A stretch of DNA of 64,000 bases from an uncultured Helicobacteraceae bacterium (GTDB taxonomy: Bacteria > Campylobacterota > Campylobacteria > Campylobacterales > Helicobacteraceae). Shown one piece after another: positions 1 to 64,000 of the stretch (position 1 is its first letter; the number at the start of each line of letters is the position of its first letter). Made by a program: the position numbers and the translations under genes. The notes below the pieces were generated by a model. The model was not told the DNA's origin and did not search any database. It saw only the letters and a program-made list of their open reading frames with translations. The DNA is taken from the NCBI GenBank assembly GCA_947176375.1, contig CAMWQM010000008.1, forward strand, positions 1-64,000, given 5' to 3'.

Positions 1-51
1 GGTTCAAATAGAATTATTCCTCTTGCTACAACTGGTGCAGTTAAGTTTTAA
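1..51 (+). CDS. C-terminal fragment of an unidentified gene
   Basis: Frame 1 is open from the first base for 16 codons and ends at TAA 49-51; the visible residues are GSNRIIPLATTGAVKF. Sixteen open codons alone prove little, but a strong terminator-type hairpin begins five bases after the stop, which supports a real gene ending here. The fragment is too short to assign. A final aromatic residue is compatible with an outer-membrane barrel, but that is only a guess. Confidence 0.4.
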   Translation, partial: GSNRIIPLATTGAVKF

Positions 52-56
52 GATAG

Positions 57-89
57 AAATCCAAAAAGGATATTTCCTCTTTTGGATTT
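57..89 (+). terminator. Terminator hairpin after the first gene fragment
   Basis: Arms AAATCCAAAA (57-66) and TTTTGGATTT (80-89) pair perfectly. An inner AGGA (67-70)/TCCT (75-78) pairing adds four more base pairs, with one bulged C at 79 and a TATT loop. The sequence after it is pyrimidine-rich (ACTTTCTT). The position directly behind the stop at 51 suits an intrinsic terminator. Confidence 0.6.
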
Positions 90-312
90 ACTTTCTTAAA
101 TAATACTTCTCCTCTATATCAAAATAAAAGACTATCAAAATTAGTAAAATAATTAAGATACTAATTAGTCTAATTTTAAATCCAAAATAAATTCATCGAT
201 AGAAACCTAAAATATATTTTTAAAATATTACTTGTTTAATAAAGTGCCACAAATTAGCCAAAATCAAACAAAGTAAAAATATTTAAGATTAAATTCTTGC
301 TAGATTGGAATC

Positions 313-573
313 TTAATCACCTTGACTTAAAATATCGCTCATAAGGCGGATTGATAAATCCTGTTTTAGATTTTCCATATCATCTTTAAGCTTATTTTTG
401 AATTCTGGTATTTTAGATTCTAATTCATTTTCCTCAATAATGGCATTTAATATCGCATATTCGCTAAAAAAAGTTTCTAAAGAGTTTTGTATAGCTTGTA
501 AGGGAGCATTTCTTAAGATACTGGCTAAATGTTCGATTGGATTCCCGCTTAACAATTCATCAAATATATCCAT
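313..573 (-). CDS. Small conserved hypothetical protein, 86 aa
   Basis: I do not recognise a domain. The product is acidic, predicted helical and cysteine-free, beginning MDIFDELLSGNPIEHLAS and ending in a charged helix rich in Lys, Asp and Glu, so it is probably cytosolic. The start has a good ribosome site (AAGGAAAA) a few bases upstream. It lies 28 bases downstream of hisD on the same strand and is likely co-transcribed with it. The roughly 260 bases between its stop and the first gene show nothing beyond the terminator at 57-89. Confidence 0.65.
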   Translation of the reverse strand: MDIFDELLSGNPIEHLASILRNAPLQAIQNSLETFFSEYAILNAIIEENELESKIPEFKNKLKDDMENLKQDLSIRLMSDILSQGD

Positions 574-601
574 AATTTTTCCTTATTTTTTCTTAAATTT
601 A

Positions 602-1891
602 TTATTTCAATCTAATTTCAATAGACTTCTTGTGTGCTTCTAACCCTTCACTATCAGCAATTAGCATACAATCTTTACCAATAGCCTTAATTGCGCTCTT
701 TGAAAAGCTAATAATAGAGCTTTTCTTTATAAAATTATCCACACTAAGTGGCGAGAAGAATCTAGCACTCCCACCTGTTGGCAAAGTATGATTTGGTCCT
801 GCTATATAGTCTCCTATTGCCTCTGGTGTGTATGCTCCTAGAAAGATTGCCCCTGCATTAGTAATAAATGGCAATAAATCACTAGGATTCTTCGTGATAA
901 TCTCTAAATGTTCTGGGGCAATCTCATTCATCAAGGAAACTGCCTCATCTATCGATTTTGTGATTATTATACAAGCCCTATTTTGTATAGATTTTGAAGT
1001 AATTTCATAACGTTTAAGTTTTTTTAGGCTAGATTCTAACTCTTCTTTAACATTCAGAGCTAAAGCTTTATCATCAGTTATTAAAATCGAGCTAGCCATC
1101 TCATCGTGCTCAGCCTGTGAGAGCAAATCGAGTGCTATAAACTTCGCATTTGCATCTTTATCTGCAATAATTCCTATTTCGCTTGGCCCTGCAATCATAT
1201 CGATATTAACCTCACCAAAGACAAGCTTTTTAGCAGTCGCTACATAAATATTTCCTGGTCCTGTGATAACATCTACTTTTTTAATATTATTGCTACCATA
1301 CGCCATAAAACCTATTGCACTTGCCCCACCAACTTTGTAAGCTTCTTTTATATCACATATATGCATAGCAGCTAGTAGCAAATCATTCATCTCATTGTTT
1401 GGAGCAGGAGTGCAAATCATAATCTCTTTAACTCCCGCCACAATAGCTGGAATCGCATTCATCAATAATGAGCTGGGATAGGCTGCTTTGCCTCCAGGGA
1501 TATAAAGCCCTGCACGATTTATAGAAGTAATTTTCTGCCCCAGCATTGTGCCATTTTCTTCAAAGTCTATCCACGACTTGCTCTTTTGCTTTAAGTGATA
1601 GTTTATAATTCTATCATAGGCTAAATTTAGTGCATTTTTCATATCTTTTGATAGATTATTATATGCCTTTTGCATAACTTTTGGGCTAATTTCAATATCC
1701 TTAAAACTATGCGGATTCCACTTATCAAAAGTTTTAATATGTTTTAGCAAAGCATCTTTGCCATTATTTCTAATATCATTTAGTAGCTCTAACACGACTT
1801 TAGAGACATTTTGTATATCCATATTTCCACGTTTTAATAATTCATTAAATTTTGCATCAAAATCTTTGCTACTTGTATTTAATATCTGCAT
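602..1891 (-). CDS. hisD: Histidinol dehydrogenase
   Basis: It catalyses the last two steps of histidine synthesis, oxidising L-histidinol to L-histidine with two NAD+ and a zinc ion, in the cytosol. At 429 residues it has normal family length. Family hallmarks are present: the NAD-binding VDVITGPGNIYVATAKK segment, the IAGPSEIGI stretch, the metal-ligand LLSQAEHDE motif (Gln and His ligands) and the catalytic IAPEHLEI motif (Glu-His). The ATG start has an AAGGA site just upstream. No other his gene is visible in the window, so the pathway is dispersed. Its presence argues against H. pylori, which lacks histidine biosynthesis. Confidence 0.97.
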   Translation of the reverse strand: MQILNTSSKDFDAKFNELLKRGNMDIQNVSKVVLELLNDIRNNGKDALLKHIKTFDKWNPHSFKDIEISPKVMQKAYNNLSKDMKNALNLAYDRIINYHLKQKSKSWIDFEENGTMLGQKITSINRAGLYIPGGKAAYPSSLLMNAIPAIVAGVKEIMICTPAPNNEMNDLLLAAMHICDIKEAYKVGGASAIGFMAYGSNNIKKVDVITGPGNIYVATAKKLVFGEVNIDMIAGPSEIGIIADKDANAKFIALDLLSQAEHDEMASSILITDDKALALNVKEELESSLKKLKRYEITSKSIQNRACIIITKSIDEAVSLMNEIAPEHLEIITKNPSDLLPFITNAGAIFLGAYTPEAIGDYIAGPNHTLPTGGSARFFSPLSVDNFIKKSSIISFSKSAIKAIGKDCMLIADSEGLEAHKKSIEIRLK

Positions 1892-1939
1892 AAGAATCCT
1901 TGTTGTTTGTATTGGAGTGATTATATAAGAGTTTAAATT

Positions 1940-1965
1940 AAACTACTCTTTTTTAAGAGTAGTTT
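1940..1965. terminator. Bidirectional hairpin between hisD and dps
   Basis: A perfect 11-bp stem, AAACTACTCTT (1940-1950) and AAGAGTAGTTT (1955-1965), with a four-base T loop. It lies about 20 bases past the dps stop and about 50 bases before the hisD start. The T-run is better on the plus strand; on the minus strand the trailing sequence is TTTAATTTAAA. The most likely role is ending dps transcription. Confidence 0.65.
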
Positions 1966-1984
1966 TTATGTGTATTTTTATATT

Positions 1985-2422
1985 TTAAGCAAGCTGTGCT
2001 TTAAGCATCCAAATGCTTTTTTCTAGTTTTGCTAGGATTCCATTTGCATAATCTGCAGTTGTTGTATCACCAGCTTTATCAGCCTCATCTGAAAGAGTTC
2101 TAAATTGTTTTACAAAATATTCATAATCTGTTAAGATGATTTTTAATACTTGCTCACCTTTAAATTTAGTTGCACTCTCTTCTTTAATTTTGGATAATTT
2201 TAGAGATTCTGCTAATGTAACAAGTGGTTTTTCTCCTATTTGTAAAAGTCTCTCCGCAGTATCATCAAAAACATCTGCAAAATCATCATAAATTTCCTCT
2301 GTCATTTCGTGAATAGGTTTAAATAATGTTCCCTCTACATTCCAATGTAGATTATGAATTTTCATATAAAAAACTATACTATCAGCTTGAATCTGTTTTA
2401 AAGTTTGAACAACTTTTGACAT
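1985..2422 (-). CDS. dps: Dps/NapA-type ferritin-like DNA-protection protein
   Basis: A cytosolic 12-subunit mini-ferritin that oxidises Fe(II) with peroxide, stores iron and protects DNA; the H. pylori orthologue is NapA. The 145 residues match the family. Inter-subunit ferroxidase ligands are visible: His26 in KIHNLHWNVEG, His38 in KPIHEMTEE, and Asp53 and Glu57 in FDDTAERL. The ATG has a GGAG ribosome site. The gene stands alone, with its own promoter-like sequence, a palindromic operator candidate in the leader and a terminator hairpin behind it. That layout suits a singly regulated iron/oxidative-stress gene. Confidence 0.96.
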   Translation of the reverse strand: MSKVVQTLKQIQADSIVFYMKIHNLHWNVEGTLFKPIHEMTEEIYDDFADVFDDTAERLLQIGEKPLVTLAESLKLSKIKEESATKFKGEQVLKIILTDYEYFVKQFRTLSDEADKAGDTTTADYANGILAKLEKSIWMLKAQLA

Positions 2423-2453
2423 TTTTACTCCTTGATTTGTATAAATTTAGATT

Positions 2454-2478
2454 CTAAATAATAATTTTTATTATTTAG
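2454..2478. promoter_or_regulatory. Perfect palindrome in the dps leader, Fur/PerR-like operator candidate
   Basis: Arms CTAAATAATAA (2454-2464) and TTATTATTTAG (2468-2478) are perfect inverted repeats around TTT. The core resembles the published H. pylori Fur box TAATAATnATTATTA, but with three rather than one central base. It lies between the likely -10 box and the dps ribosome site, so a bound repressor would block transcription; the same sequence could also fold in the mRNA. Assignment to Fur or PerR is inference. Confidence 0.5.
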
Positions 2479-2486
2479 GTGCAGTA

Positions 2487-2492
2487 ATAGTA
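2487..2492 (-). promoter_or_regulatory. Probable -10 box of dps
   Basis: On the minus strand the sequence reads TGC-TACTAT, an extended -10 element, about 65 bases upstream of the dps start. No good -35 is visible, as is usual for Helicobacter sigma-80 promoters. Confidence 0.4.
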
Positions 2493-2604
2493 GCATAAAT
2501 TTTATAAAAACATAGACTATTTTCATTAAGTTTTTATTTTAATTTATGTTTTAAATTAAAATTTATAATAAATTTTATATTTTCATAGATAAATTTTTAA
2601 AACA

Positions 2605-3627
2605 CTAGATTCCAAGTTTTACGCAAAAATATTTATTTTCTCCCGCTTGAAATGTAATGTCACCATTATGCGCTTGTGCTATTTGTTTGCATAACGCAAG
2701 TCCAAGTCCATTACCTTTAACTTTAGTGCTTTTAAAAGCCTCAAAAACACTCTCTGTATCACTAATATCCAATCCATTATCATAAATTTTTAGAAACTGT
2801 GCTTCATCATTTCTATAAAATTCAATCTTAATCACACCATTTTGAATATCCTCTCTCTCCTCAATTGCCTCAATAGCATTTAAAATAAGATTCTGCATTA
2901 ATAGTTCCAAAAGCTCCCTATCACAGACTATTATATCACTTTTAATATCATAAATAAAATCAATATTTTTAGAATATTCAAAATAAACTACAGAATCTTC
3001 CACACTCTCTTTTATAATCTCGCTATTATAAGCATTACTAGCAGATTTTACACCTTTTGAAAATAATAAAGTCGTCTCAATCAAGCGCTCCACCCGCCAA
3101 AGTGCCTTTTTCATCTCTAAAATATAAATCTTATTTTTAGAATCTATATTTTTTAAAAGCTGGGATAGCATAAGTGCAATAGCACCTATGGGATTACGAA
3201 TCTCGTGAGCTAAATGAGCTGAAATCTGCCCCATTGACGCCAATCTTTCTTTTTGCTTTTCATTTGTGATATTTGTCGCAGTGATTAGAATTTTTTCATT
3301 TTTGCTACTTTTTTGCATTAAATAATTTTCTTTATTAAATAGAATCTCACATTCGACAAAATCTTTAGGGCAAATCTCTAAAATTTTATCAATTTTTTTT
3401 GCATAAGAATTGTAGTAAAAATAGCTTCCATCTTGATTTATCACCCATATAGGATAGGGCAAAGCCTCTAAAATCAAATCATATACATCTTTTAAGTCGC
3501 TAAATTCTCGCTCTGCTCTATCAATCTGCTTTATGAATTCATCTAGAATCTTAATAGTCGAATCTTTATCATTCTGTGTTTTAGCACTTAATGCAATGCC
3601 TTTGAAAATATCCTCAAGATTCTCCAA
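2605..3627 (-). CDS. flgS: Flagellar sensor histidine kinase FlgS
   Basis: A cytosolic kinase that phosphorylates FlgR and so switches on sigma-54-dependent rod and hook genes in Helicobacter and Campylobacter. At 340 residues it has no membrane segments. A PAS-like segment lies at about 45-130 (EALPYPIWVINQDGSYFYY), followed by the phospho-acceptor motif SAHLAHEIRNPIGA, the N box NLILNAIEAI and the G boxes DNGLD and GNGLGLALCKQ. The chosen TTG start lies three bases past the FlgJ-like stop, so the pair is translationally close. In H. pylori the same pair (HP0245-HP0244) follows flgI, but flgI is not here. Confidence 0.9.
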   Translation of the reverse strand: MENLEDIFKGIALSAKTQNDKDSTIKILDEFIKQIDRAEREFSDLKDVYDLILEALPYPIWVINQDGSYFYYNSYAKKIDKILEICPKDFVECEILFNKENYLMQKSSKNEKILITATNITNEKQKERLASMGQISAHLAHEIRNPIGAIALMLSQLLKNIDSKNKIYILEMKKALWRVERLIETTLLFSKGVKSASNAYNSEIIKESVEDSVVYFEYSKNIDFIYDIKSDIIVCDRELLELLMQNLILNAIEAIEEREDIQNGVIKIEFYRNDEAQFLKIYDNGLDISDTESVFEAFKSTKVKGNGLGLALCKQIAQAHNGDITFQAGENKYFCVKLGI

Positions 3628-3630
3628 GCT

Positions 3631-3912
3631 CTAGGCTTCTTTCTGCAAATCTTTTAAATAATTAAACAATAGCTCACTATAGCCAAACGAGCCACTTAAG
3701 GTATCTGCTAGAGTTTCCTTATACATTGAGTGATAAATATCACTTCCAGCCTCTTTTGGGTAAAGTGGATTTTCTAAATTTAGTGCGGAATCTAGCATAT
3801 ATTTTAAAATCAACGCTTCAAATGAATCTGTCTGCTCTTTTAGCTTCACATCATTTGTAGTTTTTTTAATAGTATTTATTGGCTTATCTAGCAGACTTGT
3901 ATTAATTTGCAT
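3631..3912 (-). CDS. flgJ: FlgJ-like rod-binding protein, single domain
   Basis: At 93 residues it corresponds to the N-terminal rod-capping domain of FlgJ, without the C-terminal peptidoglycan hydrolase found in enteric bacteria. The pattern EQTDSFEALILKYMLDSAL, then the segment ending HSMYKETLADTLS, matches the Rod-binding family, which normally reads FE.lfl..ml..m and aLa..ls..g. It probably helps rod assembly across the periplasm. It directly precedes flgS, as in H. pylori HP0245. The upstream 215 bases to the next gene are AT-rich with no further feature seen. Confidence 0.8.
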   Translation of the reverse strand: MQINTSLLDKPINTIKKTTNDVKLKEQTDSFEALILKYMLDSALNLENPLYPKEAGSDIYHSMYKETLADTLSGSFGYSELLFNYLKDLQKEA

Positions 3913-4127
3913 TATTTCTCCATTTTTTAGATAATTTAAAGCAAGTTTTATTCCTTATAAGCAAATAATAAATTTTTATTTTAAGCATTTAACTGGTAAA
4001 GAAAATGATTTAGGAACTTCGTAAATTATAAGATTGTATAGTTTAGTTTCCATATTAAATTAGATTTTTGTATTAATGTAGAATCTATTAACATTGAGAT
4101 TCTTTAAAAATTAATATTATTTATCTG

Positions 4128-4958
4128 TTATCCAAATAGCACTTTTTGTCGCACAATAGAAGCATTTGTTATGCTATTTGCACCACTTTCTAGTAGTTTC
4201 TTTATCTCTTCATTTGTATATTCATTGTGATTATAAACTACAATACATATCTCATCACCCTCACTCAAATATCTCTCCTCGCCTAGCGGTGTGTAACTTG
4301 TAGCACCAACGGCTATGATTAATTTTTTAGGATAATTGCTTTGCTTTATTATGTCAGCTAAATTTTCTAGCACAGAAAAATCTGCCTGTGTATTTATTTT
4401 TTTAACTACCCATTGAAGTAACTTTTCATTAAAATAGCTGTAATTTATTAGCTTTGTATTATTCCCATATTGATGTGCTTTGTTATCAAAAATTAAAAAC
4501 GAAGTAATTGAATAATCATCGCAGATTCCACCACTTTGAAATAATTTTAGTGGTATTTTATCACCTATGCCTTTTGAGGCAACAGAAAAATTCTTTTTTT
4601 GACTAAGCTTTGTAGCATTTGGGTTATTTCTAATTGAAGCATCATTGAAGGCCATAAAAAACTTTGGCACTATATTTTTTAGAACCTTTACATCATCATA
4701 ATTTTCATAAATCATCTCACATTCAAGTGCCATTTCAGGCTCAGCTTGGACATTATATTCTTTTGGTATAATTAGTTTAGTATTATCAATACAATATCGC
4801 CCTAAAAATCCATTATTATTTGGAATATAAAATGGAAAGATTCCCTTTGGTGCATCCTCTTCATCACTAGCAATATTGAGAAAATCTTTTGCTTCTCCTG
4901 CTTGTTTTAAGTGATTTGCGAAATTTCCTGCGATACCCAATCCTAAATAGCTTTTCAT
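4128..4958 (-). CDS. DUF5718 family protein
   Basis: A 276-residue soluble protein beginning MKSYLGLGIAGNFANHLKQ. I recognise it as the DUF5718 family of Campylobacterales; its function is unknown to me. The pattern EMALECEMIYENYDD, then MAFNDASIRN, then IGDKIPLKL, recalls fumarylacetoacetase-like folds, where acidic residues bind a metal, but the resemblance is loose. No signal peptide or membrane segment is seen. It is divergent from the OpgB-like gene, with overlapping promoter sequences between them. Confidence 0.75.
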   Translation of the reverse strand: MKSYLGLGIAGNFANHLKQAGEAKDFLNIASDEEDAPKGIFPFYIPNNNGFLGRYCIDNTKLIIPKEYNVQAEPEMALECEMIYENYDDVKVLKNIVPKFFMAFNDASIRNNPNATKLSQKKNFSVASKGIGDKIPLKLFQSGGICDDYSITSFLIFDNKAHQYGNNTKLINYSYFNEKLLQWVVKKINTQADFSVLENLADIIKQSNYPKKLIIAVGATSYTPLGEERYLSEGDEICIVVYNHNEYTNEEIKKLLESGANSITNASIVRQKVLFG

Positions 4959-4992
4959 ATTAAATCCTCTGATTCTAAAACTTTAAGGTGTA

Positions 4993-5005
4993 ATTATATT
5001 ATAAT
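4993..5005. promoter_or_regulatory. Overlapping divergent -10 boxes
   Basis: TATAAT at 5000-5005 faces the OpgB-like gene. ATTATA at 4993-4998 is TATAAT on the minus strand facing the DUF5718 gene. The boxes are one base apart, so polymerases starting in both directions would compete. Confidence 0.5.
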
Positions 5006-5046
5006 TTGCATTTTAAAATTTAAAAAACATTCTCTAGGCAATAATA

Positions 5047-6618
5047 ATGAAAAAAATAAGCAAAATTCGGCTTTCTCTCTTAATATCTCTATTAATTTTT
5101 GTATTTTTTGGAATATTTATAATATGTAGTAGCCTATGGATAGCAAATAATTATGACAATGTAACAATGAATGAAATTTTATTTCATTTGTATTTACCAA
5201 CATCAGGCGTTGATAGCTATTTTATAAAAAGCTTTAGTTTAGGTGCAATTTTTCCCAGTATAGTTTTGTTTATAATTGCGATATTTGTATTTTTTAGGAT
5301 TCATATTTTTATTTCTATTGTTTTAAGTATTAGCATTTGTGTATTTTGCGTATCATTATTAAACTATGAATTTGGCTTATTTAAATTTATAAATATAAAA
5401 TCCTCATCGTTTATAGAAGATAATTATCAAAAAATAGATTTAGAGAATTTTAAAAATAAATATAAAGATTTAGAGAATAAAAGAAACTTGATTTTAATAT
5501 TATTAGAATCTATGGAGACAACTTATAGCACCAAAAATTTGCAAAATGCAAATAATATTAATGCAAAAAATTCCGATCCAAATATCAATTCTACCCCACT
5601 CAAAATGGCTAACTTAAACATTACATCATTTGGCGAATTAATACCAAATTTATCGAATCTTGCAGTAGCAAATATAAATTTTAGCAATACAAGTGGCTTT
5701 GGCGGGATAGTGCAAAGCGCAAATACAGATTTTACCATTGCTGCAATAGTAGGCTATATGTGCGGGATTCCGCTAAATTTTGATATTAGACACAAAATAT
5801 TTAAGAGTTTTAAAGAAGATTATTTCCTGAATTCTGCAACTTGCATTAGTGATATACTTCACACACTAAACTATAATAATCTTATGCTAATGGGAAGTAG
5901 CAAGTATTTCACCTCAAAAGATAAATTTTTCAATTCTCATCATATTAATGTAAAAGATTTATTTTACTATAAAGAAGCAAAACTAGTCCAAAAAGAAAAT
6001 TATAATATCGATTTTGGCTGGGGATTTGAAGATTCTAAACTTTTTGAATTTGCAAAAGATGAGCTAAAAACTCTCTCAAAGCAAAAAGAACCTTTTGCTT
6101 TGTATTTACTTACCACAGATACGCATTTTCCAACAGGTTTTATAGATGATAAATGCAAGATAAAATTTAATTTAAATTCAAATAATTATACTGATAGAGA
6201 AAATAAAGCTTATCAAAATGCCATAGCCTGCAGTGATATTATAGTTAGCGATTTTATTGCTTGGCTTAAAAAGCAAGATTTTTATGAAAATACCACAATT
6301 ATAGTCTTAGGCGACCACTTAACTATGAAAGTTGGAATGGTTGATAACATCAAAAATCGCTTCATCTATAATGCTTTTATAAATCCAGAATTTAGTAAAA
6401 AACTTGATAAAAAATTATTAAAAAATCGAAAGCTAAATCACTTTGATGTAACCACACTTATTTTAGATTCGCTTGGGTATGAGACGCGAAGATTTGCATT
6501 AGGGATAAATCCACTATATGATAAAACTTTAATGGAAATTTATGGAGAATCTGAATTTAGCGAGCTAATCACACATAAATCAAGTTTTTATGACAGCCTT
6601 TGGGAAGTGAATCCTTGA
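5047..6618 (+). CDS. OpgB/LtaS-type membrane phosphoglycerol/phosphoethanolamine transferase
   Basis: A 523-residue inner-membrane enzyme of the alkaline-phosphatase superfamily with a periplasmic catalytic domain. Hydrophobic segments lie near 8-30, 62-83 and 86-105. The N-terminal LYLPTSGVDSYFI and the later FTIAAIVGYMCGIPL closely recall E. coli OpgB, which moves phosphoglycerol to periplasmic glucans. Metal-ligand candidates are Glu in LILLESMETTY, His in TTDTHFPTGF, and Asp and His in VLGDHLTMK. The actual acceptor (glucan, lipid A or another) cannot be read from sequence. It overlaps yraN by four bases and has its own -10 box upstream. Confidence 0.85.
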   Translation: MKKISKIRLSLLISLLIFVFFGIFIICSSLWIANNYDNVTMNEILFHLYLPTSGVDSYFIKSFSLGAIFPSIVLFIIAIFVFFRIHIFISIVLSISICVFCVSLLNYEFGLFKFINIKSSSFIEDNYQKIDLENFKNKYKDLENKRNLILILLESMETTYSTKNLQNANNINAKNSDPNINSTPLKMANLNITSFGELIPNLSNLAVANINFSNTSGFGGIVQSANTDFTIAAIVGYMCGIPLNFDIRHKIFKSFKEDYFLNSATCISDILHTLNYNNLMLMGSSKYFTSKDKFFNSHHINVKDLFYYKEAKLVQKENYNIDFGWGFEDSKLFEFAKDELKTLSKQKEPFALYLLTTDTHFPTGFIDDKCKIKFNLNSNNYTDRENKAYQNAIACSDIIVSDFIAWLKKQDFYENTTIIVLGDHLTMKVGMVDNIKNRFIYNAFINPEFSKKLDKKLLKNRKLNHFDVTTLILDSLGYETRRFALGINPLYDKTLMEIYGESEFSELITHKSSFYDSLWEVNP

Positions 6619-6941
6619 GCAGAAAAAAAGGAAATATTGCAGAAAAACAAGCACAAGACTATTTAACTAAAAATGGCTTTAAAATAATACAAACAAATTT
6701 TTATACACAATACGGAGAGATTGATATTATTGCCACGAAAGATAATATCTATCATTTCATAGAAGTTAAAAGTGGTAAAAATTTTGAACCATTACTAAAT
6801 GTAACTCCAAAAAAATTGCAAAAAATAATACATTCTGTTTCTATATATCTTGCTAAAAATGAGCTTGATGTGTTATATTGTATTGATGTTATAACAATTA
6901 AAAATAATACAATAGAATTTTTTAGCAATGTCAGTATGTAA
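6615..6941 (+). CDS. yraN: YraN/UPF0102 family nuclease-fold protein
   Basis: A small Holliday-junction-resolvase-like fold protein of unknown role. The core motif QYGEIDIIATKDNIYHFIEVKSG shows the E-x-D-(12)-E-x-K pattern of the family. A longer reading from TTG 6600 is possible. I prefer TTG 6615, which overlaps the previous stop as TTGA, has GGGAAG eight bases upstream and gives the usual LSRKKGNIAEKQA start, for 108 residues. It is translationally coupled to the OpgB-like gene. Confidence 0.88.
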   Translation: MSRKKGNIAEKQAQDYLTKNGFKIIQTNFYTQYGEIDIIATKDNIYHFIEVKSGKNFEPLLNVTPKKLQKIIHSVSIYLAKNELDVLYCIDVITIKNNTIEFFSNVSM

Positions 6942-6970
6942 TAAATTATTTTTTGTTATTTGGAATTTTA

Positions 6971-6979
6971 TGCTAGAAT
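6971..6979 (+). promoter_or_regulatory. Extended -10 promoter of the trxA operon
   Basis: TGC followed by TAGAAT (6974-6979) lies 34 bases before the trxA start, an extended -10 element typical of Helicobacter vegetative promoters. A T-rich stretch lies upstream instead of a clear -35. Confidence 0.6.
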
Positions 6980-7012
6980 TGCTAGTTTAAAAATAACAAT
7001 TAGGAGTTTTAA

Positions 7013-7330
7013 ATGGGTAAATACATAGAATTAAATAATGACAATTTCGATAGCATTACAAAATCTGGTGTGTCATTAGTAGATTTTTGGGCGCCTTGGT
7101 GCGGACCTTGTAGAATGTTAAATCCTATTATAGAAAAACTTGTAGATGAGTTTGAAGGAAGGGCAAATATTTGTAAAGTTAATACAGATGAAGAGGGCGA
7201 TTTAGCCACAAGATTCGGTATTAGAAGTGTGCCTACATTATTATTTATGAAAGATGGTGAAGTGATTCATCAAATGGTTGGTGCTACTTCAGAACAAGCT
7301 TTAATAGATAAAATCAATTCACTATTATAA
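7013..7330 (+). CDS. trxA: Thioredoxin
   Basis: A cytosolic disulfide reductant, 105 residues. The active site is in WAPWCGPCRMLNPII, and the cis-proline segment is IRSVPTLLFMKDGE. It is reduced by TrxB, encoded 456 bases downstream, and supplies peroxiredoxins, methionine sulfoxide reductase and ribonucleotide reductase. A good AGGAG ribosome site precedes the ATG. It heads an operon with a small membrane protein and trxB. Confidence 0.98.
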   Translation: MGKYIELNNDNFDSITKSGVSLVDFWAPWCGPCRMLNPIIEKLVDEFEGRANICKVNTDEEGDLATRFGIRSVPTLLFMKDGEVIHQMVGATSEQALIDKINSLL

Positions 7331-7343
7331 TGATTTTAAGTAG

Positions 7344-7778
7344 TTGAAATTTTCAATCCTAGCTCCATTTGCCACAACGCTTTTTATGGCAGTGGCATTT
7401 TTTTATTTTCAATGGAACTATACTAAATTCAAATCTATTGATTTTAATAACATTGTTTTTTATGGTAAGGATTATATTTTTTCACCGCTTGAAAATGAGT
7501 ATATTGTTATTTTGTATAATTCTAAATCTAGTAGTTTTGTAGAGCTTGCAAAAGAGATTCCAAATAAAAAGAATCTAAAAATTCTAGCAATAGATTTTTA
7601 TCAAAATACAAATAAAGAAATTACCAATAATATCATTCCATTAAGTGCTGGAATGAATACGCTTTTAAAATTTAGTAATATTTTTAAGATAAACAAAATA
7701 CCTGTGTATTTTAAAATTAAGCGGAAAAATGATTCAAAATTTACACAAAATAGTAAAATTTTAACTTTAAAAAATTAG
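7344..7778 (+). CDS. Membrane-anchored thioredoxin-like protein lacking cysteines
   Basis: A 144-residue protein starting at TTG 7344 (a usable but weak site), 13 bases after trxA and 8 before trxB. Residues 5-24 (ILAPFATTLFMAVAFFYFQW) form one membrane anchor or uncleaved signal. The rest recalls a thioredoxin fold: a strand EYIVILYNS where the CxxC would sit but reading SKSSS, a helix, a strand NLKILAIDF, and a cis-proline-like strand KINKIPVYFKI. There is no cysteine in the whole protein, so redox chemistry is excluded. A docking or scaffold role for the flanking TrxA/TrxB is inference. Confidence 0.75.
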   Translation: MKFSILAPFATTLFMAVAFFYFQWNYTKFKSIDFNNIVFYGKDYIFSPLENEYIVILYNSKSSSFVELAKEIPNKKNLKILAIDFYQNTNKEITNNIIPLSAGMNTLLKFSNIFKINKIPVYFKIKRKNDSKFTQNSKILTLKN

Positions 7779-7786
7779 GAGAATAA

Positions 7787-8728
7787 ATGATTGAATTAGC
7801 AATTATAGGAGGTGGTCCTGCTGGACTCAGCGCTGGATTATATGCTACGCGTGGTGGAATTAAAAATGTAGTTTTATTTGAACGAGGAATGCCAGGTGGA
7901 CAAATTATGAATAGCAGTGAGATAGAAAATTACCCAGGAGTAAAAGAAATAGTAAGCGGAATAGACTTTATGCAACCTTGGCAAGAGCAATGCTTTCGTT
8001 TTGGCTTACAACACGAAATAAATGAAGTTAGCCAAATTTCCAAAAATGGCAAATATTTTGATATTTTTTTAAGTGATGGCTCCAAAAAAGAGGCAAAAGC
8101 CGTTATTGTATGCACAGGTGGAGTGCCTAAACGTTCAGGCATAAAAGGCGAAGATGAATTTTGGGGAAAAGGAGTTAGCGTTTGTGCTACTTGCGATGGT
8201 TTCTTTTATAAAAATAAAGAGGTAGCAGTGCTTGGTGGAGGAGATACTGCACTAGAAGAGGCAAATTATCTAACTAGAATATGTAAAAAAGTTTATCTAA
8301 TTCACAGGAGAAACGAGTTTCGTGCTGCTCCTGCGACTATCGAACATATAAGAAATAATCCAAAAATTGAGATTCTAACTCCAAACATAATTGAGGAAAT
8401 TTGTGGAGATAGCAATGGATTAAATAGGCTAAAAATTAGCAATGTAAATACAAATGAAAAAAGTGAGCTGGCAGTAGATGGGCTATTTGTCTTTGTAGGC
8501 TACAATGTAAATACACAAATTCTAATACAAAAAGATAATAAACCATTATGTGATATGACAGAATTTGGACAAGTTAAAGTTGATTTAAATATGAAAACCT
8601 CTGTCAGTGGATTGTTTGCTGCAGGAGACATACGAGAAAGTGCGCTAAAGCAGGTTGTCATTGCCGCAGGAGATGGAGCAGTAGCCGCTCTTAATGCGAT
8701 AGAATATCTAGAATCTCTAAAAGATTAA
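7787..8728 (+). CDS. trxB: Thioredoxin reductase
   Basis: An FAD-dependent NADPH:thioredoxin oxidoreductase, 313 residues, cytosolic. It shows the FAD-binding [10 protein letters not shown] near residue 8, the redox-active CATCDGFF near 133, the NADPH-binding [20 protein letters not shown] for NADPH phosphate contact, and the C-terminal FAD motif [13 protein letters not shown]. It has an AGGAG ribosome site and is part of the trxA operon. Confidence 0.97.
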
Positions 8729-8763
8729 GAAATATTTTACATATCTAAATTTAAGGATAAATA

Positions 8764-9534
8764 ATGATAAAAGTTGGAATCTTTGGTGCAACAGGGAGAA
8801 TTGGAAAGCTTTTGATAGAATCTCTAGGAAATGATAATGAAGCAAAACTATCTTGTGTTTTTGTTAGAAATGAGCTTCAATACTCTATCCCAGAGGGAGT
8901 TTTAGTTACAAATGATATTAAAGTTTTTTTAGAATCTAGTGATTTGATAATCGATTTTTCTTCCCCAGAAGCCACAAAGATTCTGCTTGATTGTGCTATT
9001 GATAACTGCCATAAACCGATAGTAATCGGAACAACAGGCTTAAATGATATGCAAAAAGACTTAATGTTAGCTGCCTCGCTTAAAATGCCTATTCTATATG
9101 CTACAAATATGTCGCGTGGAATTATCGTGCTAAATCAAATTAGCAAAATTGTGGCTAGCACACTAAAAGAAAGTGATATTGAGATAGTTGAAATTCATCA
9201 TAACCTAAAAAAAGATTCCCCTTCTGGCACAGCGCTAAACCTAGCTAATACTTGTGCGAAAGCTAGAGGATTAGATTTAAATAAAATTAGAATTAGTGGG
9301 CGAGATGGAGCTATCGGAGAGAGGAGCAAAGACGAAATAGCAGTTATGTCGCTTCGTGGTGGTGATGTAGTGGGTAGGCATACGATTGGCTTTTATATGG
9401 ATGGTGAATATATTGAGTTAACGCATAATGCGACTAGTAGAATGACTTTTGCAAAAGGTGCTATCAATGTTGGTAAATGGCTAGTCAAGCAAAGTGCAGG
9501 ACTTTACAGCATAGAAGATGCATTATCTATGTAA
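8764..9534 (+). CDS. dapB: 4-hydroxy-tetrahydrodipicolinate reductase
   Basis: It reduces hydroxy-tetrahydrodipicolinate with NAD(P)H in the lysine and diaminopimelate pathway, feeding peptidoglycan and protein synthesis. The 256 residues show the dinucleotide motif GIFGATGRIGK at the N-terminus, the substrate and catalytic segment VEIHHNLKKDSPSGTA (His-His and Lys), and a tetramer region ending FYMDGEYIELTHNATSR. It lies 35 bases after trxB and 55 before purF in a rightward run. Confidence 0.96.
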   Translation: MIKVGIFGATGRIGKLLIESLGNDNEAKLSCVFVRNELQYSIPEGVLVTNDIKVFLESSDLIIDFSSPEATKILLDCAIDNCHKPIVIGTTGLNDMQKDLMLAASLKMPILYATNMSRGIIVLNQISKIVASTLKESDIEIVEIHHNLKKDSPSGTALNLANTCAKARGLDLNKIRISGRDGAIGERSKDEIAVMSLRGGDVVGRHTIGFYMDGEYIELTHNATSRMTFAKGAINVGKWLVKQSAGLYSIEDALSM

Positions 9535-9589
9535 AGGCAAATAAAAAATAAGTGGAAAATTCAAAGCCAAAGTTGAGCAGGAGTTTAAA

Positions 9590-10969
9590 ATGGAATCACC
9601 AAAAGAAAAATGTGCAGTAGTAGGAGTATTTAACTCACCTTATTCGGCAGTATTGTGTTACTATTCATTATTTGCAATGCAACATAGAGGACAAGAATCT
9701 AGTGGAATCTCCACTTCAAATGGATTGGATATACAAACTCTAAAGGGAGAGGGATTAGTTACTAATGTTTTTAGCACCGGATTAGAAAAGCTAATTGGTA
9801 ATGCAAGCATAGGGCATAATCGTTACTCGACTGCTGGGGAAGATTCTAAATGCGATGTTCAACCTATTTTTGCAAGATATTCCCTTGGACAAATCGCAAT
9901 AGCACACAATGGAAATTTAGTAAATACAAAAAAAGTTCGAGAAAAACTAATTTCTAATGGTGCCATATTTCAAAGCCATTTAGACACAGAAAATATAATA
10001 CATCTAATAGCACAAAGCAAAAAAGACAAGCTAAAAGACAGAATAATAGAAGCACTCTCACAAATCAAAGGTGCATATTCTTTTGTATTTTTAAGTAGAG
10101 GTAAACTATTTGCTGTGCGTGATGAATATGGATTCCGCCCACTTTCACTAGGTAAAATCACTAATGAAGATGGTAGTAGTGCCTATGTGGTAGCAAGTGA
10201 GACTTGTGCATTTGATTTGATAAATGCAAAATATATTAGAGATGTAAATCCAGGAGAAATGCTTATTTTTAGTCTAAAAGATGATAATGCAACTTTTGAG
10301 AGTGTGCAGATTTTCCCTCCAAAACCAAAAAAATGTATATTTGAGTTTGTGTATTTTTCACGCCCAGATAGCTTTGTATTTAACAAATGCGTTTATGAGG
10401 TTAGAAAAAATATGGGGATTATTCTTGCAAAGGAATATAAAATACAAGCAGATCTAGTAATCCCTGTGCCAGATAGTGGAGTTATTGCAGCAATTGGCTA
10501 CTCGCAAGAAAGTAAGATTCCATTTGAAATGGGAATTGTTAGAAACCACTACATTGGCAGGACTTTCATTGAGCCTACGCAATCAATGCGTGAGTTAAAA
10601 GTCAAGCTAAAGCTAAATCCTATTAAAGCCTTGATTAACAATAAAGATATAATCGTAATTGATGATAGCATTGTTCGTGGCACTACAAGTAAGCAAATTA
10701 TTTCGATATTGCGCAAAACAGGGGCTAAAAAGATACATTTAGTAATCGCATCGCCACAAACTATCGCACCTTGTTATTATGGTGTTGATACGCCTGATAC
10801 CTCACAGCTAATCTCTGCTACAAAAAGTATTGAAGAGATTAGAGAATTTGTAGGGGCAGACTCCCTTTCCTTTCTATCGCTTGAGGGATTATATAAGAGC
10901 ATTGGTAATGATGATGTTAATGCAGATGGCTACTGCAAAGCTTGTTTTGACAAACAATATGTTTTATAG
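9590..10969 (+). CDS. purF: Amidophosphoribosyltransferase
   Basis: The first committed enzyme of purine synthesis, making phosphoribosylamine from PRPP and glutamine. Numbered from the ATG, the N-terminal nucleophile is Cys8 in MESPKEKCAVVGVF, implying removal of a seven-residue propeptide. The glutaminase half shows GHNRYSTAG and HNGNLVN. The PRPP site is VIDDSIVRGTTSKQ in the second half. The 459 residues are normal for the family. A ribosome site AGGAG lies just upstream. Confidence 0.97.
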   Translation: MESPKEKCAVVGVFNSPYSAVLCYYSLFAMQHRGQESSGISTSNGLDIQTLKGEGLVTNVFSTGLEKLIGNASIGHNRYSTAGEDSKCDVQPIFARYSLGQIAIAHNGNLVNTKKVREKLISNGAIFQSHLDTENIIHLIAQSKKDKLKDRIIEALSQIKGAYSFVFLSRGKLFAVRDEYGFRPLSLGKITNEDGSSAYVVASETCAFDLINAKYIRDVNPGEMLIFSLKDDNATFESVQIFPPKPKKCIFEFVYFSRPDSFVFNKCVYEVRKNMGIILAKEYKIQADLVIPVPDSGVIAAIGYSQESKIPFEMGIVRNHYIGRTFIEPTQSMRELKVKLKLNPIKALINNKDIIVIDDSIVRGTTSKQIISILRKTGAKKIHLVIASPQTIAPCYYGVDTPDTSQLISATKSIEEIREFVGADSLSFLSLEGLYKSIGNDDVNADGYCKACFDKQYVL

Positions 10970-10977
10970 CAAATAAA

Positions 10978-11937
10978 ATGAAGCAGATTCTAACCATAGG
11001 GAGATATTTTAAATCAAAATATAAACAAAGAGTTAGAAAAATTCCTATCTCACTGCAAGGCTTTACCTGTCCAAACATCGATGGAAATGTAGCAAAAGGA
11101 GGTTGCACTTATTGCAAAAACGAGACTTTTTCTCCAAGCCTAGTAAACCTACCACAAAGCAATATTACCATGAATCTAACCCTAAAAGAAAATCCCATTT
11201 TAAAAGAGCAAATCACTACACTAAAAGAGCAATTTTTTAGTCAATCAAAAAATCATAGTGATAAATTTGGAACAGATAGATATATGATTTATTTTCAATC
11301 CTTCAGTAACACTTATGCACCCTATGAAACGCTAAAAACATTATATAATGAAGCTTTAAGCCTACCAAATGTAATTGGCTTGTCAATAGGCACTAGGATA
11401 GATTGTGTAGAAGACAAGGTGCTAGAATTACTAGGTAATTATGCAAAAAATGGTAAAGACATTTGGCTTGAATATGGGATTCAATCAATATTTGATTCCA
11501 CTTTGAAGCTTATAAATAGAGGGCATAGTATAACTTTAGCAAAAGAATTAGTGCAAAAAACCTGCTCCTTTGGGATAAAAGTCTGTGTGCATTTAATATA
11601 TGGACTACCAAAAGAAAGTGAAGAAATGATGATGCAATCCCTAGAAGAAGTCATAAGCTGGGAAATTGATGGTATTAAGATTCATCCTCTATACATAGTA
11701 AAAGATACGATTATGGAAAAAATGTATAATGCAGGGAAATATGAACCCATTTCGCTAGAATCCTATACTAATTTAATTGTCAAATCACTAAAAATTATCC
11801 CAAAAGATGTAGTAGTGCAAAGAATTTCAGCTGGAGCGCACGATGATAGTCTAATAGCACCTTTATGGTGCTTTGATAAAAATATACAAATGTGCTATAT
11901 TAGAGATAAATTACTAAAAGAAAAGATAGTCTATTAA
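10978..11937 (+). CDS. TIGR01212-type (YhcC-like) radical SAM protein
   Basis: A 319-residue radical SAM enzyme with an unusual cluster motif in which the first cysteine is far from the pair: CPNIDGNVAKGGCTYC near residue 24-39. Later motifs FQSFSNTYAP, GTRIDCVED, WLEYGIQS and IHPLYIVKDT are characteristic of the YhcC family. The reaction is unknown to me, with proposed links to translation or tRNA metabolism. It follows purF by eight bases, and its stop overlaps the thiE start. Confidence 0.9.
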   Translation: MKQILTIGRYFKSKYKQRVRKIPISLQGFTCPNIDGNVAKGGCTYCKNETFSPSLVNLPQSNITMNLTLKENPILKEQITTLKEQFFSQSKNHSDKFGTDRYMIYFQSFSNTYAPYETLKTLYNEALSLPNVIGLSIGTRIDCVEDKVLELLGNYAKNGKDIWLEYGIQSIFDSTLKLINRGHSITLAKELVQKTCSFGIKVCVHLIYGLPKESEEMMMQSLEEVISWEIDGIKIHPLYIVKDTIMEKMYNAGKYEPISLESYTNLIVKSLKIIPKDVVVQRISAGAHDDSLIAPLWCFDKNIQMCYIRDKLLKEKIVY

Positions 11938-12548
11938 TGCAACTTTATGTGATAAGTGATAGCATTCTTACACCATACAATAAAATATGCTCTATGCTAG
12001 AATTAGCAATAGAATCTGGTATAGATATATTTCAATTTAGAGACAAACAAAAAAGTGATAATGAGATTCTGCCTTTGGTGCTCGATTTAGCAAAAATTTG
12101 CAATGAAAATGATATTTTATTTATCTTAAATGATAGGCTAAATCTATCACTAAACTTGCAAGATATGGGGATTAACTGCGGAATCCATCTAGGTAAAGAT
12201 GATTTAAATATATCTTTTAAAACAATAAGAAAAAAATTTAAAGGCACTATTGGAATCTCGTGCTATGGAAATATAAATAGAGCTTTAAATTACGAATCTT
12301 TAGGGGCTGATTATGTAGCATTTGGAAGCATATTTCAAAGCCCTACAAAAAAAGATTCCAAAGTTATTGGATTTGAGATTCTAAAAGAAGCAAAAGAAAG
12401 GCTAAAAATCCCCATCTGTGCGATTGGTGGGATAAATGCTAATAATGTTTCTAAAGTTAAAAATGCAGACTTTATAGCACTAATTAGCTCCATTTGGAAA
12501 GGCGACATTAAGAAAAATATCATCAAATTAAAGGAATTTATAAAATAA
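11937..12548 (+). CDS. thiE: Thiamine-phosphate synthase
   Basis: It couples hydroxymethylpyrimidine diphosphate with thiazole phosphate to give thiamine phosphate. The 203 residues form a TIM barrel with the family segments FQFRDKQK, LNDRLNLSL, GIHLGKDDL, GISCYG, ADYVAFGSIFQSPTKKDS and ICAIGGINANN. The start ATG overlaps the preceding stop (TAATG), so translation is coupled. Other thiamine genes are not in the window and no TPP riboswitch is visible upstream. Confidence 0.9.
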   Translation: MQLYVISDSILTPYNKICSMLELAIESGIDIFQFRDKQKSDNEILPLVLDLAKICNENDILFILNDRLNLSLNLQDMGINCGIHLGKDDLNISFKTIRKKFKGTIGISCYGNINRALNYESLGADYVAFGSIFQSPTKKDSKVIGFEILKEAKERLKIPICAIGGINANNVSKVKNADFIALISSIWKGDIKKNIIKLKEFIK

Positions 12549-12684
12549 GATTTAAAAACTATTTTGCTACAAAATATTACAAAATTTCTTTTGGTAAATA
12601 AATTTTTAAAGTTTATCTTAAAAAATTAATTTAACCTCTTTTAGAGACATTCATATTTTAAAACACCGAAATACAACTTTTTTT

Positions 12685-12726
12685 TAAAATAAAATTAACT
12701 AAAATGTTAGATTAATTTTTATTTTA
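12685..12726 (+). repeat. Long inverted repeat before the ABC permease
   Basis: Arms TAAAATAAAATTAA (12685-12698) and TTAATTTTTATTTTA (12712-12726) pair apart from one extra T. The interior CTAA-AATG-TTAG closes the hairpin. It ends immediately before the AAAGG ribosome site of the permease. It may be a terminator for upstream transcription, a leader attenuator or an operator; sequence alone does not decide. The rest of the 12549-12739 gap shows nothing else. Confidence 0.45.
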
Positions 12727-12739
12727 AAGGCTTTGGGAC

Positions 12740-13447
12740 TTGAGTAATAAATTTGAAATATTTTACAATCAATTCATTCTAAAAGATGGCTACAAGCTTG
12801 TTCTTGAGGGACTTGGCACTACTATCATTTTATCAGTATTGGCTCTAGCTATTGGGCTAATCATAGGCACATTAGTGGCAATTTTCATAACAAAAAAAGC
12901 AAAGAAACAAAGCTTATTTAATAAGATTCTGTTAATACTAATCAAAGCTTATGTTGGATTCTTCCGTGGGACACCTATTGTTGTGCAATTACTTTTTATT
13001 TATTTTGTGATTTTGCCATTATTTGGGTTAGGCGGAGTGAGTGCATTACTCGTGGCAGTGCTTATTTTTGGACTAAATAGTGGTGCCTATGTAAGCGAAA
13101 TTATGCGAAGTGGAATCTTAAGCGTAGATATAGGACAAAATGAAGCAGCAAGAGCTTTAGGGCTAAATCAAAAACAAGCTATGCGATTTGTAATTTTCCC
13201 TCAAGCTCTAAAAAATGCCCTACCAAATTTATGTAATGAATTCATAACTTTGCTAAAGGAAACTTCTGTGGCAAACTATATAACTGTTCACGACCTAACA
13301 TACGCATTTAGAAGCATAGGAAGTGCAAGTTATGAATATATGATGCCTTATTTTTTCCTTGCACTAAGCTATTTATTTTTAGTTTTAATTGCTACATTTT
13401 TTGTTAAAAAAATAGAAAGGAATCTTCGTGTCGGTGATAGAAATTAA
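12740..13447 (+). CDS. Polar amino-acid ABC transporter permease (HisM/GlnP family)
   Basis: An inner-membrane permease of 235 residues with about five hydrophobic spans. It carries the N-terminal [20 protein letters not shown] typical of glutamine/histidine-type importers and the coupling-loop motif [28 protein letters not shown]. The translation start is TTG after AAAGG. Its last 20 bases overlap the ATPase gene. No periplasmic binding protein gene is adjacent, so substrate is uncertain (glutamine, cystine or another amino acid) and the binding protein must be encoded elsewhere. Confidence 0.9.
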
Positions 13448-14243
13448 GAATCTAAATAAAAGTTTTGGCAAAAAAATTGTGCTAGATAATATTAATTTAA
13501 AAATAGAAAAAGGTGAGCATATCGTGCTTCTTGGACCCAGTGGAAGCGGTAAAAGCACGCTCCTTAGATGTCTAAATCTACTAGAAGAACCTAGCAGTGG
13601 AGAAGTATGGTTTGAAGAAAAAAGGATCTCAAATATTGATATAAATTTATATGATGAGCTTAAAAATCTCCCAAAACAGCGATTAAAACAGCAGGTTTTA
13701 GAATTAGATTCCAAATATAAATGGAATCTTGATATTGCTAGGACAAAAATGGGAATGGTTTTTCAGCATTTCAATCTCTTTAATAACTTAAATGTGCTTG
13801 ATAATCTAACTATAGCTCCGATAAAACTTAAAAAATACACTAAAGAGGAAGCTGAATCTAGTGCACTAAATCTACTCTCACAAATTGGCTTGAGTGATAA
13901 AAAAGATGAATATCCCTCAAGACTCTCTGGCGGACAAAAGCAGCGAGTAGCTATTGCAAGGGCTTTGATGAACAAACCAGATATTTTACTATTTGATGAG
14001 CCAACAAGTGCACTAGACCCAGAAATGGTAGGCGAAGTGCTAGATTTAATCAAATCTCTTGCACAAAGTGGTATGACTATGGTTTGTGTAACACACGAAA
14101 TGGGCTTTGCAAAGGATATTGCAACTAGAGCAATCTTTATGGAAAATGGCAAAATAGTAGAGGAAAATAATGGAAATGATTTTTTCGCTAACCCCAAAAG
14201 TGAGCGATTAAAATATTTCTTAAGCCATATAAAAGCTTACTAA
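13428..14243 (+). CDS. Polar amino-acid ABC transporter ATPase with an insertion
   Basis: The cytoplasmic ATPase partner of the permease. It has Walker [11 protein letters not shown] loop MVFQHFNLF, signature RLSGGQKQR, Walker [14 protein letters not shown] and the H-loop histidine in VTHEMGF. At 271 residues it is about 25-30 longer than typical GlnQ. The extra sequence lies between Walker A and the Q loop (about residues 68-103, [14 protein letters not shown] and onward) and is charged. It starts at GTG 13428, overlapping the permease by 20 bases, so translation is coupled. Confidence 0.93.
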
Positions 14244-14263
14244 ACAATACAGAAAGAATAATT

Positions 14264-15013
14264 TTGTATAAAAATATCATTATCACAGGAGCAAGCGATG
14301 GCATAGGCTTTGAGCTATGTTTATTATTTGCCAAAAATAAAGCAAGAATCTATGCAAATGGCAGAAATAAAGAAAAATTAGAATCTCTAAAAGAAAAATG
14401 CAATAATCTAGGCGCAGAGATAGAAATTTTTAGTGGTGATGTTAGGAATAGAGAAAGTATGCTGAAGTGGATTGAAAATATTTTTAGCACAAATAAAAAT
14501 ATTGATTTAGTGATTGCTAATGCAGGAATTTCAAGGGCAGATTCAAGCCTAAAAAGCGAATTAAGCGTAATAGATATAAATATAGTTGGCGTTGTTAATA
14601 CGATTTTTCCTGCCATAGAATTACTAAAAAAGCAAGGTATTAAATCCCATATTGCGATTACAGGCTCTATTGCTGGATATTTTGTAATGCCAAATTCATA
14701 TTCCTACTCAAGCTCAAAAGTATTTTGTAATGCCTTAAGTGAAGGCTTATATTTAGGGCTAAAACCACATAATATTAGCGTTAGCATTATAAATCCTGGA
14801 TTTGTTGATACGAAATTAATACAAAATTCTAGCTATAAAACATTATTTATTTTAAACTCAAATCAAGCAGCTAAAATCATTTTTAAAGGCTTATTAAAGA
14901 AAAAGAGAATAATCACCTTCCCACTTATCGTAGCATTATTAGCAAAATTTTATAATATTATGCCTATATTTATAAAAAATAGTCTTCAAAATTTACTGTC
15001 AAAAGGATTGTAA
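14264..15013 (+). CDS. Short-chain dehydrogenase/reductase
   Basis: A 249-residue NAD(P)-dependent oxidoreductase. Cofactor motif TGASDGIGFE lies near residue 6, NAG in VIANAGISRAD, the catalytic Ser in ITGSIAGY, and the YxxxK dyad in SYSSSKVFCNAL. A hydrophobic C-terminal helix (FPLIVALLAKFYNIMPIFI) may attach it to a membrane. The substrate is unknown. It begins at TTG 14264, 20 bases after the ABC ATPase, and may share its transcript. Confidence 0.9.
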   Translation: MYKNIIITGASDGIGFELCLLFAKNKARIYANGRNKEKLESLKEKCNNLGAEIEIFSGDVRNRESMLKWIENIFSTNKNIDLVIANAGISRADSSLKSELSVIDINIVGVVNTIFPAIELLKKQGIKSHIAITGSIAGYFVMPNSYSYSSSKVFCNALSEGLYLGLKPHNISVSIINPGFVDTKLIQNSSYKTLFILNSNQAAKIIFKGLLKKKRIITFPLIVALLAKFYNIMPIFIKNSLQNLLSKGL

Positions 15014-15110
15014 GATTCGCCATATACATTTATTTAACCCTAAAGTAGCTAGATTCTAAAAATTGAGCTTTTATTTTTAATAGTCTCTTTTAAAAATATT
15101 TTAAATATTT

Positions 15111-15140
15111 TTTGTTACCACAATGGCTTTATTATAAAAT
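15111..15140 (+). promoter_or_regulatory. Upstream promoter-like module before nuoA
   Basis: TTTGTTACCA (15111-15120), then TATAAAAT (15133-15140). The same pair of words recurs at 15220-15244, with the second word five bases closer. The rest of the 15014-15328 gap is AT-rich and shows no gene. Confidence 0.35.
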
Positions 15141-15219
15141 TTATTAAGCTTATTTTAAACTTCATTACTAGCAAAACCTTAAATAATTTATTTAAATATT
15201 TAATAAAATAGATTCGCAT

Positions 15220-15244
15220 TTTGTTACCAAAAGGATTATAAAAT
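15220..15244 (+). promoter_or_regulatory. Second promoter-like module before nuoA
   Basis: TTTGTTACCA (15220-15229) and TATAAAAT (15237-15244), 85 bases before the nuoA start. Repetition of both words suggests two start sites or a regulator site repeated beside two -10 boxes. It is a likely promoter region for the whole nuo operon. Confidence 0.4.
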
Positions 15245-15328
15245 TATCCCCTTTATCTACAAATTTAATGGAATTTAAGAAAATATTATTAGAATTAAAG
15301 TTTAAAAAATTAATTTTCAAGGTTATAA

Positions 15329-15718
15329 ATGACACATTCAACTTTCAGTAACCCTTATTTTGGGGTCTTTGTGCTATTTGTTTTTACTTTTATAGCATTT
15401 GGGGCTACATTATTTATCCAGCGATTAATTAGCACCAAAATCGCTTCCAAAAGCAGGGAAAAACTCAAAGTCAGTCAATATGAATGTGGAGTAATTGCAA
15501 ATAAACAGCAAAATAGAATCTCAACTAGATATTATCTAATGGCTTTATTATTCATACTTTTTGATGTTGAAATTATCTTTATGTTTCCTTGGGCAGTGGA
15601 TTTTAAGATTCTAGGAATATTTGGTTTTGTAGAGATGATTTTATTTATATTTCTACTTACTTTAGGCTTTGTATATGCGTGGAAAAAGGGGGCTTTCATA
15701 TGGCACAATATGAAATAA
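15329..15718 (+). CDS. nuoA: Complex I subunit NuoA
   Basis: An inner-membrane subunit of respiratory complex I, 129 residues, with three membrane spans. The conserved YECGV segment lies after the first span and [19 protein letters not shown] in the second. It is the first gene of a fourteen-gene operon in canonical order, with an AAGG ribosome site. Confidence 0.96.
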
Positions 15719-16209
15719 ATCATATCAATAATAATTCCGTCCCAATAGCTTTAACAAAACTAGATAATATACTAAATTGGGCTACTTCAAATTCCCTCTG
15801 GGCTATGACTTATGGGCTTGCTTGCTGTGCTATTGAAATGATGGCAAGCGGAGCTTCCAGATATGATTTTGATAGATTCGGCACGATTTTTAGAGCATCT
15901 CCTAGGCAAAGTGATGTAATGATAGTGGCTGGAACGGTTACAAAAAAACACGCAGAGTTTGTCCGCAGACTTTATGACCAAATGCCAGAGCCAAAATGGG
16001 TGATTTCTATGGGAAGCTGTGCGAATACGGGAGGTATGTTTAACACCTATGCAACAGTGCAAGGAGTAGATAGAATAATTCCTGTTGATATTTATTTGCC
16101 TGGCTGTGCGCCTCGTCCAGAAACTTTGCAATATGCTGTTATGGTTTTAAGACAAAAAATTCGCTCTAAAAAAGCTATAAATGAGCCTATTAAAAAACGG
16201 CTAATCTAG
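15700..16209 (+). CDS. nuoB: Complex I subunit NuoB
   Basis: The peripheral-arm subunit carrying cluster N2, which passes electrons to quinone. Cluster cysteines are in [11 protein letters not shown] (adjacent pair), MGSCANTGG and PGCAPRPE. I start at ATG 15700 (MAQYEINH), behind AAAAGGGGGC, giving 169 residues. A GTG at 15679 would add seven residues and a longer overlap with nuoA. The 19-base overlap implies coupled translation. Confidence 0.96.
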
Positions 16210-16217
16210 GGGATAAA

Positions 16218-16973
16218 ATGCAAGATATTCAAAAAAAGGTTTATCATAAAAATAGATTCTATGTAGCCAAAAGTACCCCCAAAGAGCAAGTTGAAAATTC
16301 TAAGTTCAATGGAATAAAAAAGGTTGTAGAAGCTAGAGTGAAAATTCTAAGAAGCTATATTGAGCTAGATAATTTAGTAATTTATGTTAATAAAAATGAT
16401 ATGTTAGAGACATTGCAAATATTAAAGGATTCTAGCTATGATATTTTGAGTGAAATGAGCGCAATTCATTTGAATGATGATAGTTTTGAGCTATTTTATC
16501 AGCTTTTATCGATGGATAGAATCTCACGCATTAGGGTAAAAACAAATACAAAAGATTGTATAGATTCAGTCTGTGAAATATTTCGTAATGCACTTTGGAG
16601 TGAAAGAGAAGCATATGATATGTTTGGGATAAAATTTAATAAACACCCTTATTTAAAGCGAATCTTAATGCCAGATGATTGGAGCGGACATCCATTAAGA
16701 AAAGATTATCCACTTAAAGGTGATGAAAAAGCGCAGTGGTATGAGGTAGATAAGATTTTTGGAGAAGAATACAGAGAAACAATAGGCAAAGAACAGCGAG
16801 ATTCTTCATTCATCGACCCAAAAGATACATTTAACTTTTCACATTTAGGCTTTGAAGTCTCAAAAGGAGAAGAGCCACGAACCACACCAAAAGAAATAAA
16901 ATATAACGAGGATGGCGGAATATTTTTAGTAACTAAATTTGACAAACAAAAGCAGCTTGATAAAAGGCGATAA
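16218..16973 (+). CDS. nuoC: Complex I subunit NuoC
   Basis: A peripheral-arm 30-kDa subunit, 251 residues, with the signature [18 protein letters not shown] and, after it, [19 protein letters not shown]. The N-terminal 80 residues are divergent. It is separate from nuoD, unlike the E. coli NuoCD fusion, and ends immediately before the nuoD start. It supports the quinone-reduction module. Confidence 0.95.
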
Positions 16974-18203
16974 ATGGCACAGATTTATACAAAATTAAAA
17001 CCACAATTTGAAAATATTGCTTTTGAACGAGATGATGATAAAATGGTGCTAAACTTTGGACCACAACACCCTTCAGCACACGGACAATTAAGGCTCATTT
17101 TAGAGCTTGATGGAGAAATGATTACTAAAGCCACACCAGATATTGGCTATCTCCACCGTGGAGTTGAGAAAATGGCAGAAAATATGATTTATAATGAATT
17201 CCTGCCAACCACCGATAGATTAGACTATATAAATGCTACTTCTAATAATTATGCTTTTGCCTTAAGTGTAGAGAAATTGCTTGGGCTTGAAGTGCCACGT
17301 AGGGCAAAAATAATTAGAATGATGCTTTTAGAGCTAAATCGCATAATCTCACATATATTTTTTATTTCCGTGCATGGAATGGATGTCGGGGCGTTGTCAA
17401 TTATGTTATATGGCTTTAAAGAAAGAGAATATGGACTTGATTTGATAGAAGATTATTGCGGGGCTAGGCTCACTCACTCAAGCATTAGAATAGGTGGTGT
17501 TCCACTTGACTTGCCTCCTAATTGGTGCGACAAGCTAAGCACATTTTTAGATAGACTGCCAAAAGAAATGGGAATAGTTGAGGGCTTACTAGAAAAAAAT
17601 AGAATCTGGAGGGCTAGATTAGAGGGAGTTGGCATTGTAAGCAAGGAATTGGCTAAAAAATGGGCTTTAAGTGGTGTAATGCTTAGGGCAAGTGGCTATA
17701 AATGGGATATTAGAAAAGAAGAGCCCTATGAGTTATATAACGAAGTAGAATTTGATATTCCCTATTCAAATGATGGTGATAGCTATGCTAGATATTTGTT
17801 ATATATGGAAGAAATTCGTCAATCAAGCCATATTTTAAGGCAGCTAATAAAAATGTATAAAGATACAGAGCCTAGCATTATGGCAGAATCTCCACAATAT
17901 ATCTCAGCTCCAAAAGAGCAGATTATGACGCAAAATTATTCTTTAATGCAGCATTTTGTGCTAGTTACACAAGGTATGCGTCCGCCGATAGGTGAAGTTT
18001 ATGCACCAACAGAATCTCCAAAAGGAGAGCTTGGATTCTTCATCAATTCGACAGGAGAACCTTATCCTTATCGTGTAAAAATTAGAACTCCTAGCTTCTT
18101 TCACACAGGATTATTGCAAGATTTATTACCAGGGCATTATTTAGCAGATGTGGTTACAATTATTGGCTCTGCAAATATTATATTTGGTGAAATAGATAGA
18201 TAA
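16974..18203 (+). CDS. nuoD: Complex I subunit NuoD
   Basis: The 49-kDa-type subunit forming the quinone pocket with NuoB; 409 residues. Key segments are [14 protein letters not shown] (quinone-site histidine), [13 protein letters not shown], and the C-terminal [17 protein letters not shown] followed by FGEIDR. It starts directly after the nuoC stop. Confidence 0.97.
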
Positions 18204-18241
18204 TACAACAAATGCAAAATGAGGAATAATTAGGATAAAAA

Positions 18242-18520
18242 ATGAAGAGATTTGATTTAAGACATCTTAAGGATGACTTTTTAGGAAGGCTGGTAGAAAT
18301 AATCAAAAATGATTTAGCGCCTAGTGAAGTTGGAATCTTCTTATTTGAAGTTGGAGATTTTAGCTGTGTGAAAAAAAGTGCTGGAATTGTAAAAGAAAAT
18401 AATTGGACTTTAATGAATTCGCTTCGTTTTAATGAGGTTGATTGGACAATAGTTGTAAAAAAAGAAAAGCCACAAGATTTAGCAGAATCTGTAATAGAAA
18501 ATAATGAGTTAGGACAATAA
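18242..18520 (+). CDS. Small complex I-associated protein in the nuoE position (HP1264-like)
   Basis: A 92-residue protein occupying the nuoE slot but unlike NuoE: there is no four-cysteine 2Fe-2S motif (only one Cys, in DFSCVKKS). It corresponds by position to H. pylori HP1264. In Helicobacter and Campylobacter this pair replaces the NADH-binding module, and the complex is thought to accept electrons from flavodoxin or ferredoxin. It precedes the next gene with no gap. Confidence 0.85.
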   Translation: MKRFDLRHLKDDFLGRLVEIIKNDLAPSEVGIFLFEVGDFSCVKKSAGIVKENNWTLMNSLRFNEVDWTIVVKKEKPQDLAESVIENNELGQ

Positions 18521-19288
18521 ATGGGAATAAATATGGATATTTTTAACAATCCTATAAAATTTAGTGATGATTTTTTAAAACAATATGATTTTATCATAAC
18601 TCTTGGTGTATATGCAAAAGATTTGGAGAGTGATGTTTGTCTGCTACCATTTTTAGATTCCAAAACAAAAACTTATATACGATATGAAGTAGGGACAGAA
18701 GAGGGCGTGAGTGCATTATTTTTATATGAGTTCTATAAAGGAAACCTGCTAAAAGATTTTATAGATGAGCTAGATTATGGCTATCTAACTTCAGAGACAA
18801 ATATTAGCGAAGAAGAAATGCTTTTGCTAAAAAATACACTAAAAAGTAAAAACAATCCACTATTAATCATAGGAAACGACTTTTATCTACATAAAAGAAG
18901 TAAAAACATTCTAGATATGTTTGCAAATCTAATTGACAATTCAATACTCAATATATCATTTCTTTCACTTGATAAAAAAGAGGTCTATCAAATACAAAAA
19001 CAAGAAAAACTTCTAGAGACTTTAGAGACACTACCAGAAAATAATGGTTGCGTCATTTATTTAGATTCTAAATTAGAGCAAGATTCTACTTTGCTTATTT
19101 CAAATGAATTTGCAAAAGCTTGGAAACTACAAGATAAGGATAAAATAAGCATTTACTTTGATGATAATCAAATTGATTGCTCTTGCAAAATAGATAATAA
19201 TTTTGGCGGAGTAATTGGAATCTTAAATCTAGCAAATGAGCTAGATTGTGCTTATAGATACAAACAAGCAAAGATTAAAAAGAGGTAG
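18521..19288 (+). CDS. Complex I-associated protein in the nuoF position (HP1265-like)
   Basis: A 255-residue protein in the nuoF slot, lacking the NADH and FMN glycine-rich motifs and the four-cysteine cluster of NuoF. I see no known domain; the order and position match H. pylori HP1265. It contains segments such as KNNPLLIIGNDFYLHKRSKN that resemble the C-terminal part of NuoG (PLIIIGSDVYLNKNSK), suggesting a NuoG-related molybdopterin-like fold duplicated here. The start could instead be ATG 18533. Confidence 0.85.
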   Translation: MGINMDIFNNPIKFSDDFLKQYDFIITLGVYAKDLESDVCLLPFLDSKTKTYIRYEVGTEEGVSALFLYEFYKGNLLKDFIDELDYGYLTSETNISEEEMLLLKNTLKSKNNPLLIIGNDFYLHKRSKNILDMFANLIDNSILNISFLSLDKKEVYQIQKQEKLLETLETLPENNGCVIYLDSKLEQDSTLLISNEFAKAWKLQDKDKISIYFDDNQIDCSCKIDNNFGGVIGILNLANELDCAYRYKQAKIKKR

Positions 19289-19290
19289 CT

Positions 19291-21612
19291 ATGGCAGAAA
19301 TTACGATTAATAATACAAAATTAAGCGTCGATGATGGTGAATATATCCTAGATATTGCTAGGAAAAATGGTATTTTTATTCCTGCGATTTGCTATCTTGC
19401 TAAATGTTCTCCAACCCTAGCTTGCAAATTATGTATGGTTGAAATTGATGGCAAAAGGGCATATTCGTGCAATACAAAGGCAAAAGATGGTATGAATATA
19501 ACAACAAGCACAAAGGAGATTGAGCTAGAGCGAAAAACAATAATGAAAAGTTATTGTGTAAATCACCCGCTAGAATGCGGAGTATGCGATAAAAGCGGGG
19601 AGTGTGAATTACAAGATTATACACATTTATTTGAAGTGGATAATCAAGATTTATTTATAGAAGATTCTCTAAAAACGCTTGATTATTGGGCACATGTAAA
19701 ATATGACCCAAATCTTTGCATTTTATGTGAACGATGTGTAACAACTTGTAAAGATAATTTGGGTGAAAGTAATATCAAGGTGGTAAAAAAGGATTTACCA
19801 GCACTTGATGGCAATTATTGGAAAGAAAAAATGCCAAAAGATGCCTTTAGTGTTTGGAATAGACAACAAAAGGGAGTGATTGGATTTGTAGGGCAAAATG
19901 ACTGCATTGATTGTGCGGAATGTGTTAGCGTATGTCCTGTTGGGGCGCTTGGAGTGAGAGAATTTCAATATAGCACAAATGCTTGGGAATTGCACAAAAC
20001 TAGCACGACTTGCAATCTTTGTCCTAGCGGTTGTAAAATCATCTATGAAAGTAAAATTAATGCTTGCGGGGAGAGGGAAATTTATCGTGTAACAAATGAT
20101 TTTCTATTTAATACAATTTGTGGGGCTGGGAGATTTAGCTATGATATTAAAGCAAATATAGAATCTGGTAATTTAGATTCTAAAATAGAGGCAATCAAAA
20201 ACGCTAAAAATATCATTGTAGGTGGAAATACGACAAATAATGAAGCTAGATTCCTTTTGGCTTTGAGAGAAAAATTTAATATAAATTTAGTAAATCCAAC
20301 ACTCAAAAATTATAGCAATTTTATCGCAACACTAAATACAAATCTTGCTAAATTAGAAGATATCGCTAAACATAAAGTAATACTTACACTAGGCAGTGCG
20401 ATCAAATATGAAAATCCACTAGTTAGATACAAAATCAATAATGCACTTAAAATGCAAAAAGATTCCACACTAATTTATATGCACCCTATCAAAGACAAAT
20501 TAATAGAAACTTTTAATAAAAACACTCTCTCTATAAACTACAAGCCAAATAGAGAGGATATAATGGCTTTAGCTCTCTTAAATGCACTAGATTCTAATAA
20601 TCCGCTTTTAAAGAATTTAGTAAAAATTGAGTTAGAAATTAAAAATACAAAAAAAGTGATAGAGAAAATAAAAGAGGAAAAAGAGATTGAAAAAAGCGTA
20701 GAAAAGGAGATTGAAGCAATAGAGAAAAAAGAATATTTTGAGCTATTTTTAGATTCTGCAATCCCTTATGAAAAATATAAGAATCTAGAGCTAAATTTAT
20801 CTAAAGCAAAACCACTAATTATCATTGGTAGTGATGTTTATCTAAATAAAAATTCAAAATTTATAGCTAAAATTCTAAAATCTCTAGCACAAAATGATAA
20901 AATTGATATTTTGCTCCTACCTCCTACCCCAAATGCAAATGGACTAATTTTGCAAATTGATTTTGATAATAAAAGTGAAGGATTTAGCATAGGTTTTAGA
21001 GAGAGTGGAGATTTTACATTTGATAGTAAGCAAGCTAACTTTAAAATCCCATTTTTTAGTCAATTAAATGATAATATTACTAATATTAATTTTAAGATTC
21101 TGCCTTTGGAATCTGCATTTAGAGAGGAATCTAGCAATAGCAATTATTTAGAAGTTTTAAGCAAAAAGCTAGATTTGAATTTTAAGCCAACAAATTTAGT
21201 GCTAAATAATGACTTTAGCCTTGCTGGAGATGATATTAGAGGTAAATATGATAATTTAAAAATAAAAGAAAGCAAAGAAGAAATTAATTTTATAAAAGAT
21301 ATAGATTCTAGCTTTAATGCCTATTTAGAGGATTTTGGAGTGCATTTTTATCCATATACAAAATATAGCTCTAACTTTAAAGCTAATATTGGAATCTATG
21401 TTTCTGCAAATAAATTATCATCATTAAATAGCAAATTTGGAATTAGTGAAAATGATAAAATCTACCTATATAACGATAATGCAGAAATTAATGCAAATAT
21501 TTATATTGACAAAGAAAGAGAAGATGATTTATTTATGATATCGCCACAAATTGATAATGCAATCAATTTATTCAATAATTCAAAATATTGCAATGTAAAG
21601 GTTAGAAAATGA
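19291..21612 (+). CDS. nuoG: Complex I subunit NuoG
   Basis: The large iron-sulfur subunit, 773 residues. N-terminal 2Fe-2S cysteines lie in CYLAKCSPTLACKLC, the His-Cys3 cluster in NHPLECGVCDKSGEC, 4Fe-4S motifs in CILCERCVTTC and CIDCAECVSVCP, and an extra four-cysteine motif begins CNLCPSGC. From about residue 270 the molybdopterin-like half is very divergent, with a Lys/Glu-rich linker near 450-480. The partners that normally feed it (NuoE/F) are absent, so its electron donor must differ. Confidence 0.95.
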   Translation: MAEITINNTKLSVDDGEYILDIARKNGIFIPAICYLAKCSPTLACKLCMVEIDGKRAYSCNTKAKDGMNITTSTKEIELERKTIMKSYCVNHPLECGVCDKSGECELQDYTHLFEVDNQDLFIEDSLKTLDYWAHVKYDPNLCILCERCVTTCKDNLGESNIKVVKKDLPALDGNYWKEKMPKDAFSVWNRQQKGVIGFVGQNDCIDCAECVSVCPVGALGVREFQYSTNAWELHKTSTTCNLCPSGCKIIYESKINACGEREIYRVTNDFLFNTICGAGRFSYDIKANIESGNLDSKIEAIKNAKNIIVGGNTTNNEARFLLALREKFNINLVNPTLKNYSNFIATLNTNLAKLEDIAKHKVILTLGSAIKYENPLVRYKINNALKMQKDSTLIYMHPIKDKLIETFNKNTLSINYKPNREDIMALALLNALDSNNPLLKNLVKIELEIKNTKKVIEKIKEEKEIEKSVEKEIEAIEKKEYFELFLDSAIPYEKYKNLELNLSKAKPLIIIGSDVYLNKNSKFIAKILKSLAQNDKIDILLLPPTPNANGLILQIDFDNKSEGFSIGFRESGDFTFDSKQANFKIPFFSQLNDNITNINFKILPLESAFREESSNSNYLEVLSKKLDLNFKPTNLVLNNDFSLAGDDIRGKYDNLKIKESKEEINFIKDIDSSFNAYLEDFGVHFYPYTKYSSNFKANIGIYVSANKLSSLNSKFGISENDKIYLYNDNAEINANIYIDKEREDDLFMISPQIDNAINLFNNSKYCNVKVRK

Positions 21613-22589
21613 GCTTTTTAGAAATTATTATAAAAATACTTATCATTGTGCTTGTGTTTTCTGCTTTGGCTGGATTTGGCACTTATTTAGATAGAAAATT
21701 CCTAGGCTTAATTCAAAAGCGACTAGGACCGCAATATGTAGGACCTTGGGGATTATTACAGATTCTAGCTGATGGGATAAAATTATTTTTAAAAGAAGAT
21801 ATAATACCACAAAATGCAAATAAAATAATTTACATTCTAGCTCCAATAGTCGCTGTTGCAACCGCATTTATAGCAATGGCTCCTGTGCCATTTTTACCTG
21901 AATTTAAACTTTTTGGGGAGACCATTAGACCGATAGTTGCTGATATAAATGTTGCTTTATTATTTGTTTTAAGCGTTGGAGCTATTGGAATGTATGGACC
22001 ACTTCTTGCTGGTATGAGCTCTAATAATAAATATTCGCTAATCGGAGCTGCTAGAGCTATATCACAGCTTCTTAGCTTTGAGGTTGTAAGCGGGCTATCA
22101 ATTCTTGCTCCTATTATGATAGTTGGCTCATTATCACTCATTGATATGAATAATTATCAAAATAATGGCATTTTTAGCTGGTTAATTTTCTCTCAACCTC
22201 TAGCTTTTGTGCTATTTCTAATAGCTGGTTATGCAGAGACAAACAGAACTCCATTTGACTTACTAGAACACGAAGCAGAAATAGTCTCTGGCTATATTAC
22301 TGAATATAGTGGTTTAAAATGGGGAATGTTTTTTATAGGTGAGTATGCAAATATGTTCACTCTATCATTTATTATGAGTTTGGTGTTTTTTGGAGGATTT
22401 AATGATTTAGGCTTTATTCCAGGTGGAATTGCAATTATTTTAAAAGTTGCATTTTTTATATTCTTATTTGTGTGGGTTAGAGCGACCTTACCACATATTA
22501 GACCTGACCAATTAATGAATCTTTGCTGGAAAGTCCTAATGCCATTAGCAATAACAAATATTCTAGTTACAGGCTTTATTTTAATTTAA
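21609..22589 (+). CDS. nuoH: Complex I subunit NuoH
   Basis: A membrane subunit contacting the quinone tunnel, 326 residues, about eight spans. Signatures: [22 protein letters not shown], shown here by its core [13 protein letters not shown], and [20 protein letters not shown]. It overlaps the nuoG stop by four bases (ATGA), so translation is coupled. Confidence 0.96.
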
Positions 22590-22599
22590 GGAAATAAAT

Positions 22600-23172
22600 T
22601 TGAATGCAAAATATAAATTAATACAATCTAGCGAAACTCCCAGCTTAAAAAGATTTATCAAAAGAGCTTTTGGGCTTGATTTATTTAAAGGACTGGTAAT
22701 CACTTTAAAAGAGCTATTCACCCCGCATAGGATAGTAACGATACAATATCCATTAGAAAAGATTCCACTCTCTCCTAGATATAGAGCAGTGCATAAACTA
22801 ATGCGATTGCTTGAAAGTGGAAATGAGAGATGTATAGGCTGTGGATTATGCGAGAAAATTTGTGTTAGTAATTGCATAAAAATAGAAACAAAATTTGGCA
22901 ATGACAACAGAAAACAAATCTCATCATATAGTATCAATTTTGGTAGATGTATTTATTGCGGATTATGCGCTGAAGTATGCCCAGAGCTTGCAATAGTGCA
23001 TGGAGATAGATATGAAAATGCAAGTGAGCAAAGAGCGCATTTTAAACTAAAAAATGATTTATTAACACCGATTGATTTTGCTTTAGGTGGTAAAATTGAT
23101 GAATTTAGTGGATATGGAAGTGTAAGTGATAATGCAGATAGTAATATCAAGCAAACTCCGCTCGAATATTAA
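22600..23172 (+). CDS. nuoI: Complex I subunit NuoI
   Basis: A peripheral subunit with two 4Fe-4S clusters: [15 protein letters not shown] and, about 40 residues on, [13 protein letters not shown]. At 190 residues it has a C-terminal tail longer than the cluster domain needs. It starts at TTG 22600 behind AAGGAAA; an ATG four bases later is out of frame. Confidence 0.96.
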
Positions 23173-23193
23173 AAATTTAAATTAAGGAAAATA

Positions 23194-23712
23194 ATGTTAG
23201 AGATAATTTCATTTTATTTATTTAGCATATTGATAATAGTTTCTTTTAGCATAGTCGTGCTATCTTCAAATATATTATACGCAATGACTGCTCTTGCAAG
23301 TGGAATGATTTTTATTTCTGGAATCTTTTTTACTTTGGGGGCTGAATTCCTAGGCGTTGTGCAAATTTCTGTATATACAGGTGCTGTTATGGCATTATAC
23401 GCATTTGGAATGATGTTTTTTGATAGCGCAAAAGAGATAAAAGAAACTATGAAACATACAAAAATAGTGTGTTTCTTAAGTGTTGGCATAGCAATTATAT
23501 TAGTTTTTATAATTTGCATTCCACGAATAGCATCAATAAATGTAGCTTCAACCTCTCTATTAAATGTTAGCGGAAATATTGAGCAAATCGGAATTAGCTT
23601 ATTCACAGAGTATCTAATTCCATTTGAACTAGCCGCTGTAATGCTTTTAGTCGCAATGATTGCTGGAATTATCATCACAAAAAAAGATGAGAATAAAGGA
23701 GAATCTCTATGA
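23194..23712 (+). CDS. nuoJ: Complex I subunit NuoJ
   Basis: A membrane subunit, 172 residues, five spans. The third-helix motif LGVVQISVYTGAVMALYAFGMM is conserved around the pi-bulge that links quinone reduction to proton pumping (core VQISVYTGAVMAL). It overlaps nuoK by four bases. Confidence 0.95.
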   Translation: MLEIISFYLFSILIIVSFSIVVLSSNILYAMTALASGMIFISGIFFTLGAEFLGVVQISVYTGAVMALYAFGMMFFDSAKEIKETMKHTKIVCFLSVGIAIILVFIICIPRIASINVASTSLLNVSGNIEQIGISLFTEYLIPFELAAVMLLVAMIAGIIITKKDENKGESL

Positions 23713-24011
23713 TAGGCTTAAATCACTATTTATTATTAAGCGTCATTATGCTTTCCATTGGGCTAGTTGGGATTATGAGACGAAAGAATCTCTTAATGTT
23801 ATTTTTCTCCACAGAAATTATTTTAAATGCTGCAAATGTAGGACTTGTAGCTACAAGCAAATATTATGGCAATTTGGATGGGCAAATTTTTGCTCTGTTT
23901 ATAATAGCAATAGCAGCTTCTGAAGTAGCAGTTGGGCTTGGGCTATTAATTCTTTGGTATAGAAAAAATAAAAATTTAGATTTAGATAATCTAAATCAAA
24001 TGCACGGATAG
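23709..24011 (+). CDS. nuoK: Complex I subunit NuoK
   Basis: A small membrane subunit, 100 residues, three spans. Conserved membrane glutamates sit in FFSTEIILNAANVGLV and IAASEVAVGLGLLIL. It starts inside the nuoJ stop region (ATGA overlap). Confidence 0.96.
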   Translation: MIGLNHYLLLSVIMLSIGLVGIMRRKNLLMLFFSTEIILNAANVGLVATSKYYGNLDGQIFALFIIAIAASEVAVGLGLLILWYRKNKNLDLDNLNQMHG

Positions 24012-24020
24012 GGTTTAGAA

Positions 24021-25853
24021 ATGTTAATTTATATCATACTTTTTGCACCATTATTTGGGAGTTTATTTGCAGGGCTATTTTCTTTTAGCAAAAAGAATAT
24101 TCTATCTGCCATTGTGCCTATTATCTCATTAAGTGTTGCGTTGGTTTCAGCATTTATTATGTTGTTTAGGATTCAAGATGGATATGTGGAATACCTTGAT
24201 ATTGCCACTTGGATTAGCACAGGGCATTTTAATGCCTCATTTGGATTTATGATTGATGGAATCTCAATGATTATGATTTTAGTCGTGCTAATAGTATCTC
24301 TATTGGTGCATATTTATTCAATCGGCTATATGAGTGAAGATAAAGGCTTTAATAAATTCTTTTGTTTTTTAAGTGCATTTGTATTCTCAATGCTAGTTTT
24401 AGTAATGAGTGATAATTTTCTCGGATTGTTTATTGGTTGGGAGGGCGTAGGACTATGCTCGTGGATGCTTATTGGATTTTGGTATCATAAAAATTCTGCC
24501 TCTTTTGCCGCAAATGAAGCCTTTATAATGAATAGAATAGCTGATTTAGCAATGCTACTTGCAATATTCTTAATCTTTAGCACATTTAATAGCATTAAAT
24601 ACAGCGAAGTCTTTGCGTATGTAGATGAAATTTCCACTTTTAGTTTAAGTTTGATTGGAATCTTATTATTCATAGGTGCTATGGGAAAATCCGCACAATT
24701 CCCACTTCACACTTGGCTAGCCGATGCAATGGAAGGACCTACCCCAGTTTCTGCACTAATTCACGCAGCCACAATGGTAACAGCTGGTGTGTATTTAGTA
24801 ATAAGGGCAAATCCTATTTATGATTTAATCCCAAATGTAGCTTCATTTATCACATATTTAGGAGCTTTTGTAGCAATATTTGCTGCAACTATGGCATTAG
24901 TCAATAAAGATTTAAAGAGAATAATAGCCTACTCTACCCTCTCACAGCTTGGATATATGTTTGTGGCAGCTGGACTTGGCTACTATTATATTGCTTTATT
25001 TCATCTTATGACCCACGCATTTTTTAAATCGCTGTTATTCCTTGGGGCTGGTAATGTAATGCACGCAATGAATGATAATTTAGATATTACAAAAATGGGC
25101 GGATTATTTAAAAGCTTAAAATTTAGTGCAATTTTAATGACTATTGCTTCTGTTGCACTAGCTGGAATCTATCCATTTGCTGGATTCTTCTCTAAAGATA
25201 AAATACTTGAAGTTGCATTTATTGATGGAGGAGTATTTCTATGGCTCATATTGCTTATTACAGCTTTTTTAACAGCATTCTATAGCTTTAGACTATTAAT
25301 GCTAGTATTTTTTGTCCCAAAAAATCATTATCTTCACCCACACGAAGCTTCGAAAATAATGCTATTTTCTATGATTCCACTAGGCATTTTAGCTATTATT
25401 AGCGGTTTTATTGAGGGAAAATTTCATCATTATTTAGATAAATTTTATCTCCCAAAGACAGAGATTTTTATAGAACAAAACATATTAGTTATATTAATTG
25501 CTATTGCTATATTGGTCGCATTGAGCGGAATTTTATTTGCAATTATTGTGTATAGAAAAAATTATAAGATTCTAAGTCAAAATAGCTGTATATATAAATT
25601 ACTATTCAATCAATACTATATTCCAAAAATCTATGATATTTTCATAATTAAGCCATATAAAACAATATCATCGTGTTTATGGAAAGAGATTGATTTAAAA
25701 ATTATAGATTTCATTGTTGATTTTATAGCAAAAAGCTTCATTCGTAGCGGAACGAAAGCGAGAAAAATGCAAAGCGGGAATCTAAATCATTCACTAATCT
25801 TTATGGTATGTGGAATCTTTATAATGATAGCTATGCTCACTTTATTAGTTTAG
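24021..25853 (+). CDS. nuoL: Complex I subunit NuoL
   Basis: The distal antiporter-like proton-pumping subunit, 610 residues, with about 16 spans and the long lateral helix at the C-terminus. Key segments: FIGWEGVGLCSWMLIGFWY (pump glutamate), GKSAQFPLHTWLADAMEGPTP and a lysine in LVNKDLKRIIAYSTLSQLGY. It lies ten bases after nuoK. Confidence 0.97.
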   Translation: MLIYIILFAPLFGSLFAGLFSFSKKNILSAIVPIISLSVALVSAFIMLFRIQDGYVEYLDIATWISTGHFNASFGFMIDGISMIMILVVLIVSLLVHIYSIGYMSEDKGFNKFFCFLSAFVFSMLVLVMSDNFLGLFIGWEGVGLCSWMLIGFWYHKNSASFAANEAFIMNRIADLAMLLAIFLIFSTFNSIKYSEVFAYVDEISTFSLSLIGILLFIGAMGKSAQFPLHTWLADAMEGPTPVSALIHAATMVTAGVYLVIRANPIYDLIPNVASFITYLGAFVAIFAATMALVNKDLKRIIAYSTLSQLGYMFVAAGLGYYYIALFHLMTHAFFKSLLFLGAGNVMHAMNDNLDITKMGGLFKSLKFSAILMTIASVALAGIYPFAGFFSKDKILEVAFIDGGVFLWLILLITAFLTAFYSFRLLMLVFFVPKNHYLHPHEASKIMLFSMIPLGILAIISGFIEGKFHHYLDKFYLPKTEIFIEQNILVILIAIAILVALSGILFAIIVYRKNYKILSQNSCIYKLLFNQYYIPKIYDIFIIKPYKTISSCLWKEIDLKIIDFIVDFIAKSFIRSGTKARKMQSGNLNHSLIFMVCGIFIMIAMLTLLV

Positions 25854-25861
25854 GGGTTTAA

Positions 25862-27385
25862 GTGGAAAATTCATTAATTTTAAATATTATTCTTTTCTTG
25901 CCAATGATTTCTGCGTTATTAATGTTTGGAAAATTCCTAGATGATGGAGCAAGATACTATGCCATAATTATTACTACAATAGAATTAGTGCTATGTTTAT
26001 TGCTGTGGTATTTATTTGACAATACAGATAGTAGTTTCCAGTCTATTACATTCATTCCATTAGTAAAAGGCATTAGCTACCACATAGGAATCGATGGCAT
26101 CTCATTGTTTCTAGTCGTTCTTAGTGCATTGATAACGCTTCTTTGTGTGATTTTCTTAAATAATGTGAAAAATATTAAGAATCTTCTTATTTCATTATTA
26201 TTTTTAGAAAGTATTATGATAGGCGTATTTGTCTCACTCGATATGATTTTATTCTATGTATTTTGGGAGTTTTCTCTTGTGCCTATGCTATATATCATTG
26301 GAGCGTGGGGAAGTGAGAAAAGAATCTATGCTTCTATTAAATTCTTTTTATACACTTTTAGCGCCTCTGTTATTATGCTATTTGGAATCTTATATTTTGC
26401 ATATATATATTATAGCACCACAGGAATCTGGAGCTTTAGCTTAACTGATTGGTATATGCTCCAAATCAATACTAATTTACAAAAGATTCTATTTATCGCA
26501 TTTTTTATTGGGATTGCGGTTAAAGTGCCTATGTTCCCATTTCACACTTGGCTACCATATGCACATGGACAGGCTCCAACTATCGGTTCTGTGATACTAG
26601 CTGCTATTTTGCTTAAAATGGGGACTTATGCTTTTGTTAGATTCTCACTCCCGCTATTTCCTGATGCAAGCATATATTTCATCACTCCTATTGCAATTTT
26701 ATGCTTGATAATGGTGATTTATACCGCTATGATTGCATTTATTCAAGATGATATGAAGCAAGTTATAGCATATAGCTCAATTTCTCATATGGGAATAATT
26801 GTGCTAGGAACATTTTCTATGAATATTGAGGGTATTAGTGGTTCTGTATTTTTTATGTTAAGCCACGGGGTAATTAGTGGAGCGCTGTTTATGATGGTTG
26901 GCGTCCTGTATGATAGGACACATACAAAGATGATAAATTATTATGGTGGGATTGCTAAAGTAATGCCAAAATACACTCTAATTTTTGCAATTTTGCTCAT
27001 GGGTAGCATTGGATTACCACTTACTATGGGATTTGTAGGTGAGTTTTTAAGTTTACTTGGATTTTTTAGCGTTAATCCTATAATTACATTTTTTGCAGGA
27101 AGTGGGATAATACTAGGAGCAGTCTATATGTTACATTTATTTAGAAATATCTTTTTAGGTGAGATAAAAGAGCATAATTTAGCACTAAAAGATGTGGGCA
27201 AAAGAGAGATTGTAGCCTTACTTCCTTTGGTTGCTATTGTGATATGGCTTGGAATCTATCCAAAGCCGATTTTAAGTAAGATTGATTTATCTATTAGCAA
27301 TTTAGTCTCATTTATGTATGATAAGACAATACTAGAGGATAATAAAAAATTTCTCCTAAAAGTAAATGAAAGGAGAGAACAATGA
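25862..27385 (+). CDS. nuoM: Complex I subunit NuoM
   Basis: An antiporter-like subunit, 507 residues, about 14 spans. It shows FYVFWEFSLVPMLYIIG (pump glutamate), AVKVPMFPFHTWLPYAHGQAP and IQDDMKQVIAYSSISHMG. It starts at GTG 25862 and overlaps nuoN by four bases. Confidence 0.97.
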   Translation: MENSLILNIILFLPMISALLMFGKFLDDGARYYAIIITTIELVLCLLLWYLFDNTDSSFQSITFIPLVKGISYHIGIDGISLFLVVLSALITLLCVIFLNNVKNIKNLLISLLFLESIMIGVFVSLDMILFYVFWEFSLVPMLYIIGAWGSEKRIYASIKFFLYTFSASVIMLFGILYFAYIYYSTTGIWSFSLTDWYMLQINTNLQKILFIAFFIGIAVKVPMFPFHTWLPYAHGQAPTIGSVILAAILLKMGTYAFVRFSLPLFPDASIYFITPIAILCLIMVIYTAMIAFIQDDMKQVIAYSSISHMGIIVLGTFSMNIEGISGSVFFMLSHGVISGALFMMVGVLYDRTHTKMINYYGGIAKVMPKYTLIFAILLMGSIGLPLTMGFVGEFLSLLGFFSVNPIITFFAGSGIILGAVYMLHLFRNIFLGEIKEHNLALKDVGKREIVALLPLVAIVIWLGIYPKPILSKIDLSISNLVSFMYDKTILEDNKKFLLKVNERREQ

Positions 27386-28842
27386 TTGATATTTCCTTTT
27401 CTTCACTCAATCTAATTAGCATAGCTCCTATGACAATTATTTTGCTTGGAGCTATTGTAATTTTGATATTAGATTTATTAGTATCAAATTTTTATAAAGG
27501 CATATATATTAGTTTAAGTGCAGTATTTATTGCATTAAGTTTAGTTTCAACGATATATTTTAAAGAAACAACTAGTGGATTTTTTGAGCTAATCAATATT
27601 GATGGATTATCACTTCTATCGCAAATAATCATACTTATTACTTCATTTGTATTTATGTTTTTAATCATTTCTAAAGAAAAATTTAGAGAGTTTGAGTGTG
27701 CGGAGTTTTATGCATTATTTTTATTTATGATAGCTGGCTATCAATTTATGGTATCAAGTAATAATTTGATGTTAATTTTCCTAGGGTTAGAGACCTCATC
27801 TCTAGCTTTATATGCACTAATTGCTCTAAATAAAAAACAGAAGGCACTAGAAGCTAGTCTAAAATATTTTACATTAGGAGCACTTGGAAGTGGATTTTTT
27901 GCTTTCGGATTAGTATTTATTTATGCTAGTGCTGGAAGTTTAGATATTATAGACTTAATATTTACTCCAAATATTGATGGAAACGAATATCTATTATTGC
28001 TTGGATTTATATTTCTAGTTGGTGCTATTGGATTTAAGCTTTCATTTTTCCCATTTCATACTTGGGTGCCAGATATTTATGAAGGCTCGAATCCTCCACT
28101 AGCATTTTATATGTCAATAGCCACAAAAATTGCTGGATTTGCTGTCGCAATTAGAATCTTTAGCACTTTTTTACTTACTGGGATTCCATTAATTGAATAT
28201 ATTTTATACATAATTATCATTTTAACCATTACAATACCAAATGTTATAGCCCTATTACAAGATGATGTGCAAAGAATGTTAGCTTACAGCTCCATTTCGC
28301 AGGCTGGATTTGCACTTTCTTGTATTTTTATTAATACAAATGAGGGATTGGTCGCATTATTTTTATATTGGATCTTATTTTTATGGACTAATTTAGGGGC
28401 ATTTGGTTTGCTTTGGCTAACATACAGCAAAAATAATACTATTCATTCTCGTTTCAATTCACCATATAGCAAATTTAGCGGACTTATTAAAACTATGCCA
28501 CTACTTGCTATAACTTTTGGAATATTTATGTTATCTCTTGGTGGGATTCCACCTTTTGGAATGTTTTGGGGGAAACTATTTTTAATAAGCTCTGTAATTG
28601 GTGCAAATCACAATATTCTGGCTATTATTCTACTTATAAATAGTGCTATTGCGGTGTATTACTATCTAAAATTAATAGTTTTTATGTTCCTAAAAGAGCC
28701 AAATAATACCAAATCCTATACACAAAATCTAACATATCCTATGGTATTTATCATTGCCATCGCTCTTTTAGTAACAATTTTTGCACTAGCATTAATAGGA
28801 ATAATAATTCCTTACATAGAATATTATTTATTTAATTTTTAA
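27382..28842 (+). CDS. nuoN: Complex I subunit NuoN
   Basis: An antiporter-like subunit, 486 residues. It shows FLGLETSSLALYALIALNK (pump glutamate), GFKLSFFPFHTWVPDIYEGSNP and LQDDVQRMLAYSSISQAGF. The last nuo gene; the stop overlaps the ribosome site of pflA, so transcription very likely continues. Confidence 0.97.
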   Translation: MIDISFSSLNLISIAPMTIILLGAIVILILDLLVSNFYKGIYISLSAVFIALSLVSTIYFKETTSGFFELINIDGLSLLSQIIILITSFVFMFLIISKEKFREFECAEFYALFLFMIAGYQFMVSSNNLMLIFLGLETSSLALYALIALNKKQKALEASLKYFTLGALGSGFFAFGLVFIYASAGSLDIIDLIFTPNIDGNEYLLLLGFIFLVGAIGFKLSFFPFHTWVPDIYEGSNPPLAFYMSIATKIAGFAVAIRIFSTFLLTGIPLIEYILYIIIILTITIPNVIALLQDDVQRMLAYSSISQAGFALSCIFINTNEGLVALFLYWILFLWTNLGAFGLLWLTYSKNNTIHSRFNSPYSKFSGLIKTMPLLAITFGIFMLSLGGIPPFGMFWGKLFLISSVIGANHNILAIILLINSAIAVYYYLKLIVFMFLKEPNNTKSYTQNLTYPMVFIIAIALLVTIFALALIGIIIPYIEYYLFNF

Positions 28843-28852
28843 AGGAGCGGCT

Positions 28853-31177
28853 ATTTTTTTAAGATTTTTTTTTAGCATTTTAATTTTTTTAAATACTCTA
28901 GCAGCTTTTAGTATAGAGGTGGATTATGGGATTGAAATGAATAAGAAATTTTCAATCATCACTCTAAAACACAATGAAAAATTCTATTGCAAAGATAATT
29001 TTGACATAAACAATAATAATATCTTGATTGAATGTGTGATAAATAAAACTCCTGCTTCAAGCTTTCCTAAAAACTCTACAGATTTTTTTGATATTTATAC
29101 AGAAATTAAAAATAATAGATTCCACTTATTTATCAAACCTCATAAAAAACAAGCCCTCTTTGCCACTCCATTTGATTTAAAAAAAAATATAGCAATCCCA
29201 AAAGAGCGACCAAAAGAATCTAAAATCTGGCAAATAGTAGGCTATGAGAATGAGATTCCATTTCTTTCAAACAAAAAATACTATGGGCTAAATTTCCCCA
29301 TTAAACTCCCAAGCACTGCCCTACCATACATAAAAGAACTAGATATTAATGCAAGTCCTTTAGTCTATAATGAAGGTCCGGATTTAAATGTATTTTTAAG
29401 CTTAAGAGAAGCCTATAATAATAAAAACTTTACCCAAAGCATAGCTTTAGCAGACAACATCTTGCAAAACTTTCCAGATAGCATTTTTATACGCGATAGT
29501 TTGCTTTATAAGATTCGCTCTCTTAATCAACTAAACCAACTACCTGATAACATCATAGAGCTTGCAAAAATGTGGATAAAAAATTATTCAGCTGATACTA
29601 ATGTCCCTGAAGTCCTATTTATAATAGGTGATAGTTATAGCAAACTTAGAAATTATAATGAGGCAAGATATTATTACAATCGCATTATAGATGAATATGC
29701 AGATTCTAAATATGTGCAGTATGCAAATGTCGGCATAGCAAATGATATGGCAGTAAATGGGGATAAAAAGCAGCCTATGGCATTATATACAAAAGCCTAT
29801 GAAAAGGCAAGAGATTTAGATACAGCTTCGTATGTAGCAGTAACTTGGGGACAATATGAAATAAATAATGACAATAAAAAGAGTGCAGAGATTCTATTTT
29901 CTAGGGTTTTAGAAGCAAATCCTAAATATTTTCTAAAAGACATAAACAAAAGCTATGATTACCTAAAACTTCTAGCAGAAAATGGGCTTTTTGAAATAGC
30001 CGCAAAAATAGGTGATAGTATGCTAGATTCTCTCCCTAATGATATGTTTAAAGAAAGGCTAATGATTGATATAAGCAACTGGTATGAATTAGCAGGGAAA
30101 AATGAAGACGCACATAGAATAAATCTTGCTTTTTTAGAGACTTTTAAAGAAAGTAATGATTTAGAGCAAATGAAATTGAGAGACGATAACTTGCTTTTTA
30201 GCCTCAATGAAAATGATATAAATAAGCAAATAGAGCAATATGATTATATAATTTCAACTTATCCAAATAGCAAAAATTCTGCTCTAGCTTATGAGAAAAA
30301 AGCTGATGCACTTTTTAAACTTGGGCTTTATAATGAAATTCTTAACATAAAAAATAATTTAGACCCAAAAAATCCTAATATAAATAATGCTTATATTAAA
30401 CTTATAGAAAATGCCAAAAATTGCAATGATATAATAAAATATTATCTTGAATCTGACACAATACTTCAAACTAATAACGCAGAGAGTGTGGCTTTATGTC
30501 TAAAAGATGCGGCAATGTTTGATAAAGCTATGGAGTTAAGTGAATTCTTACTTACAACCCCGCTAAATACACAAGAAAAGCTCACTTGGCTATCAAATCT
30601 AGCACAAAGTGCATTTAAATTAAATGATTTTAACAAATCTGCCATAGCAAGTAGAGATGCTTTTAGCTTAGCTAAAAATTCTACTCAAAAGCAAGAAATG
30701 GGTGTGATTTTATTCCTTTCTCTTGCTAATCTAAATAGAAATGATGAGGCTTTAAAAGTGTATGAAAATCTAAATAAAATTCTACCTAATGATAAATCAA
30801 TGCTAAAGGTTTATAACCAGCTCTTACTTTGGGCAATGCAAAGAAGTGATAATGTTGCAATTGAGAAATATTCTAAAGATATTATTAGATTGCAAAATTT
30901 ATATAAAATTTATGATTACACGCCCTCTGTTGAGATAAATTACGCTGATGTGCTTTTTGCGGATAATCGATTTAGCCAAATGCTAGAAGTGTTAAAAAAT
31001 ATTTTATCTTTCAAATTAAGCGATGATGAAATTCAAAAAGTGCGATATTTGCGTGGAAGCGCCTATTATGAGCTAGGAGATAATCAAAAAGCAAGAAATG
31101 AGATAGATGAGTGCATTAAAATCAATTTAGATTCCGCTTATGGAAGGCTATGCAGTGAAATTCTGGGATTAATGTAA
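28853..31177 (+). CDS. pflA: PflA-like periplasmic TPR motor protein with non-canonical start
   Basis: PflA (H. pylori HP1274, also directly after nuoN) is a periplasmic TPR protein of the flagellar motor scaffold; loss gives flagellated but paralysed cells. The first ATG/GTG/TTG codon in this frame is GTG 28919, which would remove the export signal. Reading upstream from ATT 28853, five bases after AAAGGAG, gives FLRFFFSILIFLNTLAAFS then IEVDYG, a classic signal peptide with a cleavage site after AFS. No ATG, GTG or TTG exists in frame between the upstream TAG (28817) and 28919. The mature protein is about 750 residues with TPR-like helical pairs from about 150 onward (for example GDSYSKLRNYNEARYYYNRI, GSAYYELGDNQKARNEIDE). 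Confidence 0.85.
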   Translation: MFLRFFFSILIFLNTLAAFSIEVDYGIEMNKKFSIITLKHNEKFYCKDNFDINNNNILIECVINKTPASSFPKNSTDFFDIYTEIKNNRFHLFIKPHKKQALFATPFDLKKNIAIPKERPKESKIWQIVGYENEIPFLSNKKYYGLNFPIKLPSTALPYIKELDINASPLVYNEGPDLNVFLSLREAYNNKNFTQSIALADNILQNFPDSIFIRDSLLYKIRSLNQLNQLPDNIIELAKMWIKNYSADTNVPEVLFIIGDSYSKLRNYNEARYYYNRIIDEYADSKYVQYANVGIANDMAVNGDKKQPMALYTKAYEKARDLDTASYVAVTWGQYEINNDNKKSAEILFSRVLEANPKYFLKDINKSYDYLKLLAENGLFEIAAKIGDSMLDSLPNDMFKERLMIDISNWYELAGKNEDAHRINLAFLETFKESNDLEQMKLRDDNLLFSLNENDINKQIEQYDYIISTYPNSKNSALAYEKKADALFKLGLYNEILNIKNNLDPKNPNINNAYIKLIENAKNCNDIIKYYLESDTILQTNNAESVALCLKDAAMFDKAMELSEFLLTTPLNTQEKLTWLSNLAQSAFKLNDFNKSAIASRDAFSLAKNSTQKQEMGVILFLSLANLNRNDEALKVYENLNKILPNDKSMLKVYNQLLLWAMQRSDNVAIEKYSKDIIRLQNLYKIYDYTPSVEINYADVLFADNRFSQMLEVLKNILSFKLSDDEIQKVRYLRGSAYYELGDNQKARNEIDECIKINLDSAYGRLCSEILGLM
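28865..28873 (+). repeat. T9 homopolymer inside the pflA signal peptide
   Basis: Nine T residues encode three of the Phe codons in the signal peptide; a T7 run lies just upstream at 28854-28860. A one-base change would shift the export signal out of frame with the body of the protein. Confidence 0.8.
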
Positions 31178-31197
31178 TGTGCAATAAAGAGGAAAAT

Positions 31198-32298
31198 ATG
31201 CTATTAACTCATTCATTTAGAGATGAAGATAAGATTTTAGGAATTATAAAATACATACACAAAGAAAGTAAAAAACTCCCCTATAAACTAAATATTATGG
31301 AGGTTTGCGGCGGACATACGCATAGTATTATGAAATACGCCCTTAATAAATTGCTACCGAATAATATTAATTTCATTCACGGACCAGGCTGTCCTGTGTG
31401 TGTAATGCCAAAAAATCGCATAGAACAAGCCTATGATATTGCTTTGCAAAAAGATGTTATTTTACTAACACTAGGCGATATGATTAGGATTCCATCATCT
31501 AAGGGAAGTTTACAAAATGCAAGAAGTGAAGGCTGTGATGTTAGATTCTTATATTCCCCACTTGATGCACTAAAAATAGCAAAAGAAAATAGAGACAAAA
31601 AAGTCGTATTTTTTGCGATAGGCTTTGAGACTACCACACCAATGACTGCTGCATTGCTAGATAAAGCGCTAAAAGAAAATATCACAAATTTATTTTTTCA
31701 TATTAATCATATTGTGGTGATCCCACCACTAGAATCTATTTTAGATTCAAGAGATTGCAAGATTAATGCACTAATTGCCCCATCTCATGTAAGCGTTATT
31801 ACGGGCTCTAAAATCTATACTTCGCTTTTAAAATACAAGATTCCAATAGTCGTTGGCGGATTTGAACCACTAGATATTTTAGATAGTGTGCTAAAAATAA
31901 TCAATCAAGTTAATTCAAACTCACCTACCCTTGAAGTGCAATACAAAAGAGCAATAAGCAAAGATGGGAATCTAAAAGCACAAAAATTAATCAATAAATA
32001 TTTTATTTTAAGAGATAGCTTTGAGTGGCGAGGGTTGGGCGAGATTCCACATTCTGCATTAAGACTTAGAGATGAATTTGTTAGATTTGATGCAGAGAGG
32101 GAATTCGATAAGATTCTAACTAAAAATAAAATTTATGATAATAAATTATGTATTTGTGGAAGCATTTTAAGGGGCACAGCAAAGCCAAATGATTGCAAAG
32201 TTTTTAGAAAAGTCTGCACTCCACAAAATCCACTAGGTAGTTGTATGGTAAGCAGTGAAGGGGCTTGTGCAGCCTATTATAAATATGGCTCAAATTAA
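31198..32298 (+). CDS. hypD: Hydrogenase maturation protein HypD
   Basis: An iron-sulfur protein that, with HypC, assembles the Fe(CN)2CO group of NiFe-hydrogenase. It shows MEVCGGHTHSIMKY, HGPGCPVCVMP, GFETTTPMTA and C-terminal cluster cysteines (CICGSILRG, CSV-like FRKVCTPQNPLGSC). I start at ATG 31198, behind AAAGAGG, giving 366 residues; an ATG at 31177 overlaps the pflA stop but lacks a site. The other hyp genes are not here, whereas in H. pylori hypD sits with hypBC. Confidence 0.95.
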   Translation: MLLTHSFRDEDKILGIIKYIHKESKKLPYKLNIMEVCGGHTHSIMKYALNKLLPNNINFIHGPGCPVCVMPKNRIEQAYDIALQKDVILLTLGDMIRIPSSKGSLQNARSEGCDVRFLYSPLDALKIAKENRDKKVVFFAIGFETTTPMTAALLDKALKENITNLFFHINHIVVIPPLESILDSRDCKINALIAPSHVSVITGSKIYTSLLKYKIPIVVGGFEPLDILDSVLKIINQVNSNSPTLEVQYKRAISKDGNLKAQKLINKYFILRDSFEWRGLGEIPHSALRLRDEFVRFDAEREFDKILTKNKIYDNKLCICGSILRGTAKPNDCKVFRKVCTPQNPLGSCMVSSEGACAAYYKYGSN

Positions 32299-32313
32299 AC
32301 CAAAGGAGAGAAT

Positions 32314-32871
32314 ATGTTTAATTTAAATAAAAATAGAGCAACATTATTAGTGATTGACATTCAAGAGAGGCTTGCAAATAGTATGCAAAGTGATGAGTTT
32401 AGCTCTATGCTTAAAAACACAAAAATGTTAATTAATGGATGTAGCATTTTAAAACTGCCAATAATTCAATCTCTACAATACAGAAAAGGGTTAGGTGAGA
32501 GCATAGAGGGACTATTTGGAGAAGATATTAAAAAGATTAATTTTGAAAAAATGGTATTTAGCTGCTGCTATGAAAATAGCGAATTTGTAAGTTTTTTAGA
32601 GCAAAACAAGCAAATAGAACAAATCATAATAGCAGGAATGGAAGCTCATATATGCGTCCTACAAACCGCAAGGGATTTGTTAAAGCAAAATTATCAAGTG
32701 ATTATTGCAAGTGATTGCGTGATTTCAAGAAATAATGCTAATAAGCAAAATGCACTCAATCTAATATCACAAATTGGTGGCTTTGCAATCAATAATGAAA
32801 GCATATTATTTGATTTGCTAAAAAGCTCTACTGCAGATGAATTCAAAGCAATATCTGCGATTATAAAATAA
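32314..32871 (+). CDS. Isochorismatase-like cysteine hydrolase
   Basis: A 185-residue soluble hydrolase of the isochorismatase/nicotinamidase superfamily. The catalytic Asp is in LLVIDIQERL, Lys probably in FEKMVFSCCYE, and the nucleophile Cys in IAGMEAHICVLQTARDLL. The substrate cannot be told from sequence; YcaC-like or nicotinamidase-like enzymes are the alternatives. It lies 15 bases after hypD and 16 before the lipoprotein gene. Confidence 0.9.
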   Translation: MFNLNKNRATLLVIDIQERLANSMQSDEFSSMLKNTKMLINGCSILKLPIIQSLQYRKGLGESIEGLFGEDIKKINFEKMVFSCCYENSEFVSFLEQNKQIEQIIIAGMEAHICVLQTARDLLKQNYQVIIASDCVISRNNANKQNALNLISQIGGFAINNESILFDLLKSSTADEFKAISAIIK

Positions 32872-32887
32872 TTTTTAGGACAGGAAA

Positions 32888-34009
32888 ATGAAAAACATAC
32901 TTTTAGCTTTTATTTGTTTATTTTTTATAGCTTGTAATAAAGATAAGGTAAATAATACAAATAAGTTACAAAACTCCTCTAGCTTTGATTACAATACTCT
33001 AGATGATACTTCTAGATTCTACTTATTAGTTGGAAAAGCTGACGAAAATAACACTAAAATCTATCTAACAATTAGTAAAGATATGAATAATTTAATTTCA
33101 ATTAGTGGCAGATATTATGATTTACCCAAAGGTTATATAATAAATGGAAAAGTGGCGGATGAGGGCATTGTATATTTAGAATTTTTAGAAGATTTTAAGC
33201 AAGAGTCTAAAAATATCTATTCTTTTAAGGGTAAAATCTCACAAGATGGCACATTAAGCGGGGTATTCATAGATGATAAAATACAAGCAAAAGGAACAAA
33301 AGCACTTTTTAGCCCTGCAAGTGATAAAATAAATCAAGTAGTTATTGCAAATGCCTCGTATTCTAAAGAATATGTAGGCAAAGACTATGATGGAAGTGAT
33401 AGAAAATATATCTATAATAGTAGCAAGCAAGGTGCTTTAATACTAAATCCACAAACACCAGAAATAATACAAATTAATAATATTATAGGAAGTGGTACAA
33501 AAGATGCAAATGAGCTAAAAACTATCCTGCTTCAAAATCTGCAAGAAAATGACAATATGAACGAAAACTTCAACTACGAATCTATTTCAAATATAAATGT
33601 TGATTATATCGATGATAAAATTATTGGCTTTGAAAACTATATTTATGAGTATAGAGGTGGAGCACACGGTTCGTATGCAAATAATATGATTTATTTTAGT
33701 TTAGAAAATGCAAAGGAGTTATCAAATAATATAAAAGATTTAATCAAAGATGAAAATGACAAGAATCTAAAAAATCTAATTATGCGAAAATTTAATCAAA
33801 TAAATTTCACTCCACAGCTTGTCAACAACGATGATATAGCACTTTCATCATTTAGGATTCTTGATAATGGAGTAGAGTTTTATTGGGGGATTTATGAGAT
33901 TGCCTCCTATGCTGACGGGATAATTAGCATTCACTTTGATTTTAACGAATTAGAGCCATTTATTAGGCAAGATTCTCCATATTACTATCTCTTTGCAATA
34001 AAATTATAA
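32888..34009 (+). CDS. Lipoprotein with DUF3298/PdaC-like C-terminal domain
   Basis: The N-terminus MKNILLAFICLFFIACNKDK is a lipoprotein signal with lipidated Cys16. The C-terminal half contains the RGGAHG motif (YEYRGGAHGSYAN) and the following FSLENAKELSNNIKDLI of the DUF3298 family, found with PdaC-like domains in RsiV and related envelope proteins. It is probably anchored in the periplasm. The middle (80-150) is beta-rich. Function unknown; lysozyme binding by RsiV is a family precedent only. Confidence 0.8.
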   Translation: MKNILLAFICLFFIACNKDKVNNTNKLQNSSSFDYNTLDDTSRFYLLVGKADENNTKIYLTISKDMNNLISISGRYYDLPKGYIINGKVADEGIVYLEFLEDFKQESKNIYSFKGKISQDGTLSGVFIDDKIQAKGTKALFSPASDKINQVVIANASYSKEYVGKDYDGSDRKYIYNSSKQGALILNPQTPEIIQINNIIGSGTKDANELKTILLQNLQENDNMNENFNYESISNINVDYIDDKIIGFENYIYEYRGGAHGSYANNMIYFSLENAKELSNNIKDLIKDENDKNLKNLIMRKFNQINFTPQLVNNDDIALSSFRILDNGVEFYWGIYEIASYADGIISIHFDFNELEPFIRQDSPYYYLFAIKL

Positions 34010-34929
34010 TTTTTTAGACTCTATATTTAGCATAGATTAAAAATTTATAGTGCTAGATATGGCTTTAAAAATTACCTATAATTAGAAACTTGATTTAAAT
34101 TTCTTGTATGCAGTTTTTAAAACATAACTTAGATTCTACATTTGGATTCCACTCCAGATACTTTTAATAGTATAAATTCCAAATATTGCATAGAGTTCGC
34201 TTTAGATTTAGAAGATTCTAGATCTAATCTAAATAAAATAGATTCTAACAATATTTTTTAATCTAATAGGTTCTAGAAATTCTAATTGAGTTTTAGATTC
34301 CAAAATTAATACAAAATCAAAAGTCCCAGTCCTATATTTTTTTTAACAAAGATAGACAAAGGAGACTTATATCTGCTAGGGCTTACTTTCATTTTCGCTA
34401 CACAAATACTTCCTTGTTGCTTTTTATAAAAAGAATTTTGGAAAAAGATGGGTTAAGGAGGAAAATTAAGTAAAATTAAAAAAGATAAAGAATAAAAAAT
34501 ATGATTTAAGATAAAAGTAGAATAAAGAAAGAAATCAAAAGTATAGAATCTAAAGCAAAATCTTAAAATATTTGAATAAAATTGGAATCTAGATTCTGCA
34601 CTAGACGCATTAAAAGCATTTGGAACGAAATCTAGTTTGCTATGCTCAATAATACAATCTTTAGGATTTGTAGAAGCTAATGATTGAGAGACTAAAATAG
34701 AAGCAGAATCTTTGGAATTTAAACTAGATTTTCTATTTTATTGCCATTGTATGAATAATCCAAAGAGTAGTAACTAACTTCTAATTATATTTTAGTTTCT
34801 AGCGTTTTAAGAATAGTTTTAAAAACACACTTAGAAAGAGATTCACTTATTTGCTTTTAATTACTAATTGCTGGAATATAAATAAATTTAGATTCCTTTA
34901 AATTTTGTAATTCTAAAAATCATCAATCC
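34010..34929. other. Long convergent intergenic region without a gene
   Basis: No ORF above about 60 codons has coding character. The stretch is rich in GATTC/GAATC words (I count 11). A short minus-strand reading at about 34290-34405 gives MKVSPSRYKSPLSIF then VKKNIGLGLLI and a stop, which looks protein-like and may be part of a decayed gene. No tRNA-like or rRNA-like sequence is seen. Confidence 0.4.
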
Positions 34930-34960
34930 TAAACTTCTAAAAAATATTTTTAGAAGTTTA
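34930..34960. terminator. Terminator hairpin for the large secreted protein gene
   Basis: A perfect 14-bp stem, TAAACTTCTAAAAA (34930-34943) and TTTTTAGAAGTTTA (34947-34960), with an ATA loop, four bases past the minus-strand stop at 34965. It can act in both directions. Confidence 0.7.
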
Positions 34961-34964
34961 GTTT

Positions 34965-37529
34965 TTAGAATGCTCCTGTTCTACCACCACTTCTAGTGTT
35001 TTTAGCATTACCTGTATCTACTCCATAATCCTCTGAATTATTACTTGCTTTATTTCTTATATTTACATAAGAGCTAGTATATCCATAAAGAGTATTATTC
35101 AATGGAATATTCCAATATGGGCTATATAACAAGAATGCAGGCATCATATTTGCATCATTTCCATGTTTAATTAGCACCTTATATTTACCAGCAGTAGCGC
35201 TATTATAAGAAATTTGTTGAACTCCATTGGTAGGTGTTTGTGGATTAATTGTATTTACCAAACCAACTTTCTCAGGCGTATCTATCTTTGCATTTGTTAA
35301 TGTAGCTAGATTATGTTTGTTAAATGTCATATCTATAAACCAGCCTTGCTGTGTAGGTGATTGCTGATAATCCCCTTGTATTCCTGTAGCTTTCTTCACT
35401 TTATCTAAATCACAATAGTTGCATTGGAATTCATAATAAACTCGTGTTGTAGGTTGCCCTACTGCATTATCCGTATCTACCGCATTTATTCTAGCTCTTA
35501 ATATCACTATCTCACCACTACCTTGATTTAGTATGATTTTAGGATATTCTGGATAAAAACCAATAATGCTTGGATTATTTGGGACATATTTAGGATTCTT
35601 GGGATCATAGTTTGTAAAGAAAATTCTTCCATTAAAATTATTACCATCAATAAAAAGTGGCTCTTTTTGCAATGCTGGAGTAAATGGAGTTGGAGTATTG
35701 TTTCCTCCGTTTAGTTTGACAGATACTATTTTATCAGCAGTTGCCTTTGCAGCATTAGTATTATTATCTGTTTTAAAGTTATTAGATGAAATAGTATTAC
35801 TTATTTGTCCTGTGTTTGGGTCTATTAACTCAATGACTATGCCTGTGGAGTTATCTAAAGTCATATCTATATCCACATCCTGTGAAGCACAACCATAAAT
35901 AAAGTTTTTCAAAACATCTCCATTGCTGTCTAGTGGGGATACTTCTAGCATATTTTTAGTATTTTTTTCGGCTTCTGGAGTATTGCCTTGTCCATAATAT
36001 AACACATTGACAGAATTTCCATCTGTTTTCTTTAAATCTAACTTAAAATTAGCTGGCACCACTTGATAGTTAAATCCGATTTCAACTTTTGGTGGAAATG
36101 GACAATCTCCATCTTTATCTCCATTTCCACTACAAAGCCCTTTATTACTTTGGATTTTTACTTCATCGGTTATATCTTTATCATAATAAAAAGAATGTAC
36201 AGTAGCATCATATACTTCAGAGAATACCAAAGAAGAAGCTTGCCCTTTAAACACTCCTTTAGTAAATTTTGGTTGTTTATCTTGTGCTACCACTCCATTT
36301 TGCACAGGACAAACCATAGTATCATGAATATATTCTTGATCAATATTAGAATTTACCCCTGAATCTATATTACCTTTTGCATTATAAGCCTCTGCTATAA
36401 GAGTTAATTTGATATCATCTCCTAGAATTACAACAGGTTTATCCTGTATATTATTATTATTCACAGCAAAAATTTTATTATAAACAAATTTTTCTCCTAT
36501 TTTAACTTTAGAATCTAAACTATATATATCCACCATTCCGTTTTTGGTAGTTTTAGAGTTAAAAGATACGCTAAGCTTATAATTATAGCTATATGGAGCA
36601 GAGTAGAATGAAAAAGAGCCTGATACTGGATGATCATCTTTATCAAACCCATCACATTTTATAGTATGACTTCCACTGGATTCAAAAGCAGTATCAGGAG
36701 CATCATATTGAAATACTTTGCTAATTCCTAAAAAACCTGTTGATACTTCTTTAGCTGCAGCACTAGATTTACCATCAATATTGCAAGTTAGAGATTTTAA
36801 ACCAGAGCCGATAGTATTATTCGCATCTTTAGCAAATATATGAAAACTAGCTTTTTTACCTGATATTTTAGTATGCACCTTTGTGATTCCATTGTTCCAA
36901 CTATTATCCCAAGAATCTAAAATGATTATGTCTTTAGGTTGAGATGGGGGAGCTATACCTCCTTGGTTCAAATTTATAAAACTATTTTGTTTCTTGCAAT
37001 TAGTACCTATCAAAACCCCTCTTTTTTTTTCTAACTCTTTTACAGCAGACAAATCAACACTGGTATTTAAATAAAAATTTGCATTTTTATCTTCACTGCA
37101 TTCATACCAGACATTACTTATATTTTCAATATGATTGATAAACATATATGGACTTTCATTCTTACCACTACAATTAGAACTATAGCTATTTGAATTTATG
37201 CAATCTAAAAACTTGTCACCATTATCTAATATATTAGCAGTTGGATAAAACTTATTGTTAGAAATACTTTCAAAAGGACACCAACAATTAGCATATGAAC
37301 CATTATGGGATTGACTATTCAAACATATTGGATTTGCAGTTTTTGGTGTAAGTTTAATAACATTAGTATTAGTATTTTTAACAGAACTACTATTTTCAAC
37401 TGATAAACCATTGCAAAGTTTATTACCTGATGGTTGCTGTGGTCCACCACCAGCTGCAAAGGCATTCATTGTAAGAAATAGTATAAAACCCATTGTTAAT
37501 ATTATTTTACTTATTTTAATTGCTTTCAT
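34965..37529 (-). CDS. Large secreted protein of unknown function, possibly MshQ/DUF6701-like
   Basis: The start is ATG 37529 (MKAIKISKIILTMG), behind TTTGGAGGAAAAG; the in-frame TTG 37541 overlaps that ribosome site. A signal peptide ends near MNAFAAGGG, leaving about 830 residues, beta-rich, with scattered cysteine pairs (CWCPFES, CNYCDLDK). Segments such as QVVPANFKLDLKK, NVLYYGQGN and FIYGCASQDVDIDM recall the repeat style of MshQ/DUF6701 pilus-associated proteins, and VYYEFQCNYC near the C-terminus fits the same group, but I cannot confirm this. The C-terminus (RSGGRTGAF) shows no barrel or sorting signal. An A9 run lies within it. It is monocistronic with its own -10 box and terminator. 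No pilin genes are nearby. Confidence 0.75.
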   Translation of the reverse strand: MKAIKISKIILTMGFILFLTMNAFAAGGGPQQPSGNKLCNGLSVENSSSVKNTNTNVIKLTPKTANPICLNSQSHNGSYANCWCPFESISNNKFYPTANILDNGDKFLDCINSNSYSSNCSGKNESPYMFINHIENISNVWYECSEDKNANFYLNTSVDLSAVKELEKKRGVLIGTNCKKQNSFINLNQGGIAPPSQPKDIIILDSWDNSWNNGITKVHTKISGKKASFHIFAKDANNTIGSGLKSLTCNIDGKSSAAAKEVSTGFLGISKVFQYDAPDTAFESSGSHTIKCDGFDKDDHPVSGSFSFYSAPYSYNYKLSVSFNSKTTKNGMVDIYSLDSKVKIGEKFVYNKIFAVNNNNIQDKPVVILGDDIKLTLIAEAYNAKGNIDSGVNSNIDQEYIHDTMVCPVQNGVVAQDKQPKFTKGVFKGQASSLVFSEVYDATVHSFYYDKDITDEVKIQSNKGLCSGNGDKDGDCPFPPKVEIGFNYQVVPANFKLDLKKTDGNSVNVLYYGQGNTPEAEKNTKNMLEVSPLDSNGDVLKNFIYGCASQDVDIDMTLDNSTGIVIELIDPNTGQISNTISSNNFKTDNNTNAAKATADKIVSVKLNGGNNTPTPFTPALQKEPLFIDGNNFNGRIFFTNYDPKNPKYVPNNPSIIGFYPEYPKIILNQGSGEIVILRARINAVDTDNAVGQPTTRVYYEFQCNYCDLDKVKKATGIQGDYQQSPTQQGWFIDMTFNKHNLATLTNAKIDTPEKVGLVNTINPQTPTNGVQQISYNSATAGKYKVLIKHGNDANMMPAFLLYSPYWNIPLNNTLYGYTSSYVNIRNKASNNSEDYGVDTGNAKNTRSGGRTGAF
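37022..37030 (-). repeat. A9 homopolymer in the secreted protein gene
   Basis: T9 on the plus strand, A9 in the coding strand, within codons for LEKKRGV about 165 residues from the start. Long enough for occasional slippage at the polymerase or ribosome. Confidence 0.7.
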
Positions 37530-37560
37530 CTTTTCCTCCAAACAAAGTAAAACATTAAGA

Positions 37561-37566
37561 ATTATA
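37561..37566 (-). promoter_or_regulatory. Probable -10 box of the secreted protein gene
   Basis: Minus strand TATAAT, 32 bases upstream of ATG 37529, in the context TATAGTATAATTC. No clear -35. It separates this gene from the upstream ankyrin gene. Confidence 0.5.
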
Positions 37567-37632
37567 CTATAAATTTTAGGATTATTTTTAATAAAGTTAA
37601 ACTAAATTAGATTAGCACCCTATTTTAGTTTG

Positions 37633-38304
37633 CTACTCGTCTAAATTTAAAGTTTGTAAGAATCTATATACCTCGCTATCTTTCTTTTCATTTCCTAAAA
37701 TCCCCAAAATATTTAAATCATTCATATCTCTTTGATTTGGGTCTGCACCGAGTGTAAGCAAAGTCTTTAATATTTCTAAATTTTTGTTATTTAAGGCTGC
37801 ATAGATAAATGCACTTCTGCCAAACTTATTAGCAAAATTTATATTTGCTCCTGCTTTGACTAATCTTTTTACAAATTCTTCATTTTCATTATAAGTTGCT
37901 GCATAAATTAGTGGAGTAAAGCCTATATCATTTTCTTTATTTACATTTGCTCCTGCATCAATTAAAACTTGTAATACTTCTGGATTCGTATTTTTCTGTG
38001 CTGCTCCCATAAGAGGGGTTGCACCACCTTTTGTCTCTATTTCAAGGATAGCTCCAGCTTTTAGAAGCTCTTTTATCACTTCTGGGTCTGTATTTTCTTC
38101 TGCTGCAAACATAAGCGGGGTGCAATATTCAGCATTTTTGATAAATACACTAGCACCATCATTAATAGCTTTTTTTACTTCATTTAGATTGCCTTGTCTT
38201 GCTATTGTAAAGAAATTTCCCTCAAAAACTTTTTTTGATTTTTCTACTACTTCTTCCTCTTTTTTCAAGAATCCACTTATTTTACCAAATAGCCTAATAG
38301 CCAA
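37633..38304 (-). CDS. Ankyrin-repeat protein
   Basis: A 223-residue protein with about five ankyrin repeats from residue 30 onward: TPLMFAAEENTDPEVIKELL, TPLMGAAQKNTNPEVLQVLI, TPLIYAATYNENEEFVKRLV, SAFIYAALNNKNLEILKTLL, each followed by a GA-type turn. It is likely a cytosolic protein-binding module; a partner is not evident. It starts at TTG 38304 with AGGAG six bases before. There is no signal peptide, although the N-terminal AIRLFGKISGFLKKEEE is amphipathic. Confidence 0.88.
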   Translation of the reverse strand: MAIRLFGKISGFLKKEEEVVEKSKKVFEGNFFTIARQGNLNEVKKAINDGASVFIKNAEYCTPLMFAAEENTDPEVIKELLKAGAILEIETKGGATPLMGAAQKNTNPEVLQVLIDAGANVNKENDIGFTPLIYAATYNENEEFVKRLVKAGANINFANKFGRSAFIYAALNNKNLEILKTLLTLGADPNQRDMNDLNILGILGNEKKDSEVYRFLQTLNLDE

Positions 38305-38733
38305 AAAAACTCCTGATAATTTACATAAAAGCTAAAATAAATATCTCAAAAATAAGTCTTTAATTATGTTTATAACCAACAATCTTATTTTTAGATATAG
38401 ATTTTTTCTACTTTTAATTTTGATTGAGATTATATAATTAAAATGTGTAAAAATCAATTATTCTTAAATGAATTTATAATCTAAATTATAGAATAATAGA
38501 CTTTAAAGTGGAATAAAACAATTGGCAAAATAAAATTAGTAATTTATTTCAAAAATCTATTTTATAAATTTTATCAATATAAAATTTTGATTTTAGAGTA
38601 TTTCAAAAGTATTTTAGATTCACCATTTTTGGCTCTATTTAACTTTATAAATTTTAAAATTATAAATTGATGTTACTAAAATTTAATTAGTTTTTATATT
38701 TTAAAATCGATTCTTAAAATCAAATCTAAATAA
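38305..38733. other. Intergenic region upstream of the ankyrin gene
   Basis: 429 bases, very AT-rich, no ORF with coding character. It must contain the ankyrin promoter on the minus strand, but I see no box I can defend. Confidence 0.4.
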
Positions 38734-39654
38734 CTATTTTTTTGCTATGGTATAAAAATCAACCTTACCTACCGACTTTAGCTCTATTTTTTTAGAATCT
38801 AAAAGCTTATTTAATATAGCAGTTGAATCCTTGCTAAATACATTTAAAATCTCTTGTAAACTTAATGGACGCCTTTGTATTAGAGATAAAATCGCATTTT
38901 CATCTAGCTCTAGCAAATCCATTGCTTTGCTTTGCTTTCTTTGTGGAATACTTACAAAAAGCCCACCAAAAAGTTTGCTTAACTCATATATAGTTTTTTC
39001 ATTTACCGCTTCTACTTTGTATGCAGGTGGTCTATCAATCGTGCCTAAATCTATTCTATCTACCTTTATCTCTCTTAGAAATTGGGCTAGTGGGAGCATT
39101 GAAGCAGGATTATCATTGATATTTTTTACTAGTAGAATCTCGCAAATTAGCATATTTTTTCTAATTTTTGCAAATTTTTTAATACCCTCTTTTATACTCT
39201 CTAAATCTAAGCTTTTGTGGAATCTATCAATCTTTTTAAAACTTTTTAAATCAAAAGAATCTAGGCTAAACTTCACAATATCAAATTCGCTCAATGCCTC
39301 TTGCACCATACTATTGCCAAAAAGTGAGCCATTGCTTAAGATTAGAGTTTTTACATTTTTTGGCACAAAAGGTTTAATATTTTTTATAAACTCATTCAAA
39401 TATGGATACATAGTCGGTTCACCATTTGCAGTGATAGTAAAAACATCTATATTTGTATGCTTTTTTAGCGCTTCTTTGCTCTCCTCTAGCAGAATCTCAA
39501 GCGGGACAATATCATCAAATTTATCAATACTTTTAGCCCTATTTAGTTCACAATACACGCAGTCAAAATTGCATTGTTTTTTATTTGGTGATAAGTCGAT
39601 TCCTAGCGAAGTCCCAAATCTTCTTGAAAGAATAGGACCAAAAACTATGCCCAT
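38734..39654 (-). CDS. COG0731-like radical SAM protein
   Basis: A 306-residue radical SAM enzyme. It begins [18 protein letters not shown], followed by the cluster motif CNFDCVYCEL near residues 28-37 and SAM-site ITANGEPTMYP. The group includes wyosine-synthesis-like enzymes, but bacterial members have no settled reaction. The last 80 residues carry a winged-helix-like segment (AILSLIQRRPLSLQEILNVF). It starts at the stop codon of hemE (TAATG), so it is coupled to it. Confidence 0.88.
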   Translation of the reverse strand: MGIVFGPILSRRFGTSLGIDLSPNKKQCNFDCVYCELNRAKSIDKFDDIVPLEILLEESKEALKKHTNIDVFTITANGEPTMYPYLNEFIKNIKPFVPKNVKTLILSNGSLFGNSMVQEALSEFDIVKFSLDSFDLKSFKKIDRFHKSLDLESIKEGIKKFAKIRKNMLICEILLVKNINDNPASMLPLAQFLREIKVDRIDLGTIDRPPAYKVEAVNEKTIYELSKLFGGLFVSIPQRKQSKAMDLLELDENAILSLIQRRPLSLQEILNVFSKDSTAILNKLLDSKKIELKSVGKVDFYTIAKK

Positions 39655-40685
39655 TATCTTTTTGTCTTTTCTTTAACTAGTTGCACTAACTTTATCGCAT
39701 TTTCTCGTGGCAAATCAGGTAGCATTCCGTGCCCTAAATTAAAGATATGCCCTGCTTTATTCCCCATAACAGAAATTATCTCCTCAACCCCCTTAATCAT
39801 AGAATCTAAATCATAGATTCTACTTGGTTCCATATTCCCTTGTAAGACAAAGCTAGAACCTAGAATCTTCTTTGCATAGGACATATTAGTTCCCCAATCT
39901 ATCCCAAATACTTCAAAGTTTTTTTCAATATTACTAAATGCTTCCAAATATCCGCTAACTCCTTTTGGAAAGGCGATTATAGGGATATTTGGATAATCTT
40001 TTTTAATATCTTTAGCAATATCATTAATATAATTAAATCCAAATTCAAAATAAGCACTCATTTCTAGTGCCCCAGCCCAAGAATCAAATAGCATAACTGC
40101 ATTTGCCCCAGCCTTTATTTGAGATTTTAGATAAACCTTTAGTTCATCACTTACTTTTTGTAAAATTGCGTGAAGTAGTTTTGGATTTTGATATAGCATT
40201 TTTTTAGAGTTTGCATAAGTTTTACTTCCCTGTCCCTCTATCATATAAGTAGCAAGGGTCCATGGAGCACCACAGAATCCTATTAGTGCCTTATCTCTTG
40301 GAAGCTTTGTTCTAACACTAGAAATCGTATCATAAACATATGAAAGCTTGTTGTGCGCACCACTTGTGAGCTTTGATAAATCCTCTGTGTTTCTAATACT
40401 AGATTCAAACTTTGGACCTTCATTTTTTACAAAATTTAGCTCCATTCCCATTTCAAGCGGAATAACCAAAATATCACTAAATAAAATTGCCGCATCACAA
40501 TCTAATATATCAATGGGTTGTAATGTAACCTCTGTGGCAAGAGTAACATTCTTACATAAATCTAAAAAACTCCCAGCCTTACTTCTAACTTCTCTATATT
40601 CATTCAAATACCTCCCTGCCTGTCGCATTAGCCAAATAGGCGTATATGGCGTCTCTCTCCTAAAACAAGCATCAATAAAAATCAT
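39654..40685 (-). CDS. hemE: Uroporphyrinogen decarboxylase
   Basis: A haem-pathway enzyme removing four carboxyl groups from uroporphyrinogen III. 343 residues with the N-terminal signature [18 protein letters not shown] (active-site Arg residues), [13 protein letters not shown] (catalytic Asp) and the late NLGHGMLPD. It is normal for the family and shares a base with the next gene. hemB, another haem gene, is 14 kb away. Confidence 0.97.
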
Positions 40686-40741
40686 TTTAAATCCTTAAAA
40701 AATATTCGAAACTATACCAAAAATAAAAAGTATATTTAAGA

Positions 40742-40747
40742 TATAAT
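40742..40747 (+). promoter_or_regulatory. -10 box of the DUF1090 gene
   Basis: TATAAT, 36 bases before the ATG at 40783, in the context AGATATAATTTT. It lies in the divergent gap with hemE. Confidence 0.55.
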
Positions 40748-40782
40748 TTTATTCTTTAAAACATATTTATTAGGAGTAAATA

Positions 40783-41157
40783 ATGAGAAAAATCATAATT
40801 TTAGCCTTTATTGGTCTATCAACACTTTTTGCAAATGTTTGTGAAGATAAGATACAAAATCTTAAAGAGCAAATACAAAAAGCCGAACAAAACAAACACA
40901 CAAATAAAGTAGATAGCTTAAAAACCGCCCTAGAAAAACTAGAAAAGAAGTGTGGTGAAGGCGATGAAATGCTAGATGAATTAAAAGACAAAGTAGCAAA
41001 ATATGAAGATAAAACAGAAGAAGCAAAAAAAGATATTTCTGAAGCCGAAGCAAAAGGAAAAGCACTAAAAGTAAAAGCTGAAGAAACAAAACTAAAAATG
41101 ATAGAAAGTGAGCTAGAAAAAGCTAAAAAAGATTTACTAAATTATTTAGAAAAATAA
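40783..41157 (+). CDS. DUF1090 family periplasmic coiled-coil protein
   Basis: A 124-residue protein with a signal peptide (MRKIIILAFIGLSTLFA) and a DUF1090 region: CEDKIQNLKEQIQKAEQ, a central KVDSLKTALEKLEKKCGEG, then a continuous charged coiled coil. The two cysteines (one at the start of the mature part, one near residue 53) could form a disulfide. The family (E. coli YqjC) is without known function. The gene is monocistronic with a TATAAT box upstream and a hairpin downstream. Confidence 0.85.
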   Translation: MRKIIILAFIGLSTLFANVCEDKIQNLKEQIQKAEQNKHTNKVDSLKTALEKLEKKCGEGDEMLDELKDKVAKYEDKTEEAKKDISEAEAKGKALKVKAEETKLKMIESELEKAKKDLLNYLEK

Positions 41158-41163
41158 TATTAC

Positions 41164-41194
41164 AATCACTAAATTAATTTATAATTTAGTGATT
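41164..41194 (+). terminator. Hairpin after the DUF1090 gene
   Basis: A perfect 13-bp stem, AATCACTAAATTA (41164-41176) and TAATTTAGTGATT (41182-41194), loop ATTTA, six bases past the stop. It has no T-run behind it, so rho-independent strength is uncertain. The remaining bases to 41479 show nothing else. Confidence 0.55.
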
Positions 41195-41479
41195 ACATAA
41201 GATTGCAACACAAATTAAAACTATCAATTCACCACAAAATAAAAAATATACTAGGCTTTCATAAAATTTAGAAATTTCTATATTTCTGCCTTTATAAATA
41301 GCAGAATCTCTAAAATCTTTTCAAAATATAAAAAGTTAAATATAGGTTTAGCAAATATTTTAACTAATTTTATTATCTGTATTTTTTAAAAATATTAAAG
41401 AATCTAACATATTTTCTAGCAAAACATCAACCTCTCCTATTAAAAAACCTTAAATATATCTTGCTATATAGACTAAAAT

Positions 41480-42208
41480 CTATCCAAATATGCTTAAAAA
41501 TTTCTTTGCTCTATCACTTTTTGGATTATTAAAAAAGCTAGTTGGCTCAGAAATTTCTGCTATTTCTCCATTATCTAAAAATATAATTCTACTTGCAATG
41601 CTCTTTGCAAATTTCATTTCGTGTGTTACTATTATCATAGTCATTCCATCTTTGGCAAGCTCTAATATTACACTGGATACTTCATAAGCCATTTCAGGGT
41701 CAAGTGAAGCTGTAACCTCATCAAAAAGTATTATTTCTGGATTCATACATAATGCACGAATAATGGCCACTCTTTGCTTTTGCCCACCGCTTAGCTCACT
41801 TGGCATAGAATCTTTTTTATTCAATAAATTAAATCGTTCCAAAAGCCTGTTAGCTTCATCCATCACTTCATCTTTCTCTCTTTTTTCTACTTTTATTGGT
41901 GCTAGGATTATATTATCAATCACACTTTTATGTGGAAAAAGCTCATAACTTTGAAAAACCATTCCTATTTTTTGACGCACCAAAGTGTAGTTTGTCTTTT
42001 TAGAGTTAATTTTTTCATTATTAAAGATAATATCTCCACTATTTGTAATCTCAAGTCCATTTATACAGCGAAGTAAAGTGCTTTTCCCACAGCCACTTGC
42101 TCCGAGTATCACAACTCTCTCTCCTTTATCTACACTAAAATTAATATTATTTAACACAATATTATTTTCAAATTTTTTAACTAAATTTTTAATTTCTAAT
42201 AATGGCAT
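41480..42208 (-). CDS. Polar amino-acid ABC transporter ATPase
   Basis: A 242-residue importer ATPase: Walker A GASGCGKST, Q loop MVFQSYELF, signature ELSGGQKQR, Walker B IILFDEVTASLDP, H loop VTHEMKF. I start at ATG 42208 (MPLLEIKNLV), since GGAGAG lies just before it; TTG 42220 is in frame but overlaps that site. It follows the two permease genes, so all three likely form one transcript. Confidence 0.93.
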   Translation of the reverse strand: MPLLEIKNLVKKFENNIVLNNINFSVDKGERVVILGASGCGKSTLLRCINGLEITNSGDIIFNNEKINSKKTNYTLVRQKIGMVFQSYELFPHKSVIDNIILAPIKVEKREKDEVMDEANRLLERFNLLNKKDSMPSELSGGQKQRVAIIRALCMNPEIILFDEVTASLDPEMAYEVSSVILELAKDGMTMIIVTHEMKFAKSIASRIIFLDNGEIAEISEPTSFFNNPKSDRAKKFLSIFG

Positions 42209-42221
42209 TGAACTCTCCAAA

Positions 42222-42881
42222 TTAATATCTAAATTTTTTCTCTAAATACGAGCTAAGAAGTGAAAGTGGATAACAAGCAATAAAATACAAGATAAAAATA
42301 AGCCCATAGATATAAAAAGGTGCATCTGGTATCTTCAAAATTGACGCTTCAATTATCTGCTGTCCGGTTTTAAGCACTTCTACTACGCCAATTAATGGAG
42401 CAAGGGAAGTTGTTTTTATAATCCTGCTTGCCAAATTTATTGATAAAGGTAGTATTTGTGCGACAATTTGAGGTAATATAATATATCGATTTATCGCCAT
42501 TTCTTGCATACCTAGTGCTCTTGCAGATTCTACTTGATGTTTTGGTAGATTTAAAATACTTCCACGCACTAAATCCGCCATTTCAATGCTTCCCCAAGCT
42601 ACAAAAACAATGATTGCACTTGCAAATGAACTTAAATTCACAATACTAGAAAGCCCAAAAAATACCAAAAATAGCCACACCAAAATAGGCACTATACGAA
42701 TAGATTCAAGATAGAATTTAAAAAACAATCGAACAAAAATATTTTTTGAAGTCATTAAGATTCCAAAAATAATTCCAAAAATAAAAGATAGAATGATTGA
42801 AATAAAAGAAATCTTAATACTTACAAATAAGCCATATAGGATTCTATTTAGATTATTACCATCACTTAAAATCTCAAACAT
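42222..42881 (-). CDS. Polar amino-acid ABC transporter permease (second of pair)
   Basis: 219 residues with about five spans and the coupling motif ESARALGLQEMAINRYIILPQIV-like (shown here as ESARALGMQEMAINRYIILP). HisM/GlnP family; forms a heterodimer with the adjacent permease. It overlaps that gene by eight bases and starts at ATG 42881 behind AAAAGG. Confidence 0.92.
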   Translation of the reverse strand: MFEILSDGNNLNRILYGLFVSIKISFISIILSFIFGIIFGILMTSKNIFVRLFFKFYLESIRIVPILVWLFLVFFGLSSIVNLSSFASAIIVFVAWGSIEMADLVRGSILNLPKHQVESARALGMQEMAINRYIILPQIVAQILPLSINLASRIIKTTSLAPLIGVVEVLKTGQQIIEASILKIPDAPFYIYGLIFILYFIACYPLSLLSSYLEKKFRY

Positions 42882-43524
42882 ATCTAAACCTTTTTTCTAA
42901 ATAAGAAAATAAAAGTGAGATTGGTAAAAGTATGATTAAATACGAAATTACTAGCAAGAATAGGGCTTCGGAAGTTTTGTAATAATTTCCTATAATATTG
43001 CTCGTCGCATACATTAAATCTGCCAGTGCGATGATTGTAACGACACTTGTTTCTTTGATTAAAAATATTATATTTGCTCCAAATGATGGCAGTGATATGC
43101 TAAAAGCAAGAGGCAGAATTATATATCTAATTATTTGAATCTCGCTAAAGCCTAAACTTAAGGCAGATTCAATTTGTATCATTTTTATCTCTTGTATCGC
43201 ACTTCTAAAACTCTCACACATATAACTAGCTCCCAAAAATGTAAGCCCGATAATCGCTGTAATCTCTGCGTCTAGCGTTATGTTTAGTATTCTTGGCAAT
43301 CCATAGTATAAAAATACAAGCTGAATTAAAAGCGGAGTATTCCTAGAAATTTCTATATAAATCTTTGAAACCTGCCTAAAAAGCGGAATCTTATAATATA
43401 AAATAAGTGCCAAAATAAGCCCGATAATGATAGAAAACAAGATTCCAAAAAATGATATTTTTAGTGTTAAGGTAGCAGCTTTAACATAGACTTCGATATT
43501 ATTTACAATAAAATTAAAGTCCAT
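42874..43524 (-). CDS. Polar amino-acid ABC transporter permease (first of pair)
   Basis: 216 residues from ATG 43524 ([17 protein letters not shown]), which has GGGGAAAAA just upstream; a longer reading to 43560 lacks a site. Membrane motif [17 protein letters not shown] and coupling motif [20 protein letters not shown]. It is the first gene of a permease-permease-ATPase operon with no binding protein gene. Its start overlaps the mnmG 3' end by 11 bases. Confidence 0.92.
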
Positions 43525-45373
43525 TTTTTCCCCGCAAATAAATATATAAATGCAAAACATCGATACTAGCAGGCGTGATTCCGCTAATTTGGAGTGCGGA
43601 GCGCAAAGTTTTTGGACGAAATTTATTTAGCTTTTCAATCACTTCCAAACTAAGTCCAGGAATATTATCAAAGACAAAATTAGGTGGAATCTCAATATTA
43701 AGTGTGGAATCTAACCTCTTAATCTCATCATTTTGCTTTTTTATATAAAAATAATATTTGCATTCTATTTTTATCTGCTCTAAAGCCCTAGGGCTCATAG
43801 ATTTAAAACTAGAATCTAGCTTTTTAATTTTATCAAAGCTAAAGCTATCTCGTTTAAGTAGCTCAATTCCACTTGTAATGTCATTTATAGAGCTTTCACT
43901 TATACTTGAAAGAAAGTTAAGAAAATCTTTATTTGGCGTAAATCTCGTATTTTCTAAAAACTTTATTCCTCTTTTTATATCATTTTCATCATTTATTATT
44001 TCATCTATATTTTCAAGCAACCCAAACTTCTTGCCATAATGACTAAGGCGAAATAGAGCATTATCCTCTCTTAAAAGCAATCGATACTCTGCCCTTGAGG
44101 TAAAAACACGATATGGCTCATTTGTGCCTTTAGTAACTAAATCATCAATTAAAACACCGATATAACCCTCATTTCGCTCTAAAACAAACTCGCCCTCACC
44201 CCTCAAACTAAGTGCAGCATTAATCCCCGCCATAATGCCCTGTGCTGCTGCCTCTTCATAACCTGTCGTGCCGTTAATCTGCCCAGCAAAATAGAGATTT
44301 TTAATCTTTTTTGTCTCTAGTGTGTGTTTTAACTCTGTTGGCATTACATAATCATACTCTATTGCATAGCCATAGCGTGTGATTTGTGCGCTTTCTAAGC
44401 CTTTAATAGAATGTAGCATTTCCTCTTGCACATCAAATGGAAGCGAGGTTGAAAGCCCATTCACATAGTATTCACTACAAGCTTTTGTTTGAGGCTCTAA
44501 AAATAGCTGATGTCGCTCCTTTTGACTAAAGCGATTAACTTTATCCTCAATACTTGGGCAATATCTTGGACCAATTCCCTCAATTTGTCCGCTAAAAAGC
44601 GGTGCACGATAGAAATTATCCCTTATAATTTTGTGAGTATTATGATTTGTATAAGTAATATAGCAAGGATATTGTATAGGATTAAAATCCTTTGTCCTAA
44701 AGCTAAAATTTGGTGGAATTTCATCTCCATCATGCTTTTCTAAAATACTAAAATTAATGCTTTTTCCATCTATCCTAGGACAAGTGCCTGTCTTTAACCT
44801 GCCAACTTCAAAATTTAAAGAACGAATATTTTTAGATAAAGCGATAGAACTTCCCTCCCCTACTCTGCCATTTTTAGAAATAGTTTCCCCGATATGAACA
44901 ACTCCATCTAAAAAAGTGCCCGTTGTAAGAACGATTTTTTTTGCTTTATAGATTTTTCCTAGATTTGTTTTTACTCCTATTGCAGTGGAATCTTCTAGTA
45001 AAATCTCATCTACACTACCTTGAGAAATACTTAAATTTTTGGTGCTAAATAAAAGATTCCTAGCACAAACCTTATAGCTATCCATATCGATTTGTGCTCT
45101 TGTGCCACGCACTGCCTCACCTTTTGAGGCATTTAAGATTCTAAATTGGATTCCACTATTATCAGTGATTATCCCCATTAGCCCACCTAGTGCATCTATT
45201 TCTTTCACTAAATGCCCTTTTGCAAGCCCTCCTATCGCTGGATTACAACTAGCAAGTGCGATATTTTCTATTAATAATGTGATTAAATGTGTTTTAAAAC
45301 CCATTTTAGCACAAGCATAACTCGCTTCTACTCCTGCGTGTCCTCCACCTACAACTATTATATCAAAATCCAA
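43514..45373 (-). CDS. mnmG: tRNA uridine-5-carboxymethylaminomethyl modification enzyme MnmG
   Basis: An FAD- and folate-dependent enzyme that, with MnmE, modifies wobble uridine 34. 619 residues: FAD motif [39 protein letters not shown], and [18 protein letters not shown] with [15 protein letters not shown]. Normal length. The 3' end overlaps the first ABC permease start. Confidence 0.97.
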
Positions 45374-45497
45374 AATAACCTTTCATTATTTAAAATAAAT
45401 ATTAATTAAAGATATTTTTGCTAAATTTTCACAAATGCTAATTTTATAACTTTTAGCTTATATTAAACCTTAAACCTTTGAATTTGGAGTAATACAA

Positions 45498-46265
45498 ATG
45501 GCTTTTTTTAAACAAATATTTGGTGGGGCAAATTCGTCTAGATATTACACAGGCGTTATATTAATTGCCATTGTCGCATTAATTATAATTTTAAATATAA
45601 AATTTTTAACTTGGATTGCAATTGGGCTGTGCTATATTATTGCTTTTAGCGAGGCATTAAAACTTTATGATTTAGAATCTAAAGCATATTTATTTCTTAG
45701 TGCAGTTATTATGTGGATAATTGCATACTTCTATGACAATCCTATTAATATAGCAATCGTTATGCTAGTAATTATTGCATCCTATAATGCTTATATGCAA
45801 AATGTTAAATGCAAAGATTATTTAGTAATTTTATATCCTAGCATTCCATTCTTGTGTTTATTTGGAATCTACACAAAATTTGGCACTATGGTAATAGTAT
45901 GGCTAATTATCACCGTTTCTTTAGCCGATGTGGCTGCATATTTTGGCGGAAAGGCTTTTGGTAAATCGCCCTTATCTCCTGTATCGCCCAAAAAGACACT
46001 AGAAGGTGCATTAATTGGGCTTGTAGTAGCAACACTAGCTGGGACAATCTTTGCATATATGATAAAACAAGGATTTGTAGTATCATTTTTTATATCATTA
46101 TTTGTAGCACTAATATCTATTTTTGGAGATTTATTTGAAAGTATGCTAAAGCGAAATGCGAATCTTAAAGATAGTGGGAACATATTACCTGGACATGGCG
46201 GTATGTTAGATAGAGTCGATGGATTGCTATTTGCTAGTGTAATTATGCTATTTTTGCTTGACTAG
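45498..46265 (+). CDS. cdsA: Phosphatidate cytidylyltransferase
   Basis: An inner-membrane enzyme making CDP-diacylglycerol from phosphatidate and CTP. 255 residues, six to seven spans, with SLADVAAYFGGKAFGKSPLS, SPKKTLEGALIG, and the signature GDLFESMLKRNANLKDSG then LPGHGGMLDRVDG. It is followed five bases later by dxr, a pairing common in bacteria. Confidence 0.96.
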   Translation: MAFFKQIFGGANSSRYYTGVILIAIVALIIILNIKFLTWIAIGLCYIIAFSEALKLYDLESKAYLFLSAVIMWIIAYFYDNPINIAIVMLVIIASYNAYMQNVKCKDYLVILYPSIPFLCLFGIYTKFGTMVIVWLIITVSLADVAAYFGGKAFGKSPLSPVSPKKTLEGALIGLVVATLAGTIFAYMIKQGFVVSFFISLFVALISIFGDLFESMLKRNANLKDSGNILPGHGGMLDRVDGLLFASVIMLFLLD

Positions 46266-46270
46266 CCAAA

Positions 46271-47359
46271 ATGATTATTCTTGGCTCAACTGGAAGTATA
46301 GGCACACAAGCCCTTCACATTGCCTATAAATTTAATTTAGAAATTGAAGTGCTATGTGCAGGTGAAAATATAGATTTATTAAATTCACAGCTAAAGCAAT
46401 GTAATCCTAAAATCATCGTAATAAAAGATTATAAAAAAGCAAAATTAGTCAATAAAAAGCCAAATCAAAAGCTACTATTTGCAGAAGAAGGAATCTTAGA
46501 AGCGCTAAATCTAGCAAAAAGTAAGCTTGTTTTAAATGCACTTGTTGGCTTTAGTGGGCTTAAACCAAGCCTAGAATCTATAAAATTAAACAAAAAACTA
46601 GCCCTTGCTAATAAAGAGAGTTTGGTCGTAGCTGGATTTCTAATGAAATCTTCTAAAATCATTCCTGTTGATAGCGAACATTTTGCATTGAAAGAATTAC
46701 TAAAAGATAATAAACATATTAAAAAACTAATTATTACAGCAAGTGGCGGGGCGCTAAGAAATATCCCTATTAAAGATTTACACTCACAGACAAAGGAGGT
46801 TGTATTAAAACACCCAAATTGGAATATGGGGAAAAAAATAACCATTGATAGCGCCACTATGGCAAACAAGCTTTTAGAGGTGTTAGAAGCAAAATATCTA
46901 TTTAATACAAATAAAATTGATGCACTAATTGAAAAAAACTCAATCATTCATGCATTAATTCATACTAAAGATAATGCCCTAATTGCTCATCTTGCGACAA
47001 ATGATATGAAACTGCCTATCTCTTACGCCCTGCTTAATAAAAAAGCTAAGTATAAGCCAAGTATTAAAGAGCTAGATTTACTTAACTATAACTTTAGCTT
47101 TGAGAAAATAGACACAGAGCGTTATCCTTTGTGGAATCTAAAAAATGAGCTTTTAAAAAAGCCAAAGCTAGGCATTATCCTAAATACTTCAAATGAAATT
47201 CTAGTAGATAAATTCCTAAATAATAAAATAAAATTTGGTGAAATAAGCAGTGGGATATTTAAAGCAATAGAATATTTTAGCCCGCAAATAAAGCACATTC
47301 ACACTATTAATGATATAGTTAGTTTTGATAGAGAAATTAGGAATTTCACTCTAGCTTAA
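46271..47359 (+). CDS. dxr: 1-deoxy-D-xylulose 5-phosphate reductoisomerase
   Basis: The second enzyme of the MEP isoprenoid pathway, using NADPH. NADPH motif GSTGSIGTQAL at the N-terminus, LANKESLVVAG, metal and substrate segment PVDSEHFAL (Asp, Glu), ITASGGALRN, HPNWNMGKKITIDSATMANK. 362 residues, slightly shorter than E. coli Dxr (398). Confidence 0.97.
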   Translation: MIILGSTGSIGTQALHIAYKFNLEIEVLCAGENIDLLNSQLKQCNPKIIVIKDYKKAKLVNKKPNQKLLFAEEGILEALNLAKSKLVLNALVGFSGLKPSLESIKLNKKLALANKESLVVAGFLMKSSKIIPVDSEHFALKELLKDNKHIKKLIITASGGALRNIPIKDLHSQTKEVVLKHPNWNMGKKITIDSATMANKLLEVLEAKYLFNTNKIDALIEKNSIIHALIHTKDNALIAHLATNDMKLPISYALLNKKAKYKPSIKELDLLNYNFSFEKIDTERYPLWNLKNELLKKPKLGIILNTSNEILVDKFLNNKIKFGEISSGIFKAIEYFSPQIKHIHTINDIVSFDREIRNFTLA

Positions 47360-47389
47360 TTGACTTTTTAAAATTTAGTTAGATACAAT
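47360..47389 (+). promoter_or_regulatory. Sigma-70-type promoter upstream of rho
   Basis: TTGACT (47360-47365), 18-base spacer, TACAAT (47384-47389), starting at the dxr stop and about 98 bases before the rho start. The long leader would allow autoregulation. Confidence 0.5.
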
Positions 47390-47487
47390 TTCTAATTCTT
47401 TGAAATTAATCCACAACAAACTTCATTTTGGAATCTACCAATTAAAACGAAACCTAAATGCAAGAATTTTGATTTTTAAGGACAATA

Positions 47488-48810
47488 ATGGCTAATAACA
47501 AAACAAAAGAAAATAATAAAGATAACAATAAAAAAAGCCATACCCCAGCAAATGGCTATAAAATCGAGGAGCTAAAGGCACTCACTCTAACAAAACTAAT
47601 AGAAATTGCAAACAAACTAGGCGTAGAAAACCCACAAGAATACAGACGACAGGACTTGATGTTTGAGATACTAAAAACACAGGTAAATCAAGCAGGATAT
47701 ATCCTATTTTCTGGAATCTTAGATATTACAAATGAGAATTATGGTTTTTTAAGAGGTGTGGATGAGAGCTTTTCAGATTCACAAAATGACGCCTATGTTT
47801 CACTCACTCAAATTCGCAAATTTGCACTTCGTAATGGAGACTTAGTTACAGGGCAAGTCCGCCCACCAAAAGACCAAGAGCGATATTATGCACTTTTAAA
47901 AATTGAAGCTATAAACCATCTCTCGCTTGAAGAGGCAAAAAATCGTCCACTTTTTGACAATCTAACTCCACTTTTCCCAACAGAGCAATTAAAATTAGAA
48001 TATGACAACACAAAAGTAACAGGCAGAATCCTAGACTTATTCTCACCTATCGGTAAAGGACAAAGGGCACTAATAGTAGCACCACCACGAACAGGAAAAA
48101 CAGAGCTAATGAAAGAATTGGCACATGGTATTTCAACAAATCATCCCGAAGTGGAACTTATGGTTTTATTAGTTGATGAGCGACCAGAAGAGGTTACAGA
48201 TATGCAAAGAAGTGTAAAAGGAGATGTTTATAGCTCTACTTTTGATTTACCTGCTTCAAATCATATTCGAGTAGCGGAATTGGTGCTAGAGAGGGCAAAA
48301 AGAAGAGTTGAAATGGGAAAAGATGTAGTGATTTTATTAGATTCAATTACTAGGCTTGCTAGAGCTTATAATACTGCAACTCCATCGAGTGGGAAAGTTT
48401 TAAGCGGTGGAGTGGATGCAAATGCACTACATAAACCAAAAAGATTCTTTGGAAGTGCTAGAAATATCGAGCAAGGGGGAAGTCTCACCATTATAGCAAC
48501 TGCGCTAATTGATACAGGCTCAAGAATGGATGAAGTAATATTTGAAGAATTTAAAGGCACAGGAAATGCCGAAATAATCCTTGCAAGAGCGATCGCAGAT
48601 AGGAGAATCTATCCTGCATTTGATATTTTAAAATCTGGCACTAGAAAAGAGGAGCTACTCCTTGGAAATGAAAAACTTCAAAAAGTGTGGGTTTTAAGAA
48701 ACTTTATACAGCAATTAGGCGATATTGAAGCACTAAATCTAATATATTCTAAAATGAAAGATAGTAAAAATAATGATGAGTTCTTAAGCAAGATGAATGA
48801 AGTAGAATAA
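47488..48810 (+). CDS. rho: Transcription termination factor Rho
   Basis: A hexameric RNA-dependent ATPase ending transcripts. 440 residues with a lysine-rich N-terminus, an RNA-binding domain ([34 protein letters not shown]), Walker [14 protein letters not shown] near residue 200, Walker [17 protein letters not shown], and the Q-loop region [17 protein letters not shown]. Normal for the family. Confidence 0.98.
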
Positions 48811-48816
48811 CATAAA

Positions 48817-49563
48817 ATGAAAATTGGCGTATTTGATAGTGGTGTGGGGGGGCTTAGCGTTTTAAAAAGCCTCATTAATTCTAACTTTTTTAAAGAAATA
48901 ATTTATTATGGTGATACCGCTAGAGTGCCTTATGGTATGAAAGATAAAGATATTATTATTAAATTTTCGCTTGAAGCGCTAGATTTTTTTAATAATTTTA
49001 ATATTGATATGTTGATTGTAGCTTGTAACACAGTTAGTGCTTATGGTCTAGATTCTATGCAAAGGCAAACTTCTTATCCTATCGTTGGTGTGATTGAATC
49101 TGGTGTTTTATCACTTCATAATAAAGTGCAAGATAGAAACAAAAAGATTCTAATACTTGGGACAAAAGCCACAATACAAAGTAATATCTATGCAAAAAAG
49201 CTAGAATCCCTAGGATATAAAAACATCAAATCTTTACAAACAGGACTTTTCGTGCCATTAGTTGAGGAGGGAATTTTTAGTGGAGATTTGCTAGATTCTA
49301 CTTTTAGGTATTATTTTAGTGAAATTGAGATTCCAAATGCTATAATCCTTGGCTGCACACACTTCCCGCTAATTCAAAACGAGATAAAAAAATATTTTTA
49401 TAATAAACCTATTCTAATCCACTCTGGAGAGGCAATAGTAGAATATTTAACCAAAAATTATAAATTAAAAGAAATGCATAGCAATGAGCCAAAAATTAGC
49501 TTTTATGCTTCAAACAATCCTAAAGCAATAGAATCTTATGCTAAAATCTGGCTAAAATCTTAA
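48817..49563 (+). CDS. murI: Glutamate racemase
   Basis: It makes D-glutamate for peptidoglycan. 248 residues with GVFDSGVGGLSVLKSL, YGDTARVPYG, the first catalytic Cys in VACNTVSA, and the second in LGCTHFPLI. It follows rho by six bases. A G7 run at 48846-48852 encodes part of the invariant GVGGLS. Confidence 0.97.
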   Translation: MKIGVFDSGVGGLSVLKSLINSNFFKEIIYYGDTARVPYGMKDKDIIIKFSLEALDFFNNFNIDMLIVACNTVSAYGLDSMQRQTSYPIVGVIESGVLSLHNKVQDRNKKILILGTKATIQSNIYAKKLESLGYKNIKSLQTGLFVPLVEEGIFSGDLLDSTFRYYFSEIEIPNAIILGCTHFPLIQNEIKKYFYNKPILIHSGEAIVEYLTKNYKLKEMHSNEPKISFYASNNPKAIESYAKIWLKS

Positions 49564-49586
49564 AGACTCCCATTAAAAGCGATAAA

Positions 49587-50261
49587 CTAGCTATCAAAAG
49601 GACTTTTAATATCTATGTTAGTGATTTTAATATTATTATTTTTTGTTTCTACTTGTTTGGCTCTATTTGTTGCTTGAGAAGTAATATTAGACCTCGCTCT
49701 GGAGCTAGTTTTTGGTAAAGTCATTTTTTCATTTACGATTAATTTCTTTACATTTTCATTGATAATAAATATTGCCACTACAAATGGTAAGATAGCTATC
49801 GCAAAGATTCCCACCGCAATGCTTGTGATTTGCGACTTAAACACAAAAGCAAAAAATGCCACACTAACTATCGTTACAAAAATTAAAATTGTTAGCATTA
49901 TCATCTGCCACTTTTTAATCTCTTTTTTTAGCAAATCTTTTTGTGATAAAGAGTTACTTAATTCATCTAAGATTCCGCTTGAGATTATTGTTTGAATATT
50001 AGATTCTAGCTTTGTGAATCTAGTTTGAAATTTTGATAAACTATCACTTAATTCGCCTATATTGTTACTAGAAATGAATTTTTGAAATGTCTCGTTTTGG
50101 GAAACCTGTGCTTCTTTTGTTGTATCAATTAAAACTTTTAACTCTTCTATTTCTTTCTTATTCCCTTCTACTGCCTCTTCAACTTCACCTATATCCTCTA
50201 TAAGTTTAAACATAGTATCAGATAAATCATCTAGTTTAGAATACTCCATATTGTCCTTCAT
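49587..50261 (-). CDS. Coiled-coil membrane protein of unknown function
   Basis: 224 residues with no recognised domain. Residues 1-110 are a charged coiled coil; two hydrophobic segments lie near 117-140 (MIMLTILIFVTIVSVAFFAF) and 146-168 (IAVGIFAIAILPFVVAIFI). The C-terminal 55 residues are polar and Ser/Thr/Asn rich. It starts behind AAGGAAAAGC. Convergent with murI, divergent from leuD. Confidence 0.7.
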   Translation of the reverse strand: MKDNMEYSKLDDLSDTMFKLIEDIGEVEEAVEGNKKEIEELKVLIDTTKEAQVSQNETFQKFISSNNIGELSDSLSKFQTRFTKLESNIQTIISSGILDELSNSLSQKDLLKKEIKKWQMIMLTILIFVTIVSVAFFAFVFKSQITSIAVGIFAIAILPFVVAIFIINENVKKLIVNEKMTLPKTSSRARSNITSQATNRAKQVETKNNNIKITNIDIKSPFDS

Positions 50262-50299
50262 GCTTTTCCTTAAGTTTTTATTGTAAATTTTTAAAAATT

Positions 50300-50320
50300 T
50301 GTTAGAATTGCAATTATAAT
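50300..50320 (+). promoter_or_regulatory. Tandem -10 boxes upstream of leuD
   Basis: TG-T-TAGAAT (50300-50308), then TATAAT (50315-50320), 30-50 bases before the leuD start. Either may serve the leuD-leuB operon. Confidence 0.5.
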
Positions 50321-50350
50321 AAATTATGTTAAAAAAAGGATAATGCGGTT

Positions 50351-50854
50351 TTGAAAAATGATAATTTAATTGAGGGGAAAGTTTGGAGGTTTGGAAAAAA
50401 TATTGACACAGACTTAATAATTGCTGCTAGGTATTTAAACACTACTGATGAAAAGATTCTAGCAAGCCATTTAATGGAAGATGCAAGAAGCGGATTTGCA
50501 AATATGGTTAATAGTGGTGATATTATCGTAGCTGATGAGAATTTTGGCTGTGGAAGTAGCAGGGAGCACGCACCTATCGCTATAAAAGCAGCAGGAATAA
50601 ATGTAGTGATAGCACCATATTTTGCTAGAATCTTTTATAGAAATGCTTTCAACACAGGGCTTTTAGCACTTGAGCTAAAAGAAGTTGACAAAATCAAAGA
50701 AAATGATATTTTATCCATTGATGTAAAATCTGGCATTATTACAAATAAAACCACAAATAAAACTTATCATTTTAACCCAATTCCAGAATTTATACTAAAG
50801 CTTTTGGAATCTGGTGGATTAATGCAATATGCAGTAGTAAATAAGGCTATATAA
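50351..50854 (+). CDS. leuD: 3-isopropylmalate dehydratase small subunit
   Basis: The swivel-domain partner of LeuC, which isomerises isopropylmalate in leucine synthesis. 167 residues with WRFGKNIDTDLIIAARY and ENFGCGSSREHAPIA. It begins at TTG 50351; AAAAGGA lies a little far upstream (about 10 bases). leuC and leuA are not in the window. It is one base from leuB. Confidence 0.94.
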   Translation: MKNDNLIEGKVWRFGKNIDTDLIIAARYLNTTDEKILASHLMEDARSGFANMVNSGDIIVADENFGCGSSREHAPIAIKAAGINVVIAPYFARIFYRNAFNTGLLALELKEVDKIKENDILSIDVKSGIITNKTTNKTYHFNPIPEFILKLLESGGLMQYAVVNKAI

Positions 50855-50855
50855 A

Positions 50856-51920
50856 ATGAAAACTTATAATATAGCATTAATGCCGGGCGATGGTATAGGG
50901 ACTGAGATAATAAACGAGGCATTAAAGGTGCTAGATTCTGTTCCAAAGGACTTTAAATTAAATTTTAAAGAATACTTAATTGGTGGGATTGCAGTCGATA
51001 AGGCTAGTAATCCACTGCCACAAGATTCGCTAGAAGGTGCAAAAAATAGTGATGCAATTTTATTTGGAGCTATTGGCGGAGAAAAATGGGATAAACTAGA
51101 GCGGGATCTTCGCCCTGAAAGTGGTTTATTAAGATTAAGAAAAGAGCTTGGAATCTACGCAAATGTCCGTCCTGTAAGAATCTATAATGCTCTGCTAGAT
51201 TCTTCACCTCTTAAGAAAAACATAATTGAAAATGTAGATTTAGTGATAATTAGGGAGCTAATTAGCGGAATCTACTTTGGAGAGCCTAGAGCAAAAGAAA
51301 AAGATAGAGCTTACAACACTATGGCTTATACCAAAAATGAAATTGAGCGAATCGCAAAATACGCATTTGATTTAGCAAACAAACGAAATAAAAAGCTATG
51401 CTGTGTCGATAAAGCAAATGTGTTAGAGACAAGTCAGCTTTGGCGTGAGGTTGTAAGCGAAATGGCAAAAGATTATGATGATGTGAAATTATCATTTATG
51501 TATGTGGATAATGCGAGTATGCAGCTAATAGTCAATCCAAAGCAATTTGATGTAATATTAACAGAAAACTTATTTGGAGATATTTTAAGCGATGAGGCAA
51601 GTGTGATTAGCGGCTCTATCGGGCTTTTATCAAGTGCTAGTATAGGTGAGAACATTGCACTTTTTGAGCCAATACACGGCTCAGCGCCAGATATTGCAGG
51701 ACAAAATCTTGCAAATCCCATAGCCACAATTCTATCTGCCTCAATGATGTTAGAGCATTTAGGGGAAACAAAAACAGCAAAAATAATTAATAATGCAATA
51801 GATTCTGTGTTAAAAGATGGATATAAAACAAAGGATTTAGCAAAAGATTCTAAAGACTTCTGCTCTTGCTCTAAAATGGGTGATTTAATAGTCAAATACA
51901 TTAAGGAGCAGAATGGATAA
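50856..51920 (+). CDS. leuB: 3-isopropylmalate dehydrogenase
   Basis: An NAD-dependent oxidative decarboxylase, leucine synthesis. 354 residues: MPGDGIGTEI, LFGAIGGEKWDKL, RPESGLLRLRKELG (substrate arginines), VDKANVLETSQLW, and the NAD-site PIHGSAPDIAGQNLANP. Its end overlaps the next small gene by eight bases. Confidence 0.97.
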   Translation: MKTYNIALMPGDGIGTEIINEALKVLDSVPKDFKLNFKEYLIGGIAVDKASNPLPQDSLEGAKNSDAILFGAIGGEKWDKLERDLRPESGLLRLRKELGIYANVRPVRIYNALLDSSPLKKNIIENVDLVIIRELISGIYFGEPRAKEKDRAYNTMAYTKNEIERIAKYAFDLANKRNKKLCCVDKANVLETSQLWREVVSEMAKDYDDVKLSFMYVDNASMQLIVNPKQFDVILTENLFGDILSDEASVISGSIGLLSSASIGENIALFEPIHGSAPDIAGQNLANPIATILSASMMLEHLGETKTAKIINNAIDSVLKDGYKTKDLAKDSKDFCSCSKMGDLIVKYIKEQNG

Positions 51921-52155
51921 GCATTTAATGGCAAGCATTTATGAAATGAGAGGAGAAAAAGAAAAAGTGGTAAAAATTTATAGAAATATTTTAACAAATA
52001 ATCCAAAAGATAAGGAGGCAGAGGAATCTTTAAGGCGAATTGCTACAAAAAATATTAATATAAACAATCTAAATAAAGATATGTATAATTTTTTTATTAA
52101 AGCGGAAAATAAAGAAGAGCTATTTGAGTTAGAAAGGTGGTTACTTGGAGACTAA
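51913..52155 (+). CDS. Small TPR-like conserved protein (HP0168 position)
   Basis: 80 residues with one TPR-like helical pair (MASIYEMRGEKEKVVKIYRN, then LTNNPKDKEAEESLRRI). It overlaps leuB and the next gene, so it belongs to the operon. By order (two small genes, arsR, arsS, hemB) it matches H. pylori HP0168; its function is unknown. Confidence 0.7.
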   Translation: MDKHLMASIYEMRGEKEKVVKIYRNILTNNPKDKEAEESLRRIATKNININNLNKDMYNFFIKAENKEELFELERWLLGD

Positions 52156-52528
52156 AGAGGCAATACTCGCAACTATATCAGAATTAAATAATATAGATTT
52201 TAAGGAGGAGGATAATAAAACTACACAGGCAAATAATGGAAATACAGAAAATGAGGAATCTAAAAATATTTTCATAGATATTAAGGAAGAAAATATAATA
52301 GATGTGAAAAAATTTAAGCCTAGCGATGAAATAACTACATTGCTTAAGCTAAAAGAAAAATCTCTAGTTTTATTTGAGGGGCTAAAACATTCTAAAAGTC
52401 AAAATATAGAAATAAAACTAGAGATGGTTATAAACTACCTAGAATATCAATTGTATATTCTAGAAGACAGGCTAAAAACTTTAGAGAACAAAAACACAGA
52501 GTTTAATAATCAAAGAAATATAAATTGA
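52145..52528 (+). CDS. Acidic coiled-coil conserved protein (HP0167 position)
   Basis: 127 residues starting at TTG 52145 behind AAAGGTGG, overlapping the previous gene by 11 bases. The N-terminal half is acidic and Asn-rich; residues about 60-118 form helices ([18 protein letters not shown], then [20 protein letters not shown]). Campylobacter CiaD proteins have a similar acidic-then-helical layout, but homology is a guess. Immediately upstream of arsR. Confidence 0.7.
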
Positions 52529-52539
52529 AAGGAATATTT

Positions 52540-53214
52540 ATGATTAAAATAATTATGATAGAAGATGATGAGGAATTAGCAGAGATTTTGAGTGAATTTT
52601 TAAATCACAATAATATTGAAGTAGTAAATTATACAGACTCGCTTGAAGCGATAAAAGCATTAAAGAAAAATCAATTTGATTTAATGCTACTTGACTTGAC
52701 ATTACCTAATATGGACGGACTAGAAGTTTGTAAGCAAATTACAACATATAACAATATTCCTATTATCATTTCATCTGCACGAAGTGATACACAAGATAAA
52801 ATCGATGCACTAGAATATGGAGCTGATGATTATTTACCAAAACCCTATGACCCTAAAGAGTTGCTAGCCAGGATTAATAGCGTTTTAAGAAGGTATAATA
52901 TCATTCCTACACAATCAATGACAGGAAATAGTAATATGTTTATTATTGATAAAGATAGTATGAATGTTTTTTTCAAAGGAAAGAGATTAGAATTAACTAG
53001 AGCAGAATTTGAAATTATTTCTCTTCTTATGTCAAAACCGGGTTTTATTTTTTCAAGGGAAAATATTGCAGAGTATTGCAATTCTATCACTTCAAAGGAT
53101 TTTAAAAGCATTGATGTGATAATTGGAAGACTTAGAAATAAGATTTGCGAGGATAATAAGAATCCAAAATATATTCTTTCAGTAAGAGGACGCGGATATA
53201 AAATCAATATTTAA
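52540..53214 (+). CDS. arsR: Acid-response regulator ArsR (OmpR family)
   Basis: A DNA-binding response regulator. Receiver domain with [10 protein letters not shown], phospho-acceptor Asp52 in [13 protein letters not shown] and Lys in YLPKPYDP; C-terminal winged helix from about 125 with [13 protein letters not shown] and [10 protein letters not shown] start at ATG 52540, since TTG 52525 overlaps the AAAGGA site; 224 residues. In H. pylori the orthologue HP0166 is essential and controls urease and acid-acclimation genes. It pairs with the next gene. Confidence 0.93.
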
Positions 53215-53222
53215 GAATCTTT

Positions 53223-54473
53223 ATGTTTAAAAAAGTAAATTCTATAATATTTAAAGTAACATTATTATTTATTTTTAGTCTCATTTGCTTTGTAGCTTTT
53301 GTAATATATTTTATTACATTAGAAATTAGTCAAGAAGATTCTATTATTGAACAAAGATATAATACAATAATATACTCGATAGATGATACAATACACAATG
53401 GTGGGGATTTAAATATAGTTAAAACATACCTAAATAATATTGGTTTTTTTGAAGTAAAAAATAAAGATATTATGGAAGAAAACACACAACAATACTTTTT
53501 GATACATAGTATAACTAGCATTCTAACTGTAAATATAAAAAAAATTAATAGGCATTACTACATAGTCTTATACGATATGATTAACGACAAGCATTTTGCA
53601 TACACAGACTATAAAGAACCTATGAGCTATACGAATTATTATTATATTGCAGTTATTGGTCTTATTACAATTGTTTTCTTTTATATTATCGTGCTAAATT
53701 CGCTATTGCCATTAATTTTATTGAGACAAGAAGTTGAAAAATTCTCAAATGGTGATATGAACATCAAAACAATCTCTGACAATGGAGATGAAATTAGCAA
53801 ATTAAGCGAAGAATTCACAAAAGCAGCAAATAAGCTAAATGAAGTCAATCAAGCTAGAATCTTATTTCTGCGTTCAATAATGCATGAGCTAAAAACTCCT
53901 ATTACAAAAGGCAGAATTGTAGTTGAAATGATTGAAAATAATAAAGTCAAAACTAGGCTAAATTCAGTATTTACTAGACTAAATGATATAATAAATGATT
54001 TAGCAAGACTAGAGGAAATTACTACGAAAAATTACAAGATTGATAAAAGTAGTTTTAGAATCATTGATTTAATGCAAAATATAAACAAAATGTTAATCAT
54101 AGATGGTGATAGACCTAAAAATGTAATTTTAGAGGATAGAGAGGCAAAAATTTCAGCAGATTTTTATTTAATGAGTTTAAGTGTCAAAAATTTGGTTGAT
54201 AATGCAACAAAACACTCAAGCAATCATCGAGTTAGTATTTTTGTAGAAAACAACGACTTAGTTGTAAAGAATAAAGGCGAGCCATTTAAACACGATTTAG
54301 AGCAATATTTCAAACCATTTTATAATGACGGCTCTAAAAATGACAAAAGAGGACTTGGACTAGGAATGTATATCATAAAAAATACGCTTGAGGCACAAGG
54401 ATTCAAATTAGAATACAAATATGAAGACAATCATCACTTTTTTTACATAAAAGATTGTATAATTAGCACTTAA
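53223..54473 (+). CDS. arsS: Acid-sensing histidine kinase ArsS
   Basis: 416 residues: transmembrane span about 8-32, periplasmic sensor about 33-138, second span about 140-165, a HAMP-like linker (EKFSNGDMNIKTI), HisKA with phospho-His in FLRSIMHELKTPITKGR, N box SVKNLVDNATKHSS and G box RGLGLGMYIIKN. Matches the HP0165 position. In H. pylori, periplasmic histidines sense pH; here the sensor includes His in FLIHSI, NRHYYI and DKHFAY. Confidence 0.92.
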   Translation: MFKKVNSIIFKVTLLFIFSLICFVAFVIYFITLEISQEDSIIEQRYNTIIYSIDDTIHNGGDLNIVKTYLNNIGFFEVKNKDIMEENTQQYFLIHSITSILTVNIKKINRHYYIVLYDMINDKHFAYTDYKEPMSYTNYYYIAVIGLITIVFFYIIVLNSLLPLILLRQEVEKFSNGDMNIKTISDNGDEISKLSEEFTKAANKLNEVNQARILFLRSIMHELKTPITKGRIVVEMIENNKVKTRLNSVFTRLNDIINDLARLEEITTKNYKIDKSSFRIIDLMQNINKMLIIDGDRPKNVILEDREAKISADFYLMSLSVKNLVDNATKHSSNHRVSIFVENNDLVVKNKGEPFKHDLEQYFKPFYNDGSKNDKRGLGLGMYIIKNTLEAQGFKLEYKYEDNHHFFYIKDCIIST

Positions 54474-54483
54474 GGATTGAAAA

Positions 54484-55452
54484 ATGACCAGATTAAGACG
54501 ACTTCGTAAAAACAAGCAGATTCGCAATCTTTTGCAAGAAAACAGATTATGTTTAGATGAGTTTATTTATCCACTTTTTGTAGTAGAGGGAAATAATATC
54601 AAAAATGAAATAAGTTCAATGCCAGGAATCTATCAACAAAGCATTGATAATATTTTAAAAGAATGTGAATATTTGTGTAAAAATGGAATCTTTCAAATAA
54701 TGCTATTCGGAATCCCAGAGATAAAAGATAGCATTGGCGGAAGTGCTTTAAGTGAAGATTCTATTGTAGCAAAAGCAATTAGAGCAATAAAAAAGCATTT
54801 TAGTGAAATGATTGTAAGCGCAGACTTATGCTTTTGTGAATACACAGACCACGGACATTGCGGAATCTTGAATGAAAATAATGATGTAGATAATGATAAA
54901 ACACTAGAGATTCTAGGCAAACAAGCTGTGATTTTAGCACAAAGCGGTGCAGATATTATAGCACCTAGTGCTATGATGGACGGACAGGTTACCACAATTA
55001 GGCAAGCATTAGACGAATCTAGCCTAAAAGATAAATTGATAATGAGTTATTCTACAAAGTTTTCATCTGCATTCTATGGACCATTTAGAGATGTAGCAGA
55101 TTCTACTCCTAGCTTTGGGGATAGAAAAACTTATCAGCAGAATCCTGCAAATAGAAATGAGGCAATTAGAGAATCTTTGCTTGATGAAAATGAAGGTGCA
55201 GATATTTTAATGGTAAAACCGGCTTTAAGCTACCTTGATATAGTAAGAGATATAAAAGAAAGCTCTCTACTTCCACTAGCTGTGTATAATGTAAGCGGAG
55301 AATATGCTATGCTAAAAAATGCTGCAAAGGCAAATTTAATTGACTATGAGCGAATGTTGCTAGAGATTATGCTTTCATTCAAACGAGCTGGAGCAGATAT
55401 AATTATAAGCTATCATACTAAAGAAATTCAAAAGTTAATTATAGAATCTTAA
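54484..55452 (+). CDS. hemB: Delta-aminolevulinic acid dehydratase (porphobilinogen synthase)
   Basis: It condenses two ALA molecules to porphobilinogen. 322 residues. Segments [27 protein letters not shown] (metal-site cysteines and aspartates), [16 protein letters not shown] (Schiff-base Lys), and [12 protein letters not shown] (second active-site Lys). It follows arsS by ten bases, the H. pylori order. Confidence 0.97.
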
Positions 55453-55467
55453 GCAAAAGGAGTAAAA

Positions 55468-56640
55468 ATGAAATATTCAAATAGAATTACCAAATTAAAT
55501 GAATCTCTAACAATTGCAATTAGCTCTCTTGCAAGGGAATTAAAAGCACAGGGCAAAGATGTATTATCATTTTCAGCAGGTGAGCCGGATTTTGACACAC
55601 CAAAATCAATCAAAGATGAGGCAATTAGGGCGATTAATAGTGGTTTTACAAAATATACTCAAGTCTCTGGAATTAATGAGCTAAAAGCTGCGATTTGCAA
55701 AAAACTAGAATCTCAAAATAATCTCAAATATGAACCTAGCGAAATAATAGTTAGCAATGGCGCAAAACACTCACTTTTTAATGTATTTTCTGCACTAATT
55801 GATAAAGACGATGAAGTGATTATTCCATCGCCATATTGGGTTACATACCCAGAGCTTGTTAATTATTTTGGTGGGAAAAGCGTATTTATAGAGACAAGTG
55901 AGGAAATAGATTTTAAAATCACACCAAAATTGCTAAAAGAAGTTATAACGTCAAAAAGCAAACTTTTAATCTTAACTTCTCCATCAAACCCCACAGGAAT
56001 GGTATATACAAAAGAAGAATTGGAAGGCATTTATGGAGCAATCAAAGAGAGTAATATAATAATAATTAGCGATGAAATTTATGAGCAATTAGTATATGAT
56101 AATATCAAATTTACATCGCCTGGAAGCATAAATGATGATATGTTACAAAGAACAATCACGATCAATGGATTAAGCAAATCAACTTCAATGACAGGTTGGA
56201 GAATCGGCTATGCTGCATCAAAAGATAAAAAACTAATAAAACTAATGGATAGTTTGCAAAGTCAAAGCACTTCAAATATAAATTCAATCACACAAAAAGC
56301 TTCAATAATAAGCTTAAATGGAGACTGCAACGCAGATATAGAAAATTTCAATAAAGAGTTTCAAAAAAGGCGAGATTTGGCACACAAATTAATAAATAAT
56401 ATTAGCAATTTAAGTGTTAAGCTGCCACAAGGCGCATTTTATTTATTTATCAATATTAGCAAAGTAAATAAAGATTCTATGAAATTTTGCAAAGATTTGC
56501 TTGAAAAAGAGGGAGTAGCATTAGTTCCAGGTATTGCCTTTGGAATGGAAGGATATGCTAGATTTTCATTTGCTTGTGGTGAAGAGCAAATTAAAGAAGG
56601 TATAAAAAGAATAGAAAAATATATTTTAAACCTATCATAA
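55468..56640 (+). CDS. aspB: Pyridoxal-phosphate aspartate aminotransferase, class I
   Basis: 390 residues. PLP-enzyme segments FSAGEPDFDTP, SNGAKHSLFN, LTSPSNPTGMVY, ISDEIYEQLVY and NGLSKSTSMTGWRIGYA (Schiff-base Lys). Closest in style to bacterial subgroup 1b aspartate/prephenate aminotransferases. It begins behind AAAGGAG and is the last gene before a 1.2-kb gap. Confidence 0.94.
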   Translation: MKYSNRITKLNESLTIAISSLARELKAQGKDVLSFSAGEPDFDTPKSIKDEAIRAINSGFTKYTQVSGINELKAAICKKLESQNNLKYEPSEIIVSNGAKHSLFNVFSALIDKDDEVIIPSPYWVTYPELVNYFGGKSVFIETSEEIDFKITPKLLKEVITSKSKLLILTSPSNPTGMVYTKEELEGIYGAIKESNIIIISDEIYEQLVYDNIKFTSPGSINDDMLQRTITINGLSKSTSMTGWRIGYAASKDKKLIKLMDSLQSQSTSNINSITQKASIISLNGDCNADIENFNKEFQKRRDLAHKLINNISNLSVKLPQGAFYLFINISKVNKDSMKFCKDLLEKEGVALVPGIAFGMEGYARFSFACGEEQIKEGIKRIEKYILNLS

Positions 56641-57231
56641 ATCTTGCTTTAATATACATTAATCTCCATATCAAAACACTTTGGTGGATGATTACCACAT
56701 TTAATAAAGAATCTACATTGCATAAAGATAAAGCTATATTGGTGGCTTTAGAATTTTTAGGATCAACTTCTATTACAAATTCATTCTCCTTAACTGCTAA
56801 TTAGATTCGACTATTATCTAAAATCCACCTAGAATCTATTTTTTAAAATGTAAAATAAAAAATTATTAAATTATGTCTTATAAATTCTAATTTTTAATTT
56901 TATTTTAGAATGATTAATTATAACACCAAATAAAAAACTTTTTTAGTTTTATATACTACTTAAACCTCTTTCTTTATTTACTAATCTTAAAATCTTGCTT
57001 TGTTAGGATTTATTAATATTTCACACCTACTTACAAATTAAAAACTAAGGATAGTATAAAAATTATTTTAAATTATTTTAAATTTTATTTATGTATTTTA
57101 TGATATTTTTTAAAGAATATGAGTTAAAGATAAATATAAAAAACTTAAACTACCACTTTGATGAAGAAATTTCTAATTTCTTCCCTAAAGAACATTATTA
57201 ACACTCAAATAATAATAATGAATAAATTTAA
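56641..57231. other. Gene-poor AT-rich stretch
   Basis: No convincing gene. A short minus-strand reading at about 56655-56730 gives MQCRFFIKCGNHPPKCFDM, cysteine-rich and protein-like but only about 25 codons. I see no tRNA, terminator or ORF worth calling in the remainder. Confidence 0.35.
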
Positions 57232-57459
57232 GGTATCCATTATGGACTGCTTATATGTCGGTTTCCTCCCACACACCCAACTAAACAGCTAAAAAAGTTT
57301 GAACCCTATTTGTGTTAAAGATAACCAAGAGCTATTACCAACATAAAAGGTTTAAACTTTTTTGTATCCTATCAAATAGATAGAAGGATTGTAGCAAAAA
57401 TCACAGATAAATCAAATGTGATTAGGCCTATTCTAAAGTCATTCAAACACAAAAAATAA
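57232..57459 (+). pseudogene. Possible relic of a protein-coding gene
   Basis: One frame reads GIHYGLLICRFPPTHPTKQ, then LKKFEPYLC, two stops (57316 and 57322), then PRAITNIKGLNFFVSYQID, RRIVAKITDKSNVIRP and ILKSFKHKK to a stop at 57457. The composition is protein-like and its GC is a little above the surrounding DNA. No start codon or ribosome site remains. I do not recognise the family; a decayed mobile-element gene is one option. The DNA from 57460 to 57839 holds only the proB promoter. Confidence 0.35.
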
Positions 57460-57798
57460 TACAAGAAGGCTCTACTTATCAAAATATTTTTTTTAATTTA
57501 GCTAAAATAAAGACCAATATATAAAATTTTTGGAATCTTAAATACCACAAAAAACATTAATATTTTAAGATCTTTAAAAACAATCTTAACCTAAATAGCC
57601 ATTTCAAAACCTCTATCCTAAAAAATTTAGCATAATTTTAAAGAATCTTAAAAATAAAAATTTTAATTGCAAAATCATTTTACCCACGCTTTATTAAAGC
57701 AAAAACTTTACTTTTATATGTTATAAAATTAGATTCTATTTTGCCTCAAACTTTAAGCATTTATTAATTTTTTAAATAATTTTTATATCTTAATTAGT

Positions 57799-57804
57799 TA
57801 GAAT
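57799..57804 (+). promoter_or_regulatory. Probable -10 box of proB
   Basis: TAGAAT, 35 bases before the TTG start of proB, in the context TTAGTTAGAATCC. Confidence 0.4.
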
Positions 57805-57839
57805 CCTAATTTTAAATCTTACTTAAAAAAAGGTTTTGC

Positions 57840-58625
57840 TTGAAAAAAAGATTAGTTATAAAAGTCGGTAGCTCTATATTGTCAAATGGTGATACTTTGG
57901 AGTTGAAGCAAATAGAAGCATTATGCCAATTTATCGCAAAATTAAAAGCTAAATTTGATATTATTTTAGTTAGTTCAGGCGCAGTAGCAAGTGGATACAC
58001 AAAGCTTCATTTGGACAAAAGCATTATAGAAAACAAACAAGCACTAGCTAGCATAGGACAGCCACTTTTGATGGAAACTTACAGACAAATATTATCAAAA
58101 TACAATATCATTCCAGCACAATTATTACTAATAGGAAGCACCTTTGACTCAAGGAAGCGCACTGCTTACGCCAAAAGGACCATTGAAATTTTGCTACAAA
58201 ATCAAATTCTGCCAATAATTAATGAAAACGATTCCATTGCACAAGGTGAATTAGAACTATCATTTGGTGATAATGACAGACTAAGTGCATCTGTAGCACA
58301 TTATTTTAATTCCGCAATGCTTGTGATTTTAAGTGATGTTTATGGATATTATGACAAGAATCCACTTGAGTATAGCAATGCAAATCTAATTAAAAATGTC
58401 TCTAACATTAGTGAGGATTTGCTTAAACTAGAGCAAAAAAGCGGAAGTAATTTTAGCACAGGTGGAATCGTTACAAAGCTTATGGCAGCAGACTTTTTGC
58501 TAAAAAATGATAGAGAGATGTTTTTATGCAGTGGCTTTGATTTGAAGCCTACGCTAGAATTTTTGCTAAATGATATTCACAGCTTTGGGACTTTATTTTC
58601 TAAAACAAATGGGGTTAATATTTGA
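57840..58625 (+). CDS. proB: Glutamate 5-kinase, catalytic domain only
   Basis: It phosphorylates glutamate in proline synthesis. 261 residues forming the amino-acid kinase domain: VIKVGSSILSNGD, LVSSGAVASGY, ASIGQPLLMETY, PIINENDSIA, FGDNDRLSA and GTGG-equivalent SNFSTGGIVTKL. It lacks the C-terminal PUA domain (about 100 residues) of E. coli ProB. It starts at TTG 57840 behind AAAAAAGG and overlaps fmt by four bases. Confidence 0.93.
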   Translation: MKKRLVIKVGSSILSNGDTLELKQIEALCQFIAKLKAKFDIILVSSGAVASGYTKLHLDKSIIENKQALASIGQPLLMETYRQILSKYNIIPAQLLLIGSTFDSRKRTAYAKRTIEILLQNQILPIINENDSIAQGELELSFGDNDRLSASVAHYFNSAMLVILSDVYGYYDKNPLEYSNANLIKNVSNISEDLLKLEQKSGSNFSTGGIVTKLMAADFLLKNDREMFLCSGFDLKPTLEFLLNDIHSFGTLFSKTNGVNI

Positions 58626-59515
58626 AAATCGTATTTTTTGGAACACCACAATTTGCTAAAAATATTTTGCAAGATTTAACAAAAAAATTTGAGATTCTTG
58701 CCATAGTAACGCAAGAAGACAAGCCATTTGGCAGAAAAAAAGAGCTAAAAGCACCACCTTGCAAAGAATTCGCACTCACTCATAAGATTCCGCTTTTTCA
58801 GCCAAATAATATAAAAGAAATTGTGCCAGTTTTAGAGGATTTGAAACCAAATATTATTTTAGTTGTTGCCTATGGAAAGATTTTGCCAAAAGAAATAATT
58901 GAGCAATTTTACTGCATTAATATTCACGCTTCGATTCTACCAAAAAGTCGTGGTGCAAGCCCTATGCAAGATATGATTTTAAAGAGAGAAAAATTTATCG
59001 GCTTAAGTATTATAAAAATGGATAATTTGCTTGATAATGGTGATATTTTGGCTTTAAGATATATTAAAAATGATAATTTTGACATAGAAAAATTAAGTGA
59101 GATTTTATCCTATAATGCTTCAAAACTAATAATAAAAGTGCTTTCTTCTCTTTCAAATATCCTACCTTTAAGACAAATTAGCATAGATTCAAGCTATTGC
59201 ACTAAAATTGCTAGAAAAGACGGAGTTATTACTTTTAGTAATGCTTTAAAAATTTACACAAAATTTTTAGCCTATAAAACTTTTCCACAAATTTCGCTTC
59301 AAAATGGCACAAAACTTCTCGACATAAGCTTAAATGAAGCAGAATCTACAAATAAAAGTGGAGAGATTCTAGCAATCTTAAAAAATGGTGTGATTGTAGG
59401 CTGCCAAGAGGGAAGTATTTGTGTAAAAACCATTCAAGCAGTAGGGAAGAATAAGCTAGATTCCACCTCATATCTAAATGGCAAAAGACTAAAATTGGGT
59501 GATATTCTTAGCTAA
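58622..59515 (+). CDS. fmt: Methionyl-tRNA formyltransferase
   Basis: It formylates initiator Met-tRNA with 10-formyl-tetrahydrofolate. 297 residues: VFFGTPQFAKNIL, the catalytic INIHASILPKSRGASPMQ (Asn, His, Ser-Leu-Leu-Pro-like), LDNGDILAL, and a C-terminal OB-type domain. The start is TTG within the proB stop (TTGA). Confidence 0.96.
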   Translation: MKIVFFGTPQFAKNILQDLTKKFEILAIVTQEDKPFGRKKELKAPPCKEFALTHKIPLFQPNNIKEIVPVLEDLKPNIILVVAYGKILPKEIIEQFYCINIHASILPKSRGASPMQDMILKREKFIGLSIIKMDNLLDNGDILALRYIKNDNFDIEKLSEILSYNASKLIIKVLSSLSNILPLRQISIDSSYCTKIARKDGVITFSNALKIYTKFLAYKTFPQISLQNGTKLLDISLNEAESTNKSGEILAILKNGVIVGCQEGSICVKTIQAVGKNKLDSTSYLNGKRLKLGDILS

Positions 59516-60147
59516 TGGAAATTAAGACTTTTAAGATTCTGCCCTCTACGCAAGAATATCTAATATCAAAATTAAAAAATAAAGAGATACAAAGCGAAAC
59601 TTGCATTTTAACAGACATACAAAATAGTGGCATAGGCTCAAGGGGAAATAAATGGAATAAAGTTGAAAATGGGCTTTACTTTTCATTTTGCAAACAAAAA
59701 ATCTCATTACCAAATGATTTACAAATACAATCCATTTCAATATTTTTTGGTTTTATACTAAAAGAGAATCTAGCTAAACTCGGCTCTAGTGCGTGGCTAA
59801 AATATCCAAATGATTTATATATAGAAACTCAAAAAATAGGTGGGATTCTATGTAATGTAGTGGGTGATTTTGTGGTGTGCGGAATTGGCATAAATTTGGA
59901 TTCTAAATCTTTTGAAAGTTTGGAAAATGGGATTATCAAAGATAAGATTATTTTTTTGCAAAATTATTTTAATAGCATTTCAAACTACACTTGGAACAAT
60001 ATTTTTGGTCTATATAAAAATGAGTTTTACAAAAACTATGATTTTTCTTTTCATTATGAAAATCAAATTCTTTCTTTTAGAGATTCCATTTTATGCGAGG
60101 ATGGTGCTGTATTAATCAATAATAAAAAAATTTATAGCGCAAGGTAG
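59515..60147 (+). CDS. birA: Biotin-protein ligase, catalytic form
   Basis: It attaches biotin to the acyl-carrier subunit of biotin enzymes. 210 residues; it lacks the N-terminal DNA-binding domain, so it is not a repressor. Motifs STQEYLISKL, GIGSRGNKWNKVENG, KYPNDLYIETQKIGGILC and VCGIGINL. Its ATG overlaps the fmt stop (TAATG). The 259 bases after it contain no gene I can see. Confidence 0.93.
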   Translation: MEIKTFKILPSTQEYLISKLKNKEIQSETCILTDIQNSGIGSRGNKWNKVENGLYFSFCKQKISLPNDLQIQSISIFFGFILKENLAKLGSSAWLKYPNDLYIETQKIGGILCNVVGDFVVCGIGINLDSKSFESLENGIIKDKIIFLQNYFNSISNYTWNNIFGLYKNEFYKNYDFSFHYENQILSFRDSILCEDGAVLINNKKIYSAR

Positions 60148-60406
60148 CCATAACAATAAAGCAGCTAATACCAAAAATAAACAATCAATTTAACAAAACA
60201 AATCTAACTTAACCAATCTAAAATGCTTTTTAAAAAAACAAAAATATTTATTTTTCACATAATTTTGAAATATATTAAAAACATTAACTCTTAAAAAATT
60301 AAGTCTTAATTCTTTTAAATTTGCTTTATTTGTTCATCTAGTATTTTTGATTAATAAATTCATATTTATACAATGATCTAAAATCAAACTTATTAAATTT
60401 TATTTG

Positions 60407-62923
60407 CTAAAACCATAATTTATAGCTAAAAAATCCTCCATTATTTATACTTTTATCCCCAAAACTCCCCAAATAGCTTAAGTTAAACTCCATAGTCTCA
60501 TTTAGCACATAGCCAATTCCAAGCTTTGCATAGGCTAAATATGTATCACTAGCTACACTAAAAGCATAATTTTCTTGCGTCCCTAAACTATTTATCTTGT
60601 TATTATAAACACTAAGAGATGAAGTATTTTCTTTCATCACATTATATTTAGCACCAAATGCCGCATTCATAACTAAACCAAAATTAAATACTTTAACATA
60701 ACTAATTCCCAAATCCAAATAAAGCAAACTTGCAAATATATCATTATAATGCTCTATCTTTCCTATATCAATGGCACCACTTTTAAAGCCTATATAATTA
60801 CCTCCAAGTTCAATTCCAACGACCCCATAATCTATAAAATTAAAATCCTTTCCATAATATATGCTAGCAGAAAATCCTATATTGCTAGGCTTAATGCTAT
60901 TTACATTGCTAGTCATATCATTCATAAAATAAAAGAAATCTCCCCTAGCTTTAACATACATAGAATAAATAAAATCGATTTTATAGTGAATGCCAGCCAT
61001 TAAGCTCAATGTGTTTAAATCTATATAGGAGAGATTTTGCTTACCTTTCATATTTCCATAATTCAAGCCAAAATGAAGCCCCAAAGTGTGTATATTTGTT
61101 AGATTCGCATTAAATGCACTTACAAAGCCATAGTTTAGACCACTCATAGGAATATAAACTTCATCACTTAGTATGCTATGATTAACAAAAGGGCTAAATA
61201 TAAAATAAAAATCATCGTTAGATTCTGCTCTATTAGAATTTATATTAAAAGAAGCAGAATCTAATCTGCTATTTATCTTTGCATGTTTTGTGTTTGCATC
61301 AATAGAATTATTTATTCTACTTCTCCTTTGTCTTTCTTGCTGTCTATATTTCATCGTATCTGATAAATATGTGGATTCTAAAGTAGAATCTAGATAGATT
61401 GAAGTTAGAGGGCTAGATTTGGCAAAATTAGAATCTATCAAATTAGAATCTGGCTCTGTAAATTTTCTAGATTGAATGGATTTGGAGTGCAACACATGAG
61501 ACAATTCGTTAAATTCATTTAATTGTGTATTTTCAAAATCCATCATTGCAGAATCTGCATTACTATAATAAAATAGCTCATTTTCCCTAAAATTATGTGC
61601 TAGATAGTTGTTATATTGTGCTTGCAGTTTGCTTAAAATTTTTGTCTTTCTATTGATCTTTTTGCCAAATATTTCTGTATTACTAGAGGCTAATAGATGA
61701 TTTAAGTTCCTTATATTATCTATTGCTGTAATTCTAGGTGTGGTGCCTCTAGTATCTACTACTATTTTAAAATAATTCCCATCTCTTTGAAGCTGATAAA
61801 TTGAGCTTAATTTATAATCACTATCATAAGGGTCATTATATAACAAACCTAGATGATTAAACACATTATCAATATCACTATAATTTAATATCACTTTATT
61901 CAAAGCATAATTTTTATTTAACTCAACTTTTTCTTTAAGTTTTAGGAGAATTTTAGATTTGTTATCTAAATACAATTTAGCACCATCTGTTACTGCAATA
62001 TGAGTGTAGTCCATTCCATTTCCATTATTAGAGCTAGTTATGTCTCCATTAAAAGTAAAGTTATTAAAAGTATTTGAATCATTTTTAAATTGAAGATAGA
62101 AAGTTCCTAATGTTGCACTTAATTTATTCCCTTTAAATTGAACATTTGCAGAGGCATAATTATTAAATCTATTTATTACACAAGAAACACCTTTGCAATC
62201 TAGCGGTTGATAGTTAAAAGTATTTAAATTAGTTATTTCACCTATTGTTATTGTTCCTAAAACTTCACTTATATTAATTCCCATACCATCTGTATTAATT
62301 ATAGAACCTATATTAATATTATGATTATTATCAGTTTTTAACTTGAATTTTTCTTCATTTAAGTTAGCATTATTCATAATACTATATATCGTTAGGTTTC
62401 CATTATTTGCTTGTATTGTTAAATTATTAACTTGAGTAATGGTAATAGTGCCATAGCTGCCATATCCAGTTATGTTGCTAGTCATTGTGCAATCTCCATA
62501 ATTGCTGCCACTAGGGTTACTCTCACAACCAGCTCCATAGCCAACAACAAAATAAAATGATAAAACAAATGCTACTAAAATAAAATTATGTTTTTTATAA
62601 ACTTCTACTTTTAGGCAAGAAAATTGGGCTTGTTTTTTTATTTTAGATTCTAGCTTTATAGCAAAACAAAGCCCTAGATTAAAGTAAAGTTTCATCATTG
62701 CAAAACTTTGCATTTTTGCATTATGTAATAATTCTAAAATATATTTAGATTTATAAGATGCAAATTGAAAGATGTTATATTGTTTTAAGCAGAATATAAA
62801 AATTGAGAAGTTTAAATTGCTATTTTTTCTTTTCCAATTAGCGTATTGTTTAAACTTATCTTTATTGCTTCCCCCCCCCATTAAATCTCTAGCCTTTAGC
62901 ATATCTACATTTATCCCTATCAT
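60407..62923 (-). CDS. Autotransporter (VacA-like family) with a G9 tract
   Basis: Outer-membrane autotransporter of 838 residues, translated from ATG 62923 behind AAAAGGAAATATAA. The N-terminal extension (MIGINVDMLKARDLMGGGS) includes codons made by a nine-G run. A signal sequence follows at about 119-143 (KKHNFILVAFVLSFYFVVGYG). The passenger (about 150-400) is Asn-rich, beta-helix-like, with one cysteine pair (LDCKGVSCVI). A Ser/Arg-rich linker (QQERQRRSRINNSID) precedes a C-terminal barrel of about 270 residues ending in GGFFSYKLWF, with a terminal aromatic. The passenger is short for a VacA relative and shares no clear domain beyond the barrel and TRGTTPRITAID region. Confidence 0.8.
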   Translation of the reverse strand: MIGINVDMLKARDLMGGGSNKDKFKQYANWKRKNSNLNFSIFIFCLKQYNIFQFASYKSKYILELLHNAKMQSFAMMKLYFNLGLCFAIKLESKIKKQAQFSCLKVEVYKKHNFILVAFVLSFYFVVGYGAGCESNPSGSNYGDCTMTSNITGYGSYGTITITQVNNLTIQANNGNLTIYSIMNNANLNEEKFKLKTDNNHNINIGSIINTDGMGINISEVLGTITIGEITNLNTFNYQPLDCKGVSCVINRFNNYASANVQFKGNKLSATLGTFYLQFKNDSNTFNNFTFNGDITSSNNGNGMDYTHIAVTDGAKLYLDNKSKILLKLKEKVELNKNYALNKVILNYSDIDNVFNHLGLLYNDPYDSDYKLSSIYQLQRDGNYFKIVVDTRGTTPRITAIDNIRNLNHLLASSNTEIFGKKINRKTKILSKLQAQYNNYLAHNFRENELFYYSNADSAMMDFENTQLNEFNELSHVLHSKSIQSRKFTEPDSNLIDSNFAKSSPLTSIYLDSTLESTYLSDTMKYRQQERQRRSRINNSIDANTKHAKINSRLDSASFNINSNRAESNDDFYFIFSPFVNHSILSDEVYIPMSGLNYGFVSAFNANLTNIHTLGLHFGLNYGNMKGKQNLSYIDLNTLSLMAGIHYKIDFIYSMYVKARGDFFYFMNDMTSNVNSIKPSNIGFSASIYYGKDFNFIDYGVVGIELGGNYIGFKSGAIDIGKIEHYNDIFASLLYLDLGISYVKVFNFGLVMNAAFGAKYNVMKENTSSLSVYNNKINSLGTQENYAFSVASDTYLAYAKLGIGYVLNETMEFNLSYLGSFGDKSINNGGFFSYKLWF
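62871..62879 (-). repeat. G9 homopolymer in the autotransporter 5' end
   Basis: Nine C on the plus strand read as G9 in the coding strand, spanning the G of an ATG (codon 15) and the following Gly codons. At nine Gs the frame from the ribosome site runs into the signal sequence. Such tracts are known phase-variation switches in Helicobacter and Campylobacter. Confidence 0.85.
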
Positions 62924-63036
62924 TTATATTTCCTTTTTTTATTCCTAAATATTATGGTTTATTTTGGCAGCTTTAGCTTAAAAAACTATAAAATATTTAG
63001 CAATATACTTTTACTTTCTTTGATCCACAATAAAAA

Positions 63037-64000
63037 TTAGAATAAGAATCTCCCACCAATGCGTAAATCAAAGTAATTTGGCATTTTTAAATTATTTTTA
63101 ATATTTACTAGCTTTGTGCTTGTTTGCACAGAAATATCAAGAAAATGTAAAATATTCATACCAGCCGTAAATATCACGCCATAAGGATTTTTCCACATAT
63201 CGCCCATAATACCGAATCTAAAATCAAGCCAAGTAGCGTCAAATATCACACCACCACCAACCATTTGATTTTTCTTACCAATTTCTAAAGTATCATTTGG
63301 ATATAAATCAATATCAGCCAAAAATGTAAATCTCCATACCTCAAATCCTACTCCAGCTCTAAACTGCGGATTAAGCCTAAAGCTGCCATTCGAAGTTTTT
63401 ATTTTTGGTACATTTAAATTCTTTCCAACAACTCCCACAGAAAAACCCTCTATCGTATATAACATTCCTAAATCTACCCCAAAAGTGCTAGTTTGCTTCA
63501 TATTATCCACTAAATCAAAGTTAAAATTAAAATTATCAAAATTAAAAATTTGCGAAGCATTTAGCGATAATGCGTGAATATACTTCAAACTAACACCCAA
63601 ATGCAAATCTCCAGCAAATAGTGGAATAGTATGCCCATAACTAATAGGGACTTCGGCTAAAACCACGCTATTTGCTATTAGATTGTGTTGTGCGTCTGGT
63701 GATAGAATGGAATTATTTTTATATTGTTCCTCGGTGTATTGTTTGTCACCATTAGTATTGCCACCTAGGCTACCAAGATAACTAATAGTGATGGAATCTC
63801 CTTTTATTAAAGCTTCAAAAAATTTATCACCATTCTTCATAATAATATCTCTGCGATTCTTATCCAAACCTATATTAAAGTAACCATTTGCACTAGCCAA
63901 AAGCCCTATACCGATAGCACCTCTATCATCATTTCCGCCAATGTGAAAGACAAAGCCATTATTAGAACTAATTTTCATTCCATTTGAATTGATAGTATTG
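63037..64000 (-). CDS. TraF-like outer-membrane protein, N-terminus outside the window
   Basis: Open to the window end (321 codons seen), with residues N, T, I, N, S, N, G before the first internal Met, so the true start lies beyond. Beta-strand-rich with many Gly-aromatic turns, a VVGKNLNVPKIK segment and a C-terminus in YFDLRIGGRFLF, as in the TraF_2 (PF13729) family of barrel proteins related to conjugal-transfer TraF. In Campylobacterota these are chromosomal outer-membrane proteins without conjugation partners. It lies 113 bases upstream of the autotransporter on the same strand. Confidence 0.75.
   Translation of the reverse strand, partial: NTINSNGMKISSNNGFVFHIGGNDDRGAIGIGLLASANGYFNIGLDKNRRDIIMKNGDKFFEALIKGDSITISYLGSLGGNTNGDKQYTEEQYKNNSILSPDAQHNLIANSVVLAEVPISYGHTIPLFAGDLHLGVSLKYIHALSLNASQIFNFDNFNFNFDLVDNMKQTSTFGVDLGMLYTIEGFSVGVVGKNLNVPKIKTSNGSFRLNPQFRAGVGFEVWRFTFLADIDLYPNDTLEIGKKNQMVGGGVIFDATWLDFRFGIMGDMWKNPYGVIFTAGMNILHFLDISVQTSTKLVNIKNNLKMPNYFDLRIGGRFLF

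What the first reader, a model, noticed from the sequence alone, without database searches (positions are those of the whole stretch)
62871..62879. G9 tract makes the autotransporter a probable phase-variable surface protein
The only visible ribosome site drives translation from ATG 62923 through nine Gs before the signal sequence. Nine keeps the frame on; eight or ten would stop the protein early. Downstream Met codons have no ribosome site. In a low-GC genome a run of nine Gs by chance is very unlikely, and such tracts are established contingency switches in this group.
Basis: partly seen in the sequence, partly recalled or inferred. Interest (0 to 1): 0.6.

Follow-up and report, generated by a model that had tools for sequence, protein, structure and literature searches.

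The report
Poly-G switch in an autotransporter gene
A run of nine Gs near the start of an outer-surface protein gene of a Helicobacter-like bacterium almost certainly acts as a random on/off switch, one of about 75 such runs in this genome; the mechanism is well known, so this is a good but ordinary new example.

Summary
On the minus strand, AAGGAA (62935-62930) and ATG 62923 are followed by 15 codons and G9 (62871-62879). At G9 the frame runs 838 codons; at G8 or G10 it ends after 36 or 20. Downstream Met codons up to the signal sequence have no ribosome site, and the stretch between tract and first such Met is stop-free in this frame only (P about 0.008). The protein is a classical autotransporter: signal core (residues 113-128), β-rich passenger, 12-stranded C-terminal barrel (NalP/EstA fold, Z about 26; PF03797 in 10 of 14 relatives).

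The tract is not a lone oddity. This genome has 75 G-runs of 7 or more, mode exactly 9, and 59 of 9 or more against about 0.4 expected. Of those inside genes, 25 are in frame and 25 split the gene. Both paralogues in this genome carry an in-frame G9 near the 5' end. Across the genus, half of the family's intragenic tracts split the gene. So phase variation by slipped-strand mispairing is strongly supported by sequence, but no reads or second isolate were available to show the length changing. The kind is known (CapA/CapD of Campylobacter; Helicobacter poly-G genes): a new member of a known kind.

The parts
62871..62879 (-). G9 homopolymeric tract, codons 16-18 (Gly-Gly-Gly), proposed slipped-strand switch
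   Evidence: read directly; only run of 8 or more in the window
62930..62935 (-). ribosome-binding site AAGGAA
   Evidence: duplex energy -5.8 kcal/mol with 16S 3' tail, correct spacing
60407..62923 (-). autotransporter gene, 838 aa, ON at G9
   Evidence: open frame; frame lost at G7, G8, G10, G11
62862..62864 (-). TAA that ends the frame when the tract is one G longer (20 codons)
   Evidence: and sequence
62812..62814 (-). approximate position of the stop that ends the frame when the tract is one G shorter (36 codons)
   Evidence: coordinate by arithmetic
62588..62870 (-). unconserved leader (codons 19-112) between tract and signal core; 0 stops in frame against 11 and 12 in the other frames
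62540..62587 (-). hydrophobic signal-sequence core, residues 113-128
   Evidence: hydropathy maximum
61220..62539 (-). passenger and linker (residues 129-568; beta-rich in the model from about 150 to 390)
   Evidence: AlphaFold model, moderate confidence
60410..61219 (-). C-terminal translocator beta-barrel, residues 569-838
   Evidence: matches NalP, EstA, AIDA-I, EspP barrels; PF03797 E=6.6e-5 for this domain alone, 10 of 14 family members

Best explanation
The G9 tract is a translational contingency switch. During replication, slipped-strand mispairing adds or removes single Gs. At 9 (or 12) Gs the ribosome that starts at ATG 62923 (or Met8/Met15) reads through the tract into the leader, signal sequence, passenger and barrel, and the autotransporter is exported. 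At 8 or 10 Gs it stops after 36 or 20 codons and no surface protein is made. The assembled state is ON. The passenger probably contributes to adhesion or antigenic identity in a host. Shown from sequence: tract, start, frame dependence, protein class, recurrence in relatives. Inferred: that the length varies in cells, the slippage mechanism, expression and surface role.
For: Tract, ribosome site and frame effects. No usable downstream start; leader between tract and Met71 stop-free in this frame only, P about 0.008. Autotransporter barrel. Genome-wide 75 tracts with length mode 9 (7:6, 8:10, 9:48, 10:10, 11:1) and 25 in-frame against 25 split genes. Both paralogues in this genome have an in-frame G9 in the first 60 codons. 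In relatives of the same genus 3 further intragenic tracts are in frame and 6 split the gene, several with a strong ribosome site and start on one side and the passenger on the other. Six autotransporters from other genera of the family carry G10-G12 close to the signal sequence. Campylobacter jejuni capA switches through a G11 coding tract with a reported frequency of 0.02 (PMC4965091).
Against: No read data, second isolate or orthologue with another tract length could be examined; no orthologue was found in the 58 other genomes of the relatives search (best 45% identity is a paralogue in the same genome, 44% in a relative, C-terminal part only). Codon usage of the leader after the tract is weak (0.019 against 0.085 at the 5th percentile of real coding slices), so it is not typical coding sequence. 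An assembly can miscall a homopolymer length. All three family members in this genome are ON, which by itself does not show switching.
Confidence: 0.9

Rival explanations
1. Translation starts downstream of the tract (for example Met76/77), so the tract lies in an untranslated leader and at most modulates mRNA or expression level.
For: Leader is long (112 codons before the signal core), unconserved and has weak codon usage; starting at Met77 would give a compact 50-60 residue signal region.
Against: No ribosome site at Met71, 76 or 77 (0 to -0.6 kcal/mol) but a proper one at ATG 62923; the leader is stop-free only in the G9 frame (0 against 11 and 12 stops); paralogues and relatives show the same arrangement with start upstream of tract.
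Confidence: 0.07
2. The tract is a stable coding feature or a chance run without switching.
For: Encodes Gly-Gly-Gly with no obvious conflict; tract length variation not observed here.
Against: 59 runs of G9 or longer against about 0.4 expected, length mode at 9; GGG is 16% of Gly codons; half of gene-internal tracts are out of frame.
Confidence: 0.03
3. The gene has a tract but its fate is lineage-specific decay, like the capC genes of Campylobacter whose inactivation is lineage-bound and independent of tract length.
For: Lineage-specific autotransporter decay is reported in Campylobacter (PMC7168839).
Against: The 838-codon frame is intact, with a complete barrel and terminal aromatic residue.
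Confidence: 0.02

Closest known systems
CapA (Cj0628) and the capD autotransporter family of Campylobacter
   Same: Autotransporter gene with a poly-G tract in the coding sequence that sets the frame; CapA is phase variable (PMC4965091, PMC8355987, PMC7168839)
   Different: CapA's tract lies at +501 of the gene; here it lies at codon 16, before the signal sequence. Direct sequence homology with CapA was not tested.
capC autotransporters of Campylobacter
   Same: Autotransporters with a G tract near the 5' end, commonest length G9 in C. jejuni (PMC7168839)
Helicobacter canadensis poly-G phase-variable genes
   Same: Poly-G tracts at the 5' end of coding regions with length variation seen in reads (PMC2823697)
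   Different: 29 tract-associated coding regions there; 75 G-runs of 7 or more here, and the focal protein is an autotransporter, a word that does not occur in that paper
NalP (Neisseria) and EstA (Pseudomonas) autotransporter barrels
   Same: Barrel fold, Z 25.7 and 26.6 at rmsd 2.1-2.2
   Different: About 12% sequence identity; only the barrel was matched, the passenger was barely tested

Membership tests
classical (type Va) autotransporter | N-terminal Sec signal sequence | tested here: met
   Hydrophobic core FILVAFVLSFYFVVG at residues 114-128 preceded by a Lys-rich stretch; no dedicated signal predictor was run
classical (type Va) autotransporter | C-terminal 12-stranded translocator beta-barrel (PF03797) | tested here: met
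   Model aligns to NalP, EstA, AIDA-I, EspP barrels at Z 23-27; PF03797 in 10 of 14 family members; focal member E=6.6e-5 but 23.2 bits, below the curated cut-off of 26
classical (type Va) autotransporter | passenger exposed or released at the cell surface | not testable with these tools
   needs protein work
translational (slipped-strand) phase-variable gene | homopolymeric tract of 7 or more G inside the reading frame close to the start | tested here: met
   G9 at codons 16-18
translational (slipped-strand) phase-variable gene | one-unit changes give early stop | tested here: met
   36 codons at G8, 20 at G10
translational (slipped-strand) phase-variable gene | tract length differs among cells or isolates | not testable with these tools
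   no reads; no second isolate or orthologue among the relatives searched; tracts of the family's other members do differ (G8 to G15)

The most novel reading that the evidence does not exclude
Autotransporters across several genera of this family of Helicobacter relatives repeatedly carry a poly-G switch between start codon and passenger, often just before or inside the signal sequence, at non-homologous positions, so that the whole autotransporter repertoire of a cell is set combinatorially. Within one small genus this would be a surface repertoire governed almost wholly by independent one-base switches.
Probability: 0.5. Interest if true: 0.4.

Novelty: new member of a known kind. Interest (0 to 1): 0.3.

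Why it matters
It identifies a probable phase-variable surface protein, and a large set of poly-G tracts (75 G-runs of 7 or more), in a little-studied Helicobacter relative. It suggests that a poly-G run before the signal sequence is a recurrent layout for autotransporters in this family. Practically, any cultured isolate must be tract-typed before loss or gain of this protein is read as a mutation or a lineage trait.

Tried and rejected
Orthologue tract lengths: no orthologue among the relatives searched, and a genome-collection scan with the whole protein found nothing. Homologues of the leader: none beyond itself. Pfam and NCBIfam on the full protein: no hit; the C-terminal domain alone gave PF03797. 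Profile against PDB sequences: no hit. Rfam on the window: no RNA element. Sigma-70 scan: no convincing promoter just upstream, so promoter and possible co-transcription with the upstream outer-membrane gene are open. A G7 run at window 48845 lies within the first 15 codons of an intact frame starting MKIGVFDSGVGGLSV (glutamate racemase-like) and is probably plain coding sequence.

Full report
Observation. The run is exact: nine C on the + strand at 62871-62879, that is nine G in the sense of the minus-strand gene 60407-62923. It is the only run of eight or more in the window; shuffles that keep dinucleotide content gave a mean of 0.08 for G8. From the window's composition (30% GC), a first-order Markov estimate predicts 0.013 runs of G9 or more in the window and 0.36 in the 1.8 Mb genome. 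The genome has 59.

Reading frame. AAGGAA at 62935-62930 precedes ATG 62923 with good spacing (-5.8 kcal/mol with the 16S tail; median for first ATGs of long ORFs of the window -4.2). Met8 and Met15 also lie before the tract. The only in-frame starts between tract and signal core, Met71, Met76 and Met77, have no ribosome site. At G9 the frame gives 838 residues; at G7, G8, G10 and G11 it gives 19, 36, 20 and 37. The stretch from the tract to Met71 holds no stop in this frame, but 3 and 9 in the others; a simulated segment of like composition stays open with probability about 0.008, and the whole stretch to the signal core with 0.00014. That argues for translation through the tract. Against it, codon usage there is weak and the leader has no relatives, so I read it as poorly constrained spacer that is nevertheless translated.

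Protein. The full-length protein hits no Pfam or NCBIfam model, but its C-terminal 301 residues hit the autotransporter beta-domain (E=6.6e-5, below the curated cut-off), as do 10 of 14 family members (best 3.9e-15). An AlphaFold model on a shallow alignment (mean pLDDT 54; barrel mostly about 65-88) shows a beta-rich passenger and a barrel of about 12 strands at 569-838, which matches EstA, NalP, AIDA-I and EspP at Z 23-27 and rmsd 2.1-2.7. A hydrophobic core at 113-128 follows a basic stretch. This is a classical autotransporter.

The genome. 75 runs of G7 or more were fetched with flanks. Lengths are 7:6, 8:10, 9:48, 10:10, 11:1, a peak at 9 rather than the decay expected by chance; the window itself has 86 G4, 8 G5 and no G6. 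By a mechanical rule, 25 tracts are in frame within a gene, 25 lie between an upstream start and a downstream open frame in another phase, and 25 are intergenic, at a gene end or unclear. An even mixture of open and interrupted genes is the mark of contingency loci. Families among these genes include FkbM methyltransferases, glycosyltransferases, N6 DNA methylases and autotransporters, the usual targets in Campylobacter and Helicobacter (own knowledge).

Relatives. Two paralogues in this genome (contigs C36 and C9; 41-45% identity in the C-terminal part) each carry an in-frame G9 in the first 60 codons. Relatives in the same genus include Helicobacter sp. 16-1353 and metagenome genomes. Of their intragenic tracts in this family, three are in frame (G15, G9, G9) and six split the gene (G11, G13, G9, G8, G9, G10); in one, a ribosome site of -10.6 and a signal peptide run into the tract and the passenger leaves it in another frame. 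With the three in this genome, that is six and six. A profile search of 121 genomes of the family found more distant members, of which six carry G10-G12 within about 115 nt of the start of the open frame, close to the signal sequence, and five others carry no such tract there. Tract positions differ between paralogues, so the switches appear to have arisen repeatedly; this is inference, no tree was made.

Mechanism and limits. The simplest account is slipped-strand mispairing giving ON at 9 or 12 Gs and OFF otherwise; the assembly shows ON. In C. jejuni, switching frequencies of 0.004 (G8, cj1139) and 0.02 (G11, capA) are reported (PMC4965091), so a G9 tract should switch often. No read data, second isolate or orthologue was available, so length variation of this very tract is not shown; nor are expression, surface exposure and function.

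Compared with what is known. Phase-variable autotransporters with coding poly-G tracts are established (CapA, capD family), and H. canadensis has 29 tract-associated genes with variable length in reads. The present gene differs in the tract's place (codon 16, before the signal sequence, against +501 in capA), and the genome in its count of tracts. It is a new member of a known kind.

Noticed in passing
G000 contig C23 (L140, 1-18000): Nine G9/G10 tracts within 16 kb, most of them near the 3' end of long open frames rather than at the 5' end, resembling the C-terminal switching described in H. canadensis (PMC2823697).
   Followed up: partly
L099 position 1667 (relative G004): A G10 run immediately before an AGGG ribosome site and start codon of an autotransporter relative, with a second G10 that splits the barrel; the first may tune translation instead of setting frame.
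   Followed up: no
L192, L195, L196, L198, L199, L200: Autotransporters of other genera in the family also have G10-G12 runs next to the signal sequence, suggesting a recurrent layout.
   Followed up: partly
window 63037-64000 and L085 9037-12017: Two TraF_2/PorP-like outer-membrane protein genes directly upstream on the same strand, after selA-like, selB-like and moeA-like genes; the autotransporter may be the last gene of this run.
   Followed up: partly
genome-wide: 21 of the 75 G tracts fall in no recognisable gene; some may sit in promoters.
   Followed up: no
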